Positions 1 through 29,901 of a stretch of DNA of 29,901 bases are shown here, piece by piece. Under the pieces are notes generated by a model. That model saw only the letters and a program-made list of their open reading frames with translations. It made no database searches and was not told the DNA's origin. The first letter of the stretch is position 1, and every line of letters starts with the position of its first letter. The stretch comes from a virus: positions 1 through 29,901 of IMG/VR virus record IMGVR_UViG_3300044684_000492, one strand, 5' to 3'. The position numbers were made by a program, and so were the translations under genes.

Positions 1-920
1 GCGTTGCCTTGCTGCTGCACCGGCGCCCACACCAGATCCATGAAGCCCGACACGCGAGCGAGCGTTTTCACGCGGCTCGTGACGCCCGGCTGATTCGGCA
101 CCGGCGCGCCGCCGATACGGAAGTCGATCTGCACGTCCGCGCGAACCGGTTCGCCCTGGATGTCTTCGATCGGTGCGTTGCCGAACGACGTCTGGACCGT
201 CAGCGTGCTGTCCTGCTCGATGTTGCCCAGCTCGATGTCCGTGTTACCGGCCAGACGAGCGAGTTCCGTCGAGCACGCCAGCGCCGCGTTGGCCGCCAGA
301 TTGTACAGACGCTTCTTGTTTTCGAGGTCGAAGTCCGCCTTCACGACTTCCGCGTCGACCGGATGCAGCTGGTCGGCCGTCAGGCTCGGGAAGTTGCGCT
401 GGACCCACTTCTTCACTTCGGCCTGGTAGACCGGCGTGTTGACGTCGCCCGTGGTACGGTAGTTCTCGACTTCGATGTTGCCGATGCGCACGTTCTGGAT
501 GGGCAGCGGCTCGCTCGAGCCTTCGAGAATCAGCGTGTGATACGCGACGCCCAGCTCGGGCAGTTGCTTGTTTTGAACGGCGACGACGATGGCCGACTTT
601 TCCAGCATGTCGGTTTGATCGAGGTCGATCGGGATCAGGGTGACGTTGTACGCGGGGCTGATCGCCTTCTCGTACTCACCCTTGAGGGCCGTGTTCAGCT
701 GAGCGATGATGTCGCTTTCCGGCGAACGCGACATGGCGTTCGGCGTAGCTGCCCAGAAGTCCTGCAAACGTGCGCGGGGTTGACGGGCTTGTTGTTGCTG
801 ATAACCCGCTTGCTGCCCGCCGGCTTGTTGCTGCTGCTCGTAGCGCTGTTGCGCGCCGCTCAGAGCTTGGCCCATGTTCGTTTGCTGGCCCTTTTCATTG
901 TCAGGCGTGTTCAGTGCCAT
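1..920 (-). CDS. Probable virion-type protein, C-terminus outside window
   Basis: Reading from ATG at 920 the frame stays open to base 1, so at least 306 residues are present and the C-terminus is missing. A sequence AAAGGAAA lies just upstream of this ATG, which decided the start; an in-frame ATG at 989 has no ribosome binding site. Residues 10-50 are Gln/Ala/Gly-rich and probably disordered (runs such as EQQQQAGGQQ and YQQQQARQP). From about residue 50 the protein becomes an ordinary mixed alpha/beta sequence starting with LQDFWAATPNAMSR. I do not recognise a family. A low-complexity leader ahead of a folded body is common in phage structural proteins, so the virion label is inference only. 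It is separated from the next gene by about 240 bases. Confidence 0.75.
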   Translation of the reverse strand, partial: MALNTPDNEKGQQTNMGQALSGAQQRYEQQQQAGGQQAGYQQQQARQPRARLQDFWAATPNAMSRSPESDIIAQLNTALKGEYEKAISPAYNVTLIPIDLDQTDMLEKSAIVVAVQNKQLPELGVAYHTLILEGSSEPLPIQNVRIGNIEVENYRTTGDVNTPVYQAEVKKWVQRNFPSLTADQLHPVDAEVVKADFDLENKKRLYNLAANAALACSTELARLAGNTDIELGNIEQDSTLTVQTSFGNAPIEDIQGEPVRADVQIDFRIGGAPVPNQPGVTSRVKTLARVSGFMDLVWAPVQQQGN

Positions 921-1115
921 GGCTTTGTTTCCTTTCATTTCAATGAGTTTAATGATCGCGCGAACACCATTCTCTTGCAATAGTGTCATAGGTGTGATAT
1001 GTGTCCATTTTAAGTTTGGATCACACCACGCTCTCTCCTTGGTAAAGCAAATTGCAAAGTTGCGGTACTACGGGGGTTTCGAACTGACCCCATAGTCACC
1101 CATGGAATCAGGCAA

Positions 1116-1132
1116 GAGAAGGTTCGCTTCTC
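1116..1132 (-). terminator. Weak hairpin downstream of the 1164-1607 gene
   Basis: A 6-bp perfect stem (GAGAAG/CTTCTC) with a 5-base loop lies about 30 bases after the stop codon of the 1164-1607 gene on the minus strand. It is followed by TTGCC rather than a run of T, so it is only a candidate terminator. The gap 921-1163 otherwise holds no ORF I would call; it contains two AACTT-type elements (see findings). Confidence 0.3.
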
Positions 1133-1163
1133 CCGTATACAATAGCGCTAGTGATGTAAAAAG

Positions 1164-1607
1164 TTACTCATCACCGATCTGAGTGAAGCAGTGCATTGCC
1201 TGTTTGATGGACGTCTCGAAGAGTTTCGTCACAGGCGAGTCCGGATTGACGCTCCCGGTACCGCAGCCAAATTCGCCACGATGGTTCTCCTTCGCTGGCA
1301 ACGCGTTCCAGCTGTAGATGATGCGACCACTCGGGGAGACTTCCACATGGAGCTCGAGCCGATCGTAGTGATCGTAGACCGGGATGTTGGTCTTATTCCA
1401 GTAGAACATCACGGAACCTTCAGCCAGCGCTTTCAACACCGGCACCGGCATCTTTTCCGGCAACAGTCGAATGATGGCTTTCGCGCGCTCATACGTGCTG
1501 TTGTTGATGACTTTGTTGCCACGATGGTCCGTGCGAACCCGATCAAGATAGTCAAGCAGTGAGAGGTCTTCGAGCCTCGTCACTTCAAAGCGCCTACTGA
1601 GCGTCAT
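1164..1607 (-). CDS. Unknown protein, paralogue of the 1604-2038 gene
   Basis: 147 residues. Its ATG overlaps the stop codon of the upstream gene (ATGA), so translation is probably coupled. It is clearly related to that upstream neighbour: both have a helix ending in LLP, then a Pro-containing linker, then an A-[DE]-G-[SA]-V-x-F-x-W strand (here LAEGSVMFYWNK, about residues 62-73), then a charged beta-hairpin with IIYSW, and a C-terminal helix. The D/E-G-x-(V/I)-x-(L/F)-x-W strand resembles one seen in many small uncharacterised bacterial and phage proteins; no enzymatic function can be read. It is the last gene of the run 1164-3542. Confidence 0.8.
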   Translation of the reverse strand: MTLSRRFEVTRLEDLSLLDYLDRVRTDHRGNKVINNSTYERAKAIIRLLPEKMPVPVLKALAEGSVMFYWNKTNIPVYDHYDRLELHVEVSPSGRIIYSWNALPAKENHRGEFGCGTGSVNPDSPVTKLFETSIKQAMHCFTQIGDE

Positions 1608-2038
1608 GATAGTCGTTGTTGGTTAGGTTGCGATCTCAAGTCCTTCGGCGAGAGCAACTCCACCACACGTCGCACGATGCCTATGACTTCCGGATCAGGC
1701 TGATCAGTCTTCAGAAAACCGCCCGCGCGATCTTCGTTCTTGCCGCGCTTGATCGAGTAGCTGTACTTCACGCCCCCGTTTGCTTGCGCGCCCAATTGCA
1801 GCACGATGTCGTATTCGTCATCGTGGCGTTCCCAGGTAAAGAAGACGGCGCCATCGGCCATCTCGTTCACCGTAGCCGGCATCATCGTCTGCGGCAAAAG
1901 TTCTAACAATCCCTTTGCTCGACGGATCGCGTAATAGGAGACCGGCACTCCTGTCTTCCTACGCTGGTGCTTATCGATATCCACATGAGCAATAAGATCC
2001 AATTGCCCAGGCAGACGTACTGCTAACTCATTTGCCAT
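1604..2038 (-). CDS. Unknown protein, paralogue of the 1164-1607 gene
   Basis: 144 residues from the ATG at 2038, chosen because AAGGAG lies about 7 bases upstream; the frame is open further upstream but without a ribosome binding site. Key segment MADGAVFFTWERH (about residues 79-91) aligns with LAEGSVMFYWNKT in the downstream gene, and GGVKYSYSI aligns with GRIIYSWNA. A tandem duplication followed by divergence is the simplest reading. The C-terminus is basic and Gln-rich (RSQPNQQRLS). Function unknown. Its TGA shares bases with the ATG of the next gene. Confidence 0.8.
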   Translation of the reverse strand: MANELAVRLPGQLDLIAHVDIDKHQRRKTGVPVSYYAIRRAKGLLELLPQTMMPATVNEMADGAVFFTWERHDDEYDIVLQLGAQANGGVKYSYSIKRGKNEDRAGGFLKTDQPDPEVIGIVRRVVELLSPKDLRSQPNQQRLS

Positions 2039-2051
2039 TACCACTCCTTGG

Positions 2052-2330
2052 TTAGCGTTGATTGTACCAGTGCTTCTGGGGACCGTGAGTCTTCTTCTTG
2101 GGATTGCGCAACCCACGGCGTTCCGCACGGTTCATAAACTCTTCAGTACGGTCAAAGGCTTGATACTGCACCGTTACCTTGAGTTCGTTTGATCCTGCCG
2201 CCGCAAACACGATCGGCGGGATCTCAATCTGACCTGAAGTCATGGAGGACAAGGACATGCGACAGACCTCTACGCCATTGACGTAGTAGATCGCCATCGT
2301 GCCTTTGACTTCCACTTGGGCCATGCCCAT
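2052..2330 (-). CDS. Small unknown protein with basic Trp/Tyr tail
   Basis: 92 residues starting at the ATG embedded in TAATG with the stop of the upstream gene; a longer in-frame version from 2477 would overlap that gene by almost 150 bases and is not preferred. Residues 1-65 look like a small beta-rich domain (MAIYYVNGVEVCRMSL, then IEIPPIVFAAAG and ELKVTVQYQAF). The last 30 residues are strongly basic, ending GPQKHWYNQR. A similar aromatic-basic ending occurs in the two small genes at 3163-3363 and 3363-3542. No family recognised. Confidence 0.7.
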   Translation of the reverse strand: MGMAQVEVKGTMAIYYVNGVEVCRMSLSSMTSGQIEIPPIVFAAAGSNELKVTVQYQAFDRTEEFMNRAERRGLRNPKKKTHGPQKHWYNQR

Positions 2331-3166
2331 TATCTTTTCAGCCTTGGCCTTGCGCTCACGCGCACGGGCGGCTTCTTGACGACTGTGAAAGCCTCGTCCA
2401 AGCCACTTTGGATCAAAGAGAGGAACCATTCGTGTCTTCCGGTATAGTCCATTCCAGTGGCGAAGCGCATCACCCACCAGGCGCAGTCCACGGGCTTTTT
2501 CATCTTCAGGTATTCGAGACCTTGGAGCTCATACGCGTTCAGACCTGCATAGCGACAAGCCGGTACTTTCACACGCAAGTAATTGCGGCGGTCGAAGTCG
2601 CGCCGGAATTCGTTCTCGTTCTCGCCGAGCCCCAACCACTCGTAGTGGTCCCACATCGCCGGTGACTGAAAGCCGTAGTACTTCAGTGAGAAGCTGTTGA
2701 ACCAGCGTACTGCCGGCGGTTTCGTCTCACCATGATAGCCGAACGTACCAGCACGCATGCGACGAGCATCGGAGAGAGAATACGTCTCCTTCCAGGTGAA
2801 GGTCGGGTAATCTGGGTACTTGGGTTCCGGATGCGGGAACTCGCCAAAAAGCGTCCGATCACCATTTCCAATCGCGTAGAAGTCCGTAAAGAACTTCAAC
2901 ATGCTGTCAGTCGGACCAGGTGTCGAGAAGTAGATCATCTTCCCCGGCTTCGGCACGTCCAGCAACACGAGCGGCTCCAGCACGACGTTGCGCTCATCGA
3001 GCATCTTCTTCGCTTCTGCATCCAGGTGATCGATCACTGCCTGAGGTACCTGCGGAATGACACACTTATCCGGCGCCTTGTATTCGCCGTTTTCGACCCA
3101 ATCGGTTTCCGACGTAAGCTTCGGGTCCGGCAACGCGTCGAACCCATCCATGTACAGTATCGTCAT
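2330..3166 (-). CDS. Unknown 278-residue protein
   Basis: The start is the ATG at 3166 that overlaps the upstream stop (ATGA); a second in-frame ATG at 3178 lies inside the upstream gene. The protein is mixed alpha/beta, rich in Trp, Tyr and Pro (FPHPEPKYPDYPTFTWKETY, about residues 109-128), with no membrane segment and no recognisable catalytic motif. The C-terminus is basic (RVSARPRLKR). It is the only mid-sized gene within a run of very small ones (3542 down to 1164), all joined by overlaps, so it is probably co-transcribed with them. I do not recognise a family. Confidence 0.8.
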   Translation of the reverse strand: MTILYMDGFDALPDPKLTSETDWVENGEYKAPDKCVIPQVPQAVIDHLDAEAKKMLDERNVVLEPLVLLDVPKPGKMIYFSTPGPTDSMLKFFTDFYAIGNGDRTLFGEFPHPEPKYPDYPTFTWKETYSLSDARRMRAGTFGYHGETKPPAVRWFNSFSLKYYGFQSPAMWDHYEWLGLGENENEFRRDFDRRNYLRVKVPACRYAGLNAYELQGLEYLKMKKPVDCAWWVMRFATGMDYTGRHEWFLSLIQSGLDEAFTVVKKPPVRVSARPRLKR

Positions 3167-3363
3167 CTCTGATCCCACCAGCGTCGCCCACGGGCGTTCT
3201 TGGTTTTCTTGTTTCCCAAGTTCCTGGCGCGCTTACGCACTTCCTCTTGCGTTTCCTTGGGGGCTGCTTGCATGCGCTCGATCATGCGGCGCTCTTCTTC
3301 CTGCTGTTCCTCGCGCAGCTTCTGATAGCGCGGATCATTCTGGTAGTGGCGCTTATCGAACAT
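3163..3363 (-). CDS. Small charged coiled-coil-like protein ending RRWWDQR
   Basis: 66 residues from the ATG at 3363, which overlaps the stop of the preceding gene as TAATG; a longer frame from 3396 would run into that gene. Residues 8-50 are almost entirely Glu/Gln/Arg/Lys (LREEQQEEERRMIERMQAA) and should form one long helix. The C-terminus is ARGRRWWDQR. The preceding gene carries GRRWWEQ at its own C-terminus, so the two very small proteins share this tail although their bodies differ. No known family. The tail could be a docking peptide for a common partner; that is inference. Confidence 0.7.
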   Translation of the reverse strand: MFDKRHYQNDPRYQKLREEQQEEERRMIERMQAAPKETQEEVRKRARNLGNKKTKNARGRRWWDQR

Positions 3364-3542
3364 TATCGACGCCGCTCCCACTTCGACTGCTCCCACCAGC
3401 GACGACCGCGCTTATAGCGCGAACCGGTATTCTCCGGCTCTGGCGACTGACAGGCATCAGCCGGGGGACAATCATCTTCTTCTTGACGCTTGAGGCGCTC
3501 GATCTCGAGTTGCTCGGCGTTATGCTCTTCGATGGTTTTCAT
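3363..3542 (-). CDS. Small charged protein containing GRRWWEQ
   Basis: 59 residues, ATG at 3542 with AAGG upstream, stop TAA overlapping the ATG of the next gene. The first 22 residues form a charged helix (EEHNAEQLEIERLKRQEEDD), followed by an acidic Cys/Pro segment (CPPADACQSPEPENTG) and a basic Trp-rich end (RYKRGRRWWEQSKWERRR). It is first in the minus-strand run and lies 31 bases from the divergent plus-strand gene at 3574, so any promoter must lie inside that neighbour or in those 31 bases. Function unknown. Confidence 0.6.
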   Translation of the reverse strand: MKTIEEHNAEQLEIERLKRQEEDDCPPADACQSPEPENTGSRYKRGRRWWEQSKWERRR

Positions 3543-3573
3543 TTTATGACCCTTATTCTAACCGGACGGCGCC

Positions 3574-4674
3574 ATGCACGCATTCTTCAATCTGGAACCT
3601 AAGGCTCAAAGTGGCGTCCAGATTCCGGCGCTCTGGGCCTACGTCAAGCAAGGCTTACGAGCCAACCTCGCACAGATCACCAGCTACTACCGCGGCAACC
3701 CTCAGGCTGTCAGGAGCGATCATCTGTTAGTGAAAATCATCCAGTCGATGGATATGCCACTTTCACTAAACTACGATCGGTACTTCAGTTTGGTCGACGC
3801 CTCCGCATTAGATCTGTCGATGGTGTTAAAATTAACTTCCTCGTTGTACAAGGGGAAGGTCTGGAACGGGGTCTTCTATGGTCCCGGCAACAACGAGATC
3901 ATTATCGCCCATACGGGCGAATTCGATTATAACGCAGTCCAGAAGAACTGGATGGATGCGGCTCCCGTGCGCGTGCTGCGCCATGCGAAGAGCGATCTGT
4001 ATCTGAACCTGCCTGATGGCTATCGTAATACGAATGAGTCGGGGCTCTGCGTGATTGCGATCAACGTGCCGCTTTTGATGTGCCAGTACTACTGGTTTCG
4101 AAAGAGCTACTGGTTGGAAGACCATGATCTCGACACGCGCACGACGATGATGTTCATCCACATGTACGTGCTGCCAAACATGTTGAAGAGCCATCTGGAT
4201 CAGGCGCTCTTTAACCGCATCTTCAAGATGCAGCGTGGAGAGGAGTTTGGCAAGTCGCTGCAACGCCATCCGTTTGCTCAGGTGAACTACGAGTCGAGGG
4301 TCGATCAGTGCTATAAAGAAGTGCTCGGCAATCTTGCCAAGCAAGAGCGCAACTTCTCAGGTGTGCTGAGCAACGTTCCGGCGGTTTCGAAAGAGACGAT
4401 GGAAGAAGCGATGTTCATCCCGGATATGGCACCAACGCGCCAAGTGATCTGGGGACTGGCGATCAGTCGCCTGCCTGCGATTGACTTTGTGCTGAGCGCA
4501 GCGCACCAGTCGCCGCAAACGAAGAGTCAAAGCGAAGTCGATGGTTTGAATCGACTCTTTCTCTTCTGGAAGAATGCTAACGTGTTTGAGGGCGTCATGC
4601 CCCCTGACATGCGAGCAGACGTCATAGAAGAAGTAAGCGCTATTCAGAGAAAGGCGAACCCTTCTACCGAATAG
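3574..4674 (+). CDS. Unknown 366-residue protein, plus strand
   Basis: ATG at 3574 after GGACGGCGCC, a weak ribosome binding site. The only plus-strand gene in the first 17 kb. Mixed composition, with a hydrophobic core around residues 160-210 (VIAINVPLLMCQYYWFRKSY, then TTMMFIHMYVLPNML) that is too polar in places for confident membrane segments. The C-terminal third is helical (ETMEEAMFIPDMAPTRQVIW). General build resembles the plus-strand protein at 23740-24966, but I cannot show homology by eye. The gene is squeezed between a divergent gene (31-base gap) and a convergent one (8-base gap), with no terminator visible at its 3' end. Confidence 0.85.
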   Translation: MHAFFNLEPKAQSGVQIPALWAYVKQGLRANLAQITSYYRGNPQAVRSDHLLVKIIQSMDMPLSLNYDRYFSLVDASALDLSMVLKLTSSLYKGKVWNGVFYGPGNNEIIIAHTGEFDYNAVQKNWMDAAPVRVLRHAKSDLYLNLPDGYRNTNESGLCVIAINVPLLMCQYYWFRKSYWLEDHDLDTRTTMMFIHMYVLPNMLKSHLDQALFNRIFKMQRGEEFGKSLQRHPFAQVNYESRVDQCYKEVLGNLAKQERNFSGVLSNVPAVSKETMEEAMFIPDMAPTRQVIWGLAISRLPAIDFVLSAAHQSPQTKSQSEVDGLNRLFLFWKNANVFEGVMPPDMRADVIEEVSAIQRKANPSTE

Positions 4675-4682
4675 CAGCTCAC

Positions 4683-4994
4683 TTAGCGACTCAGACGAAA
4701 ACCGACCCACCAAAGATCGATGCGAAGAAACCAGCTGCCGTCGTGCTTACCGAAGCCAGCGCGCAGCATGCGGTTCTGTTTGTCCAGCGGAAGCACCGTG
4801 ATTTGCTTCTCTATCACGAACGCCCAGATGCTGAAGACAACGGCCCAGCAAAGCATGCCCACATCAGCCCCGTCAGCGGGGCTTTTGTGCCGTAAGCTTG
4901 CAATGATGCCACCAATCAACTGACAGAGCATCAAGCTGCCAATGAGTTCGACGAATGTAGCTGGTCGAACCCTTTTGGTCCGCTTTACGAACAT
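4683..4994 (-). CDS. Small two-membrane-segment protein
   Basis: 103 residues from ATG 4994, which overlaps the 3' end of the upstream gene; ATGs at 5003 and 5036 are in frame alternatives, none with a good ribosome binding site. Two hydrophobic segments are clear: about residues 13-33 (FVELIGSLMLCQLIGGIIAS) and about 47-67 (MLCWAVVFSIWAFVIEKQIT). The N-terminus is basic (KRTKRVRP) and the linker is short and charged (RHKSPADGAD), which predicts both ends in the cytoplasm. Length, two segments and topology resemble class II holins, but nothing else supports lysis function. The C-terminus has a WW pair (LRIDLWWVGFRLSR). Confidence 0.7.
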   Translation of the reverse strand: MFVKRTKRVRPATFVELIGSLMLCQLIGGIIASLRHKSPADGADVGMLCWAVVFSIWAFVIEKQITVLPLDKQNRMLRAGFGKHDGSWFLRIDLWWVGFRLSR

Positions 4995-5485
4995 GTCGCG
5001 CATGCCGGATCTGCCGTATAGCCGCACGAACCGCATGCCTCTTTCTTCGGCTCGCTCAACTGCCGCGTCCAGAGTTCGCGCAGGAAGTTCGGGTTGGCCT
5101 TGTGAAACGCCATCGCTTCACCCAGACCCGGATACTTGTCGAAGAGCTGGCAGTAGAGGTAGCCGCCCTTGTAGGTCGCCACACAGCCTGCCTGCATGCC
5201 CTTGATCACGACGTACTGCGCGTAGCCGTGTTCGATGAGCGAGTTGCGGGCGACCTTGCTCGGGAAGTCGCCGTCGTCGATCGGACCACGCTCAACGAGC
5301 ATGATGATCGTTTCCACCCAGCCCGGTTCCAGGACGTCCGTGTTGTACGGTGCGTCCTCGTGAGCCGCGCGTTCCCGTAGCGCATATGCCGTTTTCATCT
5401 TCACCTCTTCTTGAGTGGGAAACTGCTCCATGTCCATGTGACGTCGGCGCGTGGAGCGAATCCGTTGGAATTTTGTCTTGGGCAT
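4985..5485 (-). CDS. Unknown protein with C-terminal four-Cys zinc-ribbon-like end
   Basis: 166 residues from ATG 5485, which is 2 bases after the stop of the upstream mini-gene. An internal ATG at 5398 has a much better ribosome binding site (AAGAGGTGAAG) and would give 137 residues; the true start is undecided. The body contains YVVIKGMQAGCVATYKGGYL and a helix ahead of a C-terminal CxxC...CxxC arrangement (CGSCGYTADPACATCS), which could bind one zinc ion. Possible role in nucleic acid or protein binding by analogy to other short zinc ribbons; not established. The stop overlaps the next, membrane-protein gene. Confidence 0.75.
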   Translation of the reverse strand: MPKTKFQRIRSTRRRHMDMEQFPTQEEVKMKTAYALRERAAHEDAPYNTDVLEPGWVETIIMLVERGPIDDGDFPSKVARNSLIEHGYAQYVVIKGMQAGCVATYKGGYLYCQLFDKYPGLGEAMAFHKANPNFLRELWTRQLSEPKKEACGSCGYTADPACATCS

Positions 5486-5487
5486 TC

Positions 5488-5583
5488 TTACCCCGTTCGA
5501 TGCCGCGTCTGGAAGTGTCGCCAGACGACGAAAGTCACGTTAAACAGAAGCAAAACAGCTGCACTAATGTAGAGCGCCTTCAC
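5488..5583 (-). CDS. 31-residue single-pass membrane peptide
   Basis: Starts at GTG in a GTGA overlap with the upstream stop, with AAGGA about 9 bases before it, and ends 2 bases before the next ATG. The translation has one hydrophobic stretch (LYISAAVLLLFNVTFVVW) followed by a basic tail (RHFQTRHRTG), predicting an N-out, C-in single-pass peptide. It is too short to assign. The precise packing between neighbours and the ribosome binding site argue that it is translated. Confidence 0.55.
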   Translation of the reverse strand: MKALYISAAVLLLFNVTFVVWRHFQTRHRTG

Positions 5584-5714
5584 TTCAGATCCTTCTTTCT
5601 TTTAAGTTGATAGTACCGAACATAGCGGTGCCAGTCGATCTCAATCACCTTGATCGCTGACACCACCGCTGCGATGACAATCCCCGTACTAAGCGGCCTT
5701 CTGGTTACCTTCAT
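5580..5714 (-). CDS. 44-residue single-pass membrane protein
   Basis: ATG at 5714 lies inside the last codons of the polymerase gene in another frame; the stop overlaps the GTG of the next mini-gene. There is one hydrophobic segment (STGIVIAAVVSAIKVI, about residues 9-24) after a basic start (MKVTRRP) and before a basic, Tyr-rich tail (RYVRYYQLKRKK). Positive charge on both sides makes the topology unclear. No clear ribosome binding site, so reinitiation after the polymerase stop is the likely mode of translation. Together with 5488-5583 it forms a pair of tiny membrane proteins. Confidence 0.5.
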   Translation of the reverse strand: MKVTRRPLSTGIVIAAVVSAIKVIEIDWHRYVRYYQLKRKKDLK

Positions 5715-7920
5715 AGTAGTCGCTCACCAGCTGATTATTCTTATTGGTGTGCACGTAAAAGCCGAGCGATTCCAAGATGATGTAAAACACGTTCACCGTA
5801 TCGATCTGGATCTTACGCACATCCACCACCCCGAGGATCTCAGGCGGGATCCCGATAGATTGAATCACTTGCTCCGGCACGTGGAAGGTCGTGATACCTT
5901 TCTTACCGTTGGCCACACACCAACCCGCGATCTTCTCAGCCAGTGCCCGGTCTTCCATGCTCGTAAGCCACGCCTTCAGCTTCGTAGCACTATCGAGCGT
6001 GACTGAGATTTTCACCGACATGTAAGGCGGCTCTGGCACGATACCATACTTGGTACCGAAGGTCGCATTCCAGAACGTGTAGTGCGCGAAGTTCGACTTC
6101 TCCGGCGGCAACGTGTACGACTCCGCAGTCTTGATCTGACCCATGCGAAAGTACTCGTAGCTATTGCGCACCATAATCGAGTCACGGATGTCATGCTCAA
6201 GCGTTGCAATCTCATCCAGATACTTCGTGATGGAGAGCTTCTTCTCTTGCATGATCGTGTCCATGATTTCGATCATCATGGCCTTCGCTTTCGCCATCAC
6301 CACGCGCGGCGCATTGGAGGACTTCAGGTGCACGCCCTTGATCTCTTCCTTCTGTGCCGAGTAGAGGTTACCTTCTTGGCAGCCGATCGAGGCGAAGTAG
6401 TGCTTCGCCACCTGCGTCGGCACGAACACGTCGAACTTGTACTCGTTCTTCATGGCGACCTGGAACATCCGCTTCTCTTCGATGCCGAGGTTCGCAGACA
6501 TGCGCGCCAAAAGGTGTGTGACCGTTTGCGCAGCCAAGAAGATCATGGTCGCTGCCACACCAGAGGAGCGCGCATCGTAACCGTAACGACCCTTGTTGTA
6601 CCAGATCACCCAGTCTTGCACCGTGAAAATCGTCGAGTCGGTGTCGCCCATCAGTGCCGAGCGACGGATCGATTCGGGGAACTTCGCCAGACTTGCCGGC
6701 ACGTTCTTCGTCACCCAGAACCCCCGAATGAGATTCTGATACGCTGTCACGGTGTTCGCCACGTTCGTGACCGTCGCCGCCAGCATCAGACAGACTTCGG
6801 CGTTTTCCGTATCCGACACCTTGAAGCCACGCATCTCGTTGGGCAGCAACTGCACAGCAAGAGCCGTATGGTCTTCGAAGCTGTTCTTGATGACGGCCAT
6901 CACTTCCTTAAAATCCACATCGGTGCGTCGCGGCCAAGCGCAGGCACGTGCATAATCGACATCTTCCGCAGCGATCTGTGTGACCGATGCCGGAATCACT
7001 GGCTTCGAGAGCGAATCAATAAAGCCATACACCACGTCGTGGTTGTATTTCATCAGGTGATAGAGGTCACCCGTGTAGACGAAGGCGCTGCGCTGAATGT
7101 CGGTGAGCTTGGTCACCAGCACATGAATCAGATCCATGTGCGCTTCGTTGTTCCAGTAGAGCTGGGTCGAATACCGAATGCACTCCATGGTCTCTTCGAT
7201 CGTGGGGTGCCTTATGCCGAACTCGGCCATCGTCGCGGCAATCTTCTCGTAATCGGAATTACTCACGATCGAGATGATATTGTTCTTCACCACTTCGGGC
7301 GACCAGTAATGCCGGTTGCCATTCAGGAATTTCTCGTTGTTCGCCGACCCATAACCCGCCGTAATCCGGCAGTTGGAGGTGAGCGTCGAATGGCTCGTCT
7401 TGTTAAAGAGCGGCGTGGAGGCTGAGACGTGTGCACCCGAACACGCGTTGTTCGAGAGCTTACGGTTCGTCTGCTCGTTATCTTTCAGGATTTCGAGAAT
7501 CTTGTTGCCTTCCATCCGCGCCTTGAACATCTCTTTCTTAGCAACGGAACGGCCCTTGACGTTTTCGTCAATGAAAAGTGCCAGGAGCGACTGCTTCTGA
7601 GACGCCGGAATATACGTGGTAAACGTAGGAGCAATAATCTCGTCATTGCGAATACTCTCGCCGATGTAGCGGCTAAGTGTGCATTCCTTCAGTTCCCGGT
7701 CGCCTACTGCGTTGCGCTCCAGGTACTTGACCATCGGGTCCTTGAAGGGGAATTGACCGTCCGGTTGCAGTTGACGTTTCACGAACGCCATTGCGGTTTG
7801 CTCGTCCGCACCCGTCATGATGCACAGGTACGCGCAGACTTGTTTCATGTAATGCTTGAAGACTTCCAAGTCCCGTTGGTACTCTTTCACGGGGAGGACA
7901 AACGGATTGTCAAACGCCAT
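5689..7920 (-). CDS. Family B DNA polymerase, palm/fingers/thumb part (phiKZ-like)
   Basis: 743 residues; ATG 7920 preceded by AGGAG. Motif C of family B polymerases is exact: GDTDSTIF with the catalytic DTDS at residues 426-429. A diverged motif B (KLSNNACSG from Lys154; canonical Kx3NSxYG) sits at the end of a charged fingers helix and is followed by SASTPLFNKTSHSTLTSNCR, the form I associate with phiKZ-like phage polymerases. No 3'-5' exonuclease motifs and no recognisable motif A (DxxSLYPS) precede motif B. This fits the split arrangement reported for these phages, where the exonuclease and remaining active-site part are on another gene, outside this window. The protein would replicate phage DNA. 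The family call is firm; completeness of the active site is uncertain. Confidence 0.88.
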   Translation of the reverse strand: MAFDNPFVLPVKEYQRDLEVFKHYMKQVCAYLCIMTGADEQTAMAFVKRQLQPDGQFPFKDPMVKYLERNAVGDRELKECTLSRYIGESIRNDEIIAPTFTTYIPASQKQSLLALFIDENVKGRSVAKKEMFKARMEGNKILEILKDNEQTNRKLSNNACSGAHVSASTPLFNKTSHSTLTSNCRITAGYGSANNEKFLNGNRHYWSPEVVKNNIISIVSNSDYEKIAATMAEFGIRHPTIEETMECIRYSTQLYWNNEAHMDLIHVLVTKLTDIQRSAFVYTGDLYHLMKYNHDVVYGFIDSLSKPVIPASVTQIAAEDVDYARACAWPRRTDVDFKEVMAVIKNSFEDHTALAVQLLPNEMRGFKVSDTENAEVCLMLAATVTNVANTVTAYQNLIRGFWVTKNVPASLAKFPESIRRSALMGDTDSTIFTVQDWVIWYNKGRYGYDARSSGVAATMIFLAAQTVTHLLARMSANLGIEEKRMFQVAMKNEYKFDVFVPTQVAKHYFASIGCQEGNLYSAQKEEIKGVHLKSSNAPRVVMAKAKAMMIEIMDTIMQEKKLSITKYLDEIATLEHDIRDSIMVRNSYEYFRMGQIKTAESYTLPPEKSNFAHYTFWNATFGTKYGIVPEPPYMSVKISVTLDSATKLKAWLTSMEDRALAEKIAGWCVANGKKGITTFHVPEQVIQSIGIPPEILGVVDVRKIQIDTVNVFYIILESLGFYVHTNKNNQLVSDYYEGNQKAA

Positions 7921-7961
7921 TGTGAAGCTCCTGGTATTCTCTCTGTATGATGATCACAGGC

Positions 7962-7969
7962 GGTAAGTT
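7962..7969 (-). promoter_or_regulatory. Candidate promoter element AACTTACC before the polymerase
   Basis: AACTTACC lies on the minus strand about 42-49 bases before the polymerase ATG and 5 bases beyond the terminator tail at 7975. The same AACTTWAC element occurs in the same position after the terminators at 12865 and 21767. Promoter function is inferred from position and recurrence only. Confidence 0.35.
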
Positions 7970-7974
7970 CTAAC

Positions 7975-8015
7975 TGACGGCATAAAAAAAGGGGAGGAGT
8001 CCGAAGACCCCTCCC
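7975..8015 (-). terminator. Terminator with UUCG loop, T-run and TTTATGCCGT tail
   Basis: Read on the minus strand, a 10-bp stem with a UUCG loop (bases 7992-8015; one G.U pair that is only compatible with minus-strand RNA) is followed by CTTTTTTTATGCCGT. It is a good intrinsic terminator for the small genes upstream and insulates the polymerase. The ATGCCGT end after the T-run is shared with four other hairpins in the window. Confidence 0.85.
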
Positions 8016-8063
8016 ACCAAAGACAGTCTAAGGAGCTGACGACGAGCTCACGGGTATGCGCGA

Positions 8064-8231
8064 TCAGCCTACCCGACGACCAGTGGACTTTAGCGCCAAG
8101 GAAACGCATCGGTTTTCACCAGTCTTGATTCGCGTCGCTACAAACTCAAACTGTTTGGCTTTTCCCGTTCCCCAACGGTTCATACTCGTGCCAAGGAACA
8201 CTTGCATGCAATCCGGATGGGAGCCACCCAC
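8064..8231 (-). CDS. Possible small basic protein (47-55 residues)
   Basis: Frame from GTG 8231 (55 residues) or ATG 8207 (47 residues), ending TGA at 8064. The translation has protein-like character with no low-complexity bias: MQVFLGTSMNRWGTGKAKQF, then EFVATRIKTGENRCVSLALK and a basic end. A purine-rich stretch (AGGTAAGG) precedes the GTG. It ends about 50 bases before the terminator at 7975-8015, which would otherwise have no obvious gene to serve apart from 8384-8809. A shorter hydrophobic ORF (8234-8317, 27 residues) lies 2 bases upstream and may be coupled, but is too weak to list. Bases 8318-8383 hold nothing I recognise. Confidence 0.45.
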   Translation of the reverse strand: MGGSHPDCMQVFLGTSMNRWGTGKAKQFEFVATRIKTGENRCVSLALKSTGRRVG

Positions 8232-8383
8232 CCTTACCTACGTAATCGTTTCGCGCCGCCCCAAGCCACCCACAGCAAAACAGAAGACGGTTTGATTACG
8301 TAAGAGTGCGAGGCCATGGCAGGACCCGCTATCTGATAGCACATCGAGATAACTTTTACCTAACAAGTTAATTAGGCGTCATA

Positions 8384-8809
8384 TTAACTCGACGAGGAGA
8401 GCGGCGTAATCGAGACACTGATTCGGTTGTAGCCGTTGGCGATCAGGGCGTTTTGCACACCCGTCACATCAGCAGCCGTGACACCGGAGATGATGGCGGT
8501 GATGACCTGGTTGGTCGTGGCGGTGATCGTGGACTCGTTGACCCAGGGCATGCCGATCGCGGAGATCTGGCCGCTCTGTGTGCGGATCTTGATCCAGTTG
8601 TACTGCGTGGGGTCGTTGGGGACGTTTTGTCCAGCCTGCTGCAGGTACGGATACACGGCAGCATGCATGCCAACGATGTCAACCAGCTGGGCGGCCGACT
8701 GCGGGTCCAGCAACGACAGGACCGTGACATTTTCAAAGTTATTGCCAAGCGCCGGAGCTGCGTACGTGTCGAAGCTCAGCAGCTGTCCAAGCTGATAGGG
8801 GTACGTCAT
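8384..8809 (-). CDS. Probable virion-type protein, unknown
   Basis: 141 residues from ATG 8809. The sequence is Ser/Thr/Ala/Ile-rich with few charges (TYPYQLGQLLSFDTYAAPAL at the N-terminus, ITATTNQVITAIISGVTAAD near residue 100) and ends in SSSS. The second half reads as alternating strand and helix. Low charge and Thr/Ala-rich strands resemble phage structural proteins such as the one at 27799-29508, which also begins with few charges. I cannot name a family. It lies directly downstream of a strong terminator (8820-8845) and has no obvious promoter in the few bases between, so its own promoter may lie inside the upstream gene. Confidence 0.75.
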   Translation of the reverse strand: MTYPYQLGQLLSFDTYAAPALGNNFENVTVLSLLDPQSAAQLVDIVGMHAAVYPYLQQAGQNVPNDPTQYNWIKIRTQSGQISAIGMPWVNESTITATTNQVITAIISGVTAADVTGVQNALIANGYNRISVSITPLSSSS

Positions 8810-8819
8810 GGAAGCTCGC

Positions 8820-8845
8820 AAAAAAAAAAAGACGCTCCAGCGTCT
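8820..8845 (-). terminator. Intrinsic terminator with 11-base T-run
   Basis: On the minus strand AGACGC-TGGA-GCGTCT is followed by a continuous run of T (bases 8820-8830). This is a textbook Rho-independent terminator a few bases after the stop of the 8852-9241 gene, ending the transcription unit that runs down from 12804. Unlike five other hairpins in the window it lacks the ATGCCGT tail. Confidence 0.9.
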
Positions 8846-8851
8846 ATCCCT

Positions 8852-9241
8852 TTAGAAGGGGAAATACTGGAGCATCACATCGTTATCGACGAATTGCAGA
8901 AAAGCGAAGTCCATGTTCGTTGGCATGTGGCTCTGGGGAAACAAGCCATGCTCCATCAAACGACTGAACAACGCTCTTGCAAAAACATGGACATGGTACT
9001 GCACGCTCTGATACACGTCCTCATAATCAGGACCGCGCAGTTCCGGAATCTCTATACGATTGAAGAAAGGCAACGTCAAGACGACATCCTCGTTGCCCTT
9101 CCAGTCCATGTAGACGTCGAAGCACTGCCGCACAATCTCCTCAAAGGCGGCAGGGCTGATGGTGTATTTTGCGAGTCCGGCCCGAAGGCCGGTGATCAGG
9201 TCAGCTACTGGAACTATCACGTGCTGGTGCGGGGGCATCAT
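8852..9241 (-). CDS. Unknown protein, member of the 8.8-12.8 kb array
   Basis: 129 residues from the first of two adjacent ATGs at 9241, chosen because AGAGGA lies about 8 bases upstream; the start overlaps the end of the preceding gene. Mainly helical, with a middle strand pair (EDVVLTLPFFNRIEIPEL). It ends FVDNDVMLQYFPF, where the D-x-V-M-L strand matches the D-L-x-I ending of its neighbours at 10701, 11242, 11666 and 12415. This is the last gene before the terminator at 8820. Function unknown. Confidence 0.75.
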   Translation of the reverse strand: MMPPHQHVIVPVADLITGLRAGLAKYTISPAAFEEIVRQCFDVYMDWKGNEDVVLTLPFFNRIEIPELRGPDYEDVYQSVQYHVHVFARALFSRLMEHGLFPQSHMPTNMDFAFLQFVDNDVMLQYFPF

Positions 9242-10373
9242 TCTTATTTTCCTCTGCTGCACGTCGTGCATAATGCTCTTGGATGGTCTGGAAGTCCTGC
9301 TTCTCTTCCTTACTCCAGTCCCCATTCGCTTTTTCCCGTTCACGACGTTCATCGACAGCTCGCTGGGCTTCTTGAAACGGCTTGACCATGGTCTCCGGAT
9401 CAATCCGCTTATCAAGAGACTCCTGAACGGTTTTCTGAATATCAGAGTCCGTCCGGAACATGCCAGCAAACATCTGCTTGATTTCCTTCTCCCAAGCATC
9501 GATTGCCGACTCATCCACCGGCGGCTTGACGCTCACTTCGCTATCCGGCGTCGTGACCGTCGTCTTTCGGATGGCATCCGCTGCTGCCTGACTCTCGTGG
9601 AAGCGCTTGAACGCCCGTGCAAAACCACACAGGTATTCATGCGCCGGCATGCCAAGACTCGCATTCTCGGGTTTGAGCTTGCCGATCTCATAGATACCAG
9701 CCGTTCGATGGGCGATCGGCTGATGCTCCATGAAACCAGGCCCTTTGATCGGAATCGAATAGAGCTGCTGGTAGAAGTCCATATTGATCAGCGTGCCGCG
9801 CGGCCGGGCGTGCTCTGCCGGAAAGAATGCAACGCTGCCATCCTTGCCCCGCATCTTCCACACAAGCCCGTCTTCCCAGTTCTTCTGCTCGCGATGCAAA
9901 ATCTCCGGCACCCCGAGACGATCGACCAGCACATCCTGACCATGCATGCGGCGATACTGGTACGGCAAGAAGCCGTGCTGGTAGAGTCGGTGGTTCTGGA
10001 AGTCGTGGAACATCTCCAGTCCGATCCGATTGAGCAGTTCGGAGAAGCGGGTCGCCACCGCTTGATCGGTTTGCTCGGACCACTCGCGCTGCTTGTCGAA
10101 AGCGAGCACGCCGAGTTCGAGCTCCGCGTTCTTTTCATACGCGATGGCTTCGAAGATCGCGGCAAGGATTTCGTCCTCGTCGCAATCATGATGCTTCAGA
10201 AAGGTCACCAGGGGTTGGATGGCCTTGCTCACTTGCAGGATCATCTGTTCGCGCAAGCTCTCGAACAGCTCCTGACTGACACGCACTTGCTCGCGGAACA
10301 TTTGAAGTAATTCTCCGGATTCACGCAAACGCAGGAACTCCGGGTTTACGTTCGAAGAGGAGGATGCTGTCAT
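9201..10373 (-). CDS. Unknown 390-residue protein with helical charged C-terminus
   Basis: Start at ATG 10373, with AAGGAG 8 bases upstream, inside the end of the preceding gene. Residues 1-110 are helical (SGELLQMFREQVRVSQELFE). The middle (about 120-250) has short strands and many His/Tyr/Phe residues (FMEHQPIAHRTAGIYEIGKL). The last 130 residues are highly charged and probably extended helix, ending in an Ala/Pro/Ser tail (APAPARDSSSS). It is the only member of this run without the shared D-L-x-I C-terminal strand. A scaffold-like or virion role would fit the composition, but nothing in the sequence proves it. Confidence 0.8.
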   Translation of the reverse strand: MTASSSSNVNPEFLRLRESGELLQMFREQVRVSQELFESLREQMILQVSKAIQPLVTFLKHHDCDEDEILAAIFEAIAYEKNAELELGVLAFDKQREWSEQTDQAVATRFSELLNRIGLEMFHDFQNHRLYQHGFLPYQYRRMHGQDVLVDRLGVPEILHREQKNWEDGLVWKMRGKDGSVAFFPAEHARPRGTLINMDFYQQLYSIPIKGPGFMEHQPIAHRTAGIYEIGKLKPENASLGMPAHEYLCGFARAFKRFHESQAAADAIRKTTVTTPDSEVSVKPPVDESAIDAWEKEIKQMFAGMFRTDSDIQKTVQESLDKRIDPETMVKPFQEAQRAVDERREREKANGDWSKEEKQDFQTIQEHYARRAAEENKNDAPAPARDSSSS

Positions 10374-10731
10374 CACGATACTCCTTGAAACGGTAAAGCG
10401 GCTCACCGCGTGGGTTGTTGAGTTTGGCAGCCTGCCACTGGTTATAGATGGCATGACCGGCTTGGCAGATCAGTGTCTCCAGATGATCACGGGAAAACTG
10501 GCTCAGCGTATTATTACCGTAGAGCTCGTCGCCGTGTGCCATCCTTGCTGCTAAACTATACAGACCGTTATGATAAAAAATGTTTGCACCAAGCACCGTA
10601 TCGAACAGGGCTTGGTAAAACTGGTCGAGGTCGACAATAGGCATATTTGGATCCGCAGCCCAAGCCCGCAATACGCGAAGCTCAAGCGGCGAATCCAAGA
10701 TCACATGTCGCGGGGGTACTCCGGTGTCCAT
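10321..10731 (-). CDS. Unknown protein, member of the 8.8-12.8 kb array
   Basis: 136 residues from ATG 10731, which has GGGAG about 10 bases upstream; a GTG at about 10703, overlapping the upstream stop, is an alternative. Both ends overlap neighbours. The core is helical (LDQFYQALFDTVLGANIFYH), and the protein ends with FKEYRDDSILLFERKPGVPA, which is the array's charged turn followed by a hydrophobic strand (D-S-I-L-L here). The 3' end encodes the ribosome binding site of the next gene. Function unknown. Confidence 0.7.
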   Translation of the reverse strand: MDTGVPPRHVILDSPLELRVLRAWAADPNMPIVDLDQFYQALFDTVLGANIFYHNGLYSLAARMAHGDELYGNNTLSQFSRDHLETLICQAGHAIYNQWQAAKLNNPRGEPLYRFKEYRDDSILLFERKPGVPAFA

Positions 10732-11231
10732 ACACGTTGCTCCCGGGGGCTCAACAAGCGGATGAAGATAAGCAGATCCCGGCCACTCCAACGCGGCAGG
10801 AAAGGCTCACCTGATCCTTCTTGAGCGATTTCGAATAAGCGCGTTCGCAGATGGTGAAAGAGAAACTTCTCGACTTCTTCTTCGATTTGTTCTGCCACCA
10901 TCTTGATTGCGCCGAGATTGTTCTGGGCGAATTCCAGATTGTAGAGCGCCACGGGCGAATGGTCGCCAAAGGTATCGTGATGGTGATCGAGCGCGAACTC
11001 GAAGTCATTCATCACTTTCGCTGCGAGGCCACGCGAATAGCGATGTCCCGTATACACATTGGCCGTGTAGGGACTGTTGAACGAACGCGTGATGATCGCT
11101 TCTTTGATGAGGTCTTTCAGGCCGTTTTCGTAGAAGCGAAAGAGCGGCCGATAAGTGTCGTACTCGTCAAGGAGGTCACGCGCATCCATGATGAGTGGTT
11201 GCATTTTCGCCTCGATTACAATGAGTTCCAT
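10701..11231 (-). CDS. Unknown protein, member of the 8.8-12.8 kb array
   Basis: 176 residues, ATG 11231 with AAGGGG at the right distance and 10 bases after the upstream stop. Mostly helical; residues 60-110 contain SPYTANVYTGHRYSRGLAAK and a His-rich patch (DHHHDTFGDH) that could bind metal, though no known metal-site pattern is evident. The C-terminus has WSGRDLLIFIRLLSPREQ, the clearest example with DGRDLVI at 12415 of the shared ending. Function unknown. Confidence 0.75.
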   Translation of the reverse strand: MELIVIEAKMQPLIMDARDLLDEYDTYRPLFRFYENGLKDLIKEAIITRSFNSPYTANVYTGHRYSRGLAAKVMNDFEFALDHHHDTFGDHSPVALYNLEFAQNNLGAIKMVAEQIEEEVEKFLFHHLRTRLFEIAQEGSGEPFLPRWSGRDLLIFIRLLSPREQRVWTPEYPRDM

Positions 11232-11241
11232 GAGAACCCCT

Positions 11242-11673
11242 TTAGACGACCTTGGGGATGATCGCGAGGTCGGGTCCATGAAGACGGTAATTGAAACCGT
11301 CGTGGTTGCTGAACGTGAGCGTAGGTAGGTGCTCACCCAATGTGTTCACGAGATCCGCAAAGAGATCCTCAGCCACCTGATGCGCCGTACGCTCGTCCAC
11401 CGAATGGTCCGTGAGAACCTTCTCGGTGAGAAAGAGCTGCCCGGCATTACGCATGTCGGACTGGCGCTCGGTGACCAACTCGTAGAGCAGCGTCTCGATG
11501 ACGAGGTCCGCGATCGGTCGCATCTGGTGGTTAGCCGAGACGTACACAGTGCGACTACCTTGACGGATCAGGGACACGGGCTGGATGAAACCGTTGCTGT
11601 TCCAGTACTCACCCAGTCGCTGCATCAGGACATTGCGGATGTCGCTTAACGAAACAAGAATGGTCTTACTCAT
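11242..11673 (-). CDS. Unknown protein, member of the 8.8-12.8 kb array
   Basis: 143 residues from ATG 11673, overlapping the last codons of the upstream gene. N-terminal strand and helix (ILVSLSDIRNVLMQRLGEYW), a central helix (ADLVIETLLYELVTER), and a final beta segment (LTFSNHDGFNYRLHGPDLAI) that ends in the array signature G-x-D-L-x-I. The order of a helical body and a terminal hairpin is the same as in the neighbouring array genes. No known family. Confidence 0.75.
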   Translation of the reverse strand: MSKTILVSLSDIRNVLMQRLGEYWNSNGFIQPVSLIRQGSRTVYVSANHQMRPIADLVIETLLYELVTERQSDMRNAGQLFLTEKVLTDHSVDERTAHQVAEDLFADLVNTLGEHLPTLTFSNHDGFNYRLHGPDLAIIPKVV

Positions 11674-12409
11674 AGTAGTCCAATTTGGTTCCCGTCAGGC
11701 GGTGGTACTCCAAGATTCGCCAATCGATCGACTTCTCGATGACGAGGTCGGTGTGGCTGCGTTTGAGGAAATGAATCACCCACGGGTTCTCCCCGCAGAA
11801 ACTCTTCACGTCATTGCGAATGCCGGAGACGATCTCGGTGATCTGATCGATGACGGCAGCGAAGATCGTGTTATCGATACGCTCATAGCGCGGAGTGTGG
11901 CTAAGCTTGAGCACGTCATCGTCGCGAACTTCGATGCGGTCCACGATGAAAGGCCCGTACAGATCCTGCGGCTGCTTCGGCGTCGAGCGATAGTCCGCCA
12001 TACCGTGCGACTCCACCACGTCCTTGACCGCGGCTTCGACGATACGCAGGGCGACGACCGGTAGTACCGGCCGGTAACTGAGGAACGGAATTTGCGTAAC
12101 GGACACGACGATGTTGCCATCGAGATCCATCACCGGTTGTAGCGGATCGATGTCTTCGATCGTGCGCACCACGTAGGTTTCTTTGCTCTTCTTGCGATCC
12201 ACCACTTTGTGCTGATGGTAGACGGCGACACCGTTCATTTTCATGACCGGCTCAGCGCGACCCCGGAAGTAGATGCCCGCTTCCGGTTGCAACAGATACT
12301 GCCCGACGACCGCCTCGATCATCGAAGCCGTGGGCATTGGATCGGCGCGCATCTGTTTGACGCAGGGGATGTCAAGGAAGATGCCTTTGTTCTCGACGTG
12401 CTTGCCCAT
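11666..12409 (-). CDS. Unknown 247-residue protein, array member
   Basis: ATG 12409 lies 3 bases after the upstream stop; there is no good ribosome binding site, so coupling is likely. Contains a strand-rich middle (VMKMNGVAVYHQHKVVDRKK, then IVVSVTQIPFLSYRPVLPVV) and a helical second half. Near the C-terminus HFLKRSHTDLVIEKSIDW carries the T-D-L-V-I version of the array signature, but here about 25 more residues follow. The N-terminal 100 residues have no counterpart in the shorter array members, so this may be a fusion or the ancestral longer form. Function unknown. Confidence 0.75.
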   Translation of the reverse strand: MGKHVENKGIFLDIPCVKQMRADPMPTASMIEAVVGQYLLQPEAGIYFRGRAEPVMKMNGVAVYHQHKVVDRKKSKETYVVRTIEDIDPLQPVMDLDGNIVVSVTQIPFLSYRPVLPVVALRIVEAAVKDVVESHGMADYRSTPKQPQDLYGPFIVDRIEVRDDDVLKLSHTPRYERIDNTIFAAVIDQITEIVSGIRNDVKSFCGENPWVIHFLKRSHTDLVIEKSIDWRILEYHRLTGTKLDYYE

Positions 12410-12414
12410 GTTGG

Positions 12415-12804
12415 TTATACGAATTGAAGGGGTTGGGGAATGAAGTACATGATCACGAGATCGCGACCATCTAAAGCGACTACCAGTTCTGCATCCCCAT
12501 ACACAACTGGTACACGGATCAGATGTTTGAAACACTCGAACAGCGTGGGACGCTGCATCACCGCCTGCAGGTTGTGATAGATCATCCGATAGCCATAGCC
12601 CTCGTCGTGACCAATCACATTGCATTGGGTATTCACCCAGATGAGCTCGCGGATGATGAACGCGAGCGCCTGCTCATAATCGAAACCATGGGCGCCATAC
12701 GGCTCCCAGATCTCTTCGATATACGGCCTGAGGTACTCACGAAAGGAGAGCACATCCTGGACCAGTACTGCCTGTTTGTGCATTGACACGCCGCGTTTAA
12801 GCAT
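12415..12804 (-). CDS. Unknown protein, first member of the 8.8-12.8 kb array
   Basis: 129 residues from ATG 12804, with AAGGAG 7-8 bases upstream; a second in-frame ATG follows at 12783. Helical body (SFREYLRPYIEEIWEPYG, then EQALAFIIRELIWV) and a final hairpin YGDAELVVALDGRDLVIMYF, the fullest form of the signature that ends most genes of this run. It is the first gene after the terminator and candidate promoter at 12841-12894, and so the likely head of a transcription unit running to 8820. Confidence 0.75.
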   Translation of the reverse strand: MLKRGVSMHKQAVLVQDVLSFREYLRPYIEEIWEPYGAHGFDYEQALAFIIRELIWVNTQCNVIGHDEGYGYRMIYHNLQAVMQRPTLFECFKHLIRVPVVYGDAELVVALDGRDLVIMYFIPQPLQFV

Positions 12805-12840
12805 GCGTATTCTCCTTGGTCTCACTACAAAATTGCGGCC

Positions 12841-12851
12841 CTGTGTAAGTT
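12841..12851 (-). promoter_or_regulatory. Candidate promoter element AACTTACACAG
   Basis: On the minus strand AACTTACACAG lies about 41 bases before ATG 12804 and 13 bases beyond the terminator tail. It matches AACTTTACAC at 21751 and AACTTACC at 7962. Function is inferred from recurrence at the same place. Confidence 0.35.
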
Positions 12852-12864
12852 ATTACATCAGTAG

Positions 12865-12894
12865 ACGGCATAAAGCCCAGGCCGGAGCCTGGGC
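12865..12894 (-). terminator. Hairpin with TTTATGCCGT tail after the tRNA array
   Basis: Minus strand: GCCCAGGC-TCCG-GCCTGGGC, a perfect 8-bp stem, followed directly by TTTATGCCGT. It lies 15 bases after the CCA end of the tRNA-Gln gene and so ends the tRNA transcription unit. There are only three T residues, yet the tail matches four other hairpins exactly or nearly. Confidence 0.75.
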
Positions 12895-12909
12895 CGTATG
12901 AGGCAATAA

Positions 12910-12987
12910 TGGCAGAGGGAGAAGGATTCGAACCTTCGAATGGCGGAATCAAAATCCGCTGCCTTAGACCAGCTTGGCGACCCCCCT
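12910..12987 (-). tRNA. tRNA-Gln (anticodon TTG)
   Basis: Complete cloverleaf on the minus strand. Acceptor AGGGGGG pairs with TCCCTCT, discriminator G and an encoded CCA (12910-12912). The anticodon loop TTTTGAT has anticodon TTG, and the T-loop is TTCGAAT. Two G.U pairs are present in the acceptor. It is the last tRNA of the array, just ahead of the terminator at 12865. Confidence 0.9.
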
Positions 12988-13002
12988 ACAGACAGCAATG
13001 CA

Positions 13003-13221
13003 CTACACCGGCACGACGTCGACGGCCAGATCGTTGAAACCCGTGACCTGGCGGAACGCCGGGATGTCGGCAATGGCTTCTTCTTCCGTCTGGTACTGCT
13101 TAGCGCGCTTAGCGCCATCCAGACCGAAGACTGTGCCCGGCACGATACCCGTTTCTTCCGGTTGGTAATACTCACGGCAAACTGCACCGCTACGATGGAT
13201 CTTTGCAGCAAGCACAAACAT
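13003..13221 (-). CDS. Small unknown protein inside the tRNA array
   Basis: 72 residues from ATG 13221, with TAGGG a few bases upstream. The sequence looks like a real small globular protein: a strand and turn start (MFVLAAKIHRSGAVCREYYQ), a charged middle (GAKRAKQYQTEEEAIADI) and a hydrophobic C-terminus (FNDLAVDVVPV). Length is short and no family is recognised. It sits between tRNA-Gln and the degenerate tRNA-like gene on the same strand, so it is probably co-transcribed with the tRNAs. An AACTTTATAG element starts 10 bases before its ATG. Confidence 0.65.
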   Translation of the reverse strand: MFVLAAKIHRSGAVCREYYQPEETGIVPGTVFGLDGAKRAKQYQTEEEAIADIPAFRQVTGFNDLAVDVVPV

Positions 13222-13275
13222 GATGCTACCCTATAAAGTTAATTCAGGGCTAGCTCGTGCTATGCCTCAATTAAC

Positions 13276-13353
13276 TGGCCCCTTGGGGTGGATTTGAACC
13301 ACCGACACACCACCATTCGAGGTGGCCGCTCTACCAGGCTGAGCTACCGCGGG
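13276..13353 (-). tRNA. Degenerate tRNA-like gene, isotype uncertain (Ser CGA or Arg TCG)
   Basis: The D arm (GCTC...GAGC), T arm (GGTGG-TTCAAAT-CCACC), discriminator G and encoded CCA are all present. The acceptor stem CCCGCGG/CCAAGGG has two central mismatches. The anticodon stem only pairs fully (CCACC/GGTGG) if the loop is 6 bases (TCGAAT) with two unpaired bases before the stem; a normal 7-base loop breaks the stem. There is no long variable arm, so a functional tRNA-Ser is unlikely. It may be a decaying or very atypical tRNA. Confidence 0.5.
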
Positions 13354-13363
13354 ATTGAAACCA

Positions 13364-13440
13364 TGGCGCGGTGTACGGGACTTGAACCCGTGACCCCCGG
13401 CGTGACAGGCCGGTGCGCTAACCAGCTGCGCTAACACCGC
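13364..13440 (-). tRNA. tRNA-Asp (anticodon GTC)
   Basis: Acceptor GCGGTGT pairs perfectly with ACACCGC; anticodon arm CCGGC-CTGTCAC-GCCGG gives GTC; T-loop TTCAAGT; discriminator G; CCA encoded. Ten bases from the preceding tRNA-like gene. Confidence 0.95.
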
Positions 13441-13455
13441 AAACTACAAAAACGA

Positions 13456-13531
13456 TGGTGCACCGTGCGGGATTCGAACCCGCGTACCCGCCGTGAAAGG
13501 GCGGTGTCCTAGGCCTCTAGACGAACGATGC
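13456..13531 (-). tRNA. tRNA-Glu (anticodon TTC)
   Basis: Acceptor GCATCGT/ACGGTGC with one G.U pair; anticodon loop CTTTCAC gives TTC; T-loop TTCGAAT; discriminator A and encoded CCA. Confidence 0.93.
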
Positions 13532-13548
13532 GCACTACAACAAAAGCT

Positions 13549-13639
13549 TGGCAGAGGGAGTGGGATTCGAACCCACGGGTAACCGAAGCCACCGCCGGAT
13601 TTCGAGTCCGGTACCTTAAACCAACTCAGCCATCCCTCT
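13549..13639 (-). tRNA. tRNA-Ser (anticodon CGA)
   Basis: Acceptor AGAGGGA pairs with TCCCTCT; anticodon stem CCGGA/TCCGG with loop CTCGAAA gives CGA. A long variable arm (stem around GGTGGCTTCGG) confirms Ser. Discriminator G; CCA encoded. Confidence 0.95.
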
Positions 13640-13653
13640 ATACTGCAAACCTC

Positions 13654-13729
13654 TGGTACCCAGAACTGGACTTGAACCAGTGGCCCCCGCCTTATCAAGA
13701 CGGTGCTCTACCATCTGAGCTATCCGGGC
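13654..13729 (-). tRNA. tRNA-Ile (anticodon GAT)
   Basis: Acceptor GCCCGGA/TCTGGGT with two G.U pairs; anticodon stem CCGTC/GGCGG with loop TTGATAA gives GAT; T-loop TTCAAGT; discriminator A; CCA encoded. The 110 bases between this gene and tRNA-Asn (13730-13840) show no tRNA or ORF that I recognise. Confidence 0.93.
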
Positions 13730-13840
13730 GTAATCTACTCAGGCCAGTACACGCATAGGAAGTCCCCAACGCTTCGAGCGTGTTCGCCGACTTGATCGGG
13801 CTACACATGTACCGGACTGAATAGACTATTTGGAAATGAT

Positions 13841-13916
13841 TGGCTCCCCAGGCTGGACTTGAACCAGCGACCAACGGATTAACAGTCCGCTACTCTACCG
13901 ACTGAGCTACTAGGGA
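13841..13916 (-). tRNA. tRNA-Asn (anticodon GTT)
   Basis: Acceptor TCCCTAG/CTGGGGA; anticodon loop CTGTTAA between CGGA and TCCG gives GTT; T-loop TTCAAGT; discriminator G; CCA encoded. Confidence 0.95.
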
Positions 13917-13970
13917 ATCGTCATTCTCCGACAAACCATACAAGAATGCGGTATTTTTTTACGGTACTAC

Positions 13971-14047
13971 TGGTGCCGGCTGCAGGAATCGAACCCGCGA
14001 CCAACTGATTACAAATCAGCTGCTCTACCTGGCTGAGCTAAGCCGGC
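13971..14047 (-). tRNA. tRNA-Thr (anticodon TGT)
   Basis: Acceptor GCCGGCT pairs perfectly with AGCCGGC; anticodon stem CTGA/TCAG with loop TTTGTAA gives TGT; T-loop TTCGATT; discriminator A; CCA encoded. First tRNA of the array in transcription order, immediately after the hairpin at 14049-14101. Confidence 0.95.
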
Positions 14048-14048
14048 C

Positions 14049-14101
14049 AAAGAAAAGGGGAAGCTTCTCCTCAGCGCGATGCCGATCCTGGAAGCTTCCC
14101 C
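14049..14101 (-). terminator. Large hairpin with T-rich tail upstream of the tRNA array
   Basis: Bases 14057-14068 and 14090-14101 form an 11-12 bp stem around a 21-base loop; each arm also contains the self-complementary GAAGCTTC. On the minus strand the hairpin is followed by TTTTCTTT, then tRNA-Thr begins 2 bases later. It may end transcription of the gene-free block 14102-14944, or act as a processing site that frees the tRNA 5' end. Confidence 0.6.
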
Positions 14102-14944
14102 TGGTGCACTACGTTCAAGCGGCCGATGTGCAGTATTCGCCGTCCAGCACTCTATGCTTGCCACGCTGAGTTGGTTGCGGTCCCATCACGACGTCGTACC
14201 TAAAGGGTTACAGGAACTATGGTCAACAGACCCGCAGCACATGCACTGGCGCGCTAAGGCGCTCGGGCAGAGGAGAACGGCGAAAGCGACTCGATATATG
14301 TAACTCATCCGATAGGTCTAGTGTCTGTCACCTACGAAGGCGACTGTTAGTCTTGGGAGACTGCTGCTCAGTATGATGAGCTAGCCCTCAATGGGCTTGG
14401 CTTGGGTTATTTCGATTTCATGCCCCACCCCCTTAGCCTTTTACGCAAGGCCCTTATGCGCGTGGGTTGAGTCAATGGGTCGTGACTGATCATGCCTCAA
14501 GATGCTCGCCTGATGTAGGCCGCCGGCGAATCTCAAATGGATACGCGGACGAAACCATAGCGAGTAGGCCCCTATGTGCAGCCCCCGGCAGGGGGCTGGT
14601 TGTCGCGATACTTGTTCCGGTCAATGAGTGCCCGTCCACCCCGGTGTCCAAGCCGAAGCGCCGTCAGTAGCCGCAGTTTTGCTCTGTCAAGGAGTTAATC
14701 TCAACCTAGTCGAACCGTTACAACTGTAAAGCACCGGAACTTTCTCGCGAGCGTCGGCGCGCACGATGCGCGCGGGTAAACATGCGACGTCAATTCACGC
14801 AGGCCTCGATTCCGTTGTAAATGACGCCGCATGCCCGCAATGGGGACTAGAAAGGCGAACAGGGCCGCTTGCCCGTACGCCCGCAGTCACGCGGTCTGTA
14901 TCCCGCGTAACCACTATGCCCCCGAAGGCGCGCCGACGAAAACC
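14102..14944. other. Gene-free, hairpin-rich block between tRNA array and acyl carrier protein
   Basis: No convincing ORF on either strand; the short plus-strand frames have no ribosome binding site and composition unlike neighbouring proteins. Visible structures: AGCCC-TCAAT-GGGCT at 14383-14397; GCCTT-TTACGC-AAGGC followed by CCTTATGCG at 14436-14460, a relative of the terminator tails described in the findings; and a perfect 7-bp hairpin AGCCCCC-GGCA-GGGGGCT at 14580-14597. No further tRNA was found: I looked for T-loop patterns on both strands. An untranslated RNA, decayed genes or a regulatory or replication region are all possible. Confidence 0.5.
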
Positions 14945-15211
14945 TTACGCAGGCACGCGCACGTTGTCGTAACGCGGCTGGTTGGCCGTCACGTAGTCGA
15001 CGATGGTCTGCATGTTCACGAACTTCTCGGCGTCTTCGTCGGCGATTTCCATATGGAACTCGTCTTCGACTGCCATGATCAGTTCGACCGTATCCAGGCT
15101 GTCGGCGCCCAGATCGTCCACGAAGCTCGACTCCGGTTTGATCTCAGCTTCGGACACGCCGAGCTGTTCTGCGATAACGCGTTTGACGCGTGCTTCGATG
15201 CTATTGTCCAC
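14945..15211 (-). CDS. acpP: Acyl carrier protein
   Basis: 88 residues from GTG 15211, with a purine-rich GAGAG upstream. The fold is covered end to end. [10 protein letters not shown] carries the invariant DSL with Ser38, the site for the 4'-phosphopantetheine arm added by the host holo-ACP synthase, and the helix around [17 protein letters not shown] follows as in bacterial ACPs. The first 45 residues closely resemble proteobacterial fatty-acid ACPs. The last 15 ([13 protein letters not shown]) are basic and unlike the usual end. ACPs carry acyl chains in fatty acid synthesis. Here it sits ahead of a tRNA array and 12 bases after a histidine phosphatase gene, with no other lipid genes in view. 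Probably acquired from a host; the role in infection is unknown. Confidence 0.93.
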
Positions 15212-15223
15212 GATGGTCTCTCG

Positions 15224-15694
15224 TTAGAATTGCATTTGAAACTTCGAGACCGCAGTCTTGTGCTTCTCGAAGGTCACGACGTAAATCGAGCCGAAGTCGT
15301 TATCCGGCCACTGCTCCGGGTATTCCCCGGCTTGAAGCCCCAGACCCTTCATCAAAGCAGGAATCTTGCCGTGATGCCAGCAGACCACCACGTTTTGCCC
15401 CGCGTGGTGTCCCTCATGCACCAGGTTGTGACCCAGTTGCTCGGCCTCGTCGTCCATGTGCGTCAGGTCAATCATGGCCGTGGTGTGCACCATGAGCGGC
15501 ATGACGGTGAGAATCGGACGAATGCTTGCCTTCGTGCCTGCCGTGGCGTAAATCCAATCGGGCAGCCCGAAGTTCTTTGGAATGTACTGGGCGATGTAAT
15601 CCGCCCGTTTATAACCAACGTCCGCCAGACGCTGGTCCCCTTCCCAGTAGGGTTTCTCTGCATGGCGCAGGACAACGACTTTCTTCGGATGCAT
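15224..15694 (-). CDS. Histidine phosphatase superfamily protein
   Basis: 156 residues, ATG 15694. VVVLRHAEKP places the catalytic R10-H11 with the Glu-Lys that follows in the RHxEK form of branch 1 histidine phosphatases. A second active-site part is VVVCWHHGKIP (His107/108), and SIRP (Arg59) fits the middle phosphate-binding Arg. Family members form a phosphohistidine intermediate and remove phosphate from varied small molecules or proteins; the substrate cannot be read here. It is a short, complete version of the fold. It is followed 12 bases later by the acyl carrier protein gene, so the pair is likely co-expressed. No signal peptide, so cytoplasmic. Confidence 0.85.
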   Translation of the reverse strand: MHPKKVVVLRHAEKPYWEGDQRLADVGYKRADYIAQYIPKNFGLPDWIYATAGTKASIRPILTVMPLMVHTTAMIDLTHMDDEAEQLGHNLVHEGHHAGQNVVVCWHHGKIPALMKGLGLQAGEYPEQWPDNDFGSIYVVTFEKHKTAVSKFQMQF

Positions 15695-15713
15695 TGGTTG
15701 GTCTCACTCGCTA

Positions 15714-15869
15714 CTAATGTCGCAGCTTCTTTGGAATAGCTACCCCGTTGTAGGTATTCCAAACCAGCCGCAGTTGCATGGATTGGGCCACAAACGTCTC
15801 CTCCCCGTAGGGATCCTGGACGCTGGCAAATAAATTGTGGTCTTCCTGACCGATGATCTCGTGCGACAC
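15714..15869 (-). CDS. Possible small protein or 3' remnant, 51 residues
   Basis: Frame from GTG 15869 to TAG at 15714, ending 20 bases before the phosphatase ATG. The translation has convincing protein character: SHEIIGQEDHNLFASVQDPY, then EETFVAQSMQLRLVWNTYNG and AIPKKLRH. The open frame begins only 17 codons further up, after a TGA at 15921, and no strong ribosome binding site precedes the GTG. It may be a short gene or the surviving end of a longer one whose front lies out of frame in the gene-free block upstream. Not recognised. Confidence 0.4.
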   Translation of the reverse strand: MSHEIIGQEDHNLFASVQDPYGEETFVAQSMQLRLVWNTYNGVAIPKKLRH

Positions 15870-16274
15870 GGACGTCCCCGCCGCAAAAGCCCTTTGGCAG
15901 TACGGAACCAGATCCGCTGATCAGGGCGGTACTCTGGAACTCAGCTCCTTCCGGGCAAGGTCGCGATGATCAATATCCTTCAAAGGACATTATTCTTGAT
16001 TGTTCGTCAGTGGAAGATCTGATGGGTACTACTCGTCGTCCCTTCAATCCCATCAGACATGGCAGTGCGCCCATACGGTCTCCGTTTGACCGCGGTGCGC
16101 AGATGTCTTAGTCGTCTGGGTTTAGGTGGGACCAGCGAGCGCGAGAAGACGACTCGCGCCGCTGTTGACGAGTATCCCCGTCTAGCGAGGCGCAAGCGCC
16201 AACACACGGCTCTCCACACCGACGCAATGGTGCGACGGATGGACGTCCAAATGTCAACGCTGCGTCTCGCTATT
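15870..16274. other. Gene-free structured block downstream of PhuZ
   Basis: No ORF I would support. Two strong hairpins are visible: TCTGATGGG/CCCATCAGA (bases 16018-16057, 9-bp stem, long loop) and GCGCGAG-AAGACGA-CTCGCGC (16139-16159, perfect 7-bp stem). An alternative pairing of GTCGTCT near 16111 with AGACGAC at 16147 competes with the second. Near 15950 an AAGGAGCTG motif on the minus strand looks like a ribosome binding site, but the frame after it closes within 8 codons. Could be a 3' untranslated region, a small RNA or gene remains. Confidence 0.4.
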
Positions 16275-17270
16275 TCAGAGAACCACGCCTGTGTCAGTGG
16301 CCTGCTCAGCATCGGAGCTGATGGAGGTCTTCTTCAGGCGTGCGCCGGCTTCTGCGATGAATTCAGCGAGGACCTTGTCGAGGCCCTTCTTGACTTCGCC
16401 GAAGATGCCGTCGGACAGGATGTAGTGATACGGCGCCGCGAGCTTCTCGCCGCCGATCAATCCTTCGACGTAGCCGATCGTTTGCACTTCCGGGCGCTTC
16501 GAGAGCGACGGATCGAGCTCGTCGGTCGTGAGCGTGGCGATCGAGATCAGGTTGCCGATCTTCGTGAGGTCGGTACCCGTCTTGCCCGACACGAGCGTGA
16601 GTGCAGTCAGGCCCGGCGTATGCGAGGTGACCTTCTGGTAGTTGACCCAGTTGATCAGATCTTGCCCGTCGAGTTCGCGGTTGCGGCGGCTGAAAAGCAG
16701 CATGAGGGCTGCGACCAGTTCCTGGATGCGCTTGTCGACCGTGACGCGCGTCATGTCCGGCGAGTTCTGCAGGTAGAACACGACGACCGGCTTCTTACGC
16801 TTGGTCGAGATGTTCTCGTACGACTGCAGCGCTTTCAGCGTGTTTTCCGTCCACTTCTTCGTGCCGTCGTCGCCGACCACGATAGCGATGGTCAGCGCAT
16901 CTTGCGCGAGCAGCTCGCTCGTGATACAGGCCGCTGCGATCGGACCGGTGCCGCCACCGCCCGAGGACAGCACGATGTTCAGGTCCGCCGGCTTGAAGGT
17001 GTTCAGGATCTCGCGAGCACGCGGGGCGAGCTCTTCGTAGTTCTCGGCGCGATCGCCGCCCGAGCCGTCCTTGCCGTCGACGAGGTACAGACGATCTGCG
17101 GGGATGTTGCTGTGCAGGTTGGCCTTCGACGTATCGATGTAGATCGAGTCGAGATCGGCGTAGACGTTGTCGTCGCCGCGCACCATCTGCTCGACCTTGC
17201 TGCCGATGTTGATGCCGGCGCCACCGCACGAATACAGGCGAACACGGCCCAATTCACGTACATGACTCAT
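16275..17270 (-). CDS. phuZ: Tubulin/FtsZ-like GTPase PhuZ
   Basis: 331 residues from ATG 17270, with AAGGA upstream; a longer frame to 17312 lacks a ribosome binding site. The tubulin signature is present as SSGGGGTGPIAAA (residues 102-114), with the first nucleotide loop CGGAGINIGS (15-24) and a probable T7 catalytic loop around RELDGQDLINW (Glu199, Asp201, Asp204). The C-terminus is a short acidic-polar tail (SSDAEQATDTGVVL), in keeping with the tail that PhuZ uses for filament contacts. In phiKZ-like phages PhuZ forms a spindle that centres the phage nucleus and moves capsids to it. Length fits the family. Expressed from its own 150-base leader, divergent to the gene at 17424. Confidence 0.93.
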   Translation of the reverse strand: MSHVRELGRVRLYSCGGAGINIGSKVEQMVRGDDNVYADLDSIYIDTSKANLHSNIPADRLYLVDGKDGSGGDRAENYEELAPRAREILNTFKPADLNIVLSSGGGGTGPIAAACITSELLAQDALTIAIVVGDDGTKKWTENTLKALQSYENISTKRKKPVVVFYLQNSPDMTRVTVDKRIQELVAALMLLFSRRNRELDGQDLINWVNYQKVTSHTPGLTALTLVSGKTGTDLTKIGNLISIATLTTDELDPSLSKRPEVQTIGYVEGLIGGEKLAAPYHYILSDGIFGEVKKGLDKVLAEFIAEAGARLKKTSISSDAEQATDTGVVL

Positions 17271-17423
17271 GACTATTTTCCTTGAGGTTTGGGGATTGGT
17301 ATCTCCGCACATACCAGTGCAGAGACAGGTAAAAAACTACTGATGGTCTCCTTCCTGCAAAATCATTTGATAGGCTATTCAAGGTGATGATATATCGCCG
17401 TTTTCTTTTTAAGGAGGGCTTTT
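17271..17423. promoter_or_regulatory. Divergent promoter region, phuZ and 17424 gene
   Basis: These 153 bases must hold the promoters for both divergent genes. The middle is AT-rich (TGATATATCG near 17390). A GGTAT/ATACC hairpin with an 8-base loop at 17298-17315 lies in the phuZ leader about 30 bases before its start codon and could affect translation. No known sigma-70 promoter is evident by eye. Confidence 0.45.
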
Positions 17424-18227
17424 ATGAACCCTATCCAAAAAGCGCTATTTGAGATGACGCGGCGCATCCCTCCGGCTGTGCTGCGTACCGTCTTCATGGA
17501 GCGCGTGGAACGTTGGCGTGATGCTCCGAAGAGCATCGACGAACAGATCATGAGTCTCGTGATCCGCCCCAGGGTGCTCGTGGACTGCAACCTCGTGGGT
17601 GGTCGTGAGATCTGGGTGTTGCTCGACGGATGTCGCATTGGTGGCGACGGGGTCTATGAATCCGTGTTCAGGGTACCCAAGGAACGAACGAATGGTGCTT
17701 CCATCATGGCAGTGCTGAACGTCTCGTTCACAGACCCCTCCCGCATTTCTGCCGCGGGTATTGCCGCCAACGGTCAGAATAACATGATGCTGCAAGCCGG
17801 TCAAGCGGTCATGGATGCAATGGGCATGATTCCGCAGACGAGCACGGCGCGTATTGACCTGATCGGCGAGAACACGGTGTTGGTACGGGACGTGATGACG
17901 ATGCCCGCTAACGCCTATCTACGCTGTCTGGTGGCCAACGATGAGAACATGAACAACTTGCAGCTGCGCGCCTATCACCACTTTGTGAAGCTGGTGGAGT
18001 ACGCAGTCAAGTCGTACATCTATAACTTCTACATCGTGGACCTGGACATCGGTGAGCTGCGCGGTGGTCAACAGCTCGGTGTGATCAAGACGATCATCGA
18101 CGGCTACGCAGATGCGGAAGAGAACTACCAGACGTACTTGCGCGAGAAGTGGACGAAGGTCGCTCACATGAACGACAACGAACGCTGGAACCGTACGCTG
18201 CGTGCGCTCTTGGGCGGCAACCGCTAA
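17424..18227 (+). CDS. Unknown 267-residue protein, plus strand
   Basis: ATG 17424 with an excellent ribosome binding site (AAGGAGG), so probably strongly translated. The N-terminal third is helical and basic. The middle alternates strands (VLVDCNLVGGREIWVLLDGC) with Asn/Ala/Gly-rich segments (AAGIAANGQNNMMLQAGQAV). The last part is helical (AYHHFVKLVEYAVKSYIYNF). Strong translation signals and the Asn/Gly-rich middle suggest a virion protein made in quantity, but no family is recognised. It is a single-gene plus-strand unit between phuZ and a bidirectional terminator. Confidence 0.85.
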   Translation: MNPIQKALFEMTRRIPPAVLRTVFMERVERWRDAPKSIDEQIMSLVIRPRVLVDCNLVGGREIWVLLDGCRIGGDGVYESVFRVPKERTNGASIMAVLNVSFTDPSRISAAGIAANGQNNMMLQAGQAVMDAMGMIPQTSTARIDLIGENTVLVRDVMTMPANAYLRCLVANDENMNNLQLRAYHHFVKLVEYAVKSYIYNFYIVDLDIGELRGGQQLGVIKTIIDGYADAEENYQTYLREKWTKVAHMNDNERWNRTLRALLGGNR

Positions 18228-18251
18228 GCCAAAAAAAAAGAAGGACATAAG

Positions 18252-18282
18252 GCCCCGGGGAAACCCGGGGCTCTATGCCGTC
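18252..18282. terminator. Bidirectional hairpin with TATG tails between convergent genes
   Basis: Perfect 8-bp stem GCCCCGGG/CCCGGGGC with a GAAA loop on the plus strand. The plus strand continues TCTATGCCGTC; the minus strand continues CTTATGTCC and a T-run (18230-18240). It lies exactly between the plus gene ending 18227 and the minus gene ending 18281, so it serves both. The plus-side tail shares TATGCCGT with four other hairpins. Confidence 0.8.
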
Positions 18283-18520
18283 AACGAACTTCGGTCCGGG
18301 TGCCGTCCACACACTCGTAAACGTACACCTTCTCAGGCCGGTAACAGGCTTTGCCACAATACACCTGGCGACCTGTTGGGGCTTCCGTCAAGAGCTGGCA
18401 GCCGTGCGTACGTAAGAACTCCGTATGCACGTGGTCGCTATAAATCGCCCCCGCCATCATGAAAAGCAGGAAAGCAACACAGCCAACCACAAATGCCAGC
18501 GCACCACCTTCGCTGCTCAT
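18281..18520 (-). CDS. Small membrane-anchored Cys-rich protein
   Basis: 79 residues, ATG 18520, 4 bases after the upstream stop. One membrane segment (about residues 6-26, ALAFVVGCVAFLLFMMAGAI) follows a short acidic start. The remaining 50 residues form a compact domain with four Cys (HGCQLL, VYCGKAC, YECVDG), probably disulfide-bonded outside the inner membrane. The pattern of a Cys, TGR, YCG, Cys-Arg-Pro-Glu and a final YEC-DGT occurs in small unassigned phage and bacterial proteins. A role at the envelope (superinfection exclusion or lysis timing) is possible but unproven. Its stop touches the bidirectional terminator. Confidence 0.75.
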   Translation of the reverse strand: MSSEGGALAFVVGCVAFLLFMMAGAIYSDHVHTEFLRTHGCQLLTEAPTGRQVYCGKACYRPEKVYVYECVDGTRTEVR

Positions 18521-18524
18521 AGGC

Positions 18525-18860
18525 TTACGCAGCCTTCGCTTGCAGCGCGGCGACTGCCTTCTCGACGAGCGGTCCCATGATGACGGACTCGAAGCGCTTC
18601 TTGAAGGCTTCTTCGCCGAGCGCATAGTACGTGAGGTTCACGTAATTCATCGGCTGACGATAGAGTTTCTTCGTGTGGTGCTGCACGATCTCGACGACCG
18701 CTTTGGCGAATGCCGGGCGCGTACGATGACGAGCATTCGCGTCCTTGATTTCCTGCACGAGGGTGGGGTACTTGTCCAGCCACTTCTTCACCACGGCGCG
18801 CGGCGGGCAATTCTGCAAAGCCGCTTTGGCCTTTTCCAGATCGATCACATTCGTTGCCAT
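18525..18860 (-). CDS. Unknown 111-residue helical protein
   Basis: ATG 18860 with AAGGA upstream. Mainly helical, basic in the middle (KDANARHRTRPAFAKAVVEI) with WLDKYPTLVQEI before it and an Ala-rich end (EKAVAALQAKAA). Small, helical and basic, it could bind nucleic acid or another protein, but no recognisable DNA-binding motif is present. It is followed at 4 bases by the membrane-protein gene and preceded by the hairpin at 18883. Confidence 0.75.
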   Translation of the reverse strand: MATNVIDLEKAKAALQNCPPRAVVKKWLDKYPTLVQEIKDANARHRTRPAFAKAVVEIVQHHTKKLYRQPMNYVNLTYYALGEEAFKKRFESVIMGPLVEKAVAALQAKAA

Positions 18861-18882
18861 TTCAGTTTCCTTGGTTTCGTTG

Positions 18883-18912
18883 AGAACATAAACGGGGAGC
18901 CGAAGCCCCCCG
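18883..18912 (-). terminator. Hairpin with UUCG loop and TTTATG tail
   Basis: Minus strand: CGGGGGGC-TTCG-GCTCCCCG followed by TTTATGTTCTC. One pair is G.U only in minus-strand RNA. It lies 14 bases after the stop of the 18927-19622 gene. The tail keeps TTTATG of the shared motif but not CCGT, and no AACTT element follows. Confidence 0.65.
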
Positions 18913-18926
18913 CTTTCACTGACTGC

Positions 18927-19622
18927 TTACGCAGCGACCTTCTCGGCTTCGATCACCATGCCGCCGAAGCGAGCCGGGTGAATGACCGTCAGATGCACGT
19001 TCAGACGCTCGTCGGCAAATTCCGGCTCGTTCACTTGCGTGAGGAACAGGTGGACTTTACCGTGACCGTCCTTCCAGACGCGACCCATGAAGTTCTGCGG
19101 CGCATCGACCAGCACGCGTCGCATTTCGTACAAGAACGTGGCGAGCTGGAACTCCGGCCGCTCGCTTTCCTTTTCTACCTGGCCCGGCAGGTAATCCAAC
19201 CACCATTCGCGCACGCTCGACTCCTTGTTCTCCAGAGCATGCTCCAATGCCTGGATGGTTTCGAGCAGCGAAAGGAGCTTGGCATCTTTGCTGAACTGCT
19301 GTTGCGTCGGACCATTCGACAGCGCGAGCGTGGCAAAAGCCAAACCCTTCTCGCCGATGAACGTGATGTGCTCGCTCACCGTGTGCCAGGCGTGCTGGCT
19401 CTCGTCGCTCTTGCCGACGATCACCGAGTACTGCGCCTTGAAGCCCGGGTAGGCGGTGAACACGCGCATCGTTTCACGGATGGTTTCCGTCACACGGCGC
19501 GAGCCGCTGCCGATCGAGTAGTACAGATACGCGATCTGCTCGAAGAACGAGGTGTTTTCGAGGTTGAACTTGTAGTCTTGAAAGAGCAGGTGATGTGCAT
19601 CACCGGAGGTCTTCAGGCTCAT
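18927..19622 (-). CDS. Unknown 231-residue protein
   Basis: ATG 19622 with AAGGA upstream. Starts with helices and Tyr-rich segments (FFEQIAYLYYSIGSGSRRVT), contains a strand (FKAQYSVIVGKSDESQHAWH), a long helix pair around residues 110-150 (LLSLLETIQALEHALENKES), and ends with strands (VHLTVIHPARFGGMVIEAEK). No catalytic motif is seen. It is preceded at about 50 bases by the 19675-21096 gene and followed by a terminator-like hairpin, so these two genes probably share a transcript with 21127-21705. Confidence 0.8.
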   Translation of the reverse strand: MSLKTSGDAHHLLFQDYKFNLENTSFFEQIAYLYYSIGSGSRRVTETIRETMRVFTAYPGFKAQYSVIVGKSDESQHAWHTVSEHITFIGEKGLAFATLALSNGPTQQQFSKDAKLLSLLETIQALEHALENKESSVREWWLDYLPGQVEKESERPEFQLATFLYEMRRVLVDAPQNFMGRVWKDGHGKVHLFLTQVNEPEFADERLNVHLTVIHPARFGGMVIEAEKVAA

Positions 19623-19674
19623 TGTTTCCGATCCTTAGGGGGTTTTGTTCAGGTGTTCTACAACTGCTTGCACA

Positions 19675-21096
19675 TCATTCCGCCATCAGCGACTTGCCCC
19701 GCTCGACGCTCAGGTGAATCGCCATTGCATCCATCTCGAGCGACAGATTCGGTTGCAGCACGTTCATCAGTGCATTCACTGGATCGCCGAAGATACGGAT
19801 CAGCGTCGTGAGCTTCAGGTTCGATTGCTGCGGTTCGAAATCGCGCACCATCGCCATAAGGCCGTTCGGGATGCTGGTCATCAGCGAGATCTCCGGCTTG
19901 TTCTTCGCAGCTTGTTCCTTGATGATGCTGGGGACTGCACCCGGCATCTTCTTGAGCATGCTGAGGAACTCGTTCTCGGCGAAGAAGAGCGTCGCACAAC
20001 CGGAGAGCGTACGCAGCACGATCGCGCGCGAACCGCAGCTGAACTCGAAACGACCGTAGCTGCCAACCGACATCAGGTTGGCGAATTCCGGTTGCTTCTG
20101 GAGCGTGCTGAAGTTCTTCACGTCGAGCGAGTGATCGAACGAGAAGAACGCGGGGATCGCGATCCAGAAGCGCTCGAAGAACGTGATGAACGGCGTGAGA
20201 CGCTCACGGTCTTCTTCCGGGAAACGCAGCAGACCTACCGGCACCTGGTTGGCTGCCTTCACCAGCTTCGCGCAGACCTCCAACGGCTGGATCACACTTG
20301 TCGTGGCTTCCAAACCTTCGGGCAATTCACCCGAGGCGACCTTCGCGTTGAACTCGGCCGTCGCGGCTTCCGCGGCTGCTTTGTTCTCCGGCACTTCAGC
20401 CTTGACGTATTCAGCCGAACGCGCATCGCGCGCAGCCTTAGCACGCTCGATCGCTGCTGCCAGACCCGTGAAGAGCGGCTTGCGAATCTGGATAGCACGA
20501 CCGCTGATCGCCGAGCGGATCAGTCGTTCGTAGGTCGAGACGCCGAAAATGCGCGGCAGCACCAACGAACACTTGGCGATCACGGCATCGAGGAACGCGG
20601 CGTTGTCCTTCATTGCTTCGTCGAGTTCCGTGCGACGGATAGTCTCCAGCAACGCCGGCATGACGTCCTTGTTGCCGATCGGGCTGCCGTGGTTCACACG
20701 GCGTTCAGCCTTCACGTGGCCGGCTGCGGAAGAAGCAGCGGATTGCGTCGAGCTGTTCGACGGCTGGGTTTCGCTCGGGCTGACCGATGGACTGCTCGGT
20801 ACCACCACCGGCTTTTTTGCGGCCACCTTCTTGGCCGGCTTTTCCACCACTGCGCACGGCACGCCGTTCACGACCTTGCCTTGTTCGGCAGGCTTCTGGA
20901 CAGCGAGGCGCTTTTGCACCGATTTCGACTGCTTAGCCGGTGCAGGCGCCGACGGCGGCGCCCCCAAGCCTTGCTTCTTCTTCGCGTCGAGAATGCTCGC
21001 GACATTCGAGCGGGCCTTCACACGCTTGCTGACGTTTGCAGCAACCTTCTTTTCGACTGCCGATTGAACCGGTGCTTTCTTTGCATTCGTTGCCAT
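19675..21096 (-). CDS. 473-residue protein with Lys/Ala-rich disordered N-terminus
   Basis: ATG 21096; the nearest ribosome binding site AAGGA is unusually distant (about 15 bases). Residues 1-130 are dominated by Lys, Ala, Pro, Ser and Gln (EKKVAANVSKRVKARSN, EKPAKKVAAKKPVVVPSSPS) and look like a histone H1-like disordered basic arm. A charged helical segment rich in Ala/Glu lies around residues 210-255 (AERAKAARDARSAEYVKAE style). The rest is globular with strands and helices (FITFFERFWIAIPAFFSFDH). The basic arm suggests nucleic-acid binding, for example DNA organisation or RNA contact, but no known domain is recognised. It lies in the minus-strand unit started at 21705. Confidence 0.8.
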   Translation of the reverse strand: MATNAKKAPVQSAVEKKVAANVSKRVKARSNVASILDAKKKQGLGAPPSAPAPAKQSKSVQKRLAVQKPAEQGKVVNGVPCAVVEKPAKKVAAKKPVVVPSSPSVSPSETQPSNSSTQSAASSAAGHVKAERRVNHGSPIGNKDVMPALLETIRRTELDEAMKDNAAFLDAVIAKCSLVLPRIFGVSTYERLIRSAISGRAIQIRKPLFTGLAAAIERAKAARDARSAEYVKAEVPENKAAAEAATAEFNAKVASGELPEGLEATTSVIQPLEVCAKLVKAANQVPVGLLRFPEEDRERLTPFITFFERFWIAIPAFFSFDHSLDVKNFSTLQKQPEFANLMSVGSYGRFEFSCGSRAIVLRTLSGCATLFFAENEFLSMLKKMPGAVPSIIKEQAAKNKPEISLMTSIPNGLMAMVRDFEPQQSNLKLTTLIRIFGDPVNALMNVLQPNLSLEMDAMAIHLSVERGKSLMAE

Positions 21097-21126
21097 GATT
21101 GGTTTTGTTTCCTTGGTTTGTTGGTT

Positions 21127-21705
21127 TTAGGCTTTGTCAGACGGACTGACGATGGGGCGAGTGACGCGTGCGATATACGCATCGGCCACCAGTTGCATGC
21201 GCACAGCCATGTTGCCGCTGTTGCGCTTTTCCGCAGGCACGCTCGGGTCCGACAACCCGAAAGCGTACATGAAGGTAATCAGATTGGCATTGCCCTTCTG
21301 GTCGAGCTCCAGCAGGTTCGCCTTCCAGAAGATCTCAGCCGCATGGAGCTTGAAATTCTTCAGCTTCACAACACCCTTGGTGCCCTTCTCATCGAGCGGC
21401 ACTTCAGTGTGGGCGTCGATTTCATAGAGCGCGAGGGGGCCGAGCACCGTCGACAGACCGAGCACGCGCGTGCCATCAGCCAGACGAATCTTGCTGTAGT
21501 GACCGGGCGTGGCCACATCGATCATGTCGATCACCATCTGCGGCAGCGAGCGCGTTTCGTTGTTCAGGGGTTGCGTGAAACCGATTGCATCCTGACCGAA
21601 CTCAGCCCACTTCGCCTCGAAGAAGTCGATGTACGGCTGTTGCTGCTGCTTGATGTTGCTTTGGATCCACTTGGGGAGCTCGTCCCACTGCACGATCTTG
21701 CTCAT
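21127..21705 (-). CDS. Unknown 192-residue protein
   Basis: ATG 21705, AAGGA at the right distance. The N-terminus is helical with a Gln run (WIQSNIKQQQQPYIDFF). The middle has strands (YSKIRLADGTRVLGLSTVLG), and residues 100-190 are helical (KNFKLHAAEIFWKANLLELD). There is no membrane segment or known motif. It is the first gene after the terminator and the AACTTTACAC element at 21751-21794, and so the likely head of the unit 21705 to 18927. Confidence 0.8.
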   Translation of the reverse strand: MSKIVQWDELPKWIQSNIKQQQQPYIDFFEAKWAEFGQDAIGFTQPLNNETRSLPQMVIDMIDVATPGHYSKIRLADGTRVLGLSTVLGPLALYEIDAHTEVPLDEKGTKGVVKLKNFKLHAAEIFWKANLLELDQKGNANLITFMYAFGLSDPSVPAEKRNSGNMAVRMQLVADAYIARVTRPIVSPSDKA

Positions 21706-21750
21706 TTGGTTTCCTTGGTTGTGTACTGACAGACATACCCTACAGGTGTC

Positions 21751-21760
21751 GTGTAAAGTT
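21751..21760 (-). promoter_or_regulatory. Candidate promoter element AACTTTACAC
   Basis: Minus strand AACTTTACAC, about 46 bases before ATG 21705 and 6 bases beyond the terminator tail. Same placement as the AACTTACACAG element at 12841 and AACTTACC at 7962. Confidence 0.35.
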
Positions 21761-21766
21761 TGCCAT

Positions 21767-21794
21767 ACGGCATAAAGCGGAGCCGAAGCCCCGC
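21767..21794 (-). terminator. Hairpin with UUCG loop and TTTATGCCGT tail
   Basis: Minus strand: GCGGGGC-TTCG-GCTCCGC (one G.U pair) followed directly by TTTATGCCGT. It lies 5 bases after the stop of the 21800-22126 gene. There are only three T residues. The tail matches the ones at 7975 and 12865 exactly. Confidence 0.75.
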
Positions 21795-21799
21795 ACGGT

Positions 21800-22126
21800 T
21801 TAATCCGGTATCTTCGTGTCCGGTATTTTCATGTCGCGCCGACGCAATTCCATCAGCAGGTTCTCGCGATGCTCGGCGAGATTGTTGATGACACGATCCA
21901 GGCTCTGGTAAAAACGATTGAGCCAGTAGCGAACCATCTTGTTGCTAATCAGAGGATGCGGAAGAACAAGCGGTCCGTTCTCTTCCTTCTTGTACATCGT
22001 GTCGCGCACAGGAACCAGCAGGCCCAGGAAAGCGTCAGCTTCCTTGTACTGCGCGATGAGTTGATCTTCGGTGAGCTTATGAAAGTCTTCGTACAGCGGC
22101 TTGAGCATCCTGCCAGCGCGTGCCAT
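21800..22126 (-). CDS. Unknown 108-residue helical protein
   Basis: ATG 22126 preceded by AAAGGAGG, the strongest ribosome binding site on this strand; the longer frame to 22201 is not preferred. Mostly helical with a charged surface (YEDFHKLTEDQLIAQYKEAD; LNRFYQSLDRVINNLAEHRE). It ends with a short tandem repeat, KIPDTKIPD. It is a single-gene unit: the divergent control region lies upstream and a terminator directly downstream. Position next to that region and strong translation suggest an early, highly expressed gene. Function unknown. Confidence 0.75.
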   Translation of the reverse strand: MARAGRMLKPLYEDFHKLTEDQLIAQYKEADAFLGLLVPVRDTMYKKEENGPLVLPHPLISNKMVRYWLNRFYQSLDRVINNLAEHRENLLMELRRRDMKIPDTKIPD

Positions 22127-22158
22127 GATGAGTCCTCCTTTGGCAAGGTCACATCTAA

Positions 22159-22166
22159 GTGATATA
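22159..22166 (-). promoter_or_regulatory. TATATCAC, possible early-promoter element
   Basis: TATATCAC lies about 33 bases before ATG 22126. It differs by one base from TATATTAC, which I recall as the early promoter consensus of phiKZ-like phages. On the opposite strand GATATTAC (22767-22774) precedes the divergent gene, also one base off. Both are short AT-rich matches and could be chance. Confidence 0.25.
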
Positions 22167-22221
22167 GGTCTCAAAACGACTTCAAAACTTTCTCTCCCCA
22201 ACTTTAGACCTTCTTATATAG

Positions 22222-22247
22222 AGTAAAAGGGCTCCCGCCCTTTTACT
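22222..22247. terminator. Perfect 11-bp hairpin, possible bidirectional terminator
   Basis: AGTAAAAGGGC-TCCC-GCCCTTTTACT. The T-rich stretch is inside the stem rather than after it, and both sides continue with TATATA-like sequence. It may be a terminator or a processing hairpin in the leader of the 22126 gene. Confidence 0.45.
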
Positions 22248-22375
22248 AGTATATACGCGCCCCTCTTCCTAATTTGTTTAAGAATTGAAGGTGAACCTTC
22301 TTTATTGTTGTTATAGGTTCCAAACGATAGTTAGAGTGAGTAAAAAAATACGGTAGCATACAACACATCGAATAG

Positions 22376-22397
22376 GCTGCTCCCACAAAGGAGCAGC
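22376..22397. repeat. 8-bp inverted repeat in control region
   Basis: GCTGCTCC-CACAAA-GGAGCAGC, perfect stem, no T-run on either side. Possible RNA hairpin or protein-binding site. Confidence 0.45.
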
Positions 22398-22710
22398 AGG
22401 GTTAACGAAACATCTTCATCCAGAGGTTGGATTTTTAAAAAATCAAGTAGCTTTCCTAGTACGCTACGGAACTTGGGGTTCCTTCGCTAGTGTAGCCTTG
22501 CTTGTCAGCGAAAGGCAAAAGCAAAGACACACATCACGACTATCTCGTATTCCACTCAATAGTCTAAAGACTAAGATCAAAAACAAAACCATTGACGGCG
22601 GCGGGGACGGGGGGCGGCCGGAAATGGGCCCAGGGCGCGCGTAGCGGGCGCTGGAGCGGCTCGGGCGCGACGCGGGTACCGAGACATCCCCAGGGGCCGC
22701 CAAGCGCTCC

Positions 22711-22725
22711 TAGAGGCTGCCTCTA
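22711..22725. promoter_or_regulatory. 15-base palindrome overlapping TATATAG, operator-like
   Basis: TAGAGGC-T-GCCTCTA is a perfect inverted repeat with a one-base centre, better suited to a dimeric repressor than to an RNA hairpin. Its right end overlaps TATATAG (22724-22730), about 60 bases before ATG 22787. Confidence 0.4.
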
Positions 22726-22786
22726 TATAGGGGATTTTAACGTCATGGTGTGTGACGCCTGAAGGCGATATTACTGAGGAACGACT

Positions 22787-23638
22787 ATGGCATCTTTGCT
22801 GAAACTGGCACTCGAAGGCTCGCTCGGCGGGATCTTTGGCCACATGGATACGAGCAACGGCGCGGACAATCAAAGCGGTCAGCCGACGGCCGGTGTACCC
22901 GAGGCGAGCGAAGGCTCCCCCACGAAAGATACGAGCCTCGTGCTGCGTGGACCTTTGGCCCACCAGTTCTCCGAAGCACTCGCGCGGCTCTTTAACAAGC
23001 ACGCCCCGGAGAAGATCGAAGACAGCCAAGAGGAAGCGGCGCAGACCACGGCACCGGAAACGGCGGCTACCGAGTCCCAAGCGAACGACGCACTCGGCTT
23101 GCAGGAACTCGCGAACAACATCCGCATCATGAGTGAAGCGGAAGCCGAGGACAACTCCACCACGGTCTATGGCGTGGACGCCGCAGACGTGAAACCGGAA
23201 GACATTGTCGAGGTGAGTCAAGCTGCGGACCAGGGCGATGACCTGGTTGTCGTGATGACGCAGCTGCCGGGGGAAGGTGGTGAAGAAGCGGAACCGAGCG
23301 CGATTGCCCGGGCACTGGAGTCGCTATGCGAGTCGCGTGGTATCAGGCTCTACCCGAGCTACGAGACGTACGGCCAAGCATGTCTCGAGCAAGATCAGTT
23401 CGCGCTCGAAGGCATCTTTACCCAGAGCGATGCGGACAAGCTCCAGGATGCGAAGCTCAAGCGAATCACCAAGGGGCTCGAAGACATGGTGACGCGCATC
23501 GCCAACGCGCTCGAAGCCGCCATCAAGAAGGGCTGGACGGTCAAGCTCTCGGGCAGCAATGACGATTACAAGATCATCATCAGTGCGCTCGATGAGAAGT
23601 CTGGCAAGCGGCTGTATGCCAAAGCCTCGGTCAATTAA
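22787..23638 (+). CDS. Acidic 283-residue protein of unknown function
   Basis: ATG 22787 with TGAGGA upstream. The first 20 residues are an amphipathic, low-charge segment (MASLLKLALEGSLGGIFGHM). Residues 22-185 are acidic and Ala/Glu/Thr-rich, probably disordered between short folded parts (DSQEEAAQTTAPETAATES; QLPGEGGEEAEPS). The C-terminal 100 residues form a helical basic-acidic domain (LKRITKGLEDMVTRIANALE) ending in a strand pair (DDYKIIISALDEKSGKRLYA). First gene of the plus-strand run and directly under the divergent control region. Function unknown. Confidence 0.8.
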   Translation: MASLLKLALEGSLGGIFGHMDTSNGADNQSGQPTAGVPEASEGSPTKDTSLVLRGPLAHQFSEALARLFNKHAPEKIEDSQEEAAQTTAPETAATESQANDALGLQELANNIRIMSEAEAEDNSTTVYGVDAADVKPEDIVEVSQAADQGDDLVVVMTQLPGEGGEEAEPSAIARALESLCESRGIRLYPSYETYGQACLEQDQFALEGIFTQSDADKLQDAKLKRITKGLEDMVTRIANALEAAIKKGWTVKLSGSNDDYKIIISALDEKSGKRLYAKASVN

Positions 23639-23648
23639 GGACACCATC

Positions 23649-23738
23649 ATGATGTTTCCGATTCAAGCGTACTTCTTCAACCAGATTGCCATGCGAGAAT
23701 TCTTCACGCTGATGTTCACCCCCATCTGGATGTGGTGA
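23649..23738 (+). CDS. 29-residue hydrophobic peptide
   Basis: Two adjacent ATGs (23649, 23652) after AAGGACACC; the stop TGA is one base before the next ATG (23740). The translation is aromatic and Met-rich (MMFPIQAYFFNQIAMREFFT, ending PIWMW), with no long enough uninterrupted stretch for a sure membrane segment. Exact packing between neighbours and the ribosome binding site argue for translation, if only to couple the two larger genes. Confidence 0.45.
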   Translation: MMFPIQAYFFNQIAMREFFTLMFTPIWMW

Positions 23739-23739
23739 T

Positions 23740-24966
23740 ATGTCGGCATTCATTCAAGGCGTTTTCAATGAAGCGTGTCGAGGCCTTGTCATCGACACGA
23801 ACTTCGTGAAGAAGCTCAGTCTGTATCGCCTGCGCTGGGTGCAGAAGAACCCCGATCACATCGAGTTCTTCGGTGGCAACTTGCTGGGCGTGCAAGTCGT
23901 GCGCTTCACGGACATGGACCGCGATCAGTGGTTCGATGAAATCTTACACGTCGATCAGCATCATCTGACCGAAGAGCTCTTAGCTCTCCCGACAGTGAAT
24001 CAGGACTTCAAGGTGTCGTCGGACACGATGAACCTGTCCTGCGCGTGGCTGCTGCATGCGATCTCGAAGTCGCCCAAGCTTTCGAAGGAACTCAAGCATC
24101 AGGGCATGATGGATGTGGCGCTGGTGCTCCAGTACAAGTTCCTCACCTCGCGTCTGTACCGGCACTTCAAGTACCCGGCCGATCGCGAGACGGCGGAAGC
24201 GACCTATGCGACGCTCTCGAACAAGTACGCCATCAAGCAGTTGGGTTCCTGGAACGCGGTGCTCAATGCCCGCAGTGAGGATCTAATTGCACCGGGTGGC
24301 CTACACTCGAACGCCATCGCCAAGATGGATAACGATCTGGAAGTGATCTATTTGCTGAACGACACGCAAGGTCGAATCCGCGACATGATCAAGAACATCT
24401 ACGATGTCTTCCTCACGATCCACCATCAGGGCGTGCGTATCCAATCCACGAGCTCGATTGTGGACTATGACGGCGAAGCGGTGCTGAAAGACAAGAGTCG
24501 CAACCTCTTGGCGTACACACGGTATCTGCACTCGATTGTGACCGACAAGCAAAGCTTCATCCGTGAAGAGTTGCTCGGTGTAATCGAGAAACTGATGTAC
24601 ACGACGCCGCCGCGGCTTTTCCGCGAAACGCTCGGCTGGATCTCGGACAACTATCGGCAGTCGGGCGCGAAGAAGATCGAGGAGCTTCTCAATGAAGTCT
24701 TGATCCACGCCTTCGATTATCTGGCCGAAGAACGCACCATGGTGGCGAACCACGTGGACCTGCCCACGCTTCTCGCTCGCCTGCGTGGTGTCTACACGTC
24801 GAGTCGCTCGATCGACCCGGCCCTCTTCTCTCTGCGGGAGAAGACGGAGTGGTGTGTGAAGAAAGCCACCCTCAACAAAAACGACAGTGTCATCGCGTCG
24901 GTGCGTACCGCAGTGTTGCTCTACATTGTCGCACGCACCATGACCATGATGTATTACACGAAGTAA
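23740..24966 (+). CDS. Unknown 408-residue protein
   Basis: ATG 23740 one base after the upstream mini-ORF. The N-terminus has strands (FFGGNLLGVQVVRFTDMDRD), then an almost entirely helical body to the end, with a hydrophobic last helix (SVIASVRTAVLLYIVARTMT). There is no membrane topology signal and no known catalytic motif. Codon use and style match the structural-type genes around it. General build resembles the plus-strand protein at 3574-4674, without provable similarity by eye. It belongs to the 22787-25407 run and lies 1 kb from the terminase, a region that in relatives is rich in virion and packaging genes. Confidence 0.82.
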   Translation: MSAFIQGVFNEACRGLVIDTNFVKKLSLYRLRWVQKNPDHIEFFGGNLLGVQVVRFTDMDRDQWFDEILHVDQHHLTEELLALPTVNQDFKVSSDTMNLSCAWLLHAISKSPKLSKELKHQGMMDVALVLQYKFLTSRLYRHFKYPADRETAEATYATLSNKYAIKQLGSWNAVLNARSEDLIAPGGLHSNAIAKMDNDLEVIYLLNDTQGRIRDMIKNIYDVFLTIHHQGVRIQSTSSIVDYDGEAVLKDKSRNLLAYTRYLHSIVTDKQSFIREELLGVIEKLMYTTPPRLFRETLGWISDNYRQSGAKKIEELLNEVLIHAFDYLAEERTMVANHVDLPTLLARLRGVYTSSRSIDPALFSLREKTEWCVKKATLNKNDSVIASVRTAVLLYIVARTMTMMYYTK

Positions 24967-24984
24967 TCCCGAAAGGTAAGGATC

Positions 24985-25407
24985 ATGGCAATTGTAAAAG
25001 GGCTGGGTGGGATTCTGGTAGCAGGGGCAGTCAGCATTGGCCGGTTTCTCTCTGGCCCTTCGAGGGTGGTGCTGGACACGTCGATTGTGAATCACGTCTC
25101 GTCGTTAAGCGCGTTTAGCGTGCACGGCAGCGAGGTGACGATTCACTGTCAGGCGACGTACTTTAAACGCGAGTATATGCGCTGGTGGATGCCTGCTAAG
25201 CGCATGGCAGTGTATTCGATGAGCGCTGTGGTGCCACCGGATGCACCGCCTCGCTTGCGTGATGCGGGCGACTTTACCGTCAACATCCCGCGTGAATGTA
25301 CGGTCTTCACCCGAGAAGTGTATCAGAAGCAGCGCGCAGTCGAAGCATATCTGGATTTGCTCTTGGCCAAGATGGATCGCCGGGCAGCGCCACGCAAGTG
25401 GTGGTAA
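24985..25407 (+). CDS. Unknown 140-residue protein ending RKWW
   Basis: ATG 24985 with AAGGATC upstream. The N-terminus is weakly hydrophobic and Gly-rich (MAIVKGLGGILVAGAVSIGR), perhaps a membrane-associated helix. The middle is strand-rich (FSVHGSEVTIHCQATYFKRE) with a Trp pair (YMRWWMPAKR). The C-terminus is basic and ends APRKWW at the stop codon. The Trp-Trp ending recalls the GRRWW tails of the small genes at 3163 and 3363. Last gene of the plus-strand run, followed by the bidirectional terminator. Confidence 0.75.
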   Translation: MAIVKGLGGILVAGAVSIGRFLSGPSRVVLDTSIVNHVSSLSAFSVHGSEVTIHCQATYFKREYMRWWMPAKRMAVYSMSAVVPPDAPPRLRDAGDFTVNIPRECTVFTREVYQKQRAVEAYLDLLLAKMDRRAAPRKWW

Positions 25408-25422
25408 AGCTTGCAGCATAGA

Positions 25423-25452
25423 GGCCCGGGTCACCCCGGGCCCTTATGCCGT
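25423..25452. terminator. Bidirectional hairpin with TATGC tails, between convergent genes
   Basis: Perfect 8-bp stem GGCCCGGG-TCAC-CCCGGGCC. The plus strand continues CTTATGCCGTT into the terminase stop codon; the minus strand continues TCTATGCTGC. It serves the plus gene ending at 25407 and the terminase gene. The plus tail is the shared TTATGCCGT motif with no T-run. Confidence 0.8.
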
Positions 25453-27719
25453 TAGCGAATCAAGCGACCATAACCGAGCTGCGGTCCCACTCCGTACTTC
25501 TTTTGCGGAACCAGCGGCAGGTCAGTGAAGCTATGCGATACATTGCCGTACAACGGCGCACCGGTCTTAATCCCACCCCGGCGTGTGTTGTTCTGCACTC
25601 GCTCACGGCGCATCTCGCGCGCCTTGTTAATGAGCTGGTCGAGCGAGAACATCTCACCCTCATCACGGATGATCTGGCGATCGAGAATCTTCATCTGGTG
25701 TTCCAGACGCGCCATGATCCATTCATCCTCTTCACGCGAGAGCTGGATCATGAGCTGCTCCATCTTCTCACGCAGGTCATCTTGCTCTTTGCGGAACATC
25801 ACATCCCGTACATATTCGGCGCTGGCTTCCGTGGAAATACCTGCGCCAATGCGACGCTGATCGATGCCATAGAAGGCCAACTGCTTGCCCTTCGTGATGA
25901 GCCAGTTACAGAGCAACCAGCCAATGACCATGTCATCGTGACCCCCATCCGGGTGATCGATGCGGCCGTTCTTGTTGATGAGCTGCGTGATCTGGTCGAT
26001 AAGCGGTTTGTCGTAAACGAAGTTACAAGCCCGTTTGGCTGCGAGTTGCAGCGTCGTCGAGTAGAGTTCTGTACGCGAATTCTGACCCAGACCACCCGAG
26101 GTCGAGAAACCAAACGTCTTCTTGTGGCGCACGTAGATGTCTTGCGGACGACGCCCCATCGGTACCTGGATCTCTTTGAAGCGCTCCGGCACTTCATCGT
26201 ACTCCTGCACACAGCGGTTGTAAATCCGCTTGAACGGATCGATACCCTTCGGTGGCAGCATCAGCAAGAGGTAGTCCATCAACATCCCGCCAGTACTACG
26301 ACGCTCGATAATCATCGTCGTCGTGTCCCAGCGCGTCACCCACGAGCACGCCCAGTTACAGAACGTGATCAGGTTGGTTTCGTTGTACGTACCACCAGCG
26401 ACCACTTCCAGCGTTTCCACGTCCAGCAACACGAGCGAGATATCGTCGCCGCCGCTGGCTTCCGACGTATCCATCCCCACCACATAGCGACCGCTACGCA
26501 TGCGCGTTTCGATCTCATGCTCTTCGATGTACCAGCGGGTGATGTAGCCTTCGGGGCTGATCTCCGTGTATTTCACATCCTTCACGCTCTTGGAGATCGC
26601 GTTCAAGATCGAGATGGGAATCGGGTTGGTGAGCGAGCCCGAGGTCCACATGTTAAAGAAGTCTCGGTTTGCATCGTCCCCTGATGCGGTCGACTCTTCC
26701 AGCTTCTGGCGCAGCCACTCGTCGGTCTTACCGAGCTGTCGGTGGTTCAGCGTGATGTTCACCCGGTAGACGCCACCGCCCTTACCGCGACTGGCTTTCC
26801 GGATCATCGCTTCGAGTTCTTCACGATCTTTCGCATCGTAGAACTTCTCGGTCCACACCGCGGCTTCTTGCAAGAGACCGTAAATGAAGGAGCCGTCCTT
26901 ATCGTCGATCCGGCCAGCCGTTGTCGTGAAGATCGTCCCGTACGGCGCACCCGAAGCTTTCGCCCGGTCCACAGCTGCACCGGTTGCACCCAGTGCCGAA
27001 CCCACTGCGATCTTGACGTTCGGCTGGAATGGGCCTTCGTCGATGTGCATGATGGCAGAGGTCAAACCACGACCCAACTTGTAGGCACCCTTTTCCGACG
27101 CTTGCGGCACATGCGTCTTGTAGATGTTGCCCATCGAGTTGACCGTGATCGTCTCGGTGTTATTCGTGTCGACCTTCGGGTTACGCTGCACAAGACCCGG
27201 CGGCAGTTCATCGATACACTTCTTCAAGCGGTCGATGTTGGTCTTGCGCAGCGTCTCGTCCTTCGTTAACAGGTTGATTTCCGTTGAGCGACACATGAAG
27301 TTCAAGAGCAGCGTCATCAGTTCATCGGTGGAGAGTGACTTACCGGTCTGACGGATCTGGATGAGGAACGTCATCACGTGGTTAAAGAAGCACCAAAAGA
27401 GCGCCACGTTACCACGGTTACCTTCAAAGGGTACGGCCTGTCCACCCGACTGCGGCGGCACGCGCGCGACTTCACGCATGAAGTAGAACGGGTTGGTTGC
27501 GCACTCGATCGCAATCATCCCCAGTTCATGAAGGCTCAGGCTCGGATCAAACGGATCCATGCCTTGCAATGCCGGGTTCAAAAGGGCCAGCACAAACGCA
27601 TCGTTCTTCACGCCCATCTTGCGGTACAGACCGGCGAGGTGGACATAGCTGCGATTTGACGTCTTGGTGTCAATAATCGCATTCGGATATTTATACCAAT
27701 CTTCAGCAAAGAGAATCAT
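25452..27719 (-). CDS. terL: Terminase large subunit (packaging ATPase and nuclease)
   Basis: 755 residues from ATG 27719. ATPase: Walker A RQTGKS (residues 123-128), Walker B IMHIDE with Asp227-Glu228, and a coupling segment TTTAGR (265-270). Nuclease: RYVVGMDTSEASGGDD with Asp417, IIERRSTGG with Glu472, and GGHDDMVIGW with Asp595/596, the three acidic positions of the RNase H-like terminase fold. All catalytic parts are intact and in the usual order. The C-terminal 130 residues are charged and helical, typical of portal-contacting tails. The enzyme cuts concatemeric phage DNA and pumps it into the capsid. The ribosome binding site is weak. The gene lies downstream of two virion-type genes on the same strand and converges on 24985-25407. 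Confidence 0.95.
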   Translation of the reverse strand: MILFAEDWYKYPNAIIDTKTSNRSYVHLAGLYRKMGVKNDAFVLALLNPALQGMDPFDPSLSLHELGMIAIECATNPFYFMREVARVPPQSGGQAVPFEGNRGNVALFWCFFNHVMTFLIQIRQTGKSLSTDELMTLLLNFMCRSTEINLLTKDETLRKTNIDRLKKCIDELPPGLVQRNPKVDTNNTETITVNSMGNIYKTHVPQASEKGAYKLGRGLTSAIMHIDEGPFQPNVKIAVGSALGATGAAVDRAKASGAPYGTIFTTTAGRIDDKDGSFIYGLLQEAAVWTEKFYDAKDREELEAMIRKASRGKGGGVYRVNITLNHRQLGKTDEWLRQKLEESTASGDDANRDFFNMWTSGSLTNPIPISILNAISKSVKDVKYTEISPEGYITRWYIEEHEIETRMRSGRYVVGMDTSEASGGDDISLVLLDVETLEVVAGGTYNETNLITFCNWACSWVTRWDTTTMIIERRSTGGMLMDYLLLMLPPKGIDPFKRIYNRCVQEYDEVPERFKEIQVPMGRRPQDIYVRHKKTFGFSTSGGLGQNSRTELYSTTLQLAAKRACNFVYDKPLIDQITQLINKNGRIDHPDGGHDDMVIGWLLCNWLITKGKQLAFYGIDQRRIGAGISTEASAEYVRDVMFRKEQDDLREKMEQLMIQLSREEDEWIMARLEHQMKILDRQIIRDEGEMFSLDQLINKAREMRRERVQNNTRRGGIKTGAPLYGNVSHSFTDLPLVPQKKYGVGPQLGYGRLIR

Positions 27720-27760
27720 TTCTGATACCTGTTATCGTTCAATCCATCCATCGTCCAACC

Positions 27761-27780
27761 CGCCCTCCCAAAGGAAGGCG
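27761..27780 (-). terminator. 8-bp hairpin between virion gene and terminase
   Basis: Minus strand: CGCCTTCC-TTTG-GGAGGGCG with one U.G pair only possible in minus-strand RNA, 18 bases after the stop of the 27799 gene. There is no T-run and no TATG tail, so it may attenuate rather than stop transcription into the terminase gene. Confidence 0.4.
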
Positions 27781-27798
27781 AGTCAGACGCGAGACGGA

Positions 27799-29508
27799 TC
27801 AGTTCGTCATGTTGGTGATCTGAACGGGAACGCCGGCAACCGACAGTTCCAGATCGTTCGTGCTCGTTCGCAGGAAGAACGTCACGAAAAGGGTCGTCAC
27901 GCCCGAGAGCGAGACACCCGTGGAGAGGGTGCTGTTCCACTGCGAGAGCGGACACTCCATCTGCGTGCCATCGGGCAGCTGGATGGCGAAGTAGTTCGGC
28001 ACCGGGATCGCTGCTTCTTGATCCGGATCCGTGAGCGGCTGGGTGTTGTAGTACATGCCCTGCAGCCAAGCATCTTGGCTTGCGTAGGCACTGCCCAGAT
28101 TGATCGTCCACTGGTTGGCTTGGATCTCTTGGACGGCAGCCAAGGTACCCGGACCATACGGCGGTTGCTGACCCGGGGTGAATTGCACCTGCCACGGATT
28201 GACTTGGTCGCCACGCTGCAAGAGCGTGATACCAACCGTTTGCGTGAAGATGTAGTTCGTGAAGCTGCTATCCACGCTATTGAGCTGGAGCTCTGCCGTG
28301 ATGTTCTGCAGTGACCCGTAGACAAGCGGCTGGAAGGCCGGGCTCGTCGGGCTGAACGTCACCTTGCTTGTCACGTCCCAGAAATCGCTACGGTCCAGAT
28401 CGTACAAGTACCATTCCAGCCGGTAGCCCGAGATCGCGTTGATCCACACCGGGAACGCGTACAGCTTGAGCGTGTAAGCGCCGTCGTTGTTCGTCGTCAC
28501 GCAGGTGTAGATTTCCGTGATGAAGTTTTGGTTGCTCTGGTCATCGGCCTGATACACTGCCTCGTCCGGGGAGAGGTTGTATTTCAGAATCACCTTGAAC
28601 TGCTGACCGACGATCGAGGAGACAAACGAATCGAAGCCCAGGATCTGGAACTTCGTGCCATCGACCGGCAGCTCGATCGAGGAACCATCGCTGTAATTCA
28701 CGATACCCATCAAGTTCAACCCGCTCGTCAAAACGTTGACGGGGAACTGGATAAGATTGGGGTCCGTCTGCGAGAGGAACGGGCTCGAGAGCTGAATGCT
28801 CGTCACGTACTTCACGCCCGAATCCGCGCTGCGAATGAACTGCGTGTTCTCCACCAAGAGTTGCCGTTTGGAGACCACCGCGCCTTCAGCCGAGTACGCG
28901 ATGAGCGTGACTGGCGTGCCATCGGGCAGCTGCTGGTTCGTGTAGCACACGGGCACTGTCATGGCTTGACCGACCATACCGTTCGGGTACGTGACCTGCT
29001 GCGGCACCGTCGGAATCGCTTGACTGATGAGACGACCGCTCTGGTCGTAGAGCGCGCTCACGCAGTTGTTGTTGTTCGAGAAATCCGAACCCGTGAAGAT
29101 CTTCACCGCGACCACGTCCGGTCCCGGGAAGAAGCACGCTTGGTCAACCGCGAAGACGTACGGAATCACGCTCTGATCCAGGTACACACGGAACGTGTCG
29201 GCGAGCGTGCCAGGACCCACACCTTGGAGCAGATCGCCTGCGCTCATCACTGCATTCGGGGCCGTGGTGAGCGGCACGAGTGTCGGGATGTAAGTCGTCG
29301 GATCGACGGCCGTCACCCGGAACCAGTCATTGGCTCCGAGATTATCGACGACGTAGTCATTCACGCGAGGGATGAACATATTCAGGCCCGCTTGACCACG
29401 ATAGATCTCGTAGAGCGACCAGATATGGAACATCCCGTTGTTGATGGCGGACCCGAGGGTCGGCACGCCACCATCGGTGCCAGTCGGCAAATTCACCGTT
29501 GCTGTCAT
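27799..29508 (-). CDS. Probable virion structural protein, beta-rich
   Basis: 569 residues, ATG 29508 with GGAGCAGGAT upstream. Almost entirely strands and turns with very few Lys/Glu, many Asn, Gln, Thr, Tyr and Pro (VNLPTGTDGGVPTLGSAINN at the start; FPTSPAFQPLVYGS style loops; IPVPNYFAIQLPDGTQMECP near the end). Several similar blocks occur (two NYxDGxxxELP/QLPDGTxxE-like turns near residues 270 and 515), suggesting repeated beta-sandwich domains. Composition is that of a capsid-decoration, baseplate or tail protein. It sits upstream of the terminase and downstream of another structural-type gene. Structural role is inferred; the exact position in the virion is unknown. Confidence 0.85.
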   Translation of the reverse strand: MTATVNLPTGTDGGVPTLGSAINNGMFHIWSLYEIYRGQAGLNMFIPRVNDYVVDNLGANDWFRVTAVDPTTYIPTLVPLTTAPNAVMSAGDLLQGVGPGTLADTFRVYLDQSVIPYVFAVDQACFFPGPDVVAVKIFTGSDFSNNNNCVSALYDQSGRLISQAIPTVPQQVTYPNGMVGQAMTVPVCYTNQQLPDGTPVTLIAYSAEGAVVSKRQLLVENTQFIRSADSGVKYVTSIQLSSPFLSQTDPNLIQFPVNVLTSGLNLMGIVNYSDGSSIELPVDGTKFQILGFDSFVSSIVGQQFKVILKYNLSPDEAVYQADDQSNQNFITEIYTCVTTNNDGAYTLKLYAFPVWINAISGYRLEWYLYDLDRSDFWDVTSKVTFSPTSPAFQPLVYGSLQNITAELQLNSVDSSFTNYIFTQTVGITLLQRGDQVNPWQVQFTPGQQPPYGPGTLAAVQEIQANQWTINLGSAYASQDAWLQGMYYNTQPLTDPDQEAAIPVPNYFAIQLPDGTQMECPLSQWNSTLSTGVSLSGVTTLFVTFFLRTSTNDLELSVAGVPVQITNMTN

Positions 29509-29522
29509 TTATCCTGCTCCAG

Positions 29523-29901
29523 TTAAACGGAACCCACCGTGCCGCCTGTGCCTTGGGGAGCACCCAACGCCGAGATGGTCACGAGGCCAGTAAGACTAAC
29601 CAGCCCATTCGTGTACAAGCCCATCACCCGGTTCAGGAAATTAAAGCAGTACATGTTCAGGCTAATCGGCACATTCAAGTTGTGCGGACGAATCACCACA
29701 AAGCGCGAGTCCGGCTGGTTGGCCGTTTGCGTGGGATCGAACGCGAGGAGATACTCATACGGTTGGCAGATCGCGCGTACGGCCGCGTCGTTATAGAACG
29801 ACTTGAGCGGAGTCTGATCGATCGTGCCATTGACGAGATCGTAGATGATCTTGCACAAAAACGGACTGAAGATCTCGTAGCGGTTGCTGATGATGTCCGG
29901 C
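29523..29901 (-). CDS. Probable virion protein, N-terminus outside window
   Basis: The frame is open to the right edge, so at least 125 C-terminal residues are seen (starting PDIISNRYEIFSPFLCKIIY). An internal TTG at 29858 is not a convincing start. The segment is low in charge with Asn/Pro-rich strands (RFVVIRPHNLNVPISLNMYC) and a Gly/Thr tail (APQGTGGTVGSV). The stop is 14 bases before the ATG of the next virion-type gene. Same composition as that gene, so a structural role is likely; no family recognised. Confidence 0.75.
   Translation of the reverse strand, partial: PDIISNRYEIFSPFLCKIIYDLVNGTIDQTPLKSFYNDAAVRAICQPYEYLLAFDPTQTANQPDSRFVVIRPHNLNVPISLNMYCFNFLNRVMGLYTNGLVSLTGLVTISALGAPQGTGGTVGSV

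Follow-up and report, generated by a model that had tools for sequence, protein, structure and literature searches.

Our analysis of seven consecutive minus-strand genes (A to G) in a 29,901-nucleotide stretch of viral DNA (IMG/VR record IMGVR_UViG_3300044684_000492; hereafter the window) shows, by comparison of sequence profiles, that C, D, E, F and G belong, as diverged paralogs, to a single family of small alpha/beta proteins kept in a fixed order. Structural modelling supports the same fold for A as for G, and B is probably a member that has this fold too. Judged by its genes, the window represents part of the genome of a nucleus-forming (chimallin-bearing) jumbo phage, since it contains part of chimallin (ChmA), the gene that defines the Chimalliviridae, and it also encodes PhuZ, a phiKZ-type DNA polymerase and the SH3-fold neighbour of the latter (SH3DP); the source virus probably builds a nucleus-like compartment inside bacteria. 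The array lies directly upstream of the SH3DP and polymerase genes on the same strand, in the following arrangement:

3..1067, minus strand: chimallin (ChmA), partial, cut by the window edge (iterated ChmA profile, E=1.3e-92; coordinates of the open frame, not of the true start)
5689..7920, minus strand: phiKZ-type divergent family B DNA polymerase (Pfam PF20286, E=3.3e-240)
7992..8015, minus strand: terminator-like hairpin between H and the polymerase (consensus scan)
8384..8809, minus strand: gene H, SH3-fold protein associated with phage DNA polymerases (SH3DP; Pfam PF20287, E=1.3e-31)
8830..8845, minus strand: hairpin resembling an intrinsic terminator, with a T run after it, between G and H (consensus scan)
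8852..9241, minus strand: gene G, 129 aa, C-terminus DNDVMLQYFPF (ORF; AF2 model)
9201..10373, minus strand: gene F, 390 aa, N-terminal array domain and long C-terminal extension (hhalign to E and G)
9920..9941, minus strand: internal signature of gene F, GQDVLVD, QYRRMHGQDVLVDRL, mid-protein (translation)
10321..10731, minus strand: gene E, 136 aa, RDDSILLF hairpin (ORF; hhalign matches to F and G)
10701..11231, minus strand: gene D, 176 aa, SGRDLLIF then a 20-residue tail (ORF; 30-member ortholog group)
11242..11673, minus strand: gene C, 143 aa, C-terminus GPDLAIIPKVV (ORF; 44-member ortholog group)
11666..12409, minus strand: gene B, 247 aa, HTDLVIE then a 22-residue tail (ORF; 73-member ortholog group)
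12415..12804, minus strand: gene A, 129 aa, or 122 aa if started at the ATG at 12783 (ORF, with AAGGAGAA upstream of 12804; C-terminus ...VVALDGRDLVIMYFIPQPLQFV; 31-member ortholog group)
12910..14047, minus strand: tRNA cluster just upstream of A (8 ARAGORN calls)
16275..17312, minus strand: PhuZ tubulin (phrog_4733, E=1.4e-86)

Translation recovered all seven genes and the six short C-terminal strings that the first-pass annotation had quoted, each where it had placed them, and only its wording that the genes end with these strings is loose, for B and D. It had set F apart as the one gene lacking the signature; the internal copy in F, which it overlooked, brings the number to seven of seven. 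Some 200 extra residues follow this copy; an F ortholog of 164 aa in one IMG/VR locus (L011) has no extension and carries GDLVLTRL near its end, and that of another locus (L013) is likewise long (402 aa as called).

The bodies of the proteins, previously described as hard to align, can be aligned with profiles built from 30-73 orthologs per gene. By hhalign, E matched F (99.3%, P=1.2e-20) and G (98.5%, P=3.4e-15), and D matched G (91.0%) and F (80.0%), against a maximum of 3.3% among 168 reversed or shuffled controls. In a network of 35 families from the array zone, 21 of the 595 pairs fell below the threshold of P<0.003, compared with none of 595 when one profile was reversed, and the 99 pairs with SH3DP, PhuZ or the gp42-like head protein as a partner contributed none of the 21. 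The C profile matched the family of LucasX gp50 (P=1.1e-8) and matched E/F/G (P=7.4e-4); counting against C is its hhalign value with the non-member H (10.3%), which is similar to that with E (13.4%). At the level of sequence profiles, E, F and G are thus one family, which D and C join. B was linked marginally (P 0.0034; best reversed control 0.0065), and A was unlinked by sequence, its best P (0.0075) lying within the range of the reversed controls.

For A the evidence is structural. The AF2 model of its 122-aa form (pLDDT 93.2) has strand 2-10, helices 12-31 and 36-52, strand 55-57, helices 63-75 and 81-88 and strands 99-105 and 108-115; that of G (pLDDT 91.7, pTM 0.87) has strand 7-10, helices 13-22, 30-45, 51-56, 66-69 and 73-97 and strands 112-118 and 121-126. 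Unrelated folds had been named as the outcome that would overturn a common origin, and the two members modelled instead have the same order of elements (strand-helix-helix-...-hairpin by DSSP), with 10 targets in common between their top-50 BFVD lists. From these models we infer a single sheet, made of the N-terminal strand and the two hairpin strands, that packs against the helical body. All nine listed BFVD matches from phages whose locus was examined fall in the array upstream of the polymerase, three by gene number (PhiPA3 038, 039 and 044) and six by exact length (201phi2-1, Eowyn twice, Ea35-70, Aeromonas D3 and Moabite); the tenth, a 119-aa protein of EL, fits by length in a related record. 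Fold searches of the PDB gave no clear match for either G (best Foldseek E 1.5; best VIA Z 5.0, rmsd 3.9, 89 aligned) or A (best VIA Z 3.7, rmsd 5.1, 90 aligned). The Z 5.0 rows of G (zebrafish cap methyltransferase, EcoR124I) fall in the range that VIA calls common, which is no proof of a new fold. When the E/F/G and A profiles were searched against PDB sequences, only weak matches came up, with troponin C (E 0.008) and AriA (0.4) at the top, and we judged these to be chance.

In the predicted structures the signature corresponds to the beta hairpin that closes the array fold at its C-terminus. Since the hairpin is part of a common fold, the earlier alternative, in which independent proteins retain a common interaction surface, is disfavoured. 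A hairpin model built from E/F/G scored above the 95% point of shuffled sequences for 19 of the 30 members of D, compared with 2/31 for A, 7/73 for B, 0/44 for C and 1/84 for the control gene H. That the array might consist of unrelated small genes with C-termini merely alike would agree with this failure of the bare motif to rise above shuffled sequence in A, B and C; it is contradicted by the whole-protein profile homology of C-G, with zero hits among reversed controls, and by the matching predicted folds of A and G. Chance likeness is refuted for D-G by that homology, very unlikely for C and still conceivable for A and B, and for the array as a whole we consider it highly improbable. The signature therefore exceeds chance only partly as a bare motif; it does so as whole-protein homology for C-G, is backed by the structural model in A and is weak in B.

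The duplications are old. On a tree of 134 sequences, the E/F/G labels change 9 times compared with a mean of 63 for shuffled labels, and array order is collinear in 61 of 64 loci, both of which argue against recent duplication. Compared with 15 chosen relatives, the polymerase of the window averages 61% identity and SH3DP 51%, with A-G at 28-41%, supporting fast divergence of the array proteins. The repeated duplication with fast divergence suggested at first reading thus stands for C-G (profile-profile comparison) and for A (predicted fold), is weak for B, and dates from long ago.

A direct IMG/VR search for relatives of C and D with back-translated peptides found none, and 80 polymerase loci were taken instead. 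Chimallin is present in all 53 IMG/VR loci with enough sequence, a co-occurrence biased by the choice of loci by polymerase similarity. Small genes occupy the equivalent position in every chimallin locus examined, and AR9 and LPJP1 have no equivalent small genes upstream of the polymerase. Most arrays start next to PhuZ or a gp42-like gene and end before the polymerase and ChmA, and their gene number ranges from about 3 in an EL-like phage to about 11 in Eowyn. The E/F/G profile found nothing at E<=1e-3 in 13 more distant named loci, so membership there is by position and weak fold matches (TM mostly 0.4-0.6). Weak E/F/G matches (E<=1) all lie within 4.5 kb of the polymerase (52/52, compared with 740/1537 ORFs), an enrichment that is partly trivial because many of the outside ORFs are spurious. 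DNA similarity to named phages in the array region is confined to a tRNA-Gln stretch (among the 20 of 47 matching records listed).

Net charge is negative in all array groups, and most of the strongest conservation in the E/F/G alignment falls on hydrophobic, aromatic, Gly or Pro positions, which suggests that the proteins are probably protein-binding modules rather than enzymes. That A-G are one family of such modules, each old paralog having its own partner, is in our judgement fairly probable. As non-enzymatic adaptors of the phage nucleus, they would each match particular cargo or replication proteins to the conserved machinery of import or shell (PicA/Imp1, ChmA). This mechanism, taken alone, is a tentative proposal and somewhat unlikely; it would account for paralogs that are each strictly retained and yet diverge fast, and import targeting residues reported to differ between chimallivirus species (PMC12908238) fit fast-evolving specificity factors. 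The nucleus association guessed at first reading, a putative role, likewise fits the genome context (chimallin, PhuZ). A broader proposal sees the array as a core locus of nucleus-forming phages that has stayed hidden: its 3 to 11 old paralogous adaptors would each license particular nuclear cargo, and core-genome lists would lack them because they keep their fold and position but no longer a recognisable sequence. We regard this as possible yet doubtful; the absence of these genes from such lists is itself deduced from main texts.

Because the array adjoins the polymerase, it could serve replication instead. As replisome accessory proteins, A-G might together make a hetero-oligomer that works alongside SH3DP and the polymerase, for instance in processivity or loading, for a polymerase class proposed to lack a classical clamp. 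The position upstream of SH3DP and the polymerase is fixed in all chimallin loci examined, knock-downs of SH3DP (phiKZ049) and polymerase (phiKZ050) are both reported to lower plaques (PMC12571901), and SH3DP has been proposed as a possible polymerase subunit (PMC7824862). However, A-G diverge faster than either protein, the variable gene number is unusual for a fixed replisome, and terminator-like hairpins separate G from H and H from the polymerase, though 7 such sites in the region against 4.5 expected are not proof of termination. A replisome role is conceivable, if rather improbable. Small, acidic, fast-diverging proteins without known relatives would also suit host-takeover or anti-defence factors diversified by an arms race. 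Accessory anti-defence genes are usually gained and lost, whereas each paralog here is old, order-conserved and next to core replication and nucleus genes, and this role seems unlikely. Factors assembling the shell or spindle by acting on ChmA or PhuZ would fit arrays that mostly run from PhuZ or a gp42-like gene to the polymerase and ChmA, but PhiPA3 gp39, gp42, gp43, gp44 and gp45 are unnamed in the main text of the ChmA/RecA proximity-labelling paper (PMC10643120), and we consider such a function distinctly unlikely.

The nucleus-adaptor reading bears on which proteins enter the phage nucleus, described as an open question (PMC12908238). The diverged paralog set has a fixed place between PhuZ and the polymerase/ChmA, suggesting that core genomes defined by orthology can overlook a conserved block whose position and fold are kept and whose sequence similarity is lost. 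Searches of A-G against Pfam and NCBIfam at curated cut-offs and PHROGs at E<0.001 gave no match (best PHROG E 0.015, best Pfam E 0.13), and neither these databases nor the PDB yielded a characterised relative. The direct neighbour SH3DP resembles the array proteins in size but differs as a family: PF20287 matches only gene H in the window, the SH3DP HMM finds no array group, and its profile has no array link at P<0.003. The Avs5 activator JADA (phiKZ_124) was dropped as a candidate relative because its locus is reported elsewhere (PMC12931631).

The closest named counterpart is Burkholderia phage FLC9 (LC667451), whose genes gp4-gp10 repeat the array order of the window and likewise lie upstream of SH3DP (gp3) and polymerase (gp2). 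Each of A-G has an ortholog there, annotated as hypothetical only, and that of E (4398-4928, minus strand) is unannotated, with a plus-strand gp6 called over it. Gene B is the counterpart of FLC9 gp9 (tblastn E=5e-5) and of phiKZ gp043, its HMM matching phiKZ043 (1.3e-14) and Eowyn gp075 (2.1e-14). Equivalent positions are held by phiKZ gp043-gp048, PhiPA3 gp038-gp045 (038, 039 and 044 also being fold matches to the A/G models) and 201phi2-1 gp74-gp80; unlike in the window, E/F/G are unrecognisable by sequence in phiKZ, and the six phiKZ proteins belong to six different PHROGs, all of unknown function. Literature searches for phiKZ043-048 found nothing by locus tag, no mention in the main texts of two phiKZ proteomics papers, and nothing by gp number among the matches listed. 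Some non-conserved, cargo-specific Imp factors of phiKZ presumably lie in the gp046-048 range. PicA/Imp1 and Imp2-Imp6 are a proposed functional analogy: several phage proteins reportedly give selective, species-specific recognition of folded cargo (PMC13282480; PMC12908238), and PicA (phiKZ069; PMC12571901) lies elsewhere in the phiKZ genome. phiKZ gp043-048 and their counterparts provide a concrete candidate list for cargo-specific or replication-specific factors.

The window, an IMG/VR virus record of 29,901 bases, encodes a divergent DNA polymerase of the phiKZ type (PF20286, E=3e-240 in Pfam), its SH3-fold neighbour SH3DP (PF20287, E=1e-31), a PhuZ tubulin, a terminase large subunit most similar, among named matches, to that of Burkholderia phage FLC9 (57% identity) and eight tRNAs called by ARAGORN. 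Its left edge cuts through a gene for chimallin, which forms the shell of the phage nucleus (profile E=1.3e-92), so that the sequence very probably comes from a jumbo phage of the nucleus-forming kind. At 96% identity, the tRNA-Gln (12910-12987, minus) matches an FLC9 segment that carries a hypothetical-protein annotation, although polymerase identity between the two is only 53%. Another call in the tRNA cluster (13276-13353, minus) has a four-base anticodon (cgaa) and could be either an atypical tRNA or an error of the caller. A gene for an acyl carrier protein and one whose VLRHAEKP motif resembles that of a histidine phosphatase are neighbours (14945-15211 and 15224-15694, minus); a comparable pair recurs in two related loci (L011 and L050, the latter with two RHAE genes). 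Seven small genes (A-G), spaced +10 to -53 bases apart (negative values being overlaps), are followed by SH3DP (H) and then the polymerase:

3-1067, minus, chimallin, partial, cut by the left edge
12415-12804, minus, gene A
11666-12409, minus, gene B
11242-11673, minus, gene C
10701-11231, minus, gene D
10321-10731, minus, gene E
9201-10373, minus, gene F
8852-9241, minus, gene G

The first-pass annotation described a charged turn and a hydrophobic strand at the end of six of these genes, and all six quoted strings were found. Gene F, treated there as the exception, also carries the signature (GQDVLVD), internally and ahead of a long extension that is mostly absent from F relatives in other loci (the L011 ortholog, for example, is 164 aa).

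Ortholog groups were built from 80 fetched related polymerase loci (A 31, B 73, C 44, D 30, E 43, F 56, G 52 and H 84 sequences), and hhalign gave probabilities of 99.3% for E-F, 98.9% for F-G, 98.5% for E-G, 91.0% for D-G and 80.0% for D-F, with a maximum of 3.3% among 168 shuffled or reversed controls. Weaker values were obtained for B-C (13.5%), C-E (13.4%) and C-F (10.0%), and C reached 10.3% with the unrelated SH3DP despite that control maximum. Across 35 families of three or more, drawn from 774 zone ORFs, the 595 family pairs yielded 21 links at P<0.003 forward and 0 with one profile reversed, none of the 21 falling in the 99 pairs with SH3DP, PhuZ or the gp42-like head protein. One component unites C, D and E/F/G with 12 other families, including those with LucasX gp50, 51, 52 and 54 and SURPRISE13 gp7 and gp8. 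The link of B to it is marginal (P 0.0034 vs a best reversed value of 0.0065), and A had no link outside the reversed-control range among these families.

The structural check covered A, the member with the weakest sequence link, and G. Their AlphaFold2 models (A, pLDDT 93.2, pTM 0.86; G, pLDDT 91.7, pTM 0.87) have the same element order: a strand at the N-terminus, two helices, a variable middle, one or two more helices and, at the C-terminus, a hairpin of two strands, of which the signature is the second strand plus its turn. The two were related through Foldseek targets rather than superposition, with 10 targets common to their top-50 BFVD lists. All nine listed matches from phages with an examined locus could be placed in polymerase-upstream arrays, PhiPA3 038, 039 and 044 by gene number and 201phi2-1 gp74, Eowyn gp075 and gp083, Ea35-70 212, D3 gp239 and Moabite 028 by exact length, and a tenth, from EL, fits through its length in the record of a relative. 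Length gives only an indirect placing, and TM values of 0.4-0.6 make the majority of these matches weak. Because PhiPA3 gp039 belongs to the B family, the A model reaches B by fold.

In every chimallin locus examined, small genes on one strand form a run that stops at SH3DP, their number lying between about 3 (an EL-like phage) and about 11 (Eowyn). Of the IMG/VR loci that extend 7.5 kb or more from the start of the polymerase gene, 53/53 contained chimallin, but polymerase similarity had been the basis for selecting them. Among 13 further named loci, the chimallin profile matched 10 (all except SPN3US, AR9 and LPJP1) and the SH3DP profile 11; SPN3US has a 617-aa gene at the chimallin place although the profile missed it, and in AR9 and LPJP1, whose polymerases are only distantly related, neither SH3DP nor the array was seen. 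The B profile matched 4/13 (phiKZ, Eowyn, Yong XC31 and Moabite) and the E/F/G profile 0/13, and therefore array membership beyond the nearer relatives rests on position, B and fold matches. In FLC9 itself, an E ortholog (4398-4928, minus) is missing from the annotation, the opposite-strand gp6 being called over the same stretch. In the record of Pseudomonas phage vB_PQ1, core genes (polymerase, PhuZ, shell protein and RNA polymerase) are split among many annotated fragments, for which sequencing errors are the probable cause.

In a 134-sequence tree the E/F/G labels required 9 changes, compared with a mean of 63 for shuffled labels (minimum 56 in 200), so the duplications are older than the split between these phages. 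Among the 64 loci reaching 7.5 kb or further upstream, gene order was collinear in 61 and exactly ABCDEFGH in 21. Over 15 hand-chosen relatives, mean identity to the window was 61% for the polymerase and 51% for SH3DP, and 32, 36, 28, 41, 34, 28 and 36% for A to G, respectively.

None of A-G had a match in Pfam, PHROGs or NCBIfam. All array groups are net acidic. Hydrophobic and aromatic residues, Gly and Pro predominate at the best-conserved positions of the E/F/G alignment, an Asp column (81 sequences) being the one place in the top 22 where charge is clearly conserved, and we infer that the proteins are probably protein-binding modules rather than enzymes. They could serve as cargo adaptors for the phage nucleus, as favoured by the faster divergence of the array than of polymerase and SH3DP, its variable gene number between phages and its co-occurrence with chimallin, or as replisome accessories, as favoured by its adjoining the polymerase, and the evidence does not decide between the two. 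The relevant section of a phiKZ knock-down screen lists 042, 049, 050, 052, 054 and 055 as hits and none of 043-048, and does not say whether the latter were tested (PMC12571901). Six array proteins of phiKZ were searched against PHROGs and fell in six separate groups of unknown function. A phiKZ import screen reportedly named 'non-conserved' cargo-specific factors, possibly within the gene range 043-048.
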